Shown here: positions 1 through 64,000 of the stretch, one piece after another | How positions within the stretch are numbered: the stretch's first letter is position 1 | Layout: each line of letters opens with the position of its first letter | Origin: Flavobacterium lacustre | GTDB taxonomy: Bacteria; Bacteroidota; Bacteroidia; Flavobacteriales; Flavobacteriaceae | DNA: 64,000 bases | Assembly (NCBI RefSeq): GCF_027474525.2 | Contig: NZ_CP114882.2 | Coordinates: 1,984,001 to 2,048,000 of the forward strand | Direction: 5' to 3' | Notes under the pieces: generated by a model | Seen by the model: the letters and a program-made list of their open reading frames with translations, nothing else | Databases searched by the model: none | Told to the model about the DNA's origin: nothing | Translations under genes and position numbers: made by a program

Positions 1-217
1 ATTCGTCGTGTTTCAGTTTCTTAAAATAATCATCAGTATTAAAAGCAACACTAATCAATGTCCATAACGAAAGCTCCAAAACGCTAATAATCAAAATCCA
101 CTTCACAATCGAAGATGATTTTTTATGAATCATTTTGTAAATTTCTGTTTCCGATACCTGTTCAAAAGAATTTTGATTCTTTTGCCAGTCTTTTTTCAAT
201 AAATCCAGCTCTTTCAT
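1..217 (-). CDS. Membrane protein coupled to ECF sigma factor (C-terminus beyond window)
   Basis: The gene runs off the left edge, so only the first 72 codons are seen. The ATG at 217 overlaps the sigma-factor stop in an ATGA junction, which implies translational coupling. The visible N-terminus is a charged cytoplasmic stretch (MKELDLLKKDWQKNQ) followed by a single hydrophobic helix around residues 38-58. The position directly after an ECF sigma factor suggests an anti-sigma or other membrane partner. No zinc-binding HxxxCxxC anti-sigma motif is visible in the part present, so the role is inferred from position only. Confidence 0.7.
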   Translation of the reverse strand, partial: MKELDLLKKDWQKNQNSFEQVSETEIYKMIHKKSSSIVKWILIISVLELSLWTLISVAFNTDDYFKKLKHDE

Positions 218-717
218 GTTCCTAATGGATTTAATATTTTTTTTAATTTCCCCTTAATTCGATTCATTTTCACTCTTGCATTTACTTCACTAATTCCTAA
301 AGTTTCTGCAATTTCCTGATAATCTTTGTCTTCAAGATACATGAAAATCAATGCTTTTTCAATGTCATTCAGCTGATAAACTGCTTGGTACATTAATTTT
401 AATTGCTCCTCTTCCTCGTAATTATAATCAATATCAGATGTAAAATGTTGTCTTCCTTCAAACTCAATCGTAGCAATTGTGCGCTTACTTTTTCGATACA
501 AAGTAATGGCTGTATTCAACGCGACTCGATACGCCCATGTCGAAAATTTGCTGTCTCCCCGAAACTTCGGAAACGCTTTCCACAACTGAATCGTAATTTC
601 CTGAAACAAATCCTTATGCGCATCCTCACCATTCGTATACAACCTACAAATTTTGTGGATTATATTCTGATTGGCCTGCAATTGCTGCACAAAAGAATGT
701 TCTAGATTTTGACTCAT
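214..717 (-). CDS. ECF-type RNA polymerase sigma factor
   Basis: A 167-residue protein with the two-domain layout of a sigma-70 group 4 (ECF) factor. Region 2 lies near residues 20-75 (DLFQEITIQLWKAF, then RGDSKFSTWAYRVALN, the -10 recognition helix area). Region 4 lies near 115-160 (a helix-turn-helix with DYQEIAETLGISEVNARVKM). It would direct RNA polymerase to a small stress or envelope regulon. Its stop overlaps the start of the downstream membrane gene by 4 bp, as expected for a sigma/anti-sigma pair. On its own strand, upstream DNA holds GTAAC (rc of 748-752), reminiscent of ECF -35 elements and therefore of autoregulation, but this is weak evidence. Confidence 0.93.
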   Translation of the reverse strand: MSQNLEHSFVQQLQANQNIIHKICRLYTNGEDAHKDLFQEITIQLWKAFPKFRGDSKFSTWAYRVALNTAITLYRKSKRTIATIEFEGRQHFTSDIDYNYEEEEQLKLMYQAVYQLNDIEKALIFMYLEDKDYQEIAETLGISEVNARVKMNRIKGKLKKILNPLGT

Positions 718-850
718 ATATGCGTTAGTAAGCTAAAAATGGATTTTGTTACAATAATTTATTCTTTTCAGAAGTACAAAAAATTATAATTTATAAAACG
801 AGTTGTCCTGCTTTCTGTTTCAAACGAAGTTTACGGAACTCCTGCAAAAG

Positions 851-1912
851 CTACAACTCTTTTCCTTTATAATAATTCACCATCAAATTCACATATTTAC
901 TGTAACTGTCCATGCCTTCTTTTTGTTGATTTAATTTCAAGAAATTATCATAAAAAGCATGAAAACCAGTTTCAATTGGCGTTTCATATTCTTTCCAGAA
1001 ATCCTCACTTTCCTGAAAGTTTTTTAGAATTCCGGGATGAATAGTTTGCAGTAATTCATGAAATTTCTTCTCATCACGAACGTGCCAATTCCCCAAGCAA
1101 TACCGTAAGGCCAAACTATAACCCGAATATTGAACGTATAAATCATCATTTTTTACAGAGGCCAAAAAACCAATGAAGTTACATTCGCTTTCGCTGGCAT
1201 AGCCCATCTGATGCGCCATTTCGTGATTTGTAGTCATAGGAAAACTGTACATTGGTCCTAGATAATTTACCTGAGCCTCATTGGTAAACGGATTCAAATA
1301 ACCTCCAAAACCCATGTAGGTTAACGGTAAACTGAACAATGATTTTTTGACGCTTAAATGCGAATAGTTGAAAAAGTCATATTCAGCAGAAAGGTTTTTA
1401 TAACCCTTTAAATTCATATCAAAAACTTCCTTTTTAGAATAAGGAAAAACCACTTTTAAACTGTCATTTTTTGTGATTTGATTTTGTATGGCATTCGTTT
1501 TTGCAATTAGTTTTTTGGTGAAAACCAGTAAATCAGCATCAGAATATTCCCTTTGAATACTCATTTTTTCAAAAAGAGGTTCACGGTAATAATTAAACGC
1601 CCAAAAAAGGTGAAACAAAAAATAGAATACTGATATGATACTTAAAAACTGTAGTAAGTGATTTTTCCAATTTAGTTTCCATGATTTTCGGTTGTTCCAA
1701 AACCATTTTAAAATTAAAAAAATAAGAACTGCATAAATACAATCCCCAACAGAAAATGGAATTTTACCTAAAGTAATTCTTGAAAATTTTGCTAATAGCA
1801 GATACAAACCATTACTGTAAAAACGTTCCACAAATTCAGGAAAAAAAGCAACTATTTTTAGGATTACGATTTGAATCAAAAGAAATGAAGGAAGAATGTA
1901 CTTGCGTTTCAC
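851..1912 (-). CDS. DUF3810 membrane protein with HExxH motif
   Basis: A 353-residue protein. Hydrophobic segments at about residues 8-24, 56-72 and 86-106 are followed by a large soluble domain. Residues 230-234 are HEMAH, followed by SESE at 240-243, which resembles a gluzincin-type zinc site (HExxH with a downstream Glu). I recognise the family as DUF3810, common in Bacteroidota and of unproven function; a membrane-anchored metallopeptidase is plausible but not demonstrated. The start is GTG (rc of 1910-1912), because no suitable ATG precedes the first membrane segment. It is divergent from pepD across a 110-bp gap. Confidence 0.85.
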   Translation of the reverse strand: MKRKYILPSFLLIQIVILKIVAFFPEFVERFYSNGLYLLLAKFSRITLGKIPFSVGDCIYAVLIFLILKWFWNNRKSWKLNWKNHLLQFLSIISVFYFLFHLFWAFNYYREPLFEKMSIQREYSDADLLVFTKKLIAKTNAIQNQITKNDSLKVVFPYSKKEVFDMNLKGYKNLSAEYDFFNYSHLSVKKSLFSLPLTYMGFGGYLNPFTNEAQVNYLGPMYSFPMTTNHEMAHQMGYASESECNFIGFLASVKNDDLYVQYSGYSLALRYCLGNWHVRDEKKFHELLQTIHPGILKNFQESEDFWKEYETPIETGFHAFYDNFLKLNQQKEGMDSYSKYVNLMVNYYKGKEL

Positions 1913-1980
1913 AGTATAAAATTTGAATGCGTAAATATAATTACAATATCAATTAGTATCGAAAAAGAATTTAAACTTTG

Positions 1981-1988
1981 TAACTTTG
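1981..1988 (+). promoter_or_regulatory. Putative -7 box of pepD promoter
   Basis: TAACTTTG fits the Bacteroidota -7 consensus TAnnTTTG. It lies 34 bp before the pepD ATG, giving a short leader. No clear -33 TTG is present at the usual spacing. Confidence 0.45.
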
Positions 1989-2022
1989 GACTTTAAAAAT
2001 GTTAAACTTCAAACAAAAATAA

Positions 2023-3486
2023 ATGAGCCAAGAAATAAGAAATCTGGAACCGAAAGCGCTTTGGAATAAGTTTGCCGATTTAAACGCTGTGCCGCGTCCT
2101 TCAAAAAAAGAAGATCGTGTTATTGAGTTTATGAAGAATTTTGGAAACAGTCTGGGATTAGAAACTTTTGAAGATGAAATCAGAAATGTAATCATTCGCA
2201 AACCTGCAACTCCAGGAATGGAAAACCGAAAAGCATTAGTTTTACAAGGGCATTTAGATATGGTGCATCAAAAAAATGCGGACACTGTTTTTGATTTCGA
2301 TACACAAGGAATCGATATGTTTGTAGATGGAGATTGGGTACGTGCCCGCGGAACCACACTTGGAGCAGATAATGGTCTTGGAGTTGCTACTATTATGGCA
2401 ATCCTTGAAAGTACAACGATTCCGCATCCTGCAATTGAAGCGTTGTTTACCATTGATGAAGAAACAGGAATGACAGGTGCTTTGAACTTAAAAGGAGGAA
2501 TCCTACAAGGACAAATTTTATTGAATTTAGACACCGAAGAAGATGATGAAATTGACATTGGCTGTGCCGGAGGAATTGATGTTACGGCAACTGCAGAGTA
2601 CGACGAAGAGGATGCTCCTGAGGGTTCAACCACCTACACAATTACTGTAAAAGGATTGCAAGGTGGGCATTCCGGAATGGATATTCACAAAGGTTTAGGG
2701 AACGCTAATAAAATCATGAATCGTTTATTATTTGATGGTTTTGATAATTTTGGATTGCAGATTGCCACTATAAATGGCGGAAGTTTGCGTAATGCGATTC
2801 CAAGAGAAAGTGTTGCTAAAGTGATAATTGCAGAAGTATATGACGAAGCTTTTGTATTTGACATGCAACAAATCGTAAATGAAATTAAAACTGAGTTTAA
2901 AACTACAGAACCTAATTTAGAAGTTGTTTTCGAAAAATTAAAAACGATTCCGGCGAAAGTGATGCCTTCAATCGCACAGTTTTATTTTGTTAGAGCGATG
3001 TATACTGCTCATAACGGTGTGTACAGAATGAGTGCAGATTTTGATAATTTAGTCGAAACTTCTAACAATATTGCTAAAGTGGTAGTGGGAGAAGGGCAGC
3101 TTTCGGTTCAGTGTTTAACCCGTTCTTCGGTTGAAACCTCAAAATTTGATTTGGCTAATGCTTTGCGTTCTGCTTTTGAATTAATGGGCTGTGAAGTTGA
3201 ATTTTCTGGTTCTTATCCGGGTTGGACACCCAATTCAAAGTCAGAGATTTTAGACGTTTTAGTTGGTATTTACGAAAAGCAAAATCATGAAAAACCAAAG
3301 GTAGTGGCTTGTCACGCAGGATTAGAATGTGGAATTCTGGGGACAAATTATCCAGATATGGATATGATTTCTTTTGGACCAACGATTCACGGAGCGCATT
3401 CACCAGATGAAAGAGCAAGTATTTCATCTGCTCAGAAATTCTGGAAATTCGTATTGGAAATTTTAGCCAATATTCCGGTGAAATAG
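2023..3486 (+). CDS. pepD: Aminoacyl-histidine dipeptidase (peptidase M20C)
   Basis: A 487-residue cytosolic zinc dipeptidase of the PepD/carnosinase-like M20C group, cleaving Xaa-His and similar dipeptides. Metal-site motifs are in order: QGHLDMVH (H77, D79), TLGADNGLG (bridging D116), the catalytic pair in TIDEETGM (E146/E147) and NLDTEED around D170. A distal His lies in the C-terminal FGPTIHGAHSPDE segment. Length matches the E. coli enzyme (485). It is a single-gene unit followed directly by a terminator hairpin and is divergent from the DUF3810 gene. Confidence 0.95.
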   Translation: MSQEIRNLEPKALWNKFADLNAVPRPSKKEDRVIEFMKNFGNSLGLETFEDEIRNVIIRKPATPGMENRKALVLQGHLDMVHQKNADTVFDFDTQGIDMFVDGDWVRARGTTLGADNGLGVATIMAILESTTIPHPAIEALFTIDEETGMTGALNLKGGILQGQILLNLDTEEDDEIDIGCAGGIDVTATAEYDEEDAPEGSTTYTITVKGLQGGHSGMDIHKGLGNANKIMNRLLFDGFDNFGLQIATINGGSLRNAIPRESVAKVIIAEVYDEAFVFDMQQIVNEIKTEFKTTEPNLEVVFEKLKTIPAKVMPSIAQFYFVRAMYTAHNGVYRMSADFDNLVETSNNIAKVVVGEGQLSVQCLTRSSVETSKFDLANALRSAFELMGCEVEFSGSYPGWTPNSKSEILDVLVGIYEKQNHEKPKVVACHAGLECGILGTNYPDMDMISFGPTIHGAHSPDERASISSAQKFWKFVLEILANIPVK

Positions 3487-3500
3487 TATTCAGTTATTAA

Positions 3501-3539
3501 AAAAAAAGTGGTCAGTTATGTTACTGGCCACTTTTTTTT
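3501..3539. terminator. Bidirectional hairpin terminator after pepD
   Basis: Arms GTGGTCAGT and ACTGGCCAC with a 6-nt loop are flanked by an A-run on the left and a T-run on the right, so the hairpin can end pepD on the + strand and the small basic protein gene on the - strand. The stop codon of the latter (3538-3540) lies in the T-run. Confidence 0.85.
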
Positions 3540-3648
3540 AGTCCCTTTTCGGACTGTTTTTCTTTTCTCTTTTTTCTTCTTTCTTTTCTTTCGCTGTTTT
3601 TAGCGGCTCTTTTTTGACGGTCTTTTTAGCGTCTTGACTTTTTGCCAT
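3538..3648 (-). CDS. Small Lys-rich protein, 36 residues
   Basis: An ATG at 3648 opens a 36-codon frame beginning MAKSQDAKKTVKKEP and ending in a run of Lys/Glu/Arg with the tail NSPKRD, stop TAA. The protein is extremely basic, with no hydrophobic segment, so it is probably cytosolic and possibly nucleic-acid binding. It is too short for many gene finders. I recall similar short MAKS-type Lys-rich proteins in flavobacterial genomes but cannot verify orthology. A shared terminator with pepD supports it as a real transcription unit. The function is unknown. Confidence 0.65.
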   Translation of the reverse strand: MAKSQDAKKTVKKEPLKTAKEKKEEKREKKNSPKRD

Positions 3649-3733
3649 GATTTTATATTTTAAGTGTTATTCTTTAATTATTTATTTAAGTAAATGTAAA
3701 TGATTTCTTGACGAAAATGACTTTTTTAGCCAA

Positions 3734-3776
3734 TAAAAAATCCCCAAATACTTTTACGAAAAGGGGATATTTTTTT
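3734..3776. terminator. Terminator after the carboxypeptidase-regulatory-like gene
   Basis: ATCCCC and GGGGAT pair around a loop, with A-rich left and T-rich right flanks, 20 bp beyond the stop of the gene that ends at 3793 on the minus strand. Confidence 0.75.
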
Positions 3777-3792
3777 GATTTTTCGGCTAAGC

Positions 3793-4560
3793 CTATTTTT
3801 TCTTTAAGATTTTATATTCTTCATAACAGCCACTTATAGCATCCATAATTTGCAAATCATTTGCGGATTGGATGAAAGCTTCAGAATAATTACAACGCTG
3901 TAATATCTCGGCTATTTCTTTCACATCAACACCTAATAATACGGCAATAGTTTCTCGATCAAATTTAGATTCCAAAAGATTTCGTACGGTATCGTCTTTC
4001 TTCATTTCCTTTAGCTTTTTGAGCTCTTTTGGGTTGTTTCCAAAGAAATTATAAAGCATATCAGCGGGGTTAAATATAGAGCCTAAAACTCTGCCAAATG
4101 CATTTGGTGAATATTCTCCAGCTTCGTATCCTTCTGTCAGTCCAGAAATACTGTAACGATAATTTTCTTTTGTTGGAATTAACTTAGTATCAATTTCAAG
4201 ATAACCGGTTAAATTAAAAGGTCTTATGATAACTTCCTCGAGTGCAATTGCTTTTTCGGTAAGATGAATTCGAGTTGTTTTATTTTTTATCCAGTCATTT
4301 GTGACTCTGACTCTTAAGGATTGAAATCCTAAAATGGTAAAGTGTAAAGTGTCGTTTGGTTGTACATTGATTTCAAAATACCCATTGGCATCTGAAGTGG
4401 CGCCTCTTACTTTATTGATATTGATAATATTTACACTAGATAAAGGGAGATTGGTGTTATCATTGACAATAATACCGGAAACTTTTTGGGAAGGTTCTGC
4501 CTCTTGTGCTACAGCTGTTGCTGAAAGTATTAAAAAAAAGAAAACTACAAAATATTTCAT
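3793..4560 (-). CDS. Secreted carboxypeptidase-regulatory-like domain protein
   Basis: A 255-residue protein. A signal peptide ends near residue 18 (LSATAVAQ). Residues ~27-110 form a carboxypeptidase-D regulatory-like beta-sandwich with the usual SGxVxD...LPLxxVNI, GxxSDxxGYFEI and LxFxxLGFQ pattern, the same fold found at the N-terminus of SusC-type receptors. The remaining ~140 residues are charged and helical and contain no recognised catalytic motif. It probably sits in the periplasm or at the outer membrane. It is a monocistronic unit with its own terminator; the role is unknown. Confidence 0.8.
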   Translation of the reverse strand: MKYFVVFFFLILSATAVAQEAEPSQKVSGIIVNDNTNLPLSSVNIININKVRGATSDANGYFEINVQPNDTLHFTILGFQSLRVRVTNDWIKNKTTRIHLTEKAIALEEVIIRPFNLTGYLEIDTKLIPTKENYRYSISGLTEGYEAGEYSPNAFGRVLGSIFNPADMLYNFFGNNPKELKKLKEMKKDDTVRNLLESKFDRETIAVLLGVDVKEIAEILQRCNYSEAFIQSANDLQIMDAISGCYEEYKILKKK

Positions 4561-4646
4561 AAGCTAATTTAAAACTTTAAAAGTAATAAATCAGGATTAA
4601 ATATTTTGTAGTTTCAGTATTATTATAAGAAAATTAACAAAAGATG

Positions 4647-6575
4647 TTAGTCTCTTCTTGGTCTTCTTGGTCTTGGTGCATCACCAAAGCTTTCTGAACG
4701 TCTTGGGGCTCTTTCAGATGAACCTTCAGTTCTTGGTCTGTCAGATGTAAAACCACCTTCTCTTCTTGGAGCAGATCCTCTGTCGCTTCTGAAACCACCT
4801 TCTCTTGGAGCTGAATTTCTATCACTTCTAAAACCGCCTGAACCCTCTCTTCTTGGAGCAAAATTTCCTTCTCTTCTTGGAGCAGAACTTCTTCCACCTC
4901 CAAAACTTCCACCAGAACTTCTTCCGTTATGATCACGTCTTCCGCCACCGTCATTTTTAGAAATTTCAACATTGATACGACGTCCTTCTAATTGTACGTT
5001 GTTCAATATTTCCATTACTTTATCGGTATGTTCAGGGTCTGTGTTGAAGAAAGAGAAACCTTCTTTTACGTCTACTTTGAAAACGTCATCACGACCTAAG
5101 TCTAATGTTTCTTTCAAGTAATCTTTCAATGACATCCAGTCGAAGTTGTCTCTTGAACCAATGTTTACAAAATATCTTGTAGCACCGCCATTGTTGTTTT
5201 CTCTTGGAGCACCATCTCTATCGTCACGGTCACGTCTTTCAGAACCTGAAGATTGAGAAGAGATATCTCTTGTTTTTTTGTAGTAATTGATAAAACGATT
5301 AAATTCTACCGATACCATTTTCTTGATTAATTCTTCTTTAGATAAACCTTCAAGTACACTATTGATTGCTGGAAGATAATTGTCAATTTCATGATCAACT
5401 TCAGTATCCTTAATTTTATTAGCTAAGTGTAATAATTGGATTTCGCAGATTTCAATTCCAGAAGGGATTGTTTTTTCTTCGAATTTTTGTTTGATAATTC
5501 TTTCTATTGAAGAAATTTTACGGATTTCGCTTTTAGTAACGATAACAATAGAAGTTCCTAATTTACCGGCACGACCTGTACGACCAGAACGGTGATTGTA
5601 CGTTTCGATTTCGTCAGGAAGTTGATAGTTTACTACGTGAGTAATATTATCAACGTCAATTCCACGAGCAGCAACATCAGTAGCTACAAGCATTTGGATT
5701 TGGCGACCTCTAAAAGATTTCATAACACCATCACGTTGTGCTTGAGATAAATCTCCGTGCAAAGCGGCAGCGCTGTATCCATCTTCAATTAATTTTTCAG
5801 CTACAGCTTGTGTGTCTCTTTTGGTACGACAGAAAACTACTGAGAAAATGTCTGGATTTGCATCTGCTAAACGTTTCAAAGCTTCGTAACGGTCACGTGC
5901 ATTTACAAGGTAAAATTCGTGAGAAACCGTTGCGGAACCTGAATTTTTAGCTCCAACTGTAATTTCAATTGGGTCTTTCATGAATTGTTTTCCAATTCGT
6001 GCAACCTCTGCTGGCATCGTAGCCGAGAATAACCATGTGTTTTTTTCGTCTGGCGTTGTAGAAAGGATGTTCACGATATCTTCGTAGAACCCCATGTTCA
6101 ACATTTCGTCAGCTTCGTCAAGAATACAAAAACTAATTTGAGAAATGTTTACCAAGCCTCTATTAATCATGTCTTGCATTCTTCCTGGAGTTGCTACAAT
6201 AATTTGTGCGCCTCTCTTTATGTCTCTCGCTTGTTCTGTAATGCTAGCTCCACCGTAAACTGCTACCACATTAATACCTTTTTCGTATTTAGAGTAGTTT
6301 TTAATTTCGTTGGTAATCTGCAAACAAAGTTCACGTGTTGGAGATAAAATTAATGCTTGTGTATTCCTGTTGTTGGCATCAATTTTCTGGATAACTGGAA
6401 AACCAAATGCTGCCGTTTTCCCTGTCCCTGTCTGAGCCAACGCAACCATATCTGTGTCTTTTTCCAATAATAGGGGAATCGCTTTCTCCTGTACTTCGGT
6501 CGGATTCTCAAATCCTAGATCTAAAATCGCCTTCAGTAACGATTCACTCAATCCTAATTGTTCAAATTTATTCAT
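4647..6575 (-). CDS. DEAD-box ATP-dependent RNA helicase (CsdA/DeaD-like)
   Basis: A 642-residue helicase that probably unwinds structured RNA in ribosome assembly or cold adaptation. All core motifs are present: Q-motif near the N-terminus (FEQLGLSESLL), AQTGTGKT, PTRELCLQ, DEAD, SAT, ARGIDV and HRSGRTGRAG. A C-terminal RNA-binding DbpA-like domain (around residues 470-560) is followed by a ~90-residue Arg/Gly/Ser tail built from repeated APRREG / GFRSDR units. I start at the ATG at 6575 (MNKFEQLG) rather than the longer frame opening at 6599. A -7 box (6597-6604) overlaps that upstream codon, and homologues begin at MNKFE. It is probably monocistronic. Confidence 0.95.
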   Translation of the reverse strand: MNKFEQLGLSESLLKAILDLGFENPTEVQEKAIPLLLEKDTDMVALAQTGTGKTAAFGFPVIQKIDANNRNTQALILSPTRELCLQITNEIKNYSKYEKGINVVAVYGGASITEQARDIKRGAQIIVATPGRMQDMINRGLVNISQISFCILDEADEMLNMGFYEDIVNILSTTPDEKNTWLFSATMPAEVARIGKQFMKDPIEITVGAKNSGSATVSHEFYLVNARDRYEALKRLADANPDIFSVVFCRTKRDTQAVAEKLIEDGYSAAALHGDLSQAQRDGVMKSFRGRQIQMLVATDVAARGIDVDNITHVVNYQLPDEIETYNHRSGRTGRAGKLGTSIVIVTKSEIRKISSIERIIKQKFEEKTIPSGIEICEIQLLHLANKIKDTEVDHEIDNYLPAINSVLEGLSKEELIKKMVSVEFNRFINYYKKTRDISSQSSGSERRDRDDRDGAPRENNNGGATRYFVNIGSRDNFDWMSLKDYLKETLDLGRDDVFKVDVKEGFSFFNTDPEHTDKVMEILNNVQLEGRRINVEISKNDGGGRRDHNGRSSGGSFGGGRSSAPRREGNFAPRREGSGGFRSDRNSAPREGGFRSDRGSAPRREGGFTSDRPRTEGSSERAPRRSESFGDAPRPRRPRRD

Positions 6576-6596
6576 ATGTATTTTTAAAATAGGGTG

Positions 6597-6604
6597 CAAA
6601 ATTA
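6597..6604 (-). promoter_or_regulatory. Putative -7 box of the helicase promoter
   Basis: The reverse complement reads TAATTTTG (TAnnTTTG). Transcription would begin about 15-18 nt before the ATG at 6575, which excludes the upstream start at 6599. No clear -33 element is visible. Confidence 0.5.
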
Positions 6605-6779
6605 CTGTTTATAATCCATATAAACTAATGCTATTTTAAGATTTAATATTTTATTATAATTTGATTATCAGAAAGTTAGATTTATTATTTATGGATTTAG
6701 ATTTTAAGTTTAAAGATTTGATGTGAAATTACGGCTCGAAATACCTTATTTTGTTATAAAAATGTTGTAACTCAAACAA

Positions 6780-7358
6780 TTATTTTTTCTTTTTCAAAAA
6801 AGAAATTAGTAGTTGTGTTGCTTTTCCTCTGTGACCAATTTTATTTTTCATTTCTAATAGCAATTGTGCAAAGGTTTCTGAAAATCCTTCTGGTTGAAAA
6901 ATGGGGTCATAACCAAATCCTTGATTTCCTGTTTTTTTCAATGTGATTTCACCTCTTACAATTCCAGTAAAAAGTTCTTGTTCGCCATTCAGATTTAAAG
7001 CAATTACTGTTTTGAATTGTGCTTTTCTATTGGTTTTATTTGATAAAGCATCTAATAATTTGCTCATATTATCATCAGCATTGCGTTGTTCTCCTGCATA
7101 ACGAGCGGAAAATACGCCAGGTTCACCATCTAAGGAATCTACTTCCAGTCCGGTATCATCAGCAAAGCAATCAAATCCATACTTTTGGGTCACATAATTG
7201 GCTTTCAATATGGCGTTTCCTTCAATAGTATCGGCTGTTTCCGGAATATCTTCGATGCAACCAATATCTTCTAAACTCAAAATTTTGATGCTTTCCGGCA
7301 ACATACTTTGTATTTCCAGAATTTTATTTTTGTTATTGGAAGCGAAAACGAGTTGCAT
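6780..7358 (-). CDS. rdgB: Non-canonical purine NTP pyrophosphatase (RdgB/HAM1)
   Basis: A 192-residue cytosolic house-cleaning pyrophosphatase that hydrolyses ITP, dITP and XTP to keep deaminated purines out of DNA and RNA. Family signatures are SNNKNKILEI at the N-terminus, TIEGNAILKA, ADDTGLEVDSLDGEPGV with the ARYAGE substrate segment, GYDPIFQPEG, and FAQLLLEMKNKIGHRGKA near the C-terminus. Length matches E. coli RdgB (197). A consensus-like promoter lies 26 bp upstream. Confidence 0.95.
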   Translation of the reverse strand: MQLVFASNNKNKILEIQSMLPESIKILSLEDIGCIEDIPETADTIEGNAILKANYVTQKYGFDCFADDTGLEVDSLDGEPGVFSARYAGEQRNADDNMSKLLDALSNKTNRKAQFKTVIALNLNGEQELFTGIVRGEITLKKTGNQGFGYDPIFQPEGFSETFAQLLLEMKNKIGHRGKATQLLISFLKKKK

Positions 7359-7383
7359 TTTTTGAATTTTGAATTAGACTTTT

Positions 7384-7417
7384 CAAAAATACATTTTTTT
7401 TGTCTATTTCGCAGCAA
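7384..7417 (-). promoter_or_regulatory. Putative rdgB promoter
   Basis: On the minus strand TTG (rc of 7415-7417) precedes TATTTTTG (rc of 7384-7391) by 23 nt, at the long end of the flavobacterial TTG-N17-23-TAnnTTTG range. It predicts a leader of about 20 nt. Confidence 0.5.
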
Positions 7418-7556
7418 TATAACAAAGACCCGCCGAGTCGCGTGTTATATAGAGAATTGTATGGTTCATCTTTAATATATGAAATCAATGCGTTAATAAT
7501 TAGTTAAACTATTGTTTATCAGTATTTTGAATATATTTAAATTGTATCTTTGAGTG

Positions 7557-7693
7557 TGGTTTTGATTCATCAATTGGATTTCAATATCTGCAAAGAGAGG
7601 AATATTCAAATAGTCAATTTTATCGAAAGGTAGCGTTGATAATGGTAAATCAGAATTAACAATTGGAGGCCTGTAATAAGGCCTCCTTTTTTT
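7557..7693 (+). ncRNA. Small RNA, tandem copy 1
   Basis: The transcript is inferred from a TATCTTTG -7 box (7545-7552) and a strong terminator (GGAGGCC 7665-7671 / GGCCTCC 7680-7686, seven Ts). The predicted fold is a closing stem GGTTTTGATT (7558-7567) with AATCAGAATT (7648-7657), an internal imperfect hairpin (AATTG...TTT...AATAT with ATATT...AAA...CAATT) and a short hairpin TTATC (7620-7624) / GATAA (7638-7642). That makes a three-way junction. No open frame spans the unit: the conserved ATGGTA is followed by a stop after five codons. It is not a family I can name with confidence. Confidence 0.8.
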
Positions 7694-7813
7694 GTTTTAT
7701 TTTTAAGATGTAGTGCTATAATTGAATTAGGATATTAAAAATCAATGTGTTAATAATTGGTTAAACTATTGTTTATCAGTATTTTGAATATGATTTTATC
7801 GTATCTTTGAGTG

Positions 7814-7950
7814 TGGTTTTGATTCATCAATTGGATTTCAATATCTGCAAAGAGAGGAATATTCAAATAGTCAATTTTATCGAAAGGTAGCGTTGATAAT
7901 GGTAAATCAGAATTAACAATTGGAGGCTTTTAAAAAGGCCTCCTTTTTTT
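7814..7950 (+). ncRNA. Small RNA, tandem copy 2
   Basis: Sequence-identical to copy 1 from the -7 box (7802-7809) through the left terminator arm (7927). The terminator loop then differs (GGAGGC-ttttaaaaa-GGCCTCC) while the right arm and T-run are unchanged. The upstream block at 7750-7765 carries one substitution. The near-identity indicates recent duplication or gene conversion between the first two copies. Confidence 0.8.
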
Positions 7951-8070
7951 GTTTTATCCAGAAGTATTGATTTTATAAGATGATTTAATTGCTGAAAATT
8001 AATTTATTAATAATTAGTTAAATATCTGTTTATTAAGTAATTATGTTTGTTTAAATTGTATCTTTGAGTG

Positions 8071-8212
8071 TGGTTTTGATTAATTACTTGAGTTTGTCGG
8101 TCTTGTCAGTAAGACATGGCAGTTCAATAGTCAGCTATACAATTAAAAGTATCAGTTTGATAATGGTAAATCAGAATCAACAACTGGAGGACTATAAAGG
8201 TCCTCCTTTTTT
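8071..8212 (+). ncRNA. Small RNA, diverged tandem copy 3
   Basis: The -7 box is TATCTTTG at 8059-8066. The closing stem is GGTTTTGATT (8072-8081) with AATCAGAATC (8169-8178), where one G-U of copies 1-2 becomes G-C. The central hairpin has a different sequence but similar position: TGTC (8095-8098)/GGCA (8118-8121) enclosing GTCTT (8100-8104)/AAGAC (8111-8115). The short hairpin is TATC (8150-8153)/GATA (8159-8162). The terminator is GGAGGAC/GTCCTCC, a compensated pair change relative to copies 1-2. Conserved structure over changed sequence argues for a functional RNA. Confidence 0.75.
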
Positions 8213-8247
8213 GTTTTTATTTCAGAAAGAACTAATTCTTTTGGATT

Positions 8248-9021
8248 TTAGCTGTAACGCAATCTTACATAAACATGTTTGATTCCTTTTTTATCAGAAT
8301 CTCTTTCGTCTATTTCAAGAAAGTCAGTTAGCGATTTAAGCATTGGAGTTAGTTTATTGAAACCATAATTTCTTGGATCAAATTCCGGTTTTTTCTTAAC
8401 GATTAGGTTTCCTACATCGCCTAAGAACGCCCAGCCGCTATCGTCACCAATATCTTCTATGGTGGCTTCGATAAGTTCAATGGTTTGTAAATCTATTTTA
8501 CTGAGTGATTTTTCAATCGGTTTTTCAACTGGTTTTTTAGTATCTGCGGAACGTTTTGGTAGTTTTTTCTTTATGGCTCCATCTAATACTTCAATGTAAA
8601 TGAATCGGTCGCAGGCTACTATGAATGAATTTGGGGTTTTCTTTTCGCCAATTCCAATTACTTTCATGCCGGATTCCCGCAAGCGAATGGCGAGTCGTGT
8701 AAAATCAGAATCGCTGGAAACAATGCAGAATCCATCAACTTTGTCCGAATATAATAAATCCATGGCATCAATAATCATGGCTGAATCCGAAGAGTTTTTC
8801 CCTACGGTGTAGCTGTATTGCTGAATTGGGGTTATGGCATGTTCTAATAAAACGGATTTCCATCCATTGGCATTTGGTTTTGTCCAATCGGCATAAATAC
8901 GTTTGGTGGTTGGTGTTCCAAATTTGGCAATTTCTTCCATCATTCCTTTGACGTTGCTATATGGAACGTTGTCGGCATCAATAAGGACGGCAAGTTTTAA
9001 TTCTTTGGTATCTTGTGACAT
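8248..9021 (-). CDS. NYN-domain / OST-HTH (LOTUS) protein, probable RNase
   Basis: A 257-residue protein of the LabA/MARF1-like type. Residues ~8-150 form a NYN (PIN-like) nuclease domain with the acidic residues expected for metal binding: VLIDADN (D15, D17), SSDSAMIID (D79, D85) and SSDSDF (D104, D106). A Lys/Pro-rich linker follows, then an OST-HTH/LOTUS domain (~180-257, with FDPRNYGFNKLTPMLKSL) thought to bind RNA. It is likely an RNA-cleaving or RNA-binding regulator. It faces the end of the tandem sRNA array and has its own promoter (9041-9069). Confidence 0.88.
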   Translation of the reverse strand: MSQDTKELKLAVLIDADNVPYSNVKGMMEEIAKFGTPTTKRIYADWTKPNANGWKSVLLEHAITPIQQYSYTVGKNSSDSAMIIDAMDLLYSDKVDGFCIVSSDSDFTRLAIRLRESGMKVIGIGEKKTPNSFIVACDRFIYIEVLDGAIKKKLPKRSADTKKPVEKPIEKSLSKIDLQTIELIEATIEDIGDDSGWAFLGDVGNLIVKKKPEFDPRNYGFNKLTPMLKSLTDFLEIDERDSDKKGIKHVYVRLRYS

Positions 9022-9040
9022 ATAAATAGTGTTCAGTAAT

Positions 9041-9069
9041 CAAATGTACAAAGTTTCTTGATAAAACAA
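9041..9069 (-). promoter_or_regulatory. Promoter of the NYN gene
   Basis: Minus-strand TTG (rc of 9067-9069), an 18-nt spacer, then TACATTTG (rc of 9041-9048). This matches TTG-N17-23-TAnnTTTG and predicts a leader of about 15 nt. Confidence 0.6.
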
Positions 9070-9072
9070 CTG

Positions 9073-9217
9073 CCTAGCCCTGATAGAAATGGAAATCCTT
9101 TTTTTGAGAAAAGCTATTTTTTCCTGACTTTGCGGAACGACCAACGGAAGTTCCTGCAAAGTCTTGGAAAAAAAGATTTTATGAAAAAAGATTGCAATGA
9201 AGAGCAGGAAATAGCTA
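9073..9217 (+). other. Long structured intergenic element (GACCAAnGGAA-loop family), copy 1
   Basis: The outer stem is AGC-CCTG (left end) with CAGG-aaata-GCT (right end). A middle stem pairs AAT-c-CTTTTTT with AAAAAAG-ATT. The apical stem is GACTTTGC (9126-9133)/GCAAAGTC (9156-9163) plus GGAAC/GTTCC, closing an 11-nt loop GACCAACGGAA. A second copy with covarying stems lies at 38054-38192 on the other strand. I recall similar elements scattered between genes in Flavobacterium, but could not check this. A 67-codon TTG-initiated frame across it is not a gene. Confidence 0.65.
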
Positions 9218-9262
9218 TTGAAAATAAATTTGCTTTCAAGACTATAATAAATTATAAATAAT

Positions 9263-9270
9263 TATTTTTG
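9263..9270 (+). promoter_or_regulatory. Putative -7 box of the alpha-oxoamine synthase gene
   Basis: TATTTTTG lies 34 bp before the ATG at 9305. No -33 TTG is found at the usual distance. Confidence 0.4.
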
Positions 9271-9304
9271 CAACTTCTTAAAAAATATAATACTTCAATA
9301 TATT

Positions 9305-10567
9305 ATGGTAAAAGATTTATTCGAAAGAATTCAAAACAATAAAGGACCATTAGGAAAATGGGCTTCACAAGCGGAAGGTTATTTTGTATTTCCAAAATTA
9401 GAAGGCGAACTTGGGCCAAGAATGCAGTTTCAGGGTAAAGATATTTTGAACTGGAGTTTGAATGATTATTTAGGTCTTGCTAACCATCCGGAAGTGCGTA
9501 AAGCGGATACGGATGCAGCGATTCAATATGGAGCGGCTTACCCGATGGGAGCGCGAATGATGAGTGGTCATACTAAATATCATGAGCAATTAGAGAATGA
9601 ATTAGCTGCTTTTGTAATGAAAGAATCAGCTTATTTATTGAATTTTGGATACCAAGGAATGGTGTCTATTATTGATGCTTTGGTTACGAGAAATGATGTT
9701 ATCGTTTATGATGTTGATGCGCATGCGTGTATTATTGACGGGGTTCGTTTGCATAGCGGAAAACGTTTTACTTACAAGCATAACGATATTGAGAGCATGG
9801 AGAAAAACCTGCAACGTGCTACAAAATTAGCGACTGAGCAAGGTGGAGGAATCTTGTTTATTACCGAAGGTGTTTTTGGTATGCGCGGACAACAAGGGAA
9901 GTTGAAAGAGATTGTAGAAATGAAAAAGAAATACAATTTCCGTCTATTGGTTGATGATGCGCATGGTTTTGGTACACTAGGGAAAACGGGTGCCGGAGCA
10001 GGCGAGGAGCAAGGAGTTCAGGATGATATAGATGTTTACTTTTCGACTTTTGCAAAATCGATGGCTAATATTGGTGCTTTTGTGGCTGCCGATAAAGAAA
10101 TAATCGACTACTTAAAATACAATTTGCGTTCGCAAATGTTTGCCAAAGCGTTGCCAATGATTCAAACTATTGGTTCATTGAAACGATTGGAATTATTAAG
10201 AAACTCCTCTGAAATTAAAGATAAACTTTGGGTAAATGTAAACGCATTACAAAGTGGATTGAAATCAAGAAATTTTAATATTGGTGATACCAATACTTGT
10301 ATTACACCTGTTTATTTAGAAGGAAGTGTGCCGGAAGCAATGGTTATGGTGAATGATTTGAGAGAGAATTACGGAATTTTCTTGTCGATTGTAATTTATC
10401 CGGTGATACCAAAAGGGATAATTTTATTGCGTATGATTCCAACAACGTCACATACAATTGCCGATATTGATGAAACACTTACTGCTTTTGAAGCGATTCG
10501 TGAAAAATTAGAAAACGGAACATATAAAGAAATTGCAAGCAGAACAACTGTAGATTTAGACGCTTAG
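9305..10567 (+). CDS. Alpha-oxoamine synthase, PLP-dependent (serine palmitoyltransferase/CFAT-like)
   Basis: A 420-residue fold-type I PLP enzyme of the family joining an amino acid to an acyl-CoA/ACP with decarboxylation (SPT, KBL, BioF). Motifs are NDYLGLANHP, GARMMSGH, the DxH pair in DVDAHA and VDDAHGFG, and the Schiff-base lysine in STFAKSM (K251). Leu-Asn-Phe-Gly-Tyr at the active-site entrance and the absence of a bio operon favour a serine palmitoyltransferase or the flavobacterial cysteate fatty-acyl transferase for capnine (established families) over BioF. A convergent acyltransferase gene downstream fits sphingolipid or sulfonolipid synthesis. The substrate is inference. Confidence 0.85.
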   Translation: MVKDLFERIQNNKGPLGKWASQAEGYFVFPKLEGELGPRMQFQGKDILNWSLNDYLGLANHPEVRKADTDAAIQYGAAYPMGARMMSGHTKYHEQLENELAAFVMKESAYLLNFGYQGMVSIIDALVTRNDVIVYDVDAHACIIDGVRLHSGKRFTYKHNDIESMEKNLQRATKLATEQGGGILFITEGVFGMRGQQGKLKEIVEMKKKYNFRLLVDDAHGFGTLGKTGAGAGEEQGVQDDIDVYFSTFAKSMANIGAFVAADKEIIDYLKYNLRSQMFAKALPMIQTIGSLKRLELLRNSSEIKDKLWVNVNALQSGLKSRNFNIGDTNTCITPVYLEGSVPEAMVMVNDLRENYGIFLSIVIYPVIPKGIILLRMIPTTSHTIADIDETLTAFEAIREKLENGTYKEIASRTTVDLDA

Positions 10568-10592
10568 TTCAGGTCACAGATATTATAAAATA

Positions 10593-10625
10593 AAAAATCC
10601 ATTCGTAATGAATGGATTTTTTTTG
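10593..10625. terminator. Bidirectional terminator
   Basis: AAAAATCCATTC (10593-10604) and GAATGGATTTTT (10610-10621) form a perfect 12-bp hairpin followed by more Ts, between the convergent oxoamine synthase and acyltransferase genes. Confidence 0.9.
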
Positions 10626-10651
10626 TTTCATAAAATTTATTGCAATCTATA

Positions 10652-11770
10652 TTACAGTTCTTTTCGGAATGTTTTTCTTCTGCAAATGATTTTTGGGTCG
10701 AAGTTTTTCCATAGCAAATGAATGGCGTGATTGTCTGCTAATTCTGGTGTTCGAATACAGTTTTGAATGCCTTTTTCGGTAAAAGTGGTATGGTATTCTT
10801 TAAAAATAATCGCATGAACTCCTTTGTTTTGATATTCGGGATGTACTCCAATAAGGTAGAACGTAACATCTTTACTGTTGTTGCGGGCATTCAATAAATG
10901 CAGGAATCCAAAAGGGAATAATTTTCCATTGGCTTTTTGTAATGCTTTAGAAAAACTCGGCATTACAATGGCAAAAGCGACTAGATTGTGGTCTTTGTCT
11001 TCTACAAATTTGATGTATTCCGGATTGATGAAACTGATGTATTTTTTCTTAAAATATTCTTTTTGAATGTCTGAAATAGCCACAAAAGAAGATAAACTGG
11101 CATATGATGCATTAAACAAATCAAACATCTTGTCTACATAAGGCATGACATCTTTGGTCTTCTTGAAATTGAGTGCTTTGAGCTGGTATCGTCTTTTGAT
11201 TAATTCTTGTGCTTTGTCAAAGAATTCCAGTTTTACATTTTCGAAAGGGAATTTATTTTCTAAGTATTCTTTTTCGGTTACGTATCCTAATTGTTCAAAA
11301 TGATTGGCGTAATATGGATGGTTGTACCACGTAATCATGGTTCCAATTTCTTCGAAACCTTCGGTCAAAACACCAACTTTATCCAAGTTTGAAAATCCCA
11401 TTGGACCTTCAACGTGTTCAAGATTGTTTTTTCGACCTAACTCATATACTTTTTCTAAAAGTGCTTTGGTAACTTCTACATCATCAATCACATCAAACCA
11501 ACCAAAACGAACTTTGTTTTTTTGTTGATTATTTACTTCATCCCAATTGATGATAGCGGCAATTCGACCTACTATTTTATTGGCTTTGAAAGCGACATAA
11601 AAATAGGCTTCGGCACTTTGAAAAGCAGGGTTTTTTGTTTTGTCAAAAGTCTCTAATTCATCAGCAATAATTGGAGGAACCCAATATTTATTGTCTTTGT
11701 ATAAAGAGAAAGGGAATTGTATGAATTTAGTTAATTCTTTTTTAGTTTTAGCTTCTTGTATGGTAATCAT
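10652..11770 (-). CDS. GNAT-fold acyltransferase, candidate ceramide-type N-acyltransferase
   Basis: A 372-residue protein with a GNAT-like architecture. The N-terminal half (YFYVAFKANKIVGRIAAI) and C-terminal half (HNLVAFAIVMPS, then GVHPEYQNKGVHAIIF with the acyl-CoA pyrophosphate-loop-like Q/RxxG pattern) look like tandem GNAT domains. Length and convergent position to an SPT-like gene resemble the bacterial ceramide synthase family, which is GNAT-related (established for Caulobacter). That assignment here is inference. An operon with the outer-membrane protein upstream is likely (23-bp gap). Confidence 0.7.
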   Translation of the reverse strand: MITIQEAKTKKELTKFIQFPFSLYKDNKYWVPPIIADELETFDKTKNPAFQSAEAYFYVAFKANKIVGRIAAIINWDEVNNQQKNKVRFGWFDVIDDVEVTKALLEKVYELGRKNNLEHVEGPMGFSNLDKVGVLTEGFEEIGTMITWYNHPYYANHFEQLGYVTEKEYLENKFPFENVKLEFFDKAQELIKRRYQLKALNFKKTKDVMPYVDKMFDLFNASYASLSSFVAISDIQKEYFKKKYISFINPEYIKFVEDKDHNLVAFAIVMPSFSKALQKANGKLFPFGFLHLLNARNNSKDVTFYLIGVHPEYQNKGVHAIIFKEYHTTFTEKGIQNCIRTPELADNHAIHLLWKNFDPKIICRRKTFRKEL

Positions 11771-11793
11771 TGTTGCTTGTAAGGTTTGTAGGT

Positions 11794-12729
11794 TTAGCCT
11801 CTTTTAATTTTTTTGGCTCTTTTTAATGCTTTTTTTTCTGAATCTCCAGAGTCAATATTCATTCGTACTTCCTGATATTTGGCATCATATCGCCAAGAAA
11901 AACCAACCCCGCCATATAAAATGGAAGGTGTATTTTTTAAACTGCTACTTATTGAAGCATCAATTTGCATGTCTTTATTCAGTAAATAAGCTGCGCCGCC
12001 ACGAACAATTGCATCGCTGTAAAAATCACTTTTAAATCCTTGATTTTCAATAAAACCAGACCATTTATCGTTGAATCCTCGTGTCATTGTTAATACGTAA
12101 CCATAACTTGGATAGTCGGTTGTGATATAATCGGCTATAATATTGGTCACAAAAACCCATTTTCCGTCGCCTAAATGATTTTGGGTAATCAACATGATTT
12201 TTGGAGAAATACTGGCTTCGGGTGAAAAAGAATACGGATTATTTGCTGCCGTAAAATTAGCTCCTGCAAAAACAGAAACAGCAGGAATTAATTGATGCCA
12301 GTCAAACTGATGATTGGCTTTCCAGCTGTAAATATTTACCTTTTTTTCGTAGTTTTTAAAAGGGTCGTAAATTAAATATTTTGCGCCCAGAACAGTTTGT
12401 TTCAGCGCTGATCTATTGGTAACGTTAAATAGTTGGGTGTATTTTTCATTTTGATATTGTAAATCGGCTATTAATTCTAATTTTTCCATGAAAAGTCCCC
12501 ATCTTAAAGTGAAGTCTAATCCAAAGCCATTAGCATCATAATTTAAAATTTCATGATTTTGCTTAATACCGTAAATGCCTGTTTCGACTTGAATTACAGA
12601 TTTTCCTACAGCAAATGCCGACATTGTTTCGCCGGGTCTGTTAGAATTAATTTGGTCAGTATGTTGTCCGTAATGAATAAAAGGAATCAGCAGAATGGCA
12701 ACAATTAGTACAATTTTGGTTTTAAACAT
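11794..12729 (-). CDS. Outer-membrane beta-barrel / transporter-like protein
   Basis: A 311-residue protein from the ATG at 12729 (MFKTKIVLIVAIL). A signal peptide ends near YGQ, then a SNRPGETMSAFAVGKSVIQVETG segment typical of MetA-pathway phenol-degradation-like transporter barrels, and alternating aromatic beta-strands to the end. A Lys-rich tail (KKALKRAKKIKRG) follows the last strand, which is unusual for a barrel that normally ends in an aromatic residue. An in-frame ATG at 12762 is rejected because a TACATTTG -7 box lies just above it (12765-12772). Confidence 0.75.
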   Translation of the reverse strand: MFKTKIVLIVAILLIPFIHYGQHTDQINSNRPGETMSAFAVGKSVIQVETGIYGIKQNHEILNYDANGFGLDFTLRWGLFMEKLELIADLQYQNEKYTQLFNVTNRSALKQTVLGAKYLIYDPFKNYEKKVNIYSWKANHQFDWHQLIPAVSVFAGANFTAANNPYSFSPEASISPKIMLITQNHLGDGKWVFVTNIIADYITTDYPSYGYVLTMTRGFNDKWSGFIENQGFKSDFYSDAIVRGGAAYLLNKDMQIDASISSSLKNTPSILYGGVGFSWRYDAKYQEVRMNIDSGDSEKKALKRAKKIKRG

Positions 12730-12764
12730 ATTATTTTTTGATTTAAAAAAGTAATAACGCATTT

Positions 12765-12772
12765 CAAATGTA
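12765..12772 (-). promoter_or_regulatory. Putative -7 box for the barrel-acyltransferase unit
   Basis: The reverse complement reads TACATTTG. Transcription would start near 12760, giving a leader of about 30 nt to the ATG at 12729. Confidence 0.45.
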
Positions 12773-12852
12773 CTATATTTTATTATTTATTTAAGAATGA
12801 TATATTAATTTTGAACGTTTGATTTATTAATTTTGAAAAAAAATATTTGATT

Positions 12853-13134
12853 ATGCAAACAGCGTCTGTTCCTAATTTTATAAGAACCATATTTTATATA
12901 ATAATGTTCTATTATATTTTTAAATTTTTAGCAAAACTATTCTTGCCGTTATTGGTGAAAAAAGTGGTCGAAAAAGCCGGAGAAAATATGCAGAAACAGC
13001 AACAATATGCTCAAGATAATTCTTGGCAAAAATCGGCAGGCAATGATGAAATTATCTACAATAAAGCGAATGCCAAAAATCCGCGCGAGACCAAAAAAGT
13101 GGGCGATTATGTTGATTACGAAGAAATAGATTAA
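12853..13134 (+). CDS. DUF4834 family small membrane protein
   Basis: A 93-residue protein from the ATG at 12853; a TTG two codons earlier is less likely. One hydrophobic segment at about residues 10-36 (the TIFYIIMFYYIFKFLAKLFLPLL region) is followed by a charged cytoplasmic tail with NPRETKKVGDYVDYEEID, the recognisable C-terminal signature of the Bacteroidota DUF4834 family. The function is unknown. It is 47 bp upstream of the YfhO gene and probably co-transcribed. Confidence 0.85.
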   Translation: MQTASVPNFIRTIFYIIMFYYIFKFLAKLFLPLLVKKVVEKAGENMQKQQQYAQDNSWQKSAGNDEIIYNKANAKNPRETKKVGDYVDYEEID

Positions 13135-13181
13135 ATTTGCCGTAAATAGCGCCTTTTTACTTTAATCCAAACCCTTTTAAA

Positions 13182-15587
13182 TTGAAAATAATAAATAAGT
13201 TCTACCCACACGCTCTAGCCTTACTTGGTTTTGTTTTTATTTCCCTTCTTTATTTTTATCCAGTACTTCAGGGAAAGCAAATTTTTCAGTCGGATATTGC
13301 ACAATATACCGGAATGGCAAAGGAGCAAAATGATTTTAGAGCTTCAGATCATGTAGAACCTTATTGGACCGATGCCGCTTTTGGCGGAATGCCAACGTAT
13401 CAATTGGGCGCAAAATATCCACATGATTATATTGGTAATATTGATGATTCTTTACGGTTTTTACCACGTCCGGCAGATTATTTATTTCTTTATTTCTTAG
13501 GTTTTTACGGATTATTATTAGTACTTAAAATAGATCCGCTAAAAGCTTTTTTTGGTGCCATAGCTTTTGGTTTTTCAACCTATTTGATTATAATTTTGGG
13601 TGTTGGACATAATGCCAAAGCGCATGCTATAGGCTACATGCCCTTGGTAATTGCCGGATTTATTTTAGTTTTTCAAAAAAAATATGTTTGGGGAGGTTTA
13701 CTTACGATGTTCGCTGTAGCATTAGAGATTAATGCGAATCACTTTCAAATGACGTATTATTTATTGATTTTCTTGTTGCTGCTTTCCGGTTATTTTATAT
13801 ATCAGGCGTTAAAAGAAAAGGAATATAAATCCGTCTTGACTTCGGTTGGTGTTTTGGCTGTTGCCGGAATTTTTGCCATTGGCGCTAATGCCACAAATTT
13901 ATTGGCAACTTCAGAATATGCTGCTTTTAGTACTAGAGGAAAAAGTGAATTAACCTTTAATCCCGATGGCTCAAAAAGTACTACAAATAGTGCTATGACC
14001 CGTGATTATATTACCGAGTACAGTTACGGAGTTACGGAAAGTTTTAATCTTATTGCGCCAAGACTTTTTGGTGGTTCTAATAATGAAGCGTTAGGGACAG
14101 ACAGTAAAATGTATGAATTCATGATTAGCCAAGGTGTGCCGGAAGCGCAGGCAACTGATTTTGTTTCGGGAATGCCAACTTATTGGGGCGATCAGCCTAT
14201 TGTTGCAGCGCCAGCTTATATTGGAGCTGTGGTTTTCTTTTTGGCAATTTTGGCATTGTTTATTGATAAAAGAAAAATTAAATATGTCTTTTTTGCAGGA
14301 TCAATGGTAGCATTAGTGCTTTCATGGGGTAAAAATTTTGGTGCTTTGACCGACTTTTTTATCGATTATGTTCCAATGTATAATAAGTTTAGAGCTGTTT
14401 CTTCGATACAAGTGATTCTTGAATTGTGTTTTCCTGTTTTGGCCATTATGGGATTACAATCTTTCTTTAAATTAGAAAAAGAACAACAATCGAAAGGATT
14501 ATTGCAAACCAGTGTTTTTAGCGTAGGCGTACTTTTGATATTGTTTGCTTGTAAAAGTATGTTCAGTTTTTCAGGAGGCAGTGACAGTTACTTTTTAGAA
14601 AGTTACGGACCAAGTTTTGTAGATGCGCTCAAAGAAGACAGAAAAAGTTTGTACAGTGCTGATTTATTGCGTTCCGGTTTCTTTATTTTGCTTTCATCCG
14701 GGATTTTATGGTTGTTTATAAAAAACAAATTCGCTCAAAATACAGCAATCATTTTAGTAGGTATTTTGATGATTTTCGACTTGTTTTTTGTGGATAAAAA
14801 ATATGTTTCAGGAAAAGATTTCGTGAGCGGAAGAGAAGTAGAAGTACCTTTTCAGGAAACGCCTTCGGATGTTCAAATTCTTAAAGATACGACGCATTAC
14901 CGTGTTTTTGAAGTCAATGGTAATTTATCAAGTGCCAGAGCTTCGTATTTTCATAAATCGGTTGGCGGATATCATGCGGCTAAACCTAGAAGAATGCAGC
15001 AATTGTTTGATTATCAAATTGCCAAAAACAATATGGAAATCCTCAACATGCTCAATGTCAAATATGTGATTCAAACGGATAAAGAAGGAAAAGAATTTCC
15101 AACTTCAAACCCGAATGCTAATGGCAATGCTTGGTTTGTAAGTCAGGTTAAAGCAGTAAATTCTGCCGATGAGGAAATGAAAGCGTTGGATAGTTTAGAT
15201 TCTAAAAATTTAGCCGTTGTCAATACTAAAGATTTTGAAATTAAAAATAGGGCTTTCGCCAAAGACAGTCTGGCTACAATAACATTAGATTCTTATAAAC
15301 CTAATTATTTGAAATACAGTTCTGATAATGCGAATGAAGGTTTAGCAGTTTTCTCTGAAATGTATTATAAAGAAGGTTGGAATGTTTTTATTGACGGAAA
15401 ACCAACATCATATATAAGAGCAGATTATGCTTTAAGAGCGTTAGAAATCCCAGCGGGAAAACACACTATTGAGTTCAAGTTTGAACCGCAAGTGGTAAAA
15501 ACAGGAGGAATGATTACATTATTGAGTTCTATTGGAATGTTCTTGCTATTACTTGCCGGGATTTATTTTGAAAGAAAGGAAAAATAG
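13182..15587 (+). CDS. YfhO family membrane glycosyltransferase-like protein
   Basis: An 801-residue polytopic membrane protein of the YfhO family (GT-C-like fold). A first TM at residues 10-30 is followed by an extracytoplasmic loop with QSDIAQYTGMAKEQ, where an acidic residue near the first loop is typical of GT-C enzymes. About ten more TM helices and a C-terminal beta-rich extracellular domain with FKFEPQVVKTG precede the last TM helix. YfhO in firmicutes glycosylates lipoteichoic acid; here the acceptor is unknown. The start is TTG, as no ATG precedes the first TM helix. It heads a run with a GT4 and a flippase, suggesting surface glycan assembly. Confidence 0.88.
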   Translation: MKIINKFYPHALALLGFVFISLLYFYPVLQGKQIFQSDIAQYTGMAKEQNDFRASDHVEPYWTDAAFGGMPTYQLGAKYPHDYIGNIDDSLRFLPRPADYLFLYFLGFYGLLLVLKIDPLKAFFGAIAFGFSTYLIIILGVGHNAKAHAIGYMPLVIAGFILVFQKKYVWGGLLTMFAVALEINANHFQMTYYLLIFLLLLSGYFIYQALKEKEYKSVLTSVGVLAVAGIFAIGANATNLLATSEYAAFSTRGKSELTFNPDGSKSTTNSAMTRDYITEYSYGVTESFNLIAPRLFGGSNNEALGTDSKMYEFMISQGVPEAQATDFVSGMPTYWGDQPIVAAPAYIGAVVFFLAILALFIDKRKIKYVFFAGSMVALVLSWGKNFGALTDFFIDYVPMYNKFRAVSSIQVILELCFPVLAIMGLQSFFKLEKEQQSKGLLQTSVFSVGVLLILFACKSMFSFSGGSDSYFLESYGPSFVDALKEDRKSLYSADLLRSGFFILLSSGILWLFIKNKFAQNTAIILVGILMIFDLFFVDKKYVSGKDFVSGREVEVPFQETPSDVQILKDTTHYRVFEVNGNLSSARASYFHKSVGGYHAAKPRRMQQLFDYQIAKNNMEILNMLNVKYVIQTDKEGKEFPTSNPNANGNAWFVSQVKAVNSADEEMKALDSLDSKNLAVVNTKDFEIKNRAFAKDSLATITLDSYKPNYLKYSSDNANEGLAVFSEMYYKEGWNVFIDGKPTSYIRADYALRALEIPAGKHTIEFKFEPQVVKTGGMITLLSSIGMFLLLLAGIYFERKEK

Positions 15588-15648
15588 TTGTAATAAGTTA
15601 GTAACCTACTAATACTAAATTACAGAGTCTTCACTATAAAAATAAAAA

Positions 15649-16944
15649 TTGGAACCAGAACCAAAAAAACTGCTCATTATAACCTATTATTGGCCACCAG
15701 CCGGAGGACCAGGCGTTCAGCGTTGGTTAAAATTTGTCAAATATTTACCTGATTTTGGTGTTCAGCCGATTGTATATATTCCGGAGAATCCAACGTATCC
15801 TATTGTTGACGAAAATTTGGTAAAAGAGATTTCGGAAAAAGCGATTATTCTTAAACAACCCATTTTTGAACCCTATCAATTGGCTTCCTTTTTTTCTAAA
15901 AATAAAACTAAAAAAATCAGTTCAGGAATTATTCCCAATCAAAAGAAGCAATCTTTTTTAGACAAACTGTTTCTTTGGATTCGAGGAAATTTGTTCATTC
16001 CTGATGCGCGTGTTTTTTGGGTAAAACCATCGGTAACTTATTTAGAAAAATACATTCGGGATAATGCTATTGATACTATTGTTACTTCGGGACCGCCACA
16101 TAGTTTACATCTTATTGGTTTAGGATTAAAAGAAAAATTAAATCTAAACTGGTTTGCTGATTTTCGGGATCCTTGGACTACGATTGGCTATCATAAATCC
16201 CTGCGTTTGTCAGAGTATGCGGCTAATAAACACAAAGCATTAGAACATAAAGTATTGAATACTGCGGATACGATTATTGTAACCAGCAAAACGACTAAAG
16301 CCGAATTTCAAGCGATTACTAATAAACCCATAGCGGTAATTACCAATGGGTATGACACCGAAAATGTCGAAAAACAAGTACTAGATTCTAAATTTACTTT
16401 GGCGCACATCGGCTCCTTTCTTTCGGAAAGAAATCCTCTTGTTTTATGGGAAAGTTTAGTCGAATTAATGAATGAAATTCCAGATTTTAAATCGCATTTG
16501 GAAATCAAATTAATAGGCGCCGTGAGTCAGGAAGTGTTAGAAACTATAACACAATTTGGATTACAACCATATTTGAATAATTTAGGTTATGTTTCGCATC
16601 CCGAAGCGATTGCACACCAAAGAAAATCCCAGGTTTTATTGCTTATCGAAATCAATTCAGTAGATACTAAAAGCATTATTCCGGGTAAATTATTTGAATA
16701 CATGGTCTCCGGAAGACCTATAATTGCTATTGGACCTAAAGATTCTGACTTTGCAGAAATTATAACAACTACCAATACGGGTGTATTCTTTGATTATTCT
16801 GAGAAAATGAAACTTAAAAGTGTAATTTTGGACTTTTATAATCAGTTTTTGGAAGGGAAATTACAGTCAAATGCAGTTGGGTTGCAAAAATATTCCAGAA
16901 AAAGTCTTACCAAAGAATTAGTACAATTGATTACCAAATCCTAA
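15649..16944 (+). CDS. GT4-family glycosyltransferase
   Basis: A 431-residue protein with a GT-B fold. The N-terminal Rossmann-like domain opens with ITYYWPPAGGPGVQRWLKF, the usual start of GT4 transferases acting on lipid-linked glycans. VTSGPPHSLHL and ADFRDPW follow. The C-terminal nucleotide-sugar domain contains GKLFEYMVSGRPIIAIG, with the catalytic/donor-binding E in place of the ExFGxxxxE motif. The start is TTG at 15649, since MEPEPKKLL precedes the first beta-strand directly. It lies between YfhO and a flippase, 24 bp from the latter. Confidence 0.88.
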   Translation: MEPEPKKLLIITYYWPPAGGPGVQRWLKFVKYLPDFGVQPIVYIPENPTYPIVDENLVKEISEKAIILKQPIFEPYQLASFFSKNKTKKISSGIIPNQKKQSFLDKLFLWIRGNLFIPDARVFWVKPSVTYLEKYIRDNAIDTIVTSGPPHSLHLIGLGLKEKLNLNWFADFRDPWTTIGYHKSLRLSEYAANKHKALEHKVLNTADTIIVTSKTTKAEFQAITNKPIAVITNGYDTENVEKQVLDSKFTLAHIGSFLSERNPLVLWESLVELMNEIPDFKSHLEIKLIGAVSQEVLETITQFGLQPYLNNLGYVSHPEAIAHQRKSQVLLLIEINSVDTKSIIPGKLFEYMVSGRPIIAIGPKDSDFAEIITTTNTGVFFDYSEKMKLKSVILDFYNQFLEGKLQSNAVGLQKYSRKSLTKELVQLITKS

Positions 16945-16967
16945 AACTAAAATTCTCAATCTAAAAA

Positions 16968-18434
16968 ATGGGCATAGTATTAAATCAGTCTTTAAAGAAT
17001 ACAATAATAACTTATTTTGGTTTTGGAATTGGGGCAATTAATACTATTTATTTGTATCCTGTTTTTTTAGGTGCAACTTATTATGCTTTAACGAATTATA
17101 TCGTTTCGTCGGCTAATGTAATCATGCCTTTATTTGCTATCGGAATGCAAAATACGTTGGTAAAATACTATTCACAATATGAAACCGAGGAGGATCGTTC
17201 CCGATTTTTGTCTTTTACAGTTCTATTTCCTTTGTTATTGTGTATTCCTTTGTGCTTAATCGGATTGTTTTTCTTTGATACGATTACCGTTTTCTTATCC
17301 AAAGAAAATCCGGTAGTCAAAGATTTTATTTGGCTTATTCCGTTTATCGGTTTGTGTATGGCATATTTCGAAATATTTTATGCTTGGGCACGCGTGCACA
17401 TGCATTCTGTTTTTGGTAATTTTATTAAAGAAGTTGGGCTGCGATTGCTTTGTCTTTTCGGATTAATCGGAGTGTATTATAAATGGATATCAGTAATTGA
17501 TTTTGTTTATTTGACGGCTGCTATTTATTTTTTGGCTTTTTTGATTACTATGGCTTATGCTTTTTATATCAAAAGGCCAACATTCCAATTTACGATTCCA
17601 CACAATGTAAAAAGTATAATGGAGTATTCCTTTTACATCATTTTATCAGGAAGTGTTGCTAACTTATTGTTAGACGGAGATAAAATGATTTTGAATCAAT
17701 ACATGAAAATTGAAAATATAGCTTATTATTCTGTAGCGACTTATATTGCATTAGTAATATCAGTTCCCAGTCGGGCGATGCATCAAATTGTCTATCCAAT
17801 TACAGCAAAATTAATGCATGAGAACAAACACGATTCCTTAAATGATTTGTATAAAAAGACTTCTATTAATCTTCAAATGGTAGGTGGTTTTGTAATGTTG
17901 TGTATTTTTGTAAATATTGACCAGTTGTATGAATTGGTTCCAAAAGAATATAGTGGAGGAATTATGGTTGTTTTTATGATTGGACTTTCTAAATACTTTG
18001 ATTTGATACTTGGTAATAATAATGCCATAATTTTTAATTCAAAATACTATAGAATGGTATTGTTCTTGGGATTATTGTTAGTCTTTTTAACAGTGGCATT
18101 GAACATGCTTTTTATTCCGAGTTACGGTATTATAGGGTCGGCATTTGCTACTTTACTTTCGATAACTATTTACAGTTTGGCTAAATTACTTTTTGTGGTC
18201 AAACGAATGCATCTGTATCCATTTACCAACCAGACATTATACTCAATGGGAATTACTTTTGGGCTGTTTTTATTGTTTTATTTCTGGCAGTTTCCTTTTC
18301 ATCCCATAATTGCTATTGGATTAAAATCGGTTTTGGTGACCATTCTCTACGTTTATATCAACTACAAGTTTGTTATTTCTGTCGAAATAAATGAAGCTTT
18401 AGATCAGGTGTATAAAAAAATTAGACGTCAATAA
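16968..18434 (+). CDS. Polysaccharide flippase (Wzx/MVF-like)
   Basis: A 488-residue, roughly 12-14-TM protein of the polysaccharide transport / MOP superfamily. It begins LNQSLKNTIITYFGFGIGAIN, the usual N-terminal amphipathic and TM1 pattern of oligosaccharide flippases, and has a charged loop with DGDKMILNQYM near mid-protein. It would translocate lipid-linked glycan across the inner membrane. It is the third gene of the DUF4834-YfhO-GT4-flippase run and ends the operon before a 369-bp gap. Confidence 0.88.
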   Translation: MGIVLNQSLKNTIITYFGFGIGAINTIYLYPVFLGATYYALTNYIVSSANVIMPLFAIGMQNTLVKYYSQYETEEDRSRFLSFTVLFPLLLCIPLCLIGLFFFDTITVFLSKENPVVKDFIWLIPFIGLCMAYFEIFYAWARVHMHSVFGNFIKEVGLRLLCLFGLIGVYYKWISVIDFVYLTAAIYFLAFLITMAYAFYIKRPTFQFTIPHNVKSIMEYSFYIILSGSVANLLLDGDKMILNQYMKIENIAYYSVATYIALVISVPSRAMHQIVYPITAKLMHENKHDSLNDLYKKTSINLQMVGGFVMLCIFVNIDQLYELVPKEYSGGIMVVFMIGLSKYFDLILGNNNAIIFNSKYYRMVLFLGLLLVFLTVALNMLFIPSYGIIGSAFATLLSITIYSLAKLLFVVKRMHLYPFTNQTLYSMGITFGLFLLFYFWQFPFHPIIAIGLKSVLVTILYVYINYKFVISVEINEALDQVYKKIRRQ

Positions 18435-18803
18435 AAGAGGTGCAATTAGTTAAATGGTATGTTTTTTTTGTAATTGCATAAAATAATCCTTCAAAATCGC
18501 TTTCGGTATTATTGTCAAGTTCCGTTTATTTAAGTTAAAAATAAAGAATAATTAATTTTTTGACAGGCTATTTTATTTAATATTTAAATCTTCATTTCTT
18601 ATCCTTTTTTTTAAATTCAATTGTCTTCAAACTTCAATATTTTAAGTAATTTTAAAAAAAAATACTAGAATTGCCCACAAATTTCAGGTTGAAAAAATCA
18701 CTAAAAGTGGGTATGGTATAAAATTTTGTTTTTTTATATTTTTGTAAATATTTTTTAAGCAATTACAATAAAACCGTGTCTAACGCCCCTAAAGACAAAT
18801 GTT
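18435..18803. other. 369-bp intergenic region with inverted repeats
   Basis: No gene is seen. Immediately after the flippase stop, TGCAATTA (18441-18448) and TAATTGCA (18471-18478) form a perfect 8-bp inverted repeat around a T-rich loop, possibly a weak terminator. Further on CCCAC (about 18674) and GTGGG (about 18709) are complementary across ~30 nt. A TATTTTTG -7 box (18737-18744) sits ~60 bp before the small membrane protein and may be its promoter. Confidence 0.5.
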
Positions 18804-19091
18804 ATGAAAACGAACCTAATATTACAAGAAGAGAATTTTAAAAATTCTATCGCTACAAAAATCAAGAATGGATTCACATTAGTAGAAAAGAATGACAAAT
18901 TACCTTTCGCTATTTTAACAAAAGAAGAAAAACGTGTAGATCACGGTGTTAATTTTTTAATTTTTTGTATCACTCTTGGAGTTTGGTCTGTTGCCTGGAT
19001 CTATTTAAGTTATATTTCCAGAGCCAAAAAAATACTAGTAGCTTTGGATGAAGATGGAAATGTTTTTCAAGAAAACTGCTATATTGGATAA
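18804..19091 (+). CDS. Small single-pass membrane protein, unknown
   Basis: A 95-residue protein with a soluble charged N-terminus (residues 1-48, rich in Lys/Glu), one hydrophobic segment at ~50-72 (NFLIFCITLGVWSVAWIYLSY) and a short C-terminus ending ENCYIG. No known domain is recognised. The frame is supported by a clear ATG, a -7 box upstream and codon usage like its neighbours. The gene ends one base from the convergent uvrA stop. Confidence 0.7.
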   Translation: MKTNLILQEENFKNSIATKIKNGFTLVEKNDKLPFAILTKEEKRVDHGVNFLIFCITLGVWSVAWIYLSYISRAKKILVALDEDGNVFQENCYIG

Positions 19092-19092
19092 A

Positions 19093-21879
19093 TTATAGCA
19101 GTTTTTCATTTAGATATTTTCCTGTAACCGATTCTTTTATTTTTACAATTTGTTCAGGAGTTCCTACGGCCAATAATTTACCACCATTTTCTCCGCCTTC
19201 AGGACCTAAATCAATAATCCAATCCGCACATTTTATAAGATCAAGATTATGTTCTATAACTAATATAGAATGTCCTTTTTCTATCAAAGCATCAAAAGAA
19301 GCTAATAGTTTCTTAATGTCGTGAAAATGTAATCCTGTTGTAGGTTCGTCAAATACAAAAAGTGCTTTGTCTTTTGTGGTGCCTTTTACTAAGAATGAAG
19401 CTAATTTAATACGTTGCGCCTCACCTCCGGAAAGTGTTGATGAAGATTGTCCTAATTGTACATAACCCAATCCTACATCTTGTAACGGCTGTAATTTCTG
19501 GGTAATCTTGTTCTGTTTGGTATCTTTAAAAAATTGTATCGAATCATCGATAGTCATGGTCAGAATGTCATGGATATTTTTTCCTTCAAAGTTTATCTCA
19601 AGGACTTCTTTCTTAAAACGTTTTCCATTACAGGTTTCGCACGGCAATTGAACATCAGCCATGAAAACCATTTCTACATTTATAGCGCCTTCTCCTTTAC
19701 AGGTTTCGCATCGGCCGCCATCAACATTAAATGAAAAATGTTTGGCTTGGTAGCCTCTTATTTTTGATAATTTTTCTTTGGCATACAATTCTCGTATATC
19801 GTCATATGCTTTAATGTATGTTACCGGATTAGAGCGGGAACTTCGGCCAATTGGATTTTGATCAACGTATTCAATATGTTTTATTTGCGAAAAAGAACCG
19901 GTCATTTCTGTAAATTGTCCTGCTTTCTCCCCGGCATTTTCGAGTTTTTTCTGCATGGCAGGAAACAAGATTTTCTTAACTAATGTGCTTTTACCACTTC
20001 CGGAAACTCCAGTAATTACGGTTAAAACATCTAATGGGAAAGTAACATCTATATTTTGCAGATTATTTTCCCGAGCACCTTTTATTTCAATAAAATTCTT
20101 GAAAGGTCTGCGTTTTTTTGGAACCGAAATTTCTAAAGCGCCATTCAAATATTGCGCAGTTAGCGAAGTAGATTTTAGAATTTCGTCAAATGTGCCTTGA
20201 GCTACTAAATTTCCGCCTAAAGTTCCTGCTTCTGGACCAATATCGATAATCATATCGGCTGCTTTCATGATGTCTTCGTCATGTTCAACAACAATAACGG
20301 TATTGCCTAAATCACGTAGCGAAAGCAATACTTTTATCAACCGTTCGGTGTCTTTTGGGTGTAAACCAATACTTGGTTCATCCAGAATGTACATCGAGCC
20401 AACTAAACTGCTTCCCAGAGAAGTTGCTAAATTGATTCGCTGTGATTCTCCACCGGAAAGTGTTGAAGAATTTCGGTTTAAAGTCAGATAATCTAAGCCA
20501 ACTTCGGTCAAAAAGGACAAACGGTTGTTGATTTCTACCAACAATCGTTTGGCTATTTGTTTTTCGTAAACATCTAAATCAATATTTTCGAAAAAGCTAA
20601 CTAAATGTTTTATTGGCAAATCGACTAAATCAGAAACTGTTTTCGAATTGATTTTCACGTAGGAAGCTTCAATTCTAAGGCGTTTGCCTTTACACGAATA
20701 ACATTTAGTTTTACCGCGGTAACGGGAAAGCATTACTCGATTTTGTATTTTATAATTCTTTTCTTCCAGTTCTTTGAAAAAATCATTTAAACCTTGAAAA
20801 TATTCATTTCCGGTCCAAATTAATTCTTTTTGTTTTTCGGATAATTGAAAATAAGGTTTGTGAATAGGGAAATCAAATTTATAGGCGTTATTTACCAATT
20901 CGTCTCGGAACCAGCTCATACTGTCACCTCGCCAAGGAAAAATAGCGTTTTCAAAGATGGATAAAGTGGTATTGGGAACCACTAATTCGGCATCAATTCC
21001 TATTATATTTCCGTAACCTTCGCAAACCGGACACGCGCCATATGGATTATTAAAACTGAATAAATGTACGTTTGGTTCTAAAAAGGTAATACCGTCTAAT
21101 TCGAAATTATTAGAATACGAATATTTTTTGTTGGAGTTTAATTCTTTCAGGTAACAGATTCCTTTTCCTTCAAAAAAAGCAGTTTGAACCGCATCAGCAA
21201 GGCGATTGTAAAATTCTTCTTCGTCTTTAACGACAATTCGGTCAATAATAAGGAATAGTTCTTTATTGGCCAATGAAGCCGGTAAATCGTCTAAGCGAAC
21301 CATTTCATTATCAACCAAAATTCTTGCAAAACCTTGTTGAAGCAACACTTTTAATTTGTCTTCAAGTTTTCGACCTTCTTCTAAATTAATAGGAGCCAAA
21401 AGCAGCCATTTGCTGTCAATTTCAAAGCTTTTTACATCAGAAACCACATCGGTAACGGTGTTTTTTTTAACTTCTTGTCCTGAAATTGGCGAAAAAGTTC
21501 TTCCGATTCTGGCAAATAATAACTTTAAATAATCATAAATCTCTGTTGAAGTTCCAACTGTTGAGCGCGCATTTGTAGTATTTACTTTTTGTTCAATGGC
21601 GATTGCAGGAGCAATACCTTTGATGTACTCTACTTTTGGTTTATCCAATCTTCCAAGAAATTGTCGGGCATAGGATGACAAGCTTTCTACATAACGGCGT
21701 TGTCCTTCGGCATATAAAGTATCGAATGCTAAACTTGATTTACCCGAACCCGAAAGTCCTGTAATAACCACTAGTTTATTTCGAGGAATCGCTACATCTA
21801 CATTTTTTAAATTATGTACCTGAGCGCCTTTGATAATAATGTTTTTCTTTGGATCTAATTTGGAAAATTCAACTTGCAT
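19093..21879 (-). CDS. uvrA: Excinuclease ABC subunit A
   Basis: The DNA-damage sensor ATPase of nucleotide excision repair, 928 residues from the ATG at 21879. It has two ABC modules: Walker [14 protein letters not shown] near the N-terminus and [13 protein letters not shown] in the second half; signatures [12 protein letters not shown] and [12 protein letters not shown]; Walker B segments [11 protein letters not shown] and [11 protein letters not shown]. Zinc-binding cysteine sets include [16 protein letters not shown] and [17 protein letters not shown] longer frame opens with TTG at 21900 but is rejected: a -7 box overlaps that codon. It is convergent with the small membrane gene with no room for a terminator. 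Confidence 0.96.
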
Positions 21880-21897
21880 AAAAAGGATTGATTTATG

Positions 21898-21905
21898 CAA
21901 AAGTA
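21898..21905 (-). promoter_or_regulatory. Putative -7 box of uvrA
   Basis: The reverse complement reads TACTTTTG; transcription would start about 15 nt before the ATG at 21879. It sets the uvrA start and excludes the upstream TTG. The 181 bp from 21906 to 22086 contain no gene. Confidence 0.5.
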
Positions 21906-22086
21906 ATCATTTTTAAGGAGGAATATGGAGGTGAACAAGTCACAAATTTTTGAGGATAAAAGCATTTTTGATAGAATAAGAAGTAATAAATAACTATTTT
22001 TAGATTGTATAGTTAAAATATATTTTTTCCTTAAAAAAAATCCGTTTTTAATTTTAGTTTTACAATAAATTAATACCAATTTATAA

Positions 22087-24888
22087 ATGAAAAACAATTT
22101 CTATATTCTACTGTTATTGATGTATTCTTCTGTTTTTTCTCAAGAATTACCTCCAATTGTAAAATATGCATCAACAACATATGCAGCAGGAAATCAAAAT
22201 TGGATGATTTCTCAGGATCAAAATCATTATGTTTTTTTTGCTAATAATGAAGGTTTACTGGAGTTTAACGGTTCAAATTGGGAGCTTTATCCTTCGCCTA
22301 ATGAAACCATTATTCGTTCTGTAAAAGTAATTGGAAACAGGATTTATACCGGTTGTTATATGGAATTTGGTTTCTGGACCAGACAAACGAACGGTAAACT
22401 AAAATATACTTCACTCAGCAAAACCATTAAGAATAAAATTCTCGATGATGAACAATTTTGGAATGTCTTAAAATATGACCAATTTGTAATTTTTCAATCG
22501 TTGAATAGAATTTACATTTACGATACTAAAACAAAACATTTTAGAATAATTGCGCCCAGTAATAACATTATAAAGTCATTCAGGACTAATAATTCTATTT
22601 ATTTTCAAACCATAAATGAAGGTCTTTATGAAATTGAAAGTGGCCGAGGCACCTTGATTTCTAATCATCCGATATTGAAAACGAACCGGATTGTGAATGT
22701 TTTTTCTATTGATGAAGGCCTTTTGATTCAAACGCAGCTAAATGGTTTTTATAAATTAATAGCTGGGAATTTGACTTCGTTTTCTACCGAAGCAGATTTG
22801 GATTTGACGGCCACAAGTGTGTATAGCAGTCAACAACTTTCGGATGGAAGTTTAGCGATAGGAACGGTTTCGAATGGTATTTTTATTTTGACCAAAGAAG
22901 GCAAAATGATGTACCATATTTCTCAAAATAAAGGATTGAGTAATAATACCGCTTTGTCGCTGTTTGAAGATGTGGATAAAAATCTTTGGGTTGGTTTAGA
23001 TAATGGTATAAACTGTATCAATCTTCAGTCGCCTATTAAGAATTTTGTTGATGATACAGGCATTTTAGGAACGGTTTACACCTCAAAGTTGTTCAAAGGG
23101 AAGTTGTATATTGGTACAAATCAAGGGTTGTTTTATAAAAATTACCAGAGCAATGAATCGTTTAAATTCATTAGCGGGACAAAAGGTCAAGTTTGGTCTT
23201 TATTTGAATTTGACGGCACTCTTTTTTGTGGTCATGATTCGGGAACTTTTATTATTGAAGATGCCAGTGCCAAGAATATTTTTCCAATGTCCGGAACATG
23301 GAAATTTGAGACCGTTCCACATCGCAATGATCTTTTGCTTCAAGGCAATTATTATGGGATATCAGTTTTGGTAAAAATAAATAACCAGTGGGTTTTTAGA
23401 AATAAAATCTCAGGTTTTGATTATTCGTCCCGATATTTTGAAATTACAAACGCACTTGAAGTATATGTAAGTCATGAATATAAAGGGGTTTTCCGGTTGC
23501 AACTGGATGCTAAATTGCTTAAAACTAAACCGTTTTATACGTATCAATCGCCTACAAAAGGGAAAAATGCAAGTTTGACTAAATTCAACAACACGATTTA
23601 TTACGCTTATAAAGAAGGTATTTTTAGTTTGAATACTAAAACAAAGCAATTTGAAAAAGACAAACTCTTGAGTTCTGTTTTTGAAAAGGATGAATATACT
23701 TCCGGAAAATTGATTGTAGATAATTCAAATAAAATATGGTTGTTTTCAAAAAATTATATTCATTATTTCTCCTTAAGTAAATTGAGCAATCAGTTAAAAC
23801 AGAATGTGATTCCTATTCCGGCTTCGTTGACTAACTCTATGCTGGGTTTTGAGAATGTTACTCAAATCTCAAATTTTGATTATCTGATAGGGACAACAGA
23901 CGGTTATTATATATTGAATATTAATGATTTGAGTTTTAAAAATTATAATGTTTATATTTCAAATGTTTCCATAAATAGACTGAATGAAAGTTTTATAAAT
24001 TCGTCTATTCAAGGAGAAGGGAAATTTAGTCATGACGAAAATAATATCACATTCAATTATACGGTTCCTGAATTCAATAAATACATCAATGCGGAATACC
24101 AATATTCATTAGAAGGACTTCAAGACGAATGGAGCGAATGGAGTGCTAAACCAACTGTTAGTTTCAAGAATTTGTCACCAGGAGATTATGTCTTTAAAGT
24201 ACGTGCAAAATTTGCTAATTCTTCATTAGATAATACTGCGGTTTATTCCTTTACTATTCTAAAGCCATGGTACAGCACTAATTTAGCACTTTTTCTTTAT
24301 TTAGTTTTAGTACTTATTTTGGCGCGATTCATCCATAAAACATATAAAGAATATTACCAAAAACAAAAAGAGAAATTGATTGAAGAAAATAATCTTTTGT
24401 TAGAAATTAAAGAATTAGAAAACGAACAGGAATTAATGCGAATACAAAACAGACAGCTCCATCAAGATGTTGATACAATGAACAGGGAATTGGCGGTTTC
24501 AACCATGAGTTTGAACAGTAAAAATGAATTACTTGCTTTTATCAAAGAAGATCTTAAAAAGACTTCGGAAGATGGTAATAAAAGCATTAAGTCTGTTATT
24601 ACAACAATCAATAAAAATATAACCGAGGAAGATTCTTGGAATGTATTCAAAGAAGCCTTTGATAATGCTGATAAAGATTTTTTGAAAAAGATTAAATTGG
24701 CGCATCCCTCTTTAACTCCGAATGATTTGAGACTTTGTGCTTACCTCAGATTAAACCTTTCGTCTAAAGAAGTGGCACCTTTACTCAATATATCTGTACG
24801 AAGCGTTGAAATAAAAAGATATCGTTTGCGTAAAAAAATCAACTTAACACACGAACAAGGATTAGTTGAGTATATCATGGCTGTATAG
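22087..24888 (+). CDS. Propeller-Y_Y_Y sensor with LuxR-type HTH, regulator of the glucan locus
   Basis: A 933-residue one-component regulator. A signal peptide covers residues 1-18. A periplasmic sensor of two-component-regulator propeller repeats (for example LWVGLDNGINCIN, KLYIGTNQGLFYK) spans ~25-620, a triple-tyrosine domain ~640-710 (YQYSLEGLQDEWSEW) and one TM helix ~722-742. A cytoplasmic coiled coil of ~75 residues and a C-terminal HTH follow (~868-930; LSSKEVAPLLNISVRSVEIKRYRLRKK). Unlike hybrid two-component systems of Bacteroides it has no histidine kinase: the DNA-binding domain is tethered at the membrane. Its position directly before susC suggests it senses the oligosaccharide and controls the locus. 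Confidence 0.9.
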   Translation: MKNNFYILLLLMYSSVFSQELPPIVKYASTTYAAGNQNWMISQDQNHYVFFANNEGLLEFNGSNWELYPSPNETIIRSVKVIGNRIYTGCYMEFGFWTRQTNGKLKYTSLSKTIKNKILDDEQFWNVLKYDQFVIFQSLNRIYIYDTKTKHFRIIAPSNNIIKSFRTNNSIYFQTINEGLYEIESGRGTLISNHPILKTNRIVNVFSIDEGLLIQTQLNGFYKLIAGNLTSFSTEADLDLTATSVYSSQQLSDGSLAIGTVSNGIFILTKEGKMMYHISQNKGLSNNTALSLFEDVDKNLWVGLDNGINCINLQSPIKNFVDDTGILGTVYTSKLFKGKLYIGTNQGLFYKNYQSNESFKFISGTKGQVWSLFEFDGTLFCGHDSGTFIIEDASAKNIFPMSGTWKFETVPHRNDLLLQGNYYGISVLVKINNQWVFRNKISGFDYSSRYFEITNALEVYVSHEYKGVFRLQLDAKLLKTKPFYTYQSPTKGKNASLTKFNNTIYYAYKEGIFSLNTKTKQFEKDKLLSSVFEKDEYTSGKLIVDNSNKIWLFSKNYIHYFSLSKLSNQLKQNVIPIPASLTNSMLGFENVTQISNFDYLIGTTDGYYILNINDLSFKNYNVYISNVSINRLNESFINSSIQGEGKFSHDENNITFNYTVPEFNKYINAEYQYSLEGLQDEWSEWSAKPTVSFKNLSPGDYVFKVRAKFANSSLDNTAVYSFTILKPWYSTNLALFLYLVLVLILARFIHKTYKEYYQKQKEKLIEENNLLLEIKELENEQELMRIQNRQLHQDVDTMNRELAVSTMSLNSKNELLAFIKEDLKKTSEDGNKSIKSVITTINKNITEEDSWNVFKEAFDNADKDFLKKIKLAHPSLTPNDLRLCAYLRLNLSSKEVAPLLNISVRSVEIKRYRLRKKINLTHEQGLVEYIMAV

Positions 24889-24923
24889 TCACACTATATT
24901 TTGTAATTAATAACTATACATTA

Positions 24924-24957
24924 CCACAACAATACCGTTATTGTTGTGGTTTTTTTG
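24924..24957. terminator. Terminator after the LuxR-type regulator
   Basis: CCACAACAATA (24924-24934) and TATTGTTGTGG (24939-24949) form a perfect 11-bp hairpin followed by seven or more Ts. It separates the regulator transcript from the susC operon. Confidence 0.92.
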
Positions 24958-24976
24958 AATTTGAAAAAAAACAACA

Positions 24977-24996
24977 TTCTTAAATTCTTCTTAAAT
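24977..24996 (+). promoter_or_regulatory. 11-bp-spaced direct repeat upstream of susC
   Basis: TTCTTAAAT occurs at 24977-24985 and again at 24988-24996, one helical turn apart, ~140 bp before the susC ATG. It is a candidate operator for the adjacent regulator. A poor -7-like TATGTTTT follows at about 25047. In AT-rich DNA a short repeat can be chance. Confidence 0.3.
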
Positions 24997-25124
24997 TTCA
25001 GTCAGTTTTAAACTATAAAAAAATAAACCTCACTTTTTTTGTATTGTATGTTTTTTGTTGTGGTTCTTTTTAAGAAAATATTAGTTCTTCCATCTAATTT
25101 TATCATTCACAAAAAACATAAATT

Positions 25125-28100
25125 ATGAAGTCAAATTATCTATTAATTATTTTTCTGCTACTGTCTACTTTTGGATTTGCCCAAAGTTATGACATTAGTG
25201 GAGTGGTAAAAGAAACAACTTCAGGCTTACCAATACCTGGAGTAAATATTCAAATCAAAAACGCCCCTAAAAGTACGGTAACTGATTTTGATGGGAATTT
25301 CACCTTAAAAGGAGTATCATCTGGTACTACGGTGGTGTTCTCGTATGTGGGATATAAAAATTTTGAATATAAAGTGACAGACACTAAAACAGATCTTAGT
25401 ATTTCTTTACAAGAGGACTCTAAGCAATTAGATGAAGTTGTAATTATTGGTTATGGTAGCCAGAAAAAAAGAGAAGTTACAGGTGCTGTTTCTGTAGTTG
25501 ATACTAAAACATTAGAGATTCTGAAACCTGTAAAAATTGAACAAGCTTTACAAGGTACAGTTTCGGGTGTCAATGTGACTACAACTTCGGGTTCTCCGGG
25601 TGCCGCATTAGATATTCGTATTCGTGGTATTGCAACAAATGGTGATAACAGACCATTAACAATTATTGATGGATATGTTGGTGAATTGGGTTTATTAAAC
25701 CCGAATGATGTGGAGTCAATTACCGTTTTGAAAGATGCTCAGGCAGCAATTTACGGTTCTACTGGAGCCAATGGTGTTATATTGATTACCACAAAAATGG
25801 GAAAAAAGAATGCAAAAGCAAAAATTTCGTTTAACTCCTATACCGGTTTTCAAGAAACATCCAGAAAACTTTCAACATTAGACGCGACTGAATATGCTTT
25901 ATTATTAAATGAAAGTTATGCTAACGGGGGTAAATCACTTCCTTTTCCGGTTGTATCAGGTTTAGGCAAAGGAACAAATTGGCAGAATGAAATTTTTAGT
26001 AAAAGTGTGCCAATAATTAGTCATGATTTATCTTTTACTGGAGGTTCAGACAAAGTTACTTATGCGGTCAGCGGTTCTCACTTAGACCAAGAAGGAATTG
26101 TTGGTGAAGCAAAATCCGGGTTTTTACGAAATACAGCCAGAATCTCTTTGGGTGCTGATATTTCAGACAGATTAAAACTGAAAACAAATGTTATTTATAC
26201 TTATTTCAACAGAAAAACATTACCTGAAGGAGGTAACGCATCTGTGGTAATGAATGCAGTTAATGCTCCAAGTACTCTTAGTCCGTATAATGCTAATGGT
26301 GATTATACACTTTTTCCATTATCAGGATTAGGGAATGAAATGATTAACCCGTTAGCACAAACTGCAAACAGTTATAATGATTATAATTTCAAAAAACTTA
26401 GTGGAAATTTCGGATTCGATTATAAATTGTTTAAAGGTTTTGTTGTTACCAGTACACTTGGTTTCAATACTTCGAATAGTGAATCTAAAAGTTTTGCAAA
26501 AATTTTGAATTATGGCGGAAAAGTTTTTGATGTAACACGAAGTTCTGTTTCACAGAGTGCTGTAAATAATAATGATTACTCTTTTGATATTTATGGAACA
26601 TACACCAAGAAATTTGGTGATAATCATAATCTGGTTGCTACAATTGGAAATACTATTTTTAAAGAATATGGGAACGGATTGTTTGCCACAGGTTTTGATG
26701 TACCAAATAATTCTTGGGAATTTGCAGATATTTCATTAACAAAAGGCGCTCCAGCTGCAGGTATAATTCCGGTAGGTTCTTATGTTTTTGACGAGAGAAA
26801 ACTTTCTTATTTTGGTAGAGTACAGTATGATTTTAAAGGAAAATACCTTTTATCAGCGATGTTAAGACGCGATTCATCAACAAAATTTGGACCTGGAAAT
26901 AAAGTGGGTTATTTTCCCTCTTTTACAGCAGGTTGGGTAATTTCTGATGAAGGATTTTACGGAGAATCTAAACTAGTTAATTTCATGAAATTAAGGGCCA
27001 GTTACGGTACTTTAGGAAACGACAGAATCGGTAATAATGGTTATATTTCACAGTTGAGCGGAGAAGCGACTTATGTTTTTGACGGCGCTTTAGTCAATGG
27101 AGTAGCGACAGGACAGATTCCTAATCCGGATTTAAAATGGGAAGAAGCTAAAAAATTCGATGTTGGTTTAGATTTGAAATTATTCAATAATAATGTTAAT
27201 ATTATTGCTGATTATTTTATTGACACAAGAGCTGATTTATTAATAATAAATATTCCTACTTCAGGGATAAATGGTACTGGAGCTCCGGGTGCAAGTTCAC
27301 CAACAGTAAACGGAGGAACAGTTAGAAACTCCGGATTTGAATTTTCAGTAGATTATAAAAACAAGTTTTCGGAAAATTTTTCTATGAGTGTGGGGTATAA
27401 CGTGACTCTTCTTAAAAATGAAACTTTAAGTACAAATGGAGTGCCATTCATACCTGGAGGTTCGTTTGGAATTTCTCAACTTCCACCAGCAAGAATGGAA
27501 GTTGGTTTACCGATAGGATATTTCTACGGGTATAAAACGGATGGAATTTTTCAAAACCAAGCCGAAGTTGAAGCGCATCCTTCTCAAATAGCTTTGGGTG
27601 CAGGAGCAGCTCCTGGTGATATTCGTTTTGTAGACACAAACGGAGATGGTGTGATAAATGTTAATGATAAAACGAACATTGGAGATCCAATTCCAGCAGC
27701 AACAATGGGCTTTAATTTACAATTTAACTATAAAGCACTTGATTTTTCTATGTACACTTTTGCGTCAGTAGGAAATGATATGGTTCGTAATTACGAAAGT
27801 ATTTATGATGATGCGAATCATTTAGATTATGTTTTAGACAGATGGACAGGCGAAGGAACAAGTAATTCCGTTCCAAGAGTCACAACTGCTGCTACTACTA
27901 ACAAAGTTTTTTCTGATTATTTTGTTGAAGATGCCTCTTACATAAGAATTCAGAACATTCAATTAGGATATACACTTAATTCGAATATTGCTGAGAAAAT
28001 CGGGATATCAAAATTCAGATTGTACACAGGAGTAAATAATCTGTACACTTTCACAAAATATAGAGGCTTCGATCCTGGAGCTTCTAATGGAGCCCCTATT

Positions 28101-28172
28101 GGCGGAGGAATCGATGATGGTTTTTACCCAATTCCAAGAACCTACATGATAGGCTTAAACATTAATTTTTAA
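25125..28172 (+). CDS. SusC/RagA-family TonB-dependent glycan transporter
   Basis: A 1015-residue outer-membrane receptor. A signal peptide ends near FGFAQ (~20). A carboxypeptidase-regulatory-like domain (residues ~22-100) is followed by the TonB-box region (LDEVVIIGYGSQKKREVTGAV, ~105-125), a plug domain (VRIRG-type DIRIRGIAT and PLTIIDGYVGELGLLNPNDVESITVLKDAQAAIYGSTGANGV signature, ~130-230) and a 22-strand barrel ending in Phe. It imports oligosaccharides with the SusD lid encoded 11 bp downstream. First gene of the glucan operon. Confidence 0.96.
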   Translation: MKSNYLLIIFLLLSTFGFAQSYDISGVVKETTSGLPIPGVNIQIKNAPKSTVTDFDGNFTLKGVSSGTTVVFSYVGYKNFEYKVTDTKTDLSISLQEDSKQLDEVVIIGYGSQKKREVTGAVSVVDTKTLEILKPVKIEQALQGTVSGVNVTTTSGSPGAALDIRIRGIATNGDNRPLTIIDGYVGELGLLNPNDVESITVLKDAQAAIYGSTGANGVILITTKMGKKNAKAKISFNSYTGFQETSRKLSTLDATEYALLLNESYANGGKSLPFPVVSGLGKGTNWQNEIFSKSVPIISHDLSFTGGSDKVTYAVSGSHLDQEGIVGEAKSGFLRNTARISLGADISDRLKLKTNVIYTYFNRKTLPEGGNASVVMNAVNAPSTLSPYNANGDYTLFPLSGLGNEMINPLAQTANSYNDYNFKKLSGNFGFDYKLFKGFVVTSTLGFNTSNSESKSFAKILNYGGKVFDVTRSSVSQSAVNNNDYSFDIYGTYTKKFGDNHNLVATIGNTIFKEYGNGLFATGFDVPNNSWEFADISLTKGAPAAGIIPVGSYVFDERKLSYFGRVQYDFKGKYLLSAMLRRDSSTKFGPGNKVGYFPSFTAGWVISDEGFYGESKLVNFMKLRASYGTLGNDRIGNNGYISQLSGEATYVFDGALVNGVATGQIPNPDLKWEEAKKFDVGLDLKLFNNNVNIIADYFIDTRADLLIINIPTSGINGTGAPGASSPTVNGGTVRNSGFEFSVDYKNKFSENFSMSVGYNVTLLKNETLSTNGVPFIPGGSFGISQLPPARMEVGLPIGYFYGYKTDGIFQNQAEVEAHPSQIALGAGAAPGDIRFVDTNGDGVINVNDKTNIGDPIPAATMGFNLQFNYKALDFSMYTFASVGNDMVRNYESIYDDANHLDYVLDRWTGEGTSNSVPRVTTAATTNKVFSDYFVEDASYIRIQNIQLGYTLNSNIAEKIGISKFRLYTGVNNLYTFTKYRGFDPGASNGAPIGGGIDDGFYPIPRTYMIGLNINF

Positions 28173-28183
28173 TTTGTATTAAA

Positions 28184-29665
28184 ATGAAAAAGTATATATA
28201 TATTACGTTAGCAACCTTAACAATGGTTTCTGCCCTGACGGTTTCTTGTAGTGATGATTTTGTAGATCGTCCTATAGAATATTCGATTGACTCCGAAAAT
28301 TATTTTAATTCAAAATCAGAATATGATAATGCATTGATAGGAGCTTATGATTTATTACAGTCTACTTTTATTAATGTTTTGATGGGGGAAATCGCCTCAG
28401 ATAATACATTATGTGGTGGAAACAGTCCAACAGACGTTCCTGGATACCAACAAGTGGATGATATGATTCACACTCCTGTAAATGCAAATCTAAAACAATT
28501 ATGGGATTGGATGTTTGCAGGTGTCCAAAGAGCAAATTACATTCTTGAGTTTAAAGACAAAACAGATTTTGTCGGTAAAAACCAAGTAATTGCTGAAGCT
28601 CGTTTTTTGAGAGCTTACTATCATTTTGAATTAGTGAAATGGTTTGGAGGAATTCCTATGAATGGAGATAAAAGATTCAGTCCTGGTGATGAAAAAACAA
28701 TACCACGTTCTTCAGCCGAAGAAGTATATGCTTCTATCGAAGCGGATTTAATTTTTGCATCTGAAAATTTATCAGCTACACCATCACAAGCGGGTAGAGC
28801 TACAAAAGGAGCTGCTTTGGCTCTTTTGGGAAAAGCGTATTTGTATCAAGACAAATTTACTTTGGCGGCTACAACTTTTGAAAGTTTGATTTCAAATTCT
28901 CCTTATTCTTTAGTTACGGATTATGATACCATTTTTGAAATGGCTGGAGAAAACGGACCAGAATCTGTTTTTGAAATTCAATATACCGATGTTGAAGGGG
29001 GTGATTATGGGAACTTACAATATTTAGAAGGAAATGTAGCTGTAGGTTTTAATGGACCAAATTCTTATGTAGGTCCTTTCTTTACTTCAGGTAATAATTT
29101 TAATCTTCCAACGCAAAAAATAGTTGATGCATTTGAAGCTGGAGATAATAGAGAAGCTGTTGCTATTTTAGACATGACTGCATGGATAGCTGCTAATCCT
29201 GGGACTAGTTACACCAAACAAAATGAGGATACCGGTTATTTTAACAGAAAATACATTCCTAGAATAAGAAGTGCCAATGCCGCACTGGATTTAAAATTAA
29301 CGAATCCAAATAATTATAGAGCCATTCGTTATGCAGATGTGCTTTTGATGGCAGCAGAAGCTTTTAACCGAAGCGGATTAGATGACACAAAAGCCAGAGG
29401 ATACTTGAATCAAGTTCGCCGTCGTGCTTTTGGAGACACAAACCATGATGTCTCAGCTTCTGGAGCAGCATTGACAGATTTTATTTGGGCCGAAAGAAGA
29501 GTAGAATTAGTAGGCGAAGGACATCGTTTCTTTGATTTAGTTCGAACTGGTAAAGCAGCTCAGGAAATTGATGGATTTACAGCTGGGAAAAATGAATTAT
29601 TCCCTATTCCAATTGAGGAAATTCAATTTGCAAACGGAAATTGGGCACAAAACCCTGGATATTAA
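28184..29665 (+). CDS. SusD/RagB-family glycan-binding lipoprotein
   Basis: A 493-residue lipoprotein. Signal peptide II ends at SC (Cys22, VSCSDDF with acidic +2/+3 residues favouring surface export). TPR-like helices with the RagB/SusD signature RFLRAYYHFELVKWFGGIP (~135-155) follow, then the C-terminal SusD segment LNQVRRRAFGD...WAERRVELVGEGHRFFDLVRTGKA. It caps the SusC barrel and binds the incoming glycan. 11 bp from susC. Confidence 0.96.
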   Translation: MKKYIYITLATLTMVSALTVSCSDDFVDRPIEYSIDSENYFNSKSEYDNALIGAYDLLQSTFINVLMGEIASDNTLCGGNSPTDVPGYQQVDDMIHTPVNANLKQLWDWMFAGVQRANYILEFKDKTDFVGKNQVIAEARFLRAYYHFELVKWFGGIPMNGDKRFSPGDEKTIPRSSAEEVYASIEADLIFASENLSATPSQAGRATKGAALALLGKAYLYQDKFTLAATTFESLISNSPYSLVTDYDTIFEMAGENGPESVFEIQYTDVEGGDYGNLQYLEGNVAVGFNGPNSYVGPFFTSGNNFNLPTQKIVDAFEAGDNREAVAILDMTAWIAANPGTSYTKQNEDTGYFNRKYIPRIRSANAALDLKLTNPNNYRAIRYADVLLMAAEAFNRSGLDDTKARGYLNQVRRRAFGDTNHDVSASGAALTDFIWAERRVELVGEGHRFFDLVRTGKAAQEIDGFTAGKNELFPIPIEEIQFANGNWAQNPGY

Positions 29666-29676
29666 AAAATAGTATT

Positions 29677-31302
29677 ATGAAAAAATTAAAATTAATAATA
29701 AGCCTTTTTGTTTTAACAATTTTTATAGGTTGTTCGGATGAAAATAGTGATATCAATTTGGATGCGATAGGTGCTCCAACAAATATTTCTGCTTTGACTA
29801 CAGTTACTCAGGATAATTCCGGAAATGTTACCTTTTTGCCTCGTGGCGAAGGAGTTACCCGATATGAAATATATTTTGGAGATGGAACTGCAGCACCAGC
29901 TGAGGTAAATCCGGGAGGTACAACTTCACATGTTTATACAGAAGGAGTGTATCAGGCAAAAATTGTAGGGATAACATTAAACGGCAAAAGAACAGAAGTT
30001 ACCCAAGAAGTAGTTGTTTCTTTTAGAGCACCGGAAAATTTAGAAGTGGTTATCACAAACGACTTGGCGGTTTCTAAAAAAGTAACTGTTACAGCAACTG
30101 CTGATTTTGCTTTGTTTTACGATGTCTATTTTGGTGAGGCTGGTAATCCAGATCCTATTTCAGTCAACAATGGAGAATCGGTATCTTATATTTATCAAGA
30201 GCCGGGAGTATATACGATTCGAGTGGTTTCAAAAAGTGCTGCAATTGCAACTACAGAACATGTAGAGGATTTTACAGTAACTCTTGTTAATAAACCCAAT
30301 ACATCAGCTTCAACGCCACCGAACAGGCAAGCGGCAGATGTGATTTCTATATTTAGTTCAAAATACACCGATGTTGCAGGTACAAATTACTTTCCGGATT
30401 GGGGACAAGCAGGGCAAGGTAGTAGCTGGGCAGAATTTGATTTAAACGGAGATAAAATGTTGAATTATATCAACCTGAGTTATCAAGGAATTGCTTTGGC
30501 AGATAATACTTCTGTAAATGTTTCTGGTATGGAATATCTTCACATGGATGTTTGGACCGCTGATTTAGCAAAAATTGAAACTTCTTTAATCAGTAAAACC
30601 AATGGAGAAAAACCGGTTGTAAAAGATCTTGTTGCTAATCAATGGACAAGTATTGATATTCCAATTTCTGCATTTACAAGTCAAGGAATGACTGTTGCTG
30701 ATATTTTTCAATTAAAATTTGTTGGAACTCCTTGGGCTGGCGGTAGTGTTTTTGTAGATAATATTTATTTCTATAAAACACCTTCACAATTAATTGCATT
30801 ACCAATTGATCTTGAATCTGCTACTTTAACATATACATGGACTGGTTTTGGAAATGCTACTTTCGGAGCTATTCCTGCTACTGTGATTACAAATCCGGAC
30901 AAATCTGGATTAAATCTATCTAACAAAGTACTTAAAATTGAAAAAACCTCAGGAGCACAAGTATGGGCCGGAGCCAGTTTGAATTTAGAATCTACTATTG
31001 ATTTTACAAAAGGGACAAAAGTAAAAGTTATGGTTTGGTCTCCAAAAGTAGGTGCTAAAATACTATACAAAATGGAAGTGTCAACATCTCCAAAAGATGG
31101 AAACGGGAATCCAACTGTTTTTGTAGAGGTTGAAGCCACGACAACTGTTGCTAATGCATGGCAAGAAGTAACATTTGATCTTACGAGCTCAGGTACTTTC
31201 AATACAGCTAAATTGTATGACAGAGTGATATTATTTCCAGATTTTGGAGTAAATGGTTCAGGCGCAATCTATTACTTTGATGATATTAAACAATCCAACT
31301 AA
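29677..31302 (+). CDS. Surface glycan-binding lipoprotein with PKD-like repeats
   Basis: A 541-residue lipoprotein, start at ATG 29677; a 12-codon upstream extension overlaps susD and would displace the signal peptide. The lipobox is FIGCSDEN. Two PKD-like beta-sandwiches (about 30-115 and 115-210, each with YxIYFGDG / YDVYFGEAG and a VYTEGVYQAKI / IYQEPGVYTIRV strand) are followed by two jelly-roll-like modules (~225-370 and ~375-541) of carbohydrate-binding-module character ending IYYFDDIKQSN. No catalytic residues are recognised. By place (after SusD) and architecture it is a SusE-position surface glycan-binding protein. Confidence 0.82.
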   Translation: MKKLKLIISLFVLTIFIGCSDENSDINLDAIGAPTNISALTTVTQDNSGNVTFLPRGEGVTRYEIYFGDGTAAPAEVNPGGTTSHVYTEGVYQAKIVGITLNGKRTEVTQEVVVSFRAPENLEVVITNDLAVSKKVTVTATADFALFYDVYFGEAGNPDPISVNNGESVSYIYQEPGVYTIRVVSKSAAIATTEHVEDFTVTLVNKPNTSASTPPNRQAADVISIFSSKYTDVAGTNYFPDWGQAGQGSSWAEFDLNGDKMLNYINLSYQGIALADNTSVNVSGMEYLHMDVWTADLAKIETSLISKTNGEKPVVKDLVANQWTSIDIPISAFTSQGMTVADIFQLKFVGTPWAGGSVFVDNIYFYKTPSQLIALPIDLESATLTYTWTGFGNATFGAIPATVITNPDKSGLNLSNKVLKIEKTSGAQVWAGASLNLESTIDFTKGTKVKVMVWSPKVGAKILYKMEVSTSPKDGNGNPTVFVEVEATTTVANAWQEVTFDLTSSGTFNTAKLYDRVILFPDFGVNGSGAIYYFDDIKQSN

Positions 31303-31313
31303 ATAAACGGAAC

Positions 31314-32957
31314 ATGAAAAAAATAATTATAAATATAGTATCTATTTTTGCACTTCTGTTGATGGTCAATTGTCAGGAAGATAATTTTTCTTTTGGGTCA
31401 ATAGACGCACCGACAAACCTTGAAGTGACAGCAGAAATAGTGGGGAAAACAGTAGATTTTCCTGATGGTGATGGTTCTGGTAAAATTAAATTTACCAGCT
31501 CGGCGGATAATGCTATTTCGTACAAGTACATTTTTTCTGATGGTACTTCCGAAAATGCACCAAGCGGTATTTTAGAGAAACGATTTACTAAACCGGGGGT
31601 GAATACCTATACAGTTACCGTAATGGCCTCAGGCAGAGGAGGTATTACTACTAATACTACGCTTGAAGTTACCGTGTTAAGTAATTTTACAGATGATGAA
31701 GCGGTACAGCTTTTAACAGGAGGAACTTCAAAAAAATGGTATTGGTCAGCTTCTGAACGAGGACATTTAGGAGTTGGTCCTAATAATAATGATATTGCAA
31801 CAAACTACTATGCTAACTATTACCAAGCTGGTGCTTTTGAAAAAGCAGGTTCGCCAAATAGCAGTTGTTTGTATGACAATGAATTGACATTTTCATTAAG
31901 TGGAGATCAATTGAAATTTAATTTAGATAATGGTGGAAGAACTTTTTTCAATGCTGCATTTCTTAGTGTTGGTGGAGGTTCAGGCGGAGAAGATCTTTGT
32001 CTTGATTATGCAACTACTGGAGAAAAAACTGTTACACTGAGTCCATCAGAATCTGTAATTATGACTAATCCAGAACATTTGACACAAACAAGAGGAACGA
32101 TGTTGAACATAGCTGACGGTGGTTTCATGGGATATTATATCGGTCAAAGTTCTTATGAAATATTATCTATTACAGCCAATCGTATGGTAGTAAGAGCAGT
32201 TATGGGTGGTAATCCGGCTTTAGCTTGGTATCATATTTTTACAACAACACCTCCAAATCAAACTCCGGAAACCGATTATACTACTTTAGCTTGGTCTGAT
32301 GAGTTTAATGTTGACGGTGCACCAGATCCTACAAAATGGGGATATGACCTTGGCGCAGGAGGTTGGGGTAACAGTGAAGCTCAAACTTATACCAATAGTT
32401 CAAACAATGTAATTGTTCAAGGTGGAAGTTTAAAAATCACGGCTAAAAAAGAGGGTTCAGGATATACTTCGGCGAGATTAAAATCGGAAGGTAAATATGA
32501 TTTCACATATGGTAAAATAGAATTTAAAGCTAAATTACCTGTTGGTGGAGGAACTTGGCCAGCTATTTGGTCTTTAGGAAGTGATTATGCTACCAATACT
32601 TGGCCAGGTTGTGGAGAAATAGATTTTATGGAACATAGAGGGAATACATCAAATGTTATTCATGGTTCACTTCATTATCCTGGACATTCCGGAGGTAACG
32701 CTAGTACATCAACGCTAACAATTGCAAATGCGTCAACTGAATTTCATGTGTATAAAACGATTTGGAGTCCTACATCTGTTAAGTTTTATGTAGACGATGT
32801 ATTGTATCATTCATTTGCAAATAACAACACAGTACCATTCAACAAAGATTTCTTTTTAATTATGAATGTAGCCATGGGAGGAACTTTTGGAGGGACTATA
32901 GATCCTGCTTTTATAGAATCCTCAATGGAAGTTGATTATATACGAGTATATCAATAA
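31314..32957 (+). CDS. GH16 beta-glucanase lipoprotein with PKD-like N-terminus
   Basis: A 547-residue lipoprotein (lipobox MVNCQEDN). A PKD-like domain (~30-120) and a ~180-residue linker domain resembling SusE/F-type modules (DEAVQLLTGGTSKKWYWSASERGHLGVGP) precede the GH16 jelly roll (~320-547). The catalytic motif GEIDFMEHRG gives nucleophile E435, D437 and acid/base E440. GH16 enzymes of this type are endo-beta-1,3- or 1,3-1,4-glucanases. Being a surface lipoprotein, it would make the initial cut outside the cell. A terminator-like hairpin follows. Confidence 0.92.
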   Translation: MKKIIINIVSIFALLLMVNCQEDNFSFGSIDAPTNLEVTAEIVGKTVDFPDGDGSGKIKFTSSADNAISYKYIFSDGTSENAPSGILEKRFTKPGVNTYTVTVMASGRGGITTNTTLEVTVLSNFTDDEAVQLLTGGTSKKWYWSASERGHLGVGPNNNDIATNYYANYYQAGAFEKAGSPNSSCLYDNELTFSLSGDQLKFNLDNGGRTFFNAAFLSVGGGSGGEDLCLDYATTGEKTVTLSPSESVIMTNPEHLTQTRGTMLNIADGGFMGYYIGQSSYEILSITANRMVVRAVMGGNPALAWYHIFTTTPPNQTPETDYTTLAWSDEFNVDGAPDPTKWGYDLGAGGWGNSEAQTYTNSSNNVIVQGGSLKITAKKEGSGYTSARLKSEGKYDFTYGKIEFKAKLPVGGGTWPAIWSLGSDYATNTWPGCGEIDFMEHRGNTSNVIHGSLHYPGHSGGNASTSTLTIANASTEFHVYKTIWSPTSVKFYVDDVLYHSFANNNTVPFNKDFFLIMNVAMGGTFGGTIDPAFIESSMEVDYIRVYQ

Positions 32958-32988
32958 AGATTAATTATAAACTCAATAAAAATTAGGA

Positions 32989-33010
32989 GGTCGGTTCTTA
33001 CCGGCCTTTT
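32989..33010 (+). terminator. Internal operon hairpin before the GH3 gene
   Basis: GGTCGG (32989-32994) and CCGGCC (33001-33006) pair (one T-G) with loop TTCTTA, followed by TTTT. It is the only GC-rich hairpin within the locus and lies just before the GH3 start, so it may act as a partial terminator that lowers expression of the two downstream glycosidases. Confidence 0.6.
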
Positions 33011-33030
33011 AGTTTATATTGCATAAAAAA

Positions 33031-35337
33031 ATGAGACAAATGAAACATAAGTTCGTCTTTACATCATTCGCGATAACGGCTGTTTTAATTGCCGGTTGTA
33101 GCAATAAAATAATAAAATCGTCTATTTCTTACTCCAAAGTAAATGTTTTGGAGACTAAGGTTGATTCTGTTTTGAAGCTTATGACTTTAGAAGAAAAAGT
33201 GGGACAGCTCAATCAGTATAACGGATTTTGGGAAATTACCGGTCCAACACCCAAAGAAGGTCAAGCCGCCAAAAAATACGAAGACCTGAAAAAAGGTTTA
33301 GTAGGATCAATGCTAAATGTAAAAGGTGTTAAAGACGTGACGGCATTACAGAAAATTGCTGTAGAGCAAACGCGATTGGGAATTCCTTTAATTTTTGGTT
33401 TTGATGTTATTCATGGCTATAAAACGATAAGCCCTATTCCGTTAGCCGAAGCCGCAAGTTGGGATTTGGAAGCAATAAAAAAATCAGCAGCTATAGCCGC
33501 CGAAGAAGCTTCATCTGTAGGACTCAATTGGACTTTTGCTCCAATGGTTGATATTTCAAGAGATGCCCGTTGGGGACGCGTGATGGAAGGTGCTGGAGAA
33601 GATACTTATTTAGGAAGTAAAATTGCAGTAGCCCGTGTTCAAGGGTTTCAAGGAGATTTAAGTTCTAATAAAAATATTTTGGCTTGTGCCAAACATTTTG
33701 CAGGCTACGCTTTTGCAGAATCGGGTAGAGATTACAATACTGTAGATGTGAGTGAAACCACTTTGCAAAACATTATTTTTCCTCCTTTTAAAGCTACAGT
33801 TGATGCCGGAGTGCGAACCTTTATGAATTCTTTCAACGAATTAAACGGAATTCCTGCAACAGGAAATTCCTATTTGCAAAGAGAAGTTTTAAAAGGCGAT
33901 TGGAAATTTGATGGTTTTGTAGTTTCAGATTGGGGTTCTATTAACGAAATGATTTCTCACGGGTATGCAAAAGACAGCAAACATGCAGCAGAAATTGCGC
34001 TTAACGCCGGTTCAGACATGGATATGGAATCGAGTGCATATGTTGAGCATTTAGTTGCATTGGTCAACGAAGGAAAAGTAAAAGAAAGTCTAATTGATGA
34101 TGCTGCAAGAAGAATTCTTAAAGTAAAATTTGAATTGGGTTTATTTGATAATCCTTATAAATACTGTGATGAAAACCGTGAAAAAGAAACTGTAGGCAGT
34201 CCTGCTATTCAAGAAGGGGTTTTGGACATGGCTAAAAAATCAATTGTTTTATTAAAAAATCAAAATGATTTGCTTCCTCTGAAAAAATCTGGGCAAAAAA
34301 TAGCTGTTATCGGCGCATTGGCAAACGATAAAACCAGTCCATTAGGAAGCTGGAGAATCGCAGCCGATGACAATACTGCCGTTTCGGTTCTGGAGGGATT
34401 AGAAAACTATAAAGGAAATCAACTTAATTATGCAAAAGGAGCTGATGTTTCGGTTGGAAGAACACAATTTATTTGGGAAACAAAAATCAATACAACCGAT
34501 AAATCAGGATTTGAAGAAGCGATAGCTATAGCCAAACAAGCTGATATAGTTGTGATGGTTTTGGGAGAACATGGTTTGCAATCCGGAGAAGGCAGAAGTA
34601 GATCGGATATTGGTTTGCCTGGAGTACAACAAGAATTATTGGAAGCGATTTTCAAAGTCAATCCTAATGTAGTTTTAGTTTTAAACAACGGACGTCCACT
34701 TGCAATTCCTTGGGCTGACGAACACATTCCGGCTATTGTAGAAGCTTGGCAGTTAGGCACACAAAGTGGTAATGCCATTGCGCAAGTTTTGTATGGAGAT
34801 TATAATCCAAGCGGAAAACTTCCGATGACTTTTCCAAGAAATGTTGGTCAAGTACCTATTTATTACAATTATAAAAATACAGGAAGACCGGTAATGAATG
34901 AACCTGACAGTGTTTTCTGGTCGCATTATATTGATGAAAAAAACACGCCTTTATATCCTTTCGGTTACGGATTGAGTTACTCTAAATTTGAGTATTCAGA
35001 TATGCAATTGACCTCGAATTCATTTGCTAAAAACGGAAAAATAGAAGTTTCAGTAAACATAAAAAATACTGGAAAAGTAACAGGGAAAGAAGTCGTTCAA
35101 ATGTACATAAGAGATCTAATAGGTAGTACAACAAGACCTGTAAAAGAGTTGAAAGGATTTGAAATGATTGAATTAAATCCCAATGAAACCAAAAAAGTAG
35201 TATTTTTAATTGATGAAAAAACAATTCAATATTTTACGGCTAATGCAAAATGGGAATCGGAACCTGGCGATTTTAAAGTCTTTATAGGCGGAAGTTCTGC
35301 AAAAACGTTAGAAAGAGATTTTCAATATTTTAACTAA
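33031..35337 (+). CDS. GH3 beta-glucosidase (BglX-like) lipoprotein
   Basis: A 768-residue enzyme from the ATG at 33031 (an ATG three codons later is equally possible; a TTG at 33019 is less likely). The lipobox is LIAGCSNK, so it is periplasmic or outer-membrane anchored. An N-terminal (beta/alpha)8 domain carries the nucleophile in VVSDWGS (D300) and DVIHGYKT. A second alpha/beta domain has GEHGLQSGEGRSR, followed by a C-terminal fibronectin-III-like domain (~690-768). It would release glucose from beta-linked oligosaccharides imported by SusCD. Confidence 0.93.
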   Translation: MRQMKHKFVFTSFAITAVLIAGCSNKIIKSSISYSKVNVLETKVDSVLKLMTLEEKVGQLNQYNGFWEITGPTPKEGQAAKKYEDLKKGLVGSMLNVKGVKDVTALQKIAVEQTRLGIPLIFGFDVIHGYKTISPIPLAEAASWDLEAIKKSAAIAAEEASSVGLNWTFAPMVDISRDARWGRVMEGAGEDTYLGSKIAVARVQGFQGDLSSNKNILACAKHFAGYAFAESGRDYNTVDVSETTLQNIIFPPFKATVDAGVRTFMNSFNELNGIPATGNSYLQREVLKGDWKFDGFVVSDWGSINEMISHGYAKDSKHAAEIALNAGSDMDMESSAYVEHLVALVNEGKVKESLIDDAARRILKVKFELGLFDNPYKYCDENREKETVGSPAIQEGVLDMAKKSIVLLKNQNDLLPLKKSGQKIAVIGALANDKTSPLGSWRIAADDNTAVSVLEGLENYKGNQLNYAKGADVSVGRTQFIWETKINTTDKSGFEEAIAIAKQADIVVMVLGEHGLQSGEGRSRSDIGLPGVQQELLEAIFKVNPNVVLVLNNGRPLAIPWADEHIPAIVEAWQLGTQSGNAIAQVLYGDYNPSGKLPMTFPRNVGQVPIYYNYKNTGRPVMNEPDSVFWSHYIDEKNTPLYPFGYGLSYSKFEYSDMQLTSNSFAKNGKIEVSVNIKNTGKVTGKEVVQMYIRDLIGSTTRPVKELKGFEMIELNPNETKKVVFLIDEKTIQYFTANAKWESEPGDFKVFIGGSSAKTLERDFQYFN

Positions 35338-35343
35338 TTCAAA

Positions 35344-36102
35344 ATGAAAAAAGTATTAATTCTGTTATTCATAGGAAACTTTTGCTTGGCGCAACAAACC
35401 AAAAGAAAATTGGTTTGGGAAGAAAATTTTAATGAACCGGTTCTAAATGAATCTGTTTGGAATTTTGAATTAGGTGACGGATGTCCTAATTTGTGTGGCT
35501 GGGGTAATAACGAACGACAAGTGTACACCACCAAAAATCATGAGATTAAAAATGGTAATCTGATTATTCATGCAAAAAAAGAAGGGAATAGCTATACTTC
35601 AACCAAAATAACTACAAAAGATAAAAAAATCTTCCAATATGGCAGAATGGAAGCCCGAGCAAAACTGCCGGTTGGACATGGAATTTGGCCTGCCTTTTGG
35701 ATGCTGGGACAAAACATAAGTCAAGTGGGATGGCCAAAATCTGGTGAAATAGATATTTTAGAATATATAGGGAGAGAGCCGCATATGATTTTTACCACTT
35801 TGCATACTCAAGACAGCCACGGAAATTCCATCAATACCAAAAAAACAAGTTTTCCAAATATTGAAGAAGGTTTTCATGTTTTCGCTTTAGATTGGACCAA
35901 AGATAAAATGGATTTTTTTGTTGATGATGTATTAGTTTACACTTTTCAGCCGGAGATAAAAAATGAGAATACTTGGCCTTTTGACAAACCGTTTTATTTT
36001 ATTCTAAATGTAGCCATTGGAGGTAATTTTGGTGGGCCAGCAGTTGATGACACAATATTGCCACAAGATTTTATAGTAGATTATATTAAAGTATATCAAT
36101 AA
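35344..36102 (+). CDS. Secreted GH16 endo-beta-1,3-glucanase (laminarinase-like)
   Basis: A 252-residue protein. An ordinary signal peptide (cleavage after CLAQ, no lipobox) is followed by a single GH16 domain. The catalytic motif GEIDILEYIG gives E135, D137 and E140. WGNNERQVYT and the IWPAFWMLG strand are typical of laminarinases. Two cysteines in GDGCPNLCGWG may form a disulphide. It starts 6 bp after the GH3 stop and closes the operon, followed by a strong terminator. Confidence 0.93.
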   Translation: MKKVLILLFIGNFCLAQQTKRKLVWEENFNEPVLNESVWNFELGDGCPNLCGWGNNERQVYTTKNHEIKNGNLIIHAKKEGNSYTSTKITTKDKKIFQYGRMEARAKLPVGHGIWPAFWMLGQNISQVGWPKSGEIDILEYIGREPHMIFTTLHTQDSHGNSINTKKTSFPNIEEGFHVFALDWTKDKMDFFVDDVLVYTFQPEIKNENTWPFDKPFYFILNVAIGGNFGGPAVDDTILPQDFIVDYIKVYQ

Positions 36103-36123
36103 AATAAGTTTGGACTAAAAAAG

Positions 36124-36168
36124 ATGGAAAGGAATTTTAAAACACAAAATTCTTTTCCATTTTTTTTA
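36124..36168 (+). terminator. Terminator of the glucan-utilisation operon
   Basis: ATGGAAAGGAATTTT (36124-36138) pairs with AAAATTCTTTTCCAT (36146-36160), one G-T pair, followed by eight Ts. The rest of the 309-bp gap to the sigma factor gene contains only that gene's promoter. Confidence 0.92.
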
Positions 36169-36280
36169 AATAAATAGATTTCTTACAGTTATTTTTCACC
36201 CTAATTTTTATTTTTTTTAATGGAACAGTAAGCTTATTCTTTTGTTTTTAAGTAACTTTTGTTAAAATTTATTAATTTTA

Positions 36281-36313
36281 TTTGCTTCTTAGGATAAATA
36301 TTTGTTAAATTTG
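36281..36313 (+). promoter_or_regulatory. Consensus promoter of the second sigma factor gene
   Basis: TTTG (36281-36284), a 21-nt spacer and TAAATTTG (36306-36313) match the Bacteroidota primary-sigma consensus. The predicted leader is about 93 nt, long for this window, leaving room for leader-based control. Confidence 0.65.
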
Positions 36314-36411
36314 AGCACTTAACTAACCAAAACTATAAATAGCCTATACTACAAAACTACTTTTTAGAAAAAATCGTCACCAATTTTTAAACTAGACTAA
36401 AAAGTATACTT

Positions 36412-36996
36412 ATGGCTACTATTCAACTTACAGACGCTTTGCTGGTACAAGATTATGTCGCAGGCAATGAAAACGCTTTGGCTGTATTAATAAAAAGACA
36501 CGAATCCAAAATTTACGGATTTATATACTCTAAAATTTCTGATAGAGACATTTCAAATGATATTTTTCAAGACACTTTCATTAAAGTAATTAAAACTTTA
36601 AAGTCAAGTTCTTATAATGAAGAAGGTAAATTCTTACCTTGGGTTATGCGTATTTCGCACAATCTTATTGTAGATCATTACAGAAAAACAAAAAAAATGC
36701 CCATGTTTCGGGAAACCGAGGAATTTTCTATTTTTTCCATCATGTCAGATGATTCACTTTCAATAGAAAACAAAATTATTTCAGAACAAGTCGAAGTCGA
36801 TTTGAAAAAGTTGATTGAAGAACTTCCTGCAGATCAAAAAGAGGTTTTAATGATGCGAATGTATCAGGATATGAGTTTTAAAGAAATTTCTGAAATAACA
36901 GGAGTAAGTATCAATACCGCTTTAGGCCGAATGCGTTACGCTTTAATGAATATGAGAAAAGTAATCGATAAACACCAAATTATTTTAACGAATTAA
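36412..36996 (+). CDS. Sigma-70 family RNA polymerase sigma factor
   Basis: A 194-residue ECF-like factor. Region 2 occupies ~25-95 (SNDIFQDTFIKVIKTLK, GKFLPWVMRISHNLIVDHYRKTKK) and region 4 ~140-185 (LPADQKEVLMMRMYQDMSFKEISEITGVSINTALGRMRYALMNMRK). A 45-residue linker separates them. No anti-sigma gene follows; instead a 48-codon small gene lies 53 bp downstream. A consensus promoter drives it, so it is probably expressed by the primary sigma factor. Confidence 0.93.
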   Translation: MATIQLTDALLVQDYVAGNENALAVLIKRHESKIYGFIYSKISDRDISNDIFQDTFIKVIKTLKSSSYNEEGKFLPWVMRISHNLIVDHYRKTKKMPMFRETEEFSIFSIMSDDSLSIENKIISEQVEVDLKKLIEELPADQKEVLMMRMYQDMSFKEISEITGVSINTALGRMRYALMNMRKVIDKHQIILTN

Positions 36997-37049
36997 TACT
37001 ATTTTGATAACATACACGTTATATTATAAATTCTAACAGTATTTATGAT

Positions 37050-37196
37050 ATGGCAAAAATTTACTCAAAAAAAACAGTAGTTAGCAATAATAATCTGAAA
37101 CCCAAAAAAGAAGTTGTTTCTTTTTTATTAAGTTATTCAAAAGCATTAAGCGTAATAAAAATAAACAATACCAGTTTCGAAATTATAGCAAATTAA
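37050..37196 (+). CDS. 48-residue small protein downstream of sigma factor
   Basis: An ATG at 37050 opens 48 codons: a basic N-terminus (MAKIYSKKTVVSNNNLKPKK) then a helical segment EVVSFLLSYSKALSVIKI. It is followed by a perfect terminator. I recall similar LLSYSKALSV-type short proteins in the same position in other flavobacteria, unverified, which would favour a real gene, perhaps a regulator of the sigma factor. The role is otherwise unknown. Confidence 0.65.
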   Translation: MAKIYSKKTVVSNNNLKPKKEVVSFLLSYSKALSVIKINNTSFEIIAN

Positions 37197-37267
37197 AAAT
37201 ATTCTGCAATCTTGCAAATGTTTAAAAATTAGAAAAAACAAGTTTCCAATTTCAAGTTTGTTGTGCT

Positions 37268-37305
37268 AAATTCCACTATTTTATAGTATATAAATAGTGG
37301 AATTT
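37268..37305. terminator. Bidirectional terminator, sigma unit and nth
   Basis: AAATTCCACTATTT (37268-37281) and AAATAGTGGAATTT (37292-37305) form a perfect 14-bp stem between the converging small-protein gene and nth. Confidence 0.88.
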
Positions 37306-37322
37306 ACTATTTTACAACACAA

Positions 37323-37973
37323 TTATTTCTTGATATAATCGTCCAAAACTGACTTTCTGCCAATCGTTTTGGTGATAATATCCTTATCTAAATCCCAGCC
37401 ACGAGCAGGCGAATATTCCCTTCCGTACCAAATAATCTGTAAGTGCAAATCATTCCATATTTCCTCCGGAAAAAGGCGTTTAGCATCTCTCTCAGTTTGA
37501 ACCACATTTTTTCCATTAGTCAAATTCCATCGGTACATCAAGCGGTGAATATGAGTATCCACAGGAAAAGCCGGAACACCAAAAGCTTGTGACATCACAA
37601 CACTCGCCGTTTTATGACCCACAGCCGGTAATTCCTCTAAATCCTCAAAACTTTGCGGCACTTTACCGCCATGTTTATCAATCAAAATATGTGATAAACC
37701 ATGAATTCCTTTCGATTTCATGGGCGATAAACCACAAGGGCGAATGATTTCTTTAATTTCTTCCACCGACATTTTTATCATATCATACGGATTATCCGCT
37801 TTGGCAAAAAGCAAGGGCGTAATCTGATTCACGCGCACATCCGTACATTGAGCCGATAGTAAAACCGCAATCAACAACGTATAAGGATCCTTATGATCCA
37901 GCGGAATAGGAATCGTAGGATATAATTCTTTTAACGTATTTATAACAAACGTTACACGTTCCTGTTTATTCAT
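37323..37973 (-). CDS. nth: Endonuclease III lacking the Fe-S cluster cysteines
   Basis: A 216-residue base-excision-repair DNA glycosylase/AP lyase for oxidised pyrimidines. The helix-hairpin-helix is LPAVGHKTA with the catalytic lysine K121, and the catalytic aspartate D139 lies in PVDTHIHRL. The C-terminal region that in E. coli carries C-x6-C-x2-C-x5-C has no cysteine at all; the only cysteines are C43 and C80. The [4Fe-4S] loop is therefore absent, while both catalytic residues remain, so activity is expected. Confidence 0.94.
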   Translation of the reverse strand: MNKQERVTFVINTLKELYPTIPIPLDHKDPYTLLIAVLLSAQCTDVRVNQITPLLFAKADNPYDMIKMSVEEIKEIIRPCGLSPMKSKGIHGLSHILIDKHGGKVPQSFEDLEELPAVGHKTASVVMSQAFGVPAFPVDTHIHRLMYRWNLTNGKNVVQTERDAKRLFPEEIWNDLHLQIIWYGREYSPARGWDLDKDIITKTIGRKSVLDDYIKK

Positions 37974-38053
37974 TATTCATTAAATTTGATTAGTAAAGAA
38001 AAACAATTTCAATCGCAATCGCAATCAAAACTCTAAATTCTAAAATTATTTGG

Positions 38054-38192
38054 GCCTAATCCAGCTTTCCGTTACAACTCCTCATTTTTACCGCTTTTTT
38101 TCTAAGCAATCGCAAGAGCTTCCTTTGGTCGCTTTGTCATTGCAAGAAAAAATAGCCTTAAAAATTCCGGGGTTTTCACTGCTATCTGGGGC
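38054..38192 (-). other. Long structured intergenic element (GACCAAnGGAA-loop family), copy 2
   Basis: On the minus strand the outer stem is GCC-CCAG with CTGG-atta-GGC. The apical hairpin (38102-38146) has stems including CAAT/ATTG and CAAAGC/GCT-c-TTG, closing the loop GACCAAAGGAA. Compared with copy 1 the stems have changed in a compensated way (AGC/GCT to GCC/GGC, CCTG/CAGG to CCAG/CTGG, AAC/GTT to AGC/GCT) and the loop is kept. It fills most of the 294-bp gap between nth and bcp. Confidence 0.62.
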
Positions 38193-38198
38193 AAAAAC

Positions 38199-38261
38199 CA
38201 AAACCTAACACCCAACACCTGAAAATCAACACCTGAAACCCAACACCTAACAACTAAAATA
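38199..38261 (+). repeat. Nine heptanucleotide repeats ending 6 nt before the bcp ATG
   Basis: Nine consecutive 7-mers of consensus YRAMACC (CAAAACC, TAACACC, CAACACC, TGAAAAT, CAACACC, TGAAACC, CAACACC, TAACAAC, TAAAATA) lead directly to AAAACT and the ATG at 38268. They take the place of any normal ribosome-binding region. Confidence 0.7.
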
Positions 38262-38267
38262 AAAACT

Positions 38268-38720
38268 ATGACACCATTAAAAAAAGGAGATAAAGCACCC
38301 CATTTTTCAAGTCTGGACCAAGACGGAAAACAACATCAACTAGAAGATTACAGAGGAAAAAAACTAGTTGTTTTCTTTTATCCAAAAGCCAACACACCAG
38401 GATGTACCGCCGAAGCATGTGATTTAAGAGACAATTTCGAACGATTTCAAGCCAATAATTACGCGCTTTTAGGCGTAAGTGCCGATAGTCAAAAAGCACA
38501 AGCCAAGTTCAAAGACAAATACGAATTCCCTTTTCCATTGCTCGCCGATGAGGATAAGTCTGTAATTCAGGCTTTTGGAGTTTGGGGACCAAAAAAATTC
38601 ATGGGCAAAGAATATGACGGTATTCACAGAACTACATTTGTAATCGACGAAAACGGAATTATCGATGAGGTTATCTCCGATGTAAAAACCAAAGCGCATG
38701 CAGCCCAAATATTAAAGTAA
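38268..38720 (+). CDS. bcp: Thioredoxin-dependent thiol peroxidase (Bcp/PrxQ)
   Basis: A 150-residue peroxiredoxin of the BCP/PrxQ group that reduces hydroperoxides in the cytosol. The active site NTPGCTAEACDLRD shows the peroxidatic C46 and the resolving C51 five residues later, as in E. coli Bcp. GVSADSQKAQAKF and the C-terminal FVIDENGIIDEV strand are typical. Length matches the family (~150). The leader is a heptad repeat array; a terminator begins at the stop codon. Confidence 0.96.
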   Translation: MTPLKKGDKAPHFSSLDQDGKQHQLEDYRGKKLVVFFYPKANTPGCTAEACDLRDNFERFQANNYALLGVSADSQKAQAKFKDKYEFPFPLLADEDKSVIQAFGVWGPKKFMGKEYDGIHRTTFVIDENGIIDEVISDVKTKAHAAQILK

Positions 38721-38750
38721 ATTCAGAAAACAAATTAGTCTGAATTTTTT
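38718..38750 (+). terminator. bcp terminator
   Basis: AAATTCAGA directly at the stop codon pairs with TCTGAATTT, followed by TTT. Confidence 0.75.
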
Positions 38751-38751
38751 G

Positions 38752-38794
38752 AATCAAAAAAGCCAAGAAAGTAAATTATCTTTCTTGGCTTTTA
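38752..38794. terminator. Terminator facing bcp and the gene ending at 38830
   Basis: AGCCAAGAAAG (38761-38771) and CTTTCTTGGCT (38780-38790) form a perfect 11-bp stem, with an A-run to the left that gives a T-run on the minus strand. Confidence 0.85.
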
Positions 38795-38829
38795 TATGTT
38801 AAATGGAAACCTAAAATCTGTATCCTGAA

Positions 38830-40293
38830 TTAATTACTTACTTTCAAAAATTTTTTCGGGTCATATTCAAAAAGATTGTGCTCTTTAATGATTTCTGCCA
38901 CACCAGTAGGCAACATATTTTCCCAACCAGATTTTCCTTCACTAATCATTTTTAGTACTTCACGAGAAAATACTTCAAGGATCTCAGGATTGTAGTCATC
39001 AATATCGACCACTTTTCCATTAAATTTAAAGAATTTGTAAAGTTCTTTCATTCTAGGATGTACTTTCAAATTATCAGATGTGATAATCTCCCCGTTTTCT
39101 CCTAACATCGGATATAAAAATACTTTCATATCGCGATAAAACAGTTTTCCAAAAGCTTCCAGAATTCCACCACTTAAATGGCGATAGTATTTTTCGTCAA
39201 AAATATCTACTAAATTATTTACACCCATTGCCAATCCCATTCGGGCTTTGGTATAATTGGCAAAATATTCCACCACTTTATAATATTCCTGAAAATTAGA
39301 AATCATTACCGTTTGGCCTAATGAACATAGCAATTCGGCTCTGTCCATAAAGTCACGTTCGTCAATTTCACCATCCGAACGCAAATTCGAAAGTGTGATT
39401 TCAAAAACAACAAGCGTATTATCAACTTCTACTTTATTTTCGTTGAGAAACATTTTTAAAGACTTCTCATACATATCCATATTTACCTTCGTAACAGGAC
39501 GAAAACTTCCTCTAAAAGCAAGAATATTCTTTTTGTATAAAATGGCAGCAGGAAGTATATTTTTACCTTGAGGATTAAACATTACCGCATCGGTCATGCC
39601 GTTTTTTACTAGTTGCAAACTCATCAAACGATTGTCAACATCAGCAAAACGAGGTCCCGAAAAATTGATAGTGTCAATTTCAAGTTGGTCCTTGTCTAAA
39701 TGATCGTATAAGTAACGTAATAATTTTTTTGGATCATTATATTTGTAAAAAGCACCATAAATTAAATTCACACCAAGAATACCAAGGGTTTCTTGTTGCA
39801 AACGAGAATCAGTTTCTTTAAATCGGATGTGAATTATAATCTCGTTATAGTCTTCTTCTGGGTCAATTTGATAGCGAATACCAACCCAACCGTGACCTTT
39901 AAATTGTTTGGCAAAATCGATTGTAGCAACCGTATTGGCATAACTAAAGAACATTTTGTTCGGATGTTTTTCTCTGCTCAAACGTCTTTCCATGATGTCC
40001 ACTTCGTGCCAAAGCATTTTTTTAAGTCTGCTTTCTGTCACGTAACGACCGTCTTCTTCTATACCATATATGGCGTCACTAAAATCTTTGTCGTAGGCTG
40101 ACATCGCTTTCGCAATAGTTCCGGAAGAACCTCCAGATCTAAAAAAATGTCTTACCGTTTCTTGTCCGGCCCCAATTTCAGCAAATGTACCGTAGATATT
40201 ATCATTTAAATTGATACGCAGAGCCTTGTCTTTTATAGAAGGGACTTGCTCAATGGCTTTATCACCTTTTAATTTTATTTTTTTTGTATCCAT
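38830..40293 (-). CDS. Conserved protein of unknown function (487 aa)
   Basis: A soluble 487-residue protein with no signal peptide or TM helix. Distinct segments are IYGTFAEIGAGQETVRHFFRSGGSSGTIAKAMSAYDK at the N-terminus (split here only as a description), EEDGRYVTESRL, VNLIYGAFYKYNDP and KYYRHLSGGILEAFGKLF. I recall close relatives in many Bacteroidota with inconsistent names such as TonB-dependent receptor or nicotinate-nucleotide adenylyltransferase. Neither fits: there is no barrel, plug or HxGH nucleotidyltransferase motif. I assign no function. A TAACTTTG -7 box lies at rc 40321-40328. Confidence 0.8.
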   Translation of the reverse strand: MDTKKIKLKGDKAIEQVPSIKDKALRINLNDNIYGTFAEIGAGQETVRHFFRSGGSSGTIAKAMSAYDKDFSDAIYGIEEDGRYVTESRLKKMLWHEVDIMERRLSREKHPNKMFFSYANTVATIDFAKQFKGHGWVGIRYQIDPEEDYNEIIIHIRFKETDSRLQQETLGILGVNLIYGAFYKYNDPKKLLRYLYDHLDKDQLEIDTINFSGPRFADVDNRLMSLQLVKNGMTDAVMFNPQGKNILPAAILYKKNILAFRGSFRPVTKVNMDMYEKSLKMFLNENKVEVDNTLVVFEITLSNLRSDGEIDERDFMDRAELLCSLGQTVMISNFQEYYKVVEYFANYTKARMGLAMGVNNLVDIFDEKYYRHLSGGILEAFGKLFYRDMKVFLYPMLGENGEIITSDNLKVHPRMKELYKFFKFNGKVVDIDDYNPEILEVFSREVLKMISEGKSGWENMLPTGVAEIIKEHNLFEYDPKKFLKVSN

Positions 40294-40360
40294 TTTATTT
40301 AAAATAGGGCGATTATGTTACAAAGTTAACAAAATAGGTATCTAATGAAAGGATAAATCT

Positions 40361-40368
40361 TATTTTTG
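40361..40368 (+). promoter_or_regulatory. Putative -7 box of the MBL hydrolase gene
   Basis: TATTTTTG lies 18 bp before the TTG start at 40387, predicting a ~14-nt leader and so supporting the TTG start. The divergent -7 box for the neighbouring gene is at 40321-40328. Confidence 0.45.
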
Positions 40369-40386
40369 TATAAAAATTAAAGGCAA

Positions 40387-41151
40387 TTGAACGTATATTT
40401 TTTAGGTACTGGAACATCGCAAGGAATTCCCGTGATAGGAAGCGAGCATGAAGTGTGCAAAAGCACTGATTCTAAGGACAAAAGACTCCGAGTTGCAGTT
40501 TGGGTGCATTGGGAGAATTATTCTTTTGTGATTGATTGCGGTCCTGATTTCAGACAACAAATGCTTACTTCTAATTGTAAAAAAGTCGACGGAATTTTAT
40601 TTACTCATGAACATGCAGACCACACTGCCGGTTTAGATGATATCAGACCGTTTAATTTCCGGCAAGGTGAAATGCCCATTTATGCTCACCAAAGGGTGAT
40701 TGATAATTTGAAAAGAAGGTTTGATTATGTTTTTGAAACCATCAATAAATATCCGGGTGCTCCTTCTGTAAAAACAATTGAGGTCGTGAATAATGAGCCG
40801 TTTTTTATTGGCAACAAAACAGCGATTCCGGTTAATGTCATGCACGGTAATTTACAGGTTTTTGGGTATAGAATCGATGATTTTGCCTATTTGACAGATG
40901 TAAAAACAATTGCGGAAAGCGAAGTCGAAAAATTAAAAAACTTGAAAGTATTAGTGGTAAATGCTTTGCGCGAAGAACCGCATAATACCCATTTCAATTT
41001 GCAGGAAGCGTTAGATTTTATAACTTTGGTGCAACCCGAAAAAGCTTATCTCACGCATATCAGTCATATTTTGGGTTTTCATAATGAAGTTCAAAAAAAG
41101 CTTCCTGAAAATGTTTTTTTGGCTTATGATACTTTAGAAATCACTATTTAA
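40387..41151 (+). CDS. MBL-fold metal-dependent hydrolase (PhnP-like)
   Basis: A 254-residue metallo-beta-lactamase-fold phosphodiesterase-like protein. The N-terminus MNVYFLGTGTSQGIPVIG is the first strand of the PhnP/RNase Z-like branch. The metal motif THEHADHTAGLDD supplies H74, H76, D78 and H79; further ligands are in VMHG and near the C-terminal LTHISH. The substrate is not predictable; a cyclic phosphodiester is typical of PhnP relatives. The start is TTG, as no ATG exists before the first strand. 12 bp from the next gene, so probably co-transcribed. Confidence 0.9.
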   Translation: MNVYFLGTGTSQGIPVIGSEHEVCKSTDSKDKRLRVAVWVHWENYSFVIDCGPDFRQQMLTSNCKKVDGILFTHEHADHTAGLDDIRPFNFRQGEMPIYAHQRVIDNLKRRFDYVFETINKYPGAPSVKTIEVVNNEPFFIGNKTAIPVNVMHGNLQVFGYRIDDFAYLTDVKTIAESEVEKLKNLKVLVVNALREEPHNTHFNLQEALDFITLVQPEKAYLTHISHILGFHNEVQKKLPENVFLAYDTLEITI

Positions 41152-41163
41152 TTAAAATATAAA

Positions 41164-41664
41164 ATGAAAAAATCATTATTTCTTTACCTGTTTATTCTGT
41201 CCGTTTTGATGACTATTTTTACCTATATGTTTTTGAGTAAAGAAGTTGCTTTTGAACAAAACAGATATAAAAAAGTAACGACAAAATTAAAAGACAGCTT
41301 GACTTCGGTTACTAATAAATTAGCGGAAGCTAATTATTTTTCTTTAGAAAAAAATGAAAATGCACAAAATTATTTTGATTCCGGAAGTGGTGATAAAACA
41401 ATCCAGTATGAAAAATTAATTCCGGTGGTAACAGAAAAATTGCTGGATTTTAATTCCAATCCAAAAGGAAATCCTTACGTTGGTCAAGACCAAATAGGAG
41501 CTAATAAATTCATTATCAACAAAGTTAAAATTCTAAACCACAGATGGATTATTGCTGATTTTAGTGATGGAGAATATTGGGGGGAAGTGTTGTTGAAATA
41601 TTTTGTAAATGCCGATAAGAGCATTACTTTCGAAGTAAATCAGTCTTTATTATATCAAAAATAA
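41164..41664 (+). CDS. Membrane-anchored protein of unknown function
   Basis: A 166-residue protein with an N-terminal TM anchor (residues ~5-24), a coiled-coil-like stretch (~33-60, KKVTTKLKDSLTSVTNKLAEANYF) and a compact C-terminal domain with KILNHRWIIADFSDGEYWGEVLLKYF. No known catalytic motif is seen. It is downstream of the MBL hydrolase by 12 bp and probably in the same transcript. The periplasmic location is inferred from the anchor. Confidence 0.75.
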   Translation: MKKSLFLYLFILSVLMTIFTYMFLSKEVAFEQNRYKKVTTKLKDSLTSVTNKLAEANYFSLEKNENAQNYFDSGSGDKTIQYEKLIPVVTEKLLDFNSNPKGNPYVGQDQIGANKFIINKVKILNHRWIIADFSDGEYWGEVLLKYFVNADKSITFEVNQSLLYQK

Positions 41665-41710
41665 GTTTTATCGCCGTTTATCATATTCATTGAAAAACGG
41701 CGACTAACTA

Positions 41711-42358
41711 TTAATTTTCAAGTAGCCAATTTTTAAAATCATAGAAATTCTGAGGCGAGACTCCATGCCCGATCGGGTATTCTTTATATAGGATTTGAAT
41801 GCCTAAATTTTCTAAAATTACAGGTGTTTTTCTAGCCCATTCCACAGGAATTACTTGGTCAGCAGTTCCATGTGAAGCAAAGATTTTAAGATTATTAAAG
41901 TTGTTTTTAAGATAATCTTCCGCTAGAATTTCTAAATTCAAATATCCGCTCATAGCGACTACTTTCTCGATTTTTTCGGGATACGAAAGTGCTACTGCAT
42001 AACTCAAAATCGATCCTTGACTAAAACCTACTAAGGAAACTTTTGTAGCATCAATAGGATAATTTGCCAGCAATTCATCTATGAAAGTAGCAATCAAATC
42101 TCTCGAAATTTTGGCTTGTTCATTATCCGAAAATTTATTTTGATCAGCATCAAAATTTATGGCGTACCAAGCGTAACTTCCGTACTGTAAGTCGTAAGGA
42201 GCCCGAGCCGAAATGATATAGTAATAGTCTGGCAATTCAGTTGCAAACGAAAATAAATCTTCTTCGTTGCTGCCGTAACCATGAAGCAAAAGTAAAAGAG
42301 GGTTTTTGTCTAATTTTATTTTTGGTTCTCTAATTTTATATTCTAAGGATAAGTTCAT
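41711..42358 (-). CDS. Alpha/beta hydrolase, carboxylesterase/phospholipase type
   Basis: A 215-residue serine hydrolase of the Abhydrolase_2 (YpfH/lysophospholipase-carboxylesterase) group. LLLHGYGSNEEDL provides the oxyanion-hole region, GFSQGSILSYA the nucleophile serine, and the acid and base are likely in ASHGTADQVIP and GHGVSPQN. No signal peptide, so cytosolic. The first of three closely packed minus-strand genes from the 3' side (6 bp from the DUF4870-like gene). Confidence 0.92.
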   Translation of the reverse strand: MNLSLEYKIREPKIKLDKNPLLLLLHGYGSNEEDLFSFATELPDYYYIISARAPYDLQYGSYAWYAINFDADQNKFSDNEQAKISRDLIATFIDELLANYPIDATKVSLVGFSQGSILSYAVALSYPEKIEKVVAMSGYLNLEILAEDYLKNNFNNLKIFASHGTADQVIPVEWARKTPVILENLGIQILYKEYPIGHGVSPQNFYDFKNWLLEN

Positions 42359-42364
42359 TGTAAT

Positions 42365-42691
42365 TTAGGATATGTTTTTAAGCCATTTTTGAAAATAAAT
42401 TCCCAATAAAGGAACCGGTTTTGTATCTCCTTTTATAGCGCTAAAAATACCATAAGACCATAAAACGGAAATGAAAATCCACATGGGAGCTGATATCATT
42501 AAACTGTCAAAATTACTGATGATTAAACCTAATGATATAAAAGTGAGTGTAATTCCCAGTCCTTGGCGAATATGAAAACTGGCAAATTGATTTTTATCTT
42601 CGGCGTTCATAGACATGGCTATAAATACGCCAATTCCTAAAATATAACTGGTAATTGCAGCGGTTTTTCCCGTTTCAATAGTATTGTTCAT
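42365..42691 (-). CDS. DUF4870-like small membrane protein
   Basis: A 108-residue protein with three hydrophobic helices (about 10-30, 45-65, 68-88). The segment NQFASFHIRQGLGITL between TM1 and TM2 is the conserved F-H-x-R/Q-Q motif of the DUF4870/Tic20-like small membrane proteins. The function is unknown. It sits between the esterase and the dihydroorotase-like gene with gaps of 6 and 3 bp, so it is certainly in one operon. Confidence 0.85.
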   Translation of the reverse strand: MNNTIETGKTAAITSYILGIGVFIAMSMNAEDKNQFASFHIRQGLGITLTFISLGLIISNFDSLMISAPMWIFISVLWSYGIFSAIKGDTKPVPLLGIYFQKWLKNIS

Positions 42692-42694
42692 GAT

Positions 42695-43951
42695 TTATTT
42701 TTTTAAAACCAATTGGTTTTGATTTACAATTCCGTATACTTTTCCTTTCATTGGATTTCCAAGAAAAGCAGAATTTTTTGATTTTGATAAGATATTTTCT
42801 TTTGCAAAAATACTTTCTCCTTCGGGGTTGAATAGTGTTAGGTTTGCTTTTTGTCCCTCTTGAACAGTATTTGTTTCTATACCAAAAGTAGTTTTTCCGA
42901 GCGTTAATTTTTCAATTACCGTTTCTAAAGGCAATACCGTCAGCAAAGAACCAAAAGCACTTTCTAAACCTATAGTGCCAAATTTTGCTCCGTCAAATTC
43001 CATTTTTTTATGTTCAATATCAATCGGATTATGGTCGGAAGTAATCATATCAATAGTTCCGTCAAGAATTCCTTTGAGTAATGCTTGTCGGTCTGTTTCG
43101 GTTCTTAAAGGAGGTGAAACTTTATATCTTGTGTCAAAACCTTCCAGTTTTTCATCAGTCAAAACCAAGTTGTGCACTGCAACACTGCAGGTAACTTTTA
43201 GCCCTTTGGCTTTCGCTTCTTGTATTAATGCGGTTGATTTTGCTGTCGAAATAGTTGGCAGATGTAATTTCCCGCCAGTATATTCTAATAGAAATAAGTT
43301 TCTGGCGATTTGTAATTCTTCGGCTAAATTTGGAATCCCTTTTAGTCCTAATCGTGTTGAAACAATACCTTCATTTGCTACTCCGTTTCCTTTTATTTTG
43401 TCGTCTTGTGCAAAAGCTATGACCAATCCGTCAAAATCTTGTACATATTGCAAAGCTATTTTTAGCAAATTGGCATTATCAATACTTTTGGAATAATCGC
43501 CAAAAGCAACTGCTCCTGCTTTTTTCATATCGAATAATTCTGCCATATCTTTTCCTTGACTTTCTTTGGTCAAAGCGCCAATTGGAAAAAGTTGTGTGGC
43601 AAAACCATTGGCTTTATTGAGTACAAAATTCACTTGCGACTGATTGTCAATAACCGGGAAGGAGTTGGGTTGTAAAGCAATGGCTGTAAAACCGCTTTGT
43701 GCGGCAACATTGAGTCCGTTTGCAATCGTTTCCATGTCTTCAAAACCTGGTTCTCCAAGCGAAACACTAGAGTCAAACCATCCTGTTGAAAGATGTAAAT
43801 TATCAAGTTTTATCTCGTCACTATTTTCGGTATTAGGAAGTGAAGCACCAATTTTTTCTATGAAACCATCAGTTATTAAAATATCTAAAGTCTGGTTGTG
43901 AAAAGGACTTTTTGTGTCGATAATTTTGGCGCTTCGGATGATTATTTTCAT
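42695..43951 (-). CDS. Dihydroorotase-like protein lacking the metal-binding HxH
   Basis: A 418-residue amidohydrolase-superfamily protein of the dihydroorotase (multifunctional complex type) family. The segment where active enzymes have D-x-H-V-H-L-R-E-P reads D60-S-S-V-S-L-G-E-P-G: both histidines are serine and the substrate arginine is glycine. Later sites are partly kept (VAVHNL, TSDHNP). It is probably not an active dihydroorotase but comparable to the non-catalytic PyrC' that scaffolds aspartate transcarbamoylase in some bacteria (established precedent). Another active pyrC would be needed elsewhere. Confidence 0.85.
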   Translation of the reverse strand: MKIIIRSAKIIDTKSPFHNQTLDILITDGFIEKIGASLPNTENSDEIKLDNLHLSTGWFDSSVSLGEPGFEDMETIANGLNVAAQSGFTAIALQPNSFPVIDNQSQVNFVLNKANGFATQLFPIGALTKESQGKDMAELFDMKKAGAVAFGDYSKSIDNANLLKIALQYVQDFDGLVIAFAQDDKIKGNGVANEGIVSTRLGLKGIPNLAEELQIARNLFLLEYTGGKLHLPTISTAKSTALIQEAKAKGLKVTCSVAVHNLVLTDEKLEGFDTRYKVSPPLRTETDRQALLKGILDGTIDMITSDHNPIDIEHKKMEFDGAKFGTIGLESAFGSLLTVLPLETVIEKLTLGKTTFGIETNTVQEGQKANLTLFNPEGESIFAKENILSKSKNSAFLGNPMKGKVYGIVNQNQLVLKK

Positions 43952-44050
43952 GATGATAATTTAATTATTTTGCTAAAGTATACTTTGTTGAACGATAAAA
44001 TAAAAAGTCAAAAATGGGCTGTTTTCATTTCTTTAAACAACACTAAAATT

Positions 44051-45979
44051 TTATTTTACAAATCGGATGATTGCCATTTCTGTTGCTAAAAATAACAATG
44101 CAAATATAAGAAACCATTTCCAAATTTGATTGTCCGTTCTGTTGGTTTGTATGGTGTCAAAAACACTGGCAATTGAATCAATGATTTTATACTCGGAAAC
44201 AGCATCTTCATTGGCGGAAGCCAAATTACTTTCGGTTCTGTTATAATTAAAACTGATGTTTTCTACCCAGTCTTTTTTATTGTAAATTCCGTAATTTCCA
44301 GCTTGTTCAGGATAATCATTAAAAACAAGTTGCACTTTGTTGTTTAGAATTTGTTGAATAGGAATAAATTGTTCTTCATTACCTTTTACGGTCAAAATTG
44401 CATCTTTTGCCAATAAAGCATCCGCAAAATAAGGAGTTGTATTGCCAATCGTGAGTGAATTTATTCCTGTGTTTTGATTGCTCACGGCCATTTTGTAAAA
44501 AACAGGAACAATTAATGGAGACTGTTGAAAATTAGAATTAGCTGTATTTATTGATGCAGTAAAAACAAAAACTCCGCCGATTTTATTTTGTAATGCAATC
44601 AAAAAGGCACTTTGATCTTCATAAGACAAAGCCGATGGTTCTGAATTTGCTGTTAAAAATGAATTTTTTGTTTTTGGATATTGAAAATTATTAATTTTAT
44701 TTTCGAAAACGCCACTAAATAATGGATGATTAAAATTGATTTTCGTAATCAGTTTTTCTCTGTTTTCTAATGCTTTGAATTGGATGTTTCCAAAAGATTT
44801 CAAAAAAGTATTCGTATTTTCAATCGTTGCCGAAGCCGAAGGAATGACAATCAAATTCCCGCCTTTAGAGACAAAAGAGTTTAAGGTAGTTTGTAAAGCC
44901 TGTGGAATTTCGTTTAATTCGTTGACAATAATCGCGTCTTGTTTATCAATGCTGTTGTAGTCTAATGCCGCTAAATCAAAGTTGCTGTAATTGAATTCAT
45001 CAGGAGTGTAAATTCGGGGCATGAAACGGCTTTTTTCGGCAGTACCAATACTTAAAATGTTGGTTTTTTTAGTTTTAGAAATACTGAAATAGAGTGTGTT
45101 ATCGTATTCTAAACCTGAATCAACAATAGAAACAAAACCATGAAAAGCTTGTTTGGGAATGGTGAAATTGATGTTTTTTTTCTTGGTTTCTAAAGTTGCG
45201 ACCGTTTTAGCAATAAGCTTATTTTGATTGTATAATGACAATGAAACAGGTTTTAAATTTTCGCCAAAACCAGTTAATACAACACTTATTTCATAAAAAT
45301 TATCTAATGTTTGGTGAATAAAAACACTATCAATCGAAATGTTATTTTTTTGTTCCGCTTTTGGAATTATGAAATAAAAAGAATCGTTTTTGTCAATGTT
45401 TTTAAGATTTTTTTGCTCTAATCCTACGGCATCGGTTATAATTACAACATCTTTTTTGAAGGGTGAATGGTGTGATTTTATTTGTGCTATCAGATTTTCT
45501 AATTGAAATGGCGATGCGCTGTATTCAAGGTTTTGTAACTCATTTTGAATGGTTTTGATATCGGTATTCCAATATTTTTCAGTGTTGGTGAGCAACGAAA
45601 AGGTACTGTTTGCAGGAGTTTCTTCGAGTAATTCTTGTACAGCACGTTTTAATAATTCCCCTTTTTTGCCTTTGGCTTGCATGCTGTAGGAATTGTCTAA
45701 AATAATGTACATTTCATTGTTGGCATTCTTACTGTCTTTGGCATCAAAAAAGGGTTGTGCAAAAGCAATGATAATACAAGAAAGTAATAGAATTCGACAA
45801 GTGAGAAGTAACCATTTTTTTATTTTGGAACTTTTTCTGGTTTGAATAGAAAGTGTTTTCAGTAAACGAACATTAGTGAAATACTCTTTTTTAAAACGTC
45901 TCAATTGGAATAAATGCACCAAAACAGGAACAATCAGGAGCAGTAGAAAGTATAAAATTTCGGGATGTTTAAAATGCAT
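44051..45979 (-). CDS. BatA/VWA-domain membrane protein
   Basis: A 642-residue protein. The N-terminal aerotolerance-regulator (BatA) region is MHFKHPEILYFLLLLIVPVLVHLF with TM1 and a second TM near 60-78. A von Willebrand A-like domain follows, with the MIDAS-type sequence YIILDNSYSMQAKGKKG, which keeps D-x-S-x-S. A large periplasmic region and a C-terminal TM helix (WFLIFALLFLATEMAIIRFV) end it. Related Bat proteins act in envelope stress or aerotolerance in Bacteroidota. It is 99 bp upstream of the dihydroorotase-like gene. Confidence 0.9.
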   Translation of the reverse strand: MHFKHPEILYFLLLLIVPVLVHLFQLRRFKKEYFTNVRLLKTLSIQTRKSSKIKKWLLLTCRILLLSCIIIAFAQPFFDAKDSKNANNEMYIILDNSYSMQAKGKKGELLKRAVQELLEETPANSTFSLLTNTEKYWNTDIKTIQNELQNLEYSASPFQLENLIAQIKSHHSPFKKDVVIITDAVGLEQKNLKNIDKNDSFYFIIPKAEQKNNISIDSVFIHQTLDNFYEISVVLTGFGENLKPVSLSLYNQNKLIAKTVATLETKKKNINFTIPKQAFHGFVSIVDSGLEYDNTLYFSISKTKKTNILSIGTAEKSRFMPRIYTPDEFNYSNFDLAALDYNSIDKQDAIIVNELNEIPQALQTTLNSFVSKGGNLIVIPSASATIENTNTFLKSFGNIQFKALENREKLITKINFNHPLFSGVFENKINNFQYPKTKNSFLTANSEPSALSYEDQSAFLIALQNKIGGVFVFTASINTANSNFQQSPLIVPVFYKMAVSNQNTGINSLTIGNTTPYFADALLAKDAILTVKGNEEQFIPIQQILNNKVQLVFNDYPEQAGNYGIYNKKDWVENISFNYNRTESNLASANEDAVSEYKIIDSIASVFDTIQTNRTDNQIWKWFLIFALLFLATEMAIIRFVK

Positions 45980-46161
45980 TCTAAAGTTTAGTTTACTTCA
46001 CCAGATTGTATTTTCAATGGATTTCATTGAAATTTATTTTCAAAAATACGAATTTGTATACAGTTTCTGATGATGTTGTTATAATTTTTCAAAGGAACAA
46101 ACAAATGATATTCGTTATGAATATATTATGTATTTTAGCTTTTCTATAAAATTATACCATT

Positions 46162-47274
46162 ATGAAAAACAAGGTTTTTATTCTTCTTTTAATTTCAATA
46201 TTTACAACGGTGCAAGCACAAAAAAACACACTCAATTTAATTGTTGGAACGTATACAAATAACTGCGACAGTAAGGGGATTTATGTATATGATTTTGATA
46301 CTGAAACTGGAGATTTTAATTTAAAAAATACTTCAGAAAACACCGTAAATCCGAGTTATTTGACACTTTCAAAAGACAATAAATTCATTTATTCCGTAAA
46401 CGAAACCGGTCCTGAAAGTACGGTAAGTGCTTTTGGATTTGATGCTAAAAGCGGAAAGTTAGACTTAATTAACAAACAAAGTTCAAAAGGAGCAGATCCT
46501 TGTTATATTATCAATGATGATAAAAACGTGATTGTTGCTAATTATTCAGGGGGGAATATTTCAGTTTTCGGAAAAAATAGTGATGGTAGTTTAACGGAAG
46601 CTAAGCAAGTAATACAGCATTTTGGAAAAGGAATTAACACACAAAGACAGGAGGGTCCACATGTGCATATGGTTCATTTTTCTCCGGATAATAAATATGT
46701 TTTAGCGAATGATTTAGGAAATGACAAAGTGTATTCTTATGCTTATAATCCAAATGCTGCAACTGATATTTTACAAATAAAAGATAGTTTAGCCGTAAAA
46801 TCGGGTAGTGGACCAAGGCATTTGACTTTTAGTAAAGACAAAAAATTTGTTTATCTTTTGCAAGAACTTGATGGAACTTTATCTGTTTTTAGTTATGCTA
46901 AGGGCTTGTTGAAAAAGATTGATGAAACAACTATTTTGGCCAAAGATTTCAAAGGTACTTTTAGTTCCGCAGACATTCATATTTCGCCTGACGGGAAGTT
47001 TTTGTATGCTTCAAACAGAGGTGAAGCAAATGATATTTCTATTTTTAAAATACTAAAAAACGGAAAATTAGAAGCAAAAGGACACATAAGTACTTTGGGG
47101 AAAGGACCTAGAAATTTTACGATTGATCCTACTGGAAATTTCCTTTTGGTAGGACATCAATATACGAATGAGATTGTAATTTTTAAAAGAGATAAAGCGA
47201 CAGGAAGTCTTGCTGATACAGGAAAAAGAATTGCGTTATGCGCTCCGGTTTGCTTGATTTTTGGTAAGAATTAA
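46162..47274 (+). CDS. Secreted lactonase-family beta-propeller
   Basis: A 370-residue protein. The signal peptide ends after VQAQ. It is a seven-bladed propeller of the 6-phosphogluconolactonase / 3-carboxymuconate cyclase family with repeated blade motifs (NPSYLTLSKDNKFIYSVNE, GPHVHMVHFSPDNKYVLAND, SGPRHLTFSKDKKFVYLL, SADIHISPDGKFLYASNRG, GPRNFTIDPTGNFLLVGHQ). The signal peptide places it in the periplasm, so a cytosolic pentose-phosphate role is unlikely; a periplasmic sugar lactonase is plausible. Confidence 0.9.
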   Translation: MKNKVFILLLISIFTTVQAQKNTLNLIVGTYTNNCDSKGIYVYDFDTETGDFNLKNTSENTVNPSYLTLSKDNKFIYSVNETGPESTVSAFGFDAKSGKLDLINKQSSKGADPCYIINDDKNVIVANYSGGNISVFGKNSDGSLTEAKQVIQHFGKGINTQRQEGPHVHMVHFSPDNKYVLANDLGNDKVYSYAYNPNAATDILQIKDSLAVKSGSGPRHLTFSKDKKFVYLLQELDGTLSVFSYAKGLLKKIDETTILAKDFKGTFSSADIHISPDGKFLYASNRGEANDISIFKILKNGKLEAKGHISTLGKGPRNFTIDPTGNFLLVGHQYTNEIVIFKRDKATGSLADTGKRIALCAPVCLIFGKN

Positions 47275-47323
47275 ACACGATTTTCTTATTATAACAAACG
47301 ATTTTTAATGCAGATTTATAAAA

Positions 47324-47356
47324 AAAAACTCCTCAACTATTAATTGAGGAGTTTTT
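47324..47356. terminator. Bidirectional terminator, lactonase and secA
   Basis: AAAAACTCCTCAA and TTGAGGAGTTTTT form a perfect 13-bp stem between convergent genes. Confidence 0.92.
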
Positions 47357-47380
47357 AAGTTTTGCAGTATTGTACTTTAA

Positions 47381-50300
47381 TTAGTCATTTACAATGACCC
47401 ATTCTCCTGAAGACAATAGACTTTCTGCTTTTTTGTATTTCATGCTTTCGGTTTTTCCGGTAGCAACTTGTTTGATTGTAATGGTGTCATTACGGTTTAT
47501 TTTTGGCATATCTCTAACGATAGTTTCCGTAATTTGACGTTGTTGTGTTTCGCCAGCTTCGTGATTTATAGCTTCACTGTTTGGAATTTCGTCTTTGCTT
47601 AATTTGTAATCTTCTTTTTGACGAACTTCTTTAGCTTCTTGAATATTAGGAACGCTTTGAGCTGGTAAATCACCTTTAAACAAGAAAGAAATAACGTCTT
47701 TATTGACATTGTCCAGCATTGAACGGAATAAATTAAATGCTTCTAATTTATAAATAAGCAATGGATCTTTTTGTTCGTGAACGGCTAATTGAACCGATTG
47801 TTTCAATTCGTCCATTTTACGTAAGTGTTTTTTCCAAGCTTCATCTACAATAGACAACGTGATATTTTTTTCGAAATCAGCAATCAATTGATTTCCTTCT
47901 GTTTCGTAGGCACGTTTCAAATCAGTTACCACATTCAAGGTTTTGATTCCATCTGTAAAAGGGACTACGATACGCTCAAATTGATTGTTTTTTTCTTCGT
48001 AAACTCCTTTAATAATTGGGAAAGCTTCACGAGCACTTCTTTCCGTTTTTTGAGTATAAAATTCTAAAGTTGCTTTATATACTTTACCGGTCAATTCAAT
48101 TTCTGATAATTTACTGAACTCACTTTCAGAAACCGGTGAAGTGATTGAAAAGTAACGAATCAATTCAAATTCGAAATTTTTGAAATTATTAGATCCTTTA
48201 TTTTCATCTACAATCAATTCGCAAGTATCATAAAGCATATTGGCGATGTCTAATTTTAAACGTTCCCCAAACAAAGCGTGACGACGGCGTTTATAAACCA
48301 CTTCACGTTGCGCATTCATAACATCATCATATTCTAACAAACGTTTACGAACACCAAAGTTGTTTTCTTCTACTTTTTTCTGAGCACGTTCGATAGATTT
48401 GGTCATCATAGAGTGTTGAATCACTTCTCCTTCCTCCAATCCCATTCTATCCATTACTTTGGCTACTCTTTCGGAACCAAATAAACGCATCAAGTTATCC
48501 TCAAGTGAAACATAAAATTGAGAACTTCCTGGATCTCCTTGACGACCGGCACGACCACGTAACTGGCGGTCAACACGACGTGAATCATGACGTTCTGTAC
48601 CTACAATTGCTAATCCTCCAGCAGCTTTTACTTCGGCTGATAATTTAATATCCGTTCCACGTCCTGCCATGTTTGTTGCAATAGTAACTACACCTGGTTT
48701 TCCTGCTTCTTCAACAATTTGGGCTTCTTGCTTGTGCATTTTTGCATTCAATACATTGTGAGTAACCCCACGCATTTTTAGCATTCGGCTCAATAATTCT
48801 GAAATCTCTACAGATGTTGTACCAATTAATACGGGTCTTCCGGCTTTAGATAATTCGGTTACATCTTCAATTACAGCATTGAATTTTTCACGAGTCGTTT
48901 TGTAAATAAAATCCTCTTTGTCTTTTCTTGCCATACCTCTGTTGGTAGGGATTTCAACTACATCCAATTTGTATATCTGCCATAACTCACCAGCTTCTGT
49001 AACAGCTGTTCCGGTCATACCGGCCAGTTTGCTGTACATTCTGAAATAGTTTTGTAACGTTACTGTTGCAAATGTTTGTGTAGCAGCTTCGATTTTTACA
49101 TTTTCTTTGGCTTCAATCGCTTGGTGTAATCCGTCCGAATAACGACGCCCATCCATGATACGACCCGTTTGTTCATCAACAATCATGATTTTATTATCCA
49201 TGATTACATATTCTACATCTTTTTCAAAAAGGGTATACGCTTTCAATAATTGAGTCAAAGTGTGAATTCGCTCACTTTTGATACCAAAATCTTGAAACAA
49301 TCTTTCTTTTTCTTCCGCTTCTGCGTCTTTGTCTAATTTTTTCTTTTCGATTGCAGCGATTTCTGTTCCAATATCCGGAAGTACAAAAAAGTCAGAATCA
49401 GTATCTCCAGAAAGGTATTTAATACCATTGTCTGTCAATTCTACTTGGTTATTTTTTTCTTCAATTACAAAATACAATGCTTCATCAACTTTGTGCATTT
49501 CGCGATTGTTATCCTGCATGTATTGATTTTCAGTTTTTTGAAGCAATTGTTTGATTCCTTCTTCACTCAAAAACTTAATCAATGCTTTGTTTTTAGGTAA
49601 GCTTCTGTATGCTCTCAACAACAAGAATCCACCGTCTTTTGTGTTTCCTTCTTTGATTAATTTTTTAGCCTCAGATAAGAATCCATTAGCCAATTGTCTT
49701 TGCAGTGCCACCAAATTTTCAATTTTTGGTTTCAATTCGTTAAACTCATGACGATCTCCTTGCGGAACTGGACCGGAAATAATAAGTGGTGTTCTGGCGT
49801 CATCAATCAATACAGAATCGACCTCATCGACAATAGCATAATTGTGTTTTCTTTGCACTAAATCTTCTGGCGAATGTGCCATATTATCTCTTAAGTAGTC
49901 AAAACCAAATTCGTTATTAGTACCATAAGTAATATCAGCATCATACGCTTTTTTTCTTCCTTCAGAGCTTGGTTGGTAATTGTCGATACATTCAACAGTC
50001 AATCCGTGAAATTCAAACAATGGAGCTTTCCAAGTGCTGTCACGTTTGGCTAAATAATCATTCACGGTTACTAAATGTACACCGTTTCCTGTCAAGGCAT
50101 TCAAATATAAAGGCAGAGTTGCAACCAATGTTTTTCCTTCACCCGTTTGCATTTCAGAAATTTTTCCTTCGTGCAAAACCATTCCGCCAATCAATTGTAC
50201 ATCATAGTGAATCATGTCCCAGGTAATTTCTTTCCCTGCGGCATTCCATGAATTCGCCCAAATGGCATTGTCACCTTCTAAAGTAATGTAGGGTTTTGTA

Positions 50301-50725
50301 GCCGAAAGTTCACGGTCTTTTGCAGTAGCGGTTACTACAATTTGAGTATTGTCTTTAAATCTTCTGGCCGTTTCTTTCACAACAGCAAACGCTTCCGGAA
50401 GAATTTCCATTAATGTTTTTTCCGAAATATCGTAAGCTTCTTTTTCTAAAGCATCAATGGCAACATAGATATCTTCTCTTTTGTCGATATCTTCTATTTT
50501 CTCCACTTCTAATTTTAATGCCGAAATTTTAGCATCTTTTTCAGAACGGGCTTGTTTTATTTTTTCTTTAAAAAAAACGGTTCTGCCTCTTAACTCATCA
50601 TGAGATAAGGATTGTAGCGGAGTCTCGAAAGTCTTTATTTTGTTTAAATAAGGTTGTAAAGCTTTGACGTCTTTTTGTGATTTATTACCAACAAAGACTT
50701 TAATAATACTGTTTATGAAGCTCAT
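47381..50725 (-). CDS. secA: Preprotein translocase ATPase SecA
   Basis: A 1114-residue motor of the Sec pathway acting at SecYEG. The nucleotide-binding site has [35 protein letters not shown], the second motor domain motifs [10 protein letters not shown] and [20 protein letters not shown], and preprotein cross-linking and helical scaffold regions. It is ~210 residues longer than E. coli SecA because of insertions, usual for Bacteroidota. The C-terminal zinc-binding CxCxSG tail is absent; the protein ends [17 protein letters not shown]. Confidence 0.97.
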
Positions 50726-50768
50726 GATTTATTTGTATTTCTGTTTTATATAACTCTGTAAATTTAAC

Positions 50769-50799
50769 CAAAAAAAAAGCCTCTTTTGAGACTTTTTCT
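50769..50799. terminator. Terminator between the DUF2795 gene and secA
   Basis: AAGCCTC (50777-50783) and GAGACTT (50788-50794) pair with one T-G and an A-rich left flank that becomes a T-run on the minus strand. It should end the DUF2795 transcript before secA. Confidence 0.75.
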
Positions 50800-50810
50800 T
50801 GGGTTATTTT

Positions 50811-51032
50811 TTAATATTCATCCTCATTCCAAAGATAATCTTCGTCTGTGGGATAATCTGGCCAAATTTCTTCCATTGATTCATATATCTCGCCTTCATC
50901 CTCAATAGATTGAAGGTTTTCTACTACTTCTAATGGAGCTCCTGCTCTAATAGCGTAGTCAATAAGTTCGTCTTTGTTAGCAGGCCACGGTGCATCACTT
51001 AAATAAGATGCTAATTCTAATGTCCAATACAT
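50811..51032 (-). CDS. DUF2795 family small acidic protein
   Basis: A 73-residue acidic protein. The core MYWTLELASYLSDAPWPANKDELIDYAIRAGAPLEVVENL shows the DUF2795 pattern (L..YL...WPATKDELI.YA...GAP..V...L; described here by pattern). The tail is Asp/Glu-rich and ends DYLWNEDEY. The function is unknown. A consensus promoter with an 18-nt leader and a dedicated terminator make it an independent, probably well expressed gene. Confidence 0.9.
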   Translation of the reverse strand: MYWTLELASYLSDAPWPANKDELIDYAIRAGAPLEVVENLQSIEDEGEIYESMEEIWPDYPTDEDYLWNEDEY

Positions 51033-51054
51033 TTGTTGTCGATTTAGTTTTGTG

Positions 51055-51084
51055 CAAAAATAAATTTTTTACTGAAAAAGACAA
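51055..51084 (-). promoter_or_regulatory. Consensus promoter of the DUF2795 gene
   Basis: Minus-strand TTG (rc of 51082-51084), 19-nt spacer, TATTTTTG (rc of 51055-51062), a very good match to the flavobacterial primary promoter. Confidence 0.68.
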
Positions 51085-51192
51085 GTAAAAATCGATTTAT
51101 TTTAATAAAAAGTTAAGAACGTCTTTTTTTGTTTAATGTTTTAGCCTTAAAGTATCAAATTGTAATCTGAAACTATTTTCTAAAACCCTCAA

Positions 51193-51762
51193 CTATTTCC
51201 TTGGAATCCATTTGACTTCTTCGGCGTTCAAATCATGAGACAACTTTCGTGCCAACACAAAAAGGTAGTCAGAAAGTCGGTTTAGGTACTTAATTGCGAT
51301 TTCGGCAACAGGTTCATTATGACTTAAATGTACTGCTAAACGCTCTGCACGGCGGCAAACACATCGTGCAATATGACAATATGACACAGTTTGATGTCCG
51401 CCCGGTAAAACAAAATGAGTCATTGGCGGAAGCGCTTCTTCCATTGTATCTATTTCAGCTTCCAATAATTCAATATCAGACTCTACAATGCCTAGTTTTT
51501 GCAACCGAAGTTCTCCATTTTTTTTAACCTCTTTTTCCGGAGGTGTAGCAAGAATGGCTCCAATGGTAAATAATCGGTCTTGAATTTCAATTAGAATTTC
51601 TTTGTAATGCGCATTCATTTCCTGATCGCGTATGAGTCCTATATAGGAATTTAATTCATCGACCGTTCCGTAACTGTCAATTCGTGCATGGTCTTTAGGA
51701 ACGCGAGTTCCTCCAAAAAGCGCTGTAGTTCCCTGATCACCAGTTTTAGTATATATTTTCAT
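51193..51762 (-). CDS. Corrinoid adenosyltransferase, PduO type
   Basis: A 189-residue ATP:cob(I)alamin adenosyltransferase of the PduO/MMAB type that makes adenosylcobalamin. The N-terminal ATP loop reads KIYTKTGDQGTTALFGGTRVPKDHARIDSYGTVDELNSYIG (family signature, split as TKTGDQG, then SYGTVDELNS). The C-terminal RRAERLAV and NRLSDYLFVLAR helices carry the catalytic Arg/Asp-type residues. It follows an ABC ATPase gene by 39 bp, likely co-transcribed. Confidence 0.95.
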   Translation of the reverse strand: MKIYTKTGDQGTTALFGGTRVPKDHARIDSYGTVDELNSYIGLIRDQEMNAHYKEILIEIQDRLFTIGAILATPPEKEVKKNGELRLQKLGIVESDIELLEAEIDTMEEALPPMTHFVLPGGHQTVSYCHIARCVCRRAERLAVHLSHNEPVAEIAIKYLNRLSDYLFVLARKLSHDLNAEEVKWIPRK

Positions 51763-51801
51763 TTTTGTATGTTTAATAGATTAAACGTTTAACCCAATAA
51801 A

Positions 51802-52488
51802 CTATTTTGTAGTATCGCTTTCGATTAATCCATCTCTCAAACGAATAATTCTATTGGCATAAGCCGCGATTTCTTCTTCGTGAGTAACTAAAATAACCGT
51901 GTTTCCATTGGCATGAATGTCGCCAAAAAGCTTCATGATTTCAACCGATGTTTTACTGTCTAAATTCCCGGTAGGTTCATCGGCAAGGATGATAGAAGGT
52001 TTGTTGACCAATGCTCTCGCAATAGCTACACGCTGGCGTTGTCCTCCCGAAAGTTGGTTCGGTTGGTGATCCATTCTGTCCGAAAGATTTACTTGTTCTA
52101 AAACTTCGGTAGCTCTTTTGTTGCGTTCTGATTTAGAAAAACCGGCATAAATCATAGGTAATGCTACGTTATCAAGAGCAGTCGTTCTTGGCAAAAGATT
52201 GAAAGTCTGGAAAACGAAACCAATTTCTTTATTTCGGATTTCGGCTAATTCGTCATCTTTCATTTGGCTGACATCTTTTCCGTTCAAAATGTATGTGCCC
52301 GAAGTAGGCGTATCTAAACAACCCAAAAGATTCATTAAAGTTGATTTTCCGGAGCCGGAAGGTCCCATCAATGCAACATATTCTCCTTTATTTATTTGTA
52401 AATCAATACCTTTTAGTACATATACAATTTCGTTTCCGAGCACAAAATCTCGTTTAATATTGGTTATTTTTATTAGTGGTTTTGCCAT
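51802..52488 (-). CDS. ABC transporter ATP-binding protein (LolD/MacB-like)
   Basis: A 228-residue ATPase. Walker [11 protein letters not shown]-loop [11 protein letters not shown], signature [15 protein letters not shown], Walker [13 protein letters not shown] and switch His in LVTHEEE. Sequence style matches the MacB/LolD/FtsE group that works with FtsX-type permeases in lipoprotein export or efflux. No permease gene is adjacent, so the partner is elsewhere. The 295-bp gap upstream (52489-52783) holds no other gene that I can see. Confidence 0.93.
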
Positions 52489-52783
52489 CGGAATTTGCTG
52501 TTGCAGATTTATGTTTTTTAGATTTTAAAAGTACAAAAGACTTTTGAATTAATCATAAGTAGCTTAAAATACATTTTTGTTACATTTCTCTTGGTGTAAA
52601 AAAGGTAGTTTGATATGACTGGATTTGATATGACCGGTTTTTTAAATGGAGACAGACACAATCCTACACTACTTATTTTTATTTCATAATTAACACGATT
52701 GTTTTCATAATTTTTGGTTATCTATTGAATATCAGGTGTGTCAAATTACATTTACCGTGGTAATCATTTAAAATTAGAAAATT

Positions 52784-53455
52784 ATGAAAAATACAAAATT
52801 GTTTTTAGGAATTGCGTTAGTCGCTTTAGGGTTTGCTTCTTGTAAGGATGAAAAAGAAACAGAAGCTCAAAAAACGGTTGACACCTATGTAATGTATGTC
52901 GATTCGTTAGGTAATGTTGCTTCATTAGACGCAAAGGGAAACTGGCAGGCTATTGATGCCGATTATCAAATGAGAAGCGTTGAGGCAGATGCTGCTTTGG
53001 CAAACTTGAAAGATAAAATTGCAGCTCAGGAACGTATTGATGCCAGCAGAGCAAAATACCTGGAATTGAAAGCTAAAGTAGAAGCAGATTTAACTGCTGA
53101 TCAACCGGCTGCAGTGGTTAATCCTAAACAACAATTGCGTAATGCTTTATTTGGCGAAGGTAAAATAGGGGATGATATGAACTTTAACTGGGTAAATGCA
53201 TCGAATATTCACCGTGTATACCAACAGTTTATTCATACTGCTGAAGACCGTAAAGACAGCTATTCTCGTGAAGATTGGGATGAAGTAAAATTGATGTATG
53301 AAGCATTAGACAGTCGTAAAAATACAGTAGAAAAAGAAGGACTTACCGCTGAAGATAACAGAAAAATTGCAGGTTTGAAATTTAAATTTGCACCAATGTT
53401 GAAACTAAACAGAATGGGAGCAAAATCAGAAGAAATGAAAGAAGCTAAACAATAA
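52784..53455 (+). CDS. Lipoprotein of unknown function
   Basis: A 223-residue protein. Signal peptide II with lipobox LGFASCKDEK (Cys20). The mature part is strongly helical and charged (ANLKDKIAAQERIDASRAKYLELKAK resembles a coiled coil; the AEDRKDSYSREDWDEVKLMYEALDSRKN segment looks like a helical repeat). I recall related flavobacterial lipoproteins (DUF6565-like) but am not certain. Monocistronic, with a strong terminator. Likely periplasmic or outer-membrane. Confidence 0.78.
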   Translation: MKNTKLFLGIALVALGFASCKDEKETEAQKTVDTYVMYVDSLGNVASLDAKGNWQAIDADYQMRSVEADAALANLKDKIAAQERIDASRAKYLELKAKVEADLTADQPAAVVNPKQQLRNALFGEGKIGDDMNFNWVNASNIHRVYQQFIHTAEDRKDSYSREDWDEVKLMYEALDSRKNTVEKEGLTAEDNRKIAGLKFKFAPMLKLNRMGAKSEEMKEAKQ

Positions 53456-53477
53456 ACAATTAACTAATTCAATGAGA

Positions 53478-53511
53478 AAGCGACAGTCAGTAATGGCTGT
53501 CGCTTTTTTTT
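53478..53511 (+). terminator. Lipoprotein gene terminator
   Basis: AAAGCGACAG (53478-53487) and CTGTCGCTTT (53497-53506) followed by Ts. Confidence 0.92.
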
Positions 53512-53548
53512 ATGCTAAAGAATTTCGGATTTAGAGTAGAACTTTAGC

Positions 53549-54178
53549 TTAGTTTGTTATTTTGTAAATCTTTGTAATGTCTTTTAATATCTCATCAAAA
53601 TCTATTTTTAGGTCGACTAATTTTCCGGTATGAATATCAAAAATCCAACCATAAACTTTTAAATTCCGTTCTGTATTTGCTTTTTGAACTTCGGCAGTTT
53701 TAATGACATTGATGCATTGTTCCTGCACATTCAATTCTACTAATCGTTTGTATTTTTCGCCTTCGTCTGATATCGAATCAAGTTCTTTTCTGTGAATTCG
53801 GTACACATCCCGAATGTTTCTTAACCAAGGATTTAAAATACCTAAGTCTGATTGTTGCATGGCAGCATGAACACCGCCACAACCATAATGTCCGCAAACG
53901 ACGATATGATTCACCTTTAGATGCATCACGGCATAATTGATAACTGACATCGAATTGAGGTCGGTATTCGGAATCATATTGGCAATATTGCGGTGTACAA
54001 AAACCTCTCCCGGTTGTAAACCCATTAGTTCTTCGGCTGAAACACGACTGTCTGAACAGCCAATATATAGAAATTCAGGTGATTGTCCTTTGGCTAATGT
54101 GTCAAAATAATTTTCATCTGCCAGTAGTTGTTTGGCAATCCAATTTCGGTTGTTTTCGAAAATTTGTTTGATGTCCAT
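53549..54178 (-). CDS. Beta-class carbonic anhydrase
   Basis: A 209-residue zinc enzyme interconverting CO2 and bicarbonate in the cytosol. Zinc ligands C41, H97 and C100 lie in IGCSDSR and CGHYGCGG; the catalytic Asp/Arg dyad is D43/R45. HRNIANMIPNTD is conserved. Length is typical of the beta class (~200-220). It lies 28 bp downstream of a methyltransferase gene on the same strand, so may be co-transcribed. Confidence 0.95.
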   Translation of the reverse strand: MDIKQIFENNRNWIAKQLLADENYFDTLAKGQSPEFLYIGCSDSRVSAEELMGLQPGEVFVHRNIANMIPNTDLNSMSVINYAVMHLKVNHIVVCGHYGCGGVHAAMQQSDLGILNPWLRNIRDVYRIHRKELDSISDEGEKYKRLVELNVQEQCINVIKTAEVQKANTERNLKVYGWIFDIHTGKLVDLKIDFDEILKDITKIYKITN

Positions 54179-54206
54179 GAGTTTTTTTTAGTTTAAATTT
54201 ATAAAG

Positions 54207-54986
54207 CTATACCCTGATTATAAAATGTTCTTTTTCTTGTTCTCTTCTGAAAAATACCAGCCCCCATTGAAACGTATCAATAGTGACAGCCACTTTTGGA
54301 TGTTTTTTTATAATTTCCCAAGCTTCTTCCATGTCAGGCGACCAATGAATATCATCAAAAATCCAGACACTTTCATTGGTAATCGTTGGCAATAAGGCCT
54401 CAAAATAAGCTAAAGTGGCAATTTTAGAATGGTTGCCATCAAAATAGATTAGGTTTTGTGCTTTGGGTTTTGTGCTTTGAGTTTTGAAATATTCGGAAAA
54501 TTCGGTTACAATAGATTTTACAGTATTGATATTCAATACTTGCAATTGATTTTTTGCAATTGCCATTGTATTTGGACAGCCTTCTAAAGTCGTAAGGGTT
54601 GCTTTTGGATTTCCCAACGAAAGCGCAACAGTTGCCAATCCTAAGGAAGTTCCAATTTCTAAAATAGAGTCCGGCTGAAAATAATTTGTGATTCGAAATA
54701 ATAATTCGGCACGTTTTGGACTAATTCCAGCGGTTTTGGCAATCTTATTAATTTCTCTGGTATTGGATTTAAAAACTTTGGAACCCGCACCAAAATCAGT
54801 GACTTCAATCGTGTTTTTGTTTTCTAAAAGGGATTGGCGGTAGCTTTTTAGAATTGAATATTCCGATTTCGATTTTTTGTCATAAAAACATTTCGTCAAC
54901 AAACTAAATACAAAAGGCGAATGCACCGCATGCTCATTTTTGGAGTGCCAAAGAAATTGTAGGTATGATTTTATTTGAAACAGCAT
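54207..54986 (-). CDS. O-methyltransferase-like SAM-dependent enzyme with heptad-repeat insert
   Basis: A 259-residue class I SAM-dependent methyltransferase. Motif I is ILEIGTSLGLATVALSLG, motif II-like LTTLEGCPNTMAIAKNQL, and YFDGNHSKIATLAYFEALLP with WIFDDIHWSPDMEEAW is the metal-dependent O-methyltransferase pattern. A short polar insert (KTQSTKPKAQN) between motifs is encoded by five CAAARCH-type heptanucleotides (see the repeat at 54452-54486). The acceptor is unknown. Confidence 0.85.
   Translation of the reverse strand: MLFQIKSYLQFLWHSKNEHAVHSPFVFSLLTKCFYDKKSKSEYSILKSYRQSLLENKNTIEVTDFGAGSKVFKSNTREINKIAKTAGISPKRAELLFRITNYFQPDSILEIGTSLGLATVALSLGNPKATLTTLEGCPNTMAIAKNQLQVLNINTVKSIVTEFSEYFKTQSTKPKAQNLIYFDGNHSKIATLAYFEALLPTITNESVWIFDDIHWSPDMEEAWEIIKKHPKVAVTIDTFQWGLVFFRREQEKEHFIIRV
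54452..54486 (-). repeat. Five heptanucleotide repeats inside the methyltransferase gene
   Basis: On the coding (minus) strand: CAAAACT, CAAAGCA, CAAAACC, CAAAGCA, CAAAACC. The consensus equals that of the arrays before bcp and the FAH gene. The reading frame stays open, encoding a Lys/Gln/Thr/Pro-rich insert. Confidence 0.7.
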
Positions 54987-55115
54987 AGGAATCGTTGCAA
55001 TGAGAGGACGAAGATACTAAGATAATAATCGAAAGGCAAAAAGCATCAAGTAGAAAATTATAAAGTAAAGACTTCGGGCTTGATGACTTTGAAATGGATA
55101 AAACTTTAAAAAGGC

Positions 55116-55123
55116 TATATTTG
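55116..55123 (+). promoter_or_regulatory. Putative -7 box of the SDR gene
   Basis: TATATTTG; a TTTG 24 nt upstream (55088-55091) is slightly too far for a standard -33. It lies inside the longest open frame, so translation must start downstream, at 55163 or 55166. The 107 bp before 55094 show no gene. Confidence 0.5.
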
Positions 55124-55162
55124 CTCCCTTGGAATATCTACCAAGAGAAATACCTGTTTTTT

Positions 55163-56716
55163 ATGATGGTGAATGAAGGAATAGAGAATAGTACTGCCAT
55201 AACTTCGGAAGAAATTGACCGATGCATTGCTATTTTGGCACAATTGAATACAGATACAGACCAAATATTTGAGATTCCAAAAGAACAACGAACTGCTTTA
55301 ATCAAAGCGGCAGGGCAGTTTTCTCGTCCGGATCGGGAGGAGTTTGCCAAAAGAAAAAAGGACGGAAAAGCAGTAGCCAAACGAAAATTAGAAAAACGAG
55401 ACAGAACCGCCCGCAAGGAAACCGGAATTCGTCACGCCCGTGAAGCGAGTGTATTTGTAGCGCCAAAATTATTAGCGATGCATGATCTTGCACTCAAAGA
55501 ACAATTAGAACTCGAAACGCCCAGAAACTGCTATGTCTGTAAAACCGAGTTTACCAGATTGCATCATTTTTATGATACGATGTGTACGGATTGCGGTGAT
55601 TTTAATTATGCCAAACGCTTTCAAACCGCCGATGTAAAAGGACAAATCGCAGTCATTACCGGCTCTCGCCTCAAAATTGGGTATCACATTACATTAATGC
55701 TTTTGCGTGCTGGGGCAACTGTTATTGCAACGACTCGCTTCCCAGTAGATTCTGCTTTGCGGTTTGCTCAAGAGGCTGATTTTATGGATTGGGGACATCG
55801 CTTAAAAATTCACGGACTCGATTTGCGGCACATTCCCAGCGTAGAGATTTTCTGTAATTTTATAGAACAAAAATACGAGCGATTGGATATTCTGATTAAT
55901 AATGCAGCACAAACAGTGCGAAGACCAGCAGGTTTTTATACGCATTTAATGGAAAACGAAGAACGCTCTATAGCATCTTTGCCCAAGCAAGCGCAAGAAT
56001 TGTTGTTGGACCACACCAATTGCCTCGAAGAATTAAAAGTACTCACAACAGGCGCTTCTTCTAATCAAAATATGCCGGTGACTTGGCACGGACCGGAACC
56101 GGGAATTGGTTTAAGGGCTTCCGCCAAATTGTCCCAGATTCCGTATTCGTTTGATAATGCTTTGGTGGCACAAGAAGTTTTTCCGGAAGGAGAACTCGAT
56201 GCCGATTTACAGCAAGTCGATTTGCGAAAAATAAACAGCTGGCGTTTGAAGTTGGGTCAAATAGAAACTACCGAAATGATCGAAGTACAACTGGTCAATT
56301 CCGTGGCACCTTTTGTGTTATGTAACCGTCTTTCGGAAGTGATGAAAAAGGACAATACAGGTAAAAAACACATCATCAATGTTTCGGCAATGGAAGGGAA
56401 GTTTTACCGAGATTTCAAGGAAGACCGTCATCCGCATACTAATATGGCGAAAGCCGCTCTGAATATGTTAACGCACACCGCAGCAGGAACCTTGGCCAAA
56501 GACGGAATTTTTATGAATGCTGTTGACACCGGTTGGGTAACCGATGAAGATCCTGCCGAATTAGCCAAAAGAAAACAGGAAGAAGAAGATTTTCAGCCGC
56601 CATTAGATATTGTTGATGGTGCAGCACGGGTTATGGATCCCTTGTTTGACGGTATTAATACGGGCAAACATTGGTGTGGAAAGTTCCTCAAAGATTACAA
56701 TCCGATAGCTTGGTAA
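55163..56716 (+). CDS. SDR-like oxidoreductase with N-terminal zinc-ribbon region
   Basis: A 517-residue protein. Residues ~1-115 are helical and very basic ([22 protein letters not shown]). A CxxC...CxxC zinc ribbon ([15 protein letters not shown]) follows, then a Rossmann SDR domain with [13 protein letters not shown] in place of TGxxx[12 protein letters not shown] and a VSAMEG strand. The usual YxxxK is TNMAK, so the catalytic Tyr is Thr, although the Lys is kept. The frame could begin at 55094, but a promoter -7 box lies within that extension. The substrate is unknown. Confidence 0.82.
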
Positions 56717-56736
56717 AAACTTCAGATTTGTAAAAT

Positions 56737-56774
56737 AAAAAACCACAACAGAATCATTTTGTTGTGGTTTTTTT
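56737..56774. terminator. Bidirectional terminator after the SDR gene
   Basis: AAACCACAACA (56740-56750) and TGTTGTGGTTT (56760-56770), flanked by A- and T-runs. Its CCACAACA arm is the same as in the terminator at 24924. Confidence 0.92.
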
Positions 56775-56801
56775 GTTTTCTGTAAGTCGGACTTGAATAG
56801 C

Positions 56802-57245
56802 CTAAGGATTTAATCTTTGAACGCCTTTTTCGATAACATGTTCCGATACTGCAAAGGTGTCTTTTTTGATTTTCCAGAAATTTTTGATAAACGATGCAAT
56901 CTCATTTTCTAATTCCTCGTGCTCGCTTCTGAATTTATGAGAATCATATTTAAAAGGATCATCAATTAGTTCGGCCAGATGAGTCAAATGTTTAGACGTT
57001 TTCTCCAGCAGTTTGTCACAGTTTTTGACGCTTTCAGACAAATCAGACGCTATGGTCCTCATTCCGTCCAGATTTTCTTTGTTGACCAGCCAAATGAAAT
57101 ATTTATCAATGAGATGGTACAAAAAACGCAAATCACTTTTATAAAATTGTAAATCGGACTGCCAATGTTCTGTGAGAACATATAACTCGCGATATTCGGC
57201 AGTCCAGATAAAATCGCCTTGTGGTCTTAAACTAAAATTTATCAT
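56802..57245 (-). CDS. Helical protein of unknown function
   Basis: A 147-residue soluble protein, nearly all alpha-helical by composition, with no signal peptide. It starts MINFSLRPQGDFIWTAEYRELY; heptad-like leucines run from ~85 to ~105. No recognised domain. It starts 183 bp from the phased palindrome array (57428-57615), which lies upstream of its start and may affect its expression. Confidence 0.75.
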   Translation of the reverse strand: MINFSLRPQGDFIWTAEYRELYVLTEHWQSDLQFYKSDLRFLYHLIDKYFIWLVNKENLDGMRTIASDLSESVKNCDKLLEKTSKHLTHLAELIDDPFKYDSHKFRSEHEELENEIASFIKNFWKIKKDTFAVSEHVIEKGVQRLNP

Positions 57246-57427
57246 GATAACTAAGTATAAGATGAATAATTAGAACTTTTGTAAAATTAATTAACTGTTT
57301 GAATATCAGTTGTAATAGAAAGCGTGCTCCTGTTCTAAGTTGGGATAGAAGCTATCAAAATCTACTATAAATTTAAGGCTTTTATTTTAAAGAAAATGTT
57401 TTTTGCCTTGATTTTATATCTAATATA

Positions 57428-57615
57428 ACCTAAAAATTTAAGTACAATGACCGAAGATTTTGGGTCGTGGACCTAAAATTTTACGTATGGCTACGTAAAT
57501 TTTTAGGTTGTCAGCGTAAAATTTTACGTCATGAGGGGTAAATTTTTAGGTCTCTAAGGTAAAATTTTACGTACCATGGGGTAAAAACTTGGGTTGTTAG
57601 CGTAAAATTTTGCGT
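57428..57615. repeat. Nine 16-bp quasi-palindromes with strict 22/21-bp spacing
   Basis: 16-mers of the type ACCTAAAATTTTACGT or GCGTAAAATTTTACGT start at 57428, 57450, 57471, 57493, 57514, 57536, 57557, 57579 and 57600. Successive spacings are 22, 21, 22, 21, 22, 21, 22, 21, a mean of 21.5 bp or about two helical turns. Each unit is AT-rich and near-palindromic; between-unit spacers (5-6 bp) are not conserved. No open frame runs through and it does not have CRISPR-type spacers. Confidence 0.8.
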
Positions 57616-57703
57616 AAAACTACTTATAAATAGAGGAATAGCACTATTTGTTGCATTGTGTTTACGTACAATTAATATAAAAAAGGAGATTAAATAATAA
57701 ACC

Positions 57704-57733
57704 CTATGAGAGTTTGAATTCTGATAGGGTTAT
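57704..57733. terminator. Hairpin after the ABC-F gene
   Basis: ACCCTAT and ATAGGGT pair around a 16-nt loop 50-80 bp beyond the ABC-F stop on the minus strand; the following minus-strand DNA is only moderately T-rich, so termination strength is uncertain. Nothing else is recognised from 57616 to 57781. Confidence 0.5.
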
Positions 57734-57781
57734 ATAATTCAGTGTTACCGCAAAAAGTGTTGAGGTTAGTAATAGAGTGGT

Positions 57782-59644
57782 TTATCCTTCGATTTTGGCC
57801 GAAAGTTCAAACCAGCGCTCCTCTTTCTCTTCAATTTTATTGATGATGTTTTTCAATTCGTTGGCTTTTTTCTCGATGGCTGACTCTTCAATTTTTCCGT
57901 CAGAGAATAATTGCTCGATATTTGTTTTCTGGATTTCTAAATCTTTGATTTCACGTTCAATTTTCTGATATTCTTTTTGCTCGTTGAAAGTCAGATTTCC
58001 GGTTGGATTATTTTGTTTCCAATCTTTCTTATCCGCTTTATTTTCTTCTTTTTGCGCTACATCGGCGCTGTCTTCATAAGCTCTGAAATCAGAATAATTC
58101 CCAGGGAAATCTTCAATCACACCATCACCTCTAAAAACAAATAAGTGATCTACAATTTTATCCATAAAGTACCTGTCATGCGACACCACAAGCAAACAGC
58201 CGGGATAATCTAAAAGGAAACTTTCGAGTACATTTAAGGTTACGATATCCAAGTCATTCGTAGGCTCATCCAGAATCAGGAAGTTTGGATTCTGAATCAA
58301 AACCGTACATAAATATAAACGTTTCAATTCACCACCGCTTAATTTTTCGACAAAATCATATTGTTTTTTGGCATCAAAAAGAAAACGCTCCAACAATTGC
58401 GAAGCCGAAATAATTTTTCCTTTTGTTAACGGAATGTATTCGCCGTATTCTTTGATGATGTCAATCACACGCTGATTCGGTTTCGGATTGATACCAGTTT
58501 GTGTGTAATATCCAATTTTTATGGTTTCACCCACTACAACTTTTCCTCCGTCAAGCGGAATTGTTCCAGTCAATAAATTCAGGAAAGTCGATTTTCCGGT
58601 TCCGTTTTTACCAATAATCCCGATGCGTTCCCCACGTTGAAAATCAAAACTGAAATTGTCTAAAATGACATGGTCTTTAAACTTTTTGGAGATTTTGTGA
58701 AGCTCAATAATCTTGCTTCCCATGCGCTCCATGTTAATTTCCAGTTCTACTTTGTTCTCTCTGCGGCGACTTTGTGCTTTTTCTTTGATAACATAAAAAT
58801 CATCCTGACGTGATTTTGATTTAGTTGTTCTCGCTTTTGGCTGGCGACGCATCCATTCTAATTCTTTTACGAATAAGTTTTGCGCTTTGTCGACACTGGA
58901 ATTTTCGGAGGCAATTCGTTCCTCTTTTTTCTCTAAATAATAAGAGTAATTTCCTTTGTATTGGTATAATTTTCCGTTGTCTAATTCAATGATTTCGTTG
59001 CAAACACGTTCCAGGAAAAACCGGTCGTGTGTCACCATAAATAAAGTAATATTTTCTTTGGCAAAATAACTTTCTAACCATTCAATCATCTCTAAATCCA
59101 AGTGATTCGTAGGCTCATCTAAGATTAATAAGTCTGGGCGATTGATTAGGATTATAGCCAGTGACAAACGTTTTTTCTGTCCGCCTGAAAGATTTTTCAC
59201 TTTTAATTTAAAATCTTCCAGCTTCAATTTGAACAAAATTTGTTTGAATTGCGTTTCAAAATCCCAAGCATTGTGTTGGTCCATTTGGTCAAAAGCTTTT
59301 TGATACGCTTCTTCATCTTCTGGGTTTTCCAATGCTTTTTCGTAGCGCTCAATCACTTTCAAAGTTTCATTATCCGAAGCGAAAATACTTTCTTCAATCG
59401 TCAATTCATCCTGCAATTGATGATCTTGTGACAGGAATGCCATTTTGATTTCTTTTCTCAAAACCACTTGTCCCGTGTCCGGCTCATCTTCGCCATTGAT
59501 AATTTTCATGATGCAGGTTTTCCCCGAACCATTTTTGGCTATAAAGGCAATTTTTTGGTCTTTGTTAATTCCAAAAGAAATGTTTTCAAAAAGTGTTCTT
59601 TCCCCAAAAGATTTTGAGATATTTTCGACAGATAAGTAATTCAC
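57782..59644 (-). CDS. ABC-F family ATPase (Uup-like)
   Basis: A 620-residue protein with two ABC modules and no TM segments, so a ribosome- or nucleic-acid-associated ABC-F ATPase rather than a transporter. Walker A FIAKNGSGKTCIMK and GIIGKNGTGKSTFLN, signatures LSGGQKKRLSLA and LSGGELKRLYLC, Walker B DEPTNHLD and DEPTNDLD. The linker is followed by a C-terminal coiled coil (YQKIEREIKDLEIQKTNIEQL, then NIINKIEEKEERW). The start is GTG (rc of 59642-59644), VNYLSVENISKSFGER; upstream open frame to 59764 would overlap the divergent GT2 gene and its promoter. Confidence 0.93.
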   Translation of the reverse strand: MNYLSVENISKSFGERTLFENISFGINKDQKIAFIAKNGSGKTCIMKIINGEDEPDTGQVVLRKEIKMAFLSQDHQLQDELTIEESIFASDNETLKVIERYEKALENPEDEEAYQKAFDQMDQHNAWDFETQFKQILFKLKLEDFKLKVKNLSGGQKKRLSLAIILINRPDLLILDEPTNHLDLEMIEWLESYFAKENITLFMVTHDRFFLERVCNEIIELDNGKLYQYKGNYSYYLEKKEERIASENSSVDKAQNLFVKELEWMRRQPKARTTKSKSRQDDFYVIKEKAQSRRRENKVELEINMERMGSKIIELHKISKKFKDHVILDNFSFDFQRGERIGIIGKNGTGKSTFLNLLTGTIPLDGGKVVVGETIKIGYYTQTGINPKPNQRVIDIIKEYGEYIPLTKGKIISASQLLERFLFDAKKQYDFVEKLSGGELKRLYLCTVLIQNPNFLILDEPTNDLDIVTLNVLESFLLDYPGCLLVVSHDRYFMDKIVDHLFVFRGDGVIEDFPGNYSDFRAYEDSADVAQKEENKADKKDWKQNNPTGNLTFNEQKEYQKIEREIKDLEIQKTNIEQLFSDGKIEESAIEKKANELKNIINKIEEKEERWFELSAKIEG

Positions 59645-59660
59645 AAGGCTAATTTTTTTG

Positions 59661-59668
59661 CAAAAGTA
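59661..59668 (-). promoter_or_regulatory. Putative -7 box of the ABC-F gene
   Basis: The reverse complement reads TACTTTTG, placing transcription start ~12-14 nt before the GTG at 59644 and so supporting that start. Confidence 0.5.
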
Positions 59669-59702
59669 ATCTTTTTGAAGCGAAACTTTGTTACTTTCAT
59701 TC

Positions 59703-59734
59703 TTTGCGACTTTCCATCTTAAAATATATCTTTG
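59703..59734 (+). promoter_or_regulatory. Consensus promoter of the GT2 gene
   Basis: TTTG (59703-59706), 20-nt spacer, TATCTTTG (59727-59734). The ATG at 59739 is 5 nt after the box, so the transcript begins at or beside the start codon. Confidence 0.65.
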
Positions 59735-59738
59735 AAAA

Positions 59739-60905
59739 ATGCAACTATCCGTCATCATTCTCAATTATAATGTTCGCTATTTTCTCGAGCAATGTGTTTT
59801 AAGCGTTCAAAGCGCCTTGGAAAACATTGACGGCGAAATTATTGTTGTCGATAACAATTCTCCCGATGACAGTTGCTCCATGATGAAAACGCGATTTCCA
59901 AACGTTAAACTCATTCAAAACAACGAAAATTCAGGCTTTCCAAAAGGGAATAATATAGGAGTTGCCCAAGCTCAGGGCGAATATATTTGCATTCTCAATC
60001 CGGATACCGTTGTTGCCGAAGATACGTTTAGTAAAGTACTGGCTTTCGCCAAAAAACAATCTGATTTAGGCATTGTAGGCGTTAAACTCATTGATGGAAC
60101 CGGGAATTTCCTCCCCGAAAGTAAACGAGGAATTCCAACGCCTTTTGTTGCTTTTACCAAAATTACCGGTTTGTACAGGATGTTTCCAAAGTCAAAAATC
60201 TTCGGGAAATACTACGCAGAACATTTAGACGAAAACCAAACTGGAAAAATCGAAATTCTCGTGGGCGCTTTTATGCTGATGAAACGCGATTTATACCTTG
60301 AGATTGGCGGTTTTGATGAAAAATGCTTCATGTATTCGGACGATATTGATTTGTCTTACACTGTTTTGAAGGCTGGAAAATCGAATTATTATTACCATGA
60401 AACGACCGTGATTCACTATAAAGGAGAGAGTACGGTGAAAGATGGGACGTATATGAAACGGTTTCAGGAAGCCATGCAGTTTTTTTACCAAAAACATTTT
60501 AAGGTTTCTGTTTTATTTTCCGCTTTTATGAAAGTAGGAATTGTCTTTTTTTCTTTGGTTAAACTATTTCAGGGGCAACCCAAAATTAAAACGCCTCCAA
60601 AATCTTTTGTTCTTTATTCCTCCAGCGAACAATTAGCTAATAAATTGGTGTTAATTTTGCAAAAAAAAGTAGTATTTCACGACTTAAAAACAGAAAAAAT
60701 GGTACTTTCGTCACTGCTTAAAGAAGGTGCCGGAACCGAAATTATTCTGGACAACGAATTCGTTTCTTTCAAAGAAAGTATTGCCGTTTTAGCGTCTTTA
60801 AAAAACAAAGGATTTACTTTTAAAATTGTACCCAAATATTCTGATTTTTTAATTGGGAGTAATACAAATAGCGAAAGAGGAGAGATTATAGAAATAGAGC
60901 GATAA
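59739..60905 (+). CDS. GT2-family glycosyltransferase (WbbL-like)
   Basis: A 388-residue protein with an N-terminal GT-A domain: SVIILNYNVRYFLEQC, the DNNSPDDS nucleotide-binding region, CILNPDTVV (the DxD-equivalent NPD), and GGFDEKCFMYSDDIDLSYTVLKAGK (ED/DDxD base motif region). Length and order match rhamnosyltransferase-like WbbL proteins. A hydrophobic stretch near 255-280 may be a membrane segment; ~100 residues of unassigned C-terminus follow. Divergent from ABC-F. Confidence 0.9.
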   Translation: MQLSVIILNYNVRYFLEQCVLSVQSALENIDGEIIVVDNNSPDDSCSMMKTRFPNVKLIQNNENSGFPKGNNIGVAQAQGEYICILNPDTVVAEDTFSKVLAFAKKQSDLGIVGVKLIDGTGNFLPESKRGIPTPFVAFTKITGLYRMFPKSKIFGKYYAEHLDENQTGKIEILVGAFMLMKRDLYLEIGGFDEKCFMYSDDIDLSYTVLKAGKSNYYYHETTVIHYKGESTVKDGTYMKRFQEAMQFFYQKHFKVSVLFSAFMKVGIVFFSLVKLFQGQPKIKTPPKSFVLYSSSEQLANKLVLILQKKVVFHDLKTEKMVLSSLLKEGAGTEIILDNEFVSFKESIAVLASLKNKGFTFKIVPKYSDFLIGSNTNSERGEIIEIER

Positions 60906-60986
60906 ATTGCGTTTAATGTAATTTATATTTAAAATATTTAGTAAATTCGCAAACTGAAAATCAAAATCACCTTTTAGGGTAATAAT

Positions 60987-62303
60987 ATGGCAAGATTTGA
61001 ATTAAAACTTCCAAAAATGGGAGAAAGTGTTGCAGAAGCAACAATAACCAATTGGTTGAAACAAGTTGGAGAAAAAATTGAAGCCGACGAAGCAGTTCTC
61101 GAAATTGCTACTGATAAAGTAGACAGCGAAGTGCCAAGTGAAGTTTCGGGTGTTTTAGTAGAACAATTATTTGGTAAAGATGATTTAGTTCAAGTGGGAC
61201 AAACCATAGCTATTATTGAAACCGAAGGCGATGCAGCTCCTGCAAAAGTAAAAGAAGAAGTTGCTGCTCCAGTTGAAGTAGACACGATTGAAAAAACAAT
61301 TGCAGCTGTTAAAGAAACTGTTGCGGCTCCGGTAAATTTCTCTGAAAGTGATAAATTCTTTTCGCCTTTAGTAAAAAATATTGCCAAAGAAGAAGGTGTT
61401 TCAATGGCTGAATTAGAAAGTATCAGCGGTTCAGGAAAAGAAGGACGCGTTACTAAAGAAGATATTTTGAATTTTGTTGCCAATAAAAAAACAAATCCAA
61501 CAAAGGTTCAAGAGTCTAAAGAAATAGCATCCCAACCTCAAAAAATAGCAGTCAAAACAGTATCGTCAACAGCCGCTCCGGTTTCTGTAAACGGTGGTGA
61601 TGAAATGGTAGAAATGGACAGAATGCGCAAGCTGATTTCCGGTTATATGATGGCTTCTATCCAAACTTCAGCACACGTACAATCTTTTATAGAAGTTGAT
61701 GTTACAAATATTGTAAAATGGAGGGATAAAGTAAAAACAGCTTTCGAAAAAAGAGAAGGTGAGAAGTTGACGTACACACCAATATTCATGGAAGCAGTGG
61801 CAAAAGCCTTGAAAGATTTTCCGGGAATGAATATTTCGGTAGAAGGAGATTATATTATCAAGAAGAAAAATATCAATCTTGGAATGGCGGCAGCATTGCC
61901 AAACGGAAACTTAATTGTTCCTGTAATTAAAAATGCAGATCAATTGAATTTGGTTGGTATGGCCAAAGCGGTAAATGATTTAGGAAATCGTGCTAAACTG
62001 GGAAAATTAAAGCCAGATGATACACAAGGAGGAACGTATACGGTTACAAATGTTGGTTCTTTTGGAAGTGTTTTTGGTACACCAATTATCAATCAGCCGC
62101 AAGTTGGGATTTTAGCATTGGGTGCAATTCGTAAAGTGCCTGCGGTTATCGAAACTCCGGAAGGTGATTTTATAGGCATTCGCCAAAAAATGTTTTTATC
62201 GCACAGTTACGATCATAGAGTGGTTGATGGTGCGTTAGGAGGAAGTTTTGTAAAACGAGTAGCCGATTATTTAGAAGCTTTTGATGTAGACAGCGATTTT
62301 TAA
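60987..62303 (+). CDS. 2-oxo acid dehydrogenase E2 component
   Basis: A 438-residue dihydrolipoamide acyltransferase. The N-terminal lipoyl domain has the lipoyl lysine K44 in ATDKVDSEV, then an Ala/Pro/Val-rich linker, the E3/E1-binding domain (~118-160; SPLVKNIAKEEGVSMAELESI, GKEGRVTKEDIL), a second linker and the catalytic domain ending with HSYDHRVVDGALGG (catalytic His/Asp). The single lipoyl domain and the sequence style suggest a branched-chain 2-oxo acid dehydrogenase E2 rather than pyruvate E2. Monocistronic here, so E1 genes must be elsewhere. Confidence 0.92.
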   Translation: MARFELKLPKMGESVAEATITNWLKQVGEKIEADEAVLEIATDKVDSEVPSEVSGVLVEQLFGKDDLVQVGQTIAIIETEGDAAPAKVKEEVAAPVEVDTIEKTIAAVKETVAAPVNFSESDKFFSPLVKNIAKEEGVSMAELESISGSGKEGRVTKEDILNFVANKKTNPTKVQESKEIASQPQKIAVKTVSSTAAPVSVNGGDEMVEMDRMRKLISGYMMASIQTSAHVQSFIEVDVTNIVKWRDKVKTAFEKREGEKLTYTPIFMEAVAKALKDFPGMNISVEGDYIIKKKNINLGMAAALPNGNLIVPVIKNADQLNLVGMAKAVNDLGNRAKLGKLKPDDTQGGTYTVTNVGSFGSVFGTPIINQPQVGILALGAIRKVPAVIETPEGDFIGIRQKMFLSHSYDHRVVDGALGGSFVKRVADYLEAFDVDSDF

Positions 62304-62324
62304 TTGTAATCTATTTTAGTATAC

Positions 62325-62364
62325 AAACCCTTTTGGAGTGCTAAACTCTGAAAGGGTTTTTTTT
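62325..62364 (+). terminator. E2 gene terminator
   Basis: AAACCCTTT (62325-62333) and AAAGGGTTT (62351-62359) with an inner GGAGT/ACTCT stem and a following T-run. Confidence 0.88.
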
Positions 62365-62430
62365 ATGAAAAAGGGATTGTTTTTGACAACTTTAAACCGC
62401 AAAATTTAAATCAGATTAAACTCAAATTGA

Positions 62431-62438
62431 TATATTTG
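62431..62438 (+). promoter_or_regulatory. Putative -7 box of the exonuclease gene
   Basis: TATATTTG, about 22 bp before the ATG at 62459; no clear -33 TTG at standard spacing. Confidence 0.45.
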
Positions 62439-62458
62439 TATCCGTATAAAAAATAAAA

Positions 62459-63229
62459 ATGGAACTCAAACTCAATAGGCCAATTTGCTTTTTCGACCTG
62501 GAAACTACAGGAATTGATATCGGAAAAGATAGAATTGTAGAAATTTCAATATTTAAAGTATATCCTAACGGAAACAAAGAAAGCAAAACATGGTTAGTGA
62601 ATCCAACTATTCCAATTCCGCCACAAACAACAGCGGTTCATGGAATTACAGATGAAAAAGTAGCCAATGAGCCTACTTTTAATGAGTTGGCATCACAGGT
62701 GTATAATATGGTTAAAGACAGTGATTTGGCTGGGTTTAATTCGGATCGATTTGATATTCCTCTATTAGCGGAAGAATTGCTGAGAGCCGGAGTTGATTTT
62801 GATATGAAAGGCAGAGTTTCTGTTGATGTTCAAACGATTTTCCATAAAATGGAGGAGCGAACCTTGAGCGCTGCGCTTAAGTTTTATTGTGATAAAGGCC
62901 TTGAAAACGCCCATTCTGCGGAAGCGGATACGATGGCTACTTATGAAATATTAAAAGCACAATTAGACCGGTATCCGGAATTGGAAAATGATATGAAATT
63001 GCTTTCTGAATTTTCAACTCGGAAAAAGATTGCTGATTTTGCAGGAATGATTGCTTTTGATAAAGATGATGAAGAAATTTTTGCTTTTGGAAAACACAAA
63101 GGAGTTAAAGTGCATAAAGTTTTAGAAACTGAACCAGGCTATTTTAGTTGGATTCAGAATGCTGATTTTCCGTTGTATACCAAAAAGGTTTTGACAGCCA
63201 TTAAATTAAGAAAACTAAATACAAAATAG
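62459..63229 (+). CDS. DEDDh 3'-5' exonuclease (DnaQ-like)
   Basis: A 256-residue protein. Exonuclease motifs: ExoI FFDLETTGIDI (D and E), ExoII AGFNSDRFDIP, ExoIII HSAEADTMATYE (the H and D of DEDDh). The N-terminal ~175 residues are the nuclease. The remaining ~80 (IAFDKDDEEIFAFGKHKGVKVHKV...GYFSWIQNADFP) match the DUF3820-like tail often fused to such exonucleases in Bacteroidota. Possibly proofreading or DNA/RNA turnover; substrate not evident. Its stop codon is followed at once by heptad repeats. Confidence 0.93.
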   Translation: MELKLNRPICFFDLETTGIDIGKDRIVEISIFKVYPNGNKESKTWLVNPTIPIPPQTTAVHGITDEKVANEPTFNELASQVYNMVKDSDLAGFNSDRFDIPLLAEELLRAGVDFDMKGRVSVDVQTIFHKMEERTLSAALKFYCDKGLENAHSAEADTMATYEILKAQLDRYPELENDMKLLSEFSTRKKIADFAGMIAFDKDDEEIFAFGKHKGVKVHKVLETEPGYFSWIQNADFPLYTKKVLTAIKLRKLNTK

Positions 63230-63334
63230 GTATTGGGTACTGGGTTTTAGGTATTGGGAGTAACATTCCTCTAAAACCCAAAACCCAAAACCCAAAACCC
63301 AGAACTCAAAACCCAAAACCCAGAACCCAAAACT
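63230..63334. repeat. Inverted heptanucleotide arrays between exonuclease and FAH gene
   Basis: Directly after the stop codon come four heptads whose reverse complements are CCAATAC, CCAGTAC, CTAAAAC, CCAATAC (63230-63257). After a 14-nt gap come nine plus-strand heptads (63272-63334: TAAAACC, CAAAACC x3, CAGAACT, CAAAACC x2, CAGAACC, CAAAACT), then CAAGTT and the ATG. The opposing arms can pair. This fills the whole 111-bp intergenic space. Confidence 0.75.
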
Positions 63335-63340
63335 CAAGTT

Positions 63341-63951
63341 ATGAAAATAATCTGCATCGGTAGAAATTACACCAACCATATTGAGGAATTACACAATGAT
63401 AGGCCTACGGAACCAGTGGTTTTTATGAAGCCGGATTCGGCAGTTTTGTTAAAACAGCATCCGTTTGTGATTCCTGAATTCTCGGAGGATATTCACCACG
63501 AAATTGAAATTATTGTAAAAATCAGTAAAGTTGGAAAGTATATCGAGCCTAAATTTGCTCATAAATACTATGATGAGATTAGTGTGGGGATTGATTTTAC
63601 CGCAAGGGATTTGCAAGAAAAATTAAAAGCGAAAGGATTGCCTTGGGAAAAAGCCAAAGCATTTGACGGTTCGGCAGTTATTGGAGAATTTTTGCCTAAA
63701 AATCAATTTAGTTCATTAGAAAATATTACATTTGAATTAACTAATAACAATATTACGGTTCAAAAAAGTAATTCAAGTTTTATGTTGTGGAATATTGATG
63801 AGCTGATTTCATATGTTTCACAATATTTTACACTAAAAATAGGTGATATTATTTTTACAGGAACGCCGGAAGGAGTTGCTGTTGTAAAACCGGATGATGT
63901 TTTAGAAGGATTTTTAGAAGGACAAAAATTATTTAGAATACAAGTAAAATA
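63341..63951 (+). CDS. Fumarylacetoacetate hydrolase-family protein
   Basis: A 203-residue FAH-fold hydrolase of the short FAHD1/acylpyruvase type. The family motif for metal binding appears as HHEIEIIVKISK (E-x-E) with a downstream ISVGIDFTARDLQ D. LPWEKAKAFDGSA, which places the catalytic Lys region, and IIFTGTPEGV near the C-terminus are conserved. It probably decarboxylates oxaloacetate or cleaves acylpyruvates. No ribosome-binding site is seen: nine heptad repeats precede the start. The stop TAA spans 63950-63952. Confidence 0.92.
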
Positions 63952-64000
63952 ATGGCTTTAAAATACAACCTTTCCAAAGTGTACGCACTTTCAGACAACG
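63952..64000 (+). CDS. Possible Hpt-domain protein (N-terminus only)
   Basis: Begins with ATG at 63952-63954, overlapping the preceding TAA by one base (TAATG junction), and runs off the window after 16 codons: MALKYNLSKVYALSDN. I recall this as a common start of small flavobacterial histidine-phosphotransfer (Hpt) proteins, but the stretch is too short to prove it. Confidence 0.45.
   Translation, partial: MALKYNLSKVYALSDN

Follow-up and report, generated by a model that had tools for sequence, protein, structure and literature searches.

In the genome of Flavobacterium lacustre, which is a single contig of 3.45 Mb, we found three promoter-RNA-terminator units on the + strand between rdgB and a NYN-LOTUS gene, and their arrangement suggests a signal-controlled set of regulatory RNAs. 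The units lie in the 64,000-nucleotide stretch that we analysed (contig positions 1984001-2048000; hereafter the window). We consider it probable that they belong to a genus-specific, multicopy family of small RNAs (sRNAs) that is driven by a response regulator and whose variable arms pair with mRNAs in trans. The family, its structure, its promoter element, its arrays, its synteny and its subtypes are all drawn from sequence comparison. The RNA family is absent from the Rfam 15 catalogue at gathering score; covariation supports it, and its promoter element suggests control by a two-component system. The sRNA circuits of this phylum have received little study, and the three units form a compact locus for probing sRNA control in Flavobacterium.

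Three promoter-RNA-terminator units in the window

Three such units had been claimed in a preliminary description of this DNA, and we were able to locate all of their elements at exact positions in the window. In unit 1, a direct-repeat box (GTTAA-N6-GTTAAA with an 11-bp period, 7492..7508), which is a putative response-regulator site, stands upstream of a -7 box (TATCTTTG, 7545..7552); TAnnTTTG is the -7 consensus for Bacteroidetes. The sRNA of unit 1 extends over 7555..7692 (76.2 bits), with the RNA start motif at 7555 and a 5' end predicted from the promoter, and it closes with an intrinsic terminator at 7665..7692. In unit 2, the direct-repeat box is at 7749..7765, the -7 box TATCTTTG at 7802..7809, the sRNA at 7812..7949 (start motif at 7812; 76.2 bits) and the intrinsic terminator at 7922..7949. 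Unit 3 has a box with one mismatch, A for the first G (ATTAA-N6-GTTAAA, 8006..8022), followed by the -7 box TATCTTTG at 8059..8066, an sRNA at 8069..8212 (start motif at 8069; 102.1 bits) and an intrinsic terminator at 8186..8212. All of these features are on the + strand.

The units repeat one another in blocks. A 100-nt block of promoter and 5' sequence is present three times at spacings of 257 and 257, and a 71-nt 3' block is present three times at spacings of 257 and 264, the latter because unit 3 is longer inside. An exact 257-bp period had been described for the trio; it holds for the promoter elements of all three window units but is not a period kept elsewhere. In the arrays that we found across the genus with R1, a covariance model built from 14 copies, adjacent copies are mostly 201-364 bp apart, with six gaps of 560-3,476 bp, some of which arise from weaker copies there that were detected later. 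Because copy spacings vary across arrays, 257 bp is no family constant, and the equal spacing in the window would be the expected outcome of unequal crossing-over between copies.

Units 1 and 2 match at 94% over 226 nt in the direct-repeat comparison, their RNA cores are identical (106/106 nt), and from box to terminator they agree at 195/204 positions. Between unit 3 and units 1 and 2, inner identity is 0.51 and closing-stem identity 0.92. The centre of unit 3 had been read as diverged, and unit 3 does differ inside; however, it is unit 3 that has the form common to other species. The best identity to another genome is 0.86 for unit 3 and 0.72 for units 1 and 2. Judged by these identities, unit 3 is the old form and units 1 and 2 are a recent pair.

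On one side the units have a conserved divergent neighbour, rdgB (6780..7358, - strand), which encodes the non-canonical purine NTP diphosphatase, and on the other a convergent gene for a NYN + OST-HTH/LOTUS protein (8248..9021, - strand), possibly an RNA-binding nuclease. A DEAD/DbpA helicase gene lies beyond rdgB (4647-6599, - strand). A Flavo-1 RNA (RF01705, 58.9 bits, with a long insert) is present at 9072-9215 on the + strand, flanked by the NYN-LOTUS gene and a gene resembling serine palmitoyltransferase, and Flavo-1 is found beside that same gene in loci L084, L087, L088 and L090 as well.

The preliminary description could not name the family and proposed an Rfam search, which left the family without a name. 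With Rfam 15 at gathering score, we found no family at any of the units in the window and in 20 of the 73 loci that we fetched; the sole match in the window and these 20 loci was Flavo-1, outside the units. Matches to Prevotella-2, CncR1 and Phe_leader were set aside, being sub-threshold and not common to the two stretches tested at relaxed thresholds. We also rejected 6S RNA, as neither RF00013 nor RF01685 matches at the units. In the host genome as a whole, RF00013 has no match, and 6S-Flavo (RF01685) is found at contig positions 1933424-1933530, outside the window, with 82 bits, just under the curated cut-off of 85. 6S-Flavo and Flavo-1 are likewise structured RNAs of Flavobacteria; the former lies elsewhere in the genome, and the latter is a separate element. 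Searches of open-access PMC listed no paper that deals with a tandem family of sRNAs in Flavobacterium.

RNA fold and covariation

The RNAs are predicted to fold into a three-way junction, made of a closing stem (P1) and two hairpins (P2 and P3), that is followed by the terminator. In unit 1 (+ strand), P1 pairs 7557-7572 with 7643-7658, P2 occupies 7574-7609, and P3, which has a GAAA loop, occupies 7613-7640. Of the fold proposed earlier, the conserved structure with its closing stem and terminator stands, but the arrangement is really a three-way junction. Two sequence changes that had been pointed out, a compensated terminator pair and a G-U to G-C change in the closing stem, are both present in the window units. 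Compared with dinucleotide shuffles, the folding energies of units 1, 2 and 3 have z values of -4.73, -3.87 and -4.33, and 0, 0 and 1 of 200 shuffles, respectively, fold as well. On both strands of 7300-9300 there are 6 terminator-like sites, as compared to 1.3 ± 1.3 in shuffles.

A cross-genome alignment had been proposed as a check on the fold, and the one that we made gave covarying pairs above shuffles. We aligned 134 matches (129 distinct) to R1, which yields an alignment fitted to the structure. In this model alignment, both partners are changed in one or more sequences for 29 of 36 pairs, and there are 276 double-change cells as compared to 107 ± 8 when shuffled. The fraction of cells that are paired is 87.4%, as compared to 81.4% when shuffled and 32-58% when the partners are slid, and the covariation score is 0.286, as compared to 0.191 when shuffled and at most 0.091 when slid. 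In the middle of P2, 62% of cells are paired.

The second alignment was made with MAFFT from 14 copies without structure, and the structure tested on it was drawn from the folds of those same sequences. Here the covariation score is 0.208 as compared to 0.158 in shuffles (reached in 0/500) and at most 0.108 with partners slid, double-change cells number 22 as compared to 9.8 (0/500), and 88.3% of cells are paired as compared to 85.2% (0/500). The number of pairs with a double change is modestly raised (10 as compared to 6.7; 16/500), and pair types in these 14 copies are no higher than chance (191/500 shuffles as high). Compensatory base changes are clear in the model alignment and in three of the five measures in the MAFFT alignment. 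Taken together, the two alignments make for a well supported fold, P1 and P3 being better supported than the middle of P2. A terminator, read as a hairpin and then a T run, is found at the end of 125 of 133 copies.

Distribution, neighbours and arrays

By BLASTN, we found matches in 17 of 60 genomes, host included, some of them short and weak. R1 gave 127 matches in 66 of 299 genomes of the genus (host included), with one copy in 38 of these genomes and two to seven in the other 28. A second covariance model, R2, matched in 89 of 398 genus genomes, again with the host included, and gave no match in 309, which leaves the family not evidently genus-wide. The genome scans with R1 and R2 used stricter filters, and these counts are lower bounds; two loci that R1 missed, L013 and L012, score 47.3 and 39.5 bits with unfiltered R2. 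When 299 genomes from 236 genera were drawn from the whole family, a set that includes at least one further genome of the host's own genus, the host alone was positive under the stricter filters and none of the other 298 matched. In the named collection, matches to the strict pattern fell on 18 contigs that are mostly titled Flavobacterium, and F. granuli and F. frigoris are among the carrier species. There was no match in phage records, and IMG/VR viral contigs held no match to the strict pattern. Homologues within the genus, covariation, terminators and a conserved promoter all speak for the earlier claim of a functional structured RNA, as far as sequence can. One contig of 10,024 bases that carries a locus (L069/L087) is titled as a Klebsiella pneumoniae MAG, but a contig of equal length belongs to a genome placed in the host's genus, and the title looks misbinned or mislabelled.

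The neighbourhood of the RNA is also conserved. The fetched flank includes rdgB in 54 of the 73 loci, on the strand opposite to the RNA in 54/54, and the NYN gene in 30 of the 73, on the opposite strand in 30/30. In 55 of 65 genomes, at least one locus has rdgB or the NYN gene in that flank; the remaining loci are second sites or other places. Away from rdgB, copies in three genomes (L101, L114, L115 and L116) adjoin a common gene of 169 aa (cluster c10), and this neighbourhood may mark a second conserved site. Another common gene, cluster c7, lies upstream of seven shorter copies that are also away from rdgB (95-98 nt matched; L118, L125, L134, L136, L137, L139 and L141).

We compared the copies of 13 arrays that have at least three copies each (57 copies, window included). 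In all 13 arrays, the copy farthest from rdgB is closest to a copy of another genome; in 11 of these arrays, the copy that it matches is likewise the last of its array or stands alone. For 25 of the other 44 array copies, too, the nearest copy is in another genome; for the remaining 19 it is not. For 27 of the 57 copies, identity to another genome is at least 0.80 and exceeds that to the best array mate by at least 0.10, and 15 of 107 within-array pairs have an inner identity of at least 0.9. These cross-species matches and near-identical mates indicate that the arrays mix old shared subtypes with recent amplification. Over the same 107 pairs, mean within-array identity is 0.77 for P1 as compared to 0.59 for the inner part. 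In draft genomes, contig ends fall a few hundred bases or less from some copies (L098, L107, L112, L115, L119, L120 and L131), and arrays are therefore probably undercounted there.

Promoter element, proposed control and rival explanations

Upstream of the copies we found a direct repeat, GTTAA-N6-GTTAA, which has an 11-bp period and is usually followed by A. Of 132 copies, 100 carry the repeat without mismatch, and in 98 of those it lies no more than 5 bases from a common position; the other 32 have one (14 copies), two (16) or three (2) mismatches. For each alternative spacing in the range 2 to 13, we counted 0-5 copies. Among the 100 exact copies, 93 have 36-38 nt between the box and the -7 box. 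Because this count starts from the motif, we re-aligned the copies on the -7 box alone (131/132). In the resulting profile, with one copy per locus (72) and background frequencies assumed, both repeats carry 0.7-1.4 bits/base, the stretch upstream is mostly below 0.2 bits/base, and there is a weak third repeat in phase.

A 61-nt promoter pattern allowing up to 3 mismatches matches the three units alone in the host genome, and its reversed control gives 0 matches. With a shorter strict pattern, we obtained 42 exact matches in 199 genus genomes (reversed control, 2). Judged by their positions, 35 of these matches belong to RNA copies identified by R1 or R2, and in one of the 35 (G092) the TAnnTTTG is internal to the RNA start. 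The other 7 are elsewhere, and unfiltered R2 finds no RNA at these seven. The strict promoter form thus appears almost only before these RNAs.

The box resembles an OmpR/PhoB-type response-regulator site. Such 11-bp direct repeats are typical of OmpR-type regulators but not exclusive to them, which counts against the regulator assignment. For comparison, CiaR is described as binding TTTAAG-N5-TTTAAG before csRNA genes (PMC3091779), and the frequent site given for ArcA is GTTAATTAAATGTTA (PMC12584642). An OmpR-type DNA-binding domain is present in five genes of the host genome; read from their translations, four of them resemble full response regulators, and the fifth a membrane-bound protein. 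In an NCBIfam scan of three of the five, one came nearest to RprY, at 283 bits as compared to a curated cut-off of 370.

On this evidence the family would belong with the multicopy sRNAs that are driven by response regulators, its own link to a regulator being putative. As in the CiaR and LisR systems, there are several homologous sRNA genes per genome (three in the window, and at least two in 28 of 66 genomes), and they share an 11-bp direct repeat upstream of the promoter. Unlike LhrC, which has an Rfam entry, the Flavobacterium family is without any Rfam match at gathering score. The LhrC1-5 RNAs of Listeria monocytogenes are described as multicopy siblings under one response regulator, LisR (PMC5880928). 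In Streptococcus, as described for the CiaR csRNAs (PMC3091779), each of several sRNA genes is preceded by an 11-bp direct repeat that the response regulator binds, whereas binding to the Flavobacterium box is putative; the csRNAs belong to another phylum, there is no evidence of common descent, and the Flavobacterium units, unlike the csRNAs as described, are often in head-to-tail arrays. The FopS RNAs of Bacteroides thetaiotaomicron, in the same phylum, are a multicopy family of 14 members with marked promoter motifs, and the word 'tandem' is absent from the main text that describes them (PMC11697453). FopS RNAs consist of a single-stranded 5' stretch and a terminator (PMC11697453), whereas the Flavobacterium RNAs form a three-way junction, and we rejected FopS membership on this ground.

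In the reading that we favour, each unit would be a gene of some 140 nt, equipped with a promoter and a terminator of its own. An OmpR/PhoB-type response regulator would bind GTTAA-N6-GTTAA and activate all copies together, so that they answer to one signal. Each RNA would then fold into the P1-P2-P3 three-way junction and end at the intrinsic terminator, and the variable P2 and P3 arms may pair with mRNAs in trans, with the more constant P1 as a scaffold. We infer transcription, the regulator, pairing in trans and the existence of targets; the regulator step draws on the promoter evidence and the pairing step on analogy with CiaR-csRNA, LisR-LhrC and FopS. Array subtypes that are kept across species suggest different targets, and recently made copies that are almost identical, units 1 and 2 among them, would raise dosage. 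A further, tentative idea is that of a diversifying array under response-regulator control, in which promoter, terminator and P1 are held while P2 and P3 of tandem paralogues diverge into subtypes kept across species; one signal would then command a repertoire of RNAs with different targets.

The main rival, which we consider unlikely, is that the RNAs bind a protein, as a decoy, a 6S-like RNA or a scaffold, with no mRNA pairing and with tandem copies that tune dosage. The closing stem and the junction strands are most conserved while both hairpin arms vary, P3 has GNRA-type loops (GAAA in units 1 and 2), and genes for RNA-active proteins (NYN-LOTUS and DEAD/DbpA helicase) are nearby, all of which would suit protein binding; however, subtypes kept across species, as in the 27 of 57 copies above, fit distinct partners better than one protein, and the 6S-like form is disfavoured by the lack of an RF00013 match in the host genome and by an RF01685 match that falls outside the window. 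A different proposal, compatible with our main reading, is that the family is Rfp18, a published sRNA of F. psychrophilum, or another Rfp RNA, and we regard this as possible, if rather doubtful. Compared by description, Rfp18 is likewise a structured intergenic sRNA conserved in the genus: it is reported as an RNA with strong structure and wide conservation in the genus that is not antisense and is predicted to pair through its third stem-loop, and in stationary phase its deletion left less mRNA of two metalloproteases (PMC9723704). Neither an array nor a promoter box figures in that description, however, and the 18 contigs that match the strict pattern include none from F. psychrophilum. In four one-contig genomes, dxs lies at about 1.02, 0.31, 2.32 and 1.34 Mb, as compared to 356 kb in the Rfp18 account (PMC9723704), a comparison from which we draw nothing about identity. 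If Rfp18 is the same family, the RNA would already have been described in one species and linked to metalloprotease mRNA levels.

We find it very improbable that the units are a non-functional repeat, either MITE-like or a by-product of recombination, that folds by chance. Tandem copies and the contig breaks near copies in draft genomes would be expected of such a repeat, but the compensatory changes, the conserved promoter and terminator, the strand opposite to rdgB in every one of the 54 loci that have it, and the absence of matches in phage records and, with the strict pattern, in viral contigs argue against it. A cis-acting leader or a peptide-coding transcript is hardly to be expected either. 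Against it stand the terminator at the end of each window unit and the convergent orientation of the next gene. Short ATG frames in some copies could favour this reading, but complete ATG frames inside the RNA range from none to 32 codons without a common length, and we rejected the coding reading because the copies have no common frame.

Returning to the favoured reading of response-regulator control, we also looked at boxes away from the units. When the pattern is relaxed to allow 30-44 nt between the box and TAnnTTTG, the host genome has 8 matches, 6 of them off the units (reversed control, 0); reading frames were listed for four of the six (L153, L155, L158 and L159). Two of the six have the box at family spacing: L158 (contig positions 2196436-2196496; 37 nt) is before a TetR-like gene, and L159 (2936678-2936737; 36 nt) is before an MBL-fold/rhodanese-looking gene. 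At the remaining sites off the units, the distance to the -7 box is 32-42 nt. Since L158 and L159 place the box at family spacing elsewhere, the regulator may have further targets. Among the strict matches in the genus genomes, seven are away from RNA copies, and three of these (L165, L176 and L179) precede genes that look TetR-like when read from their translations.
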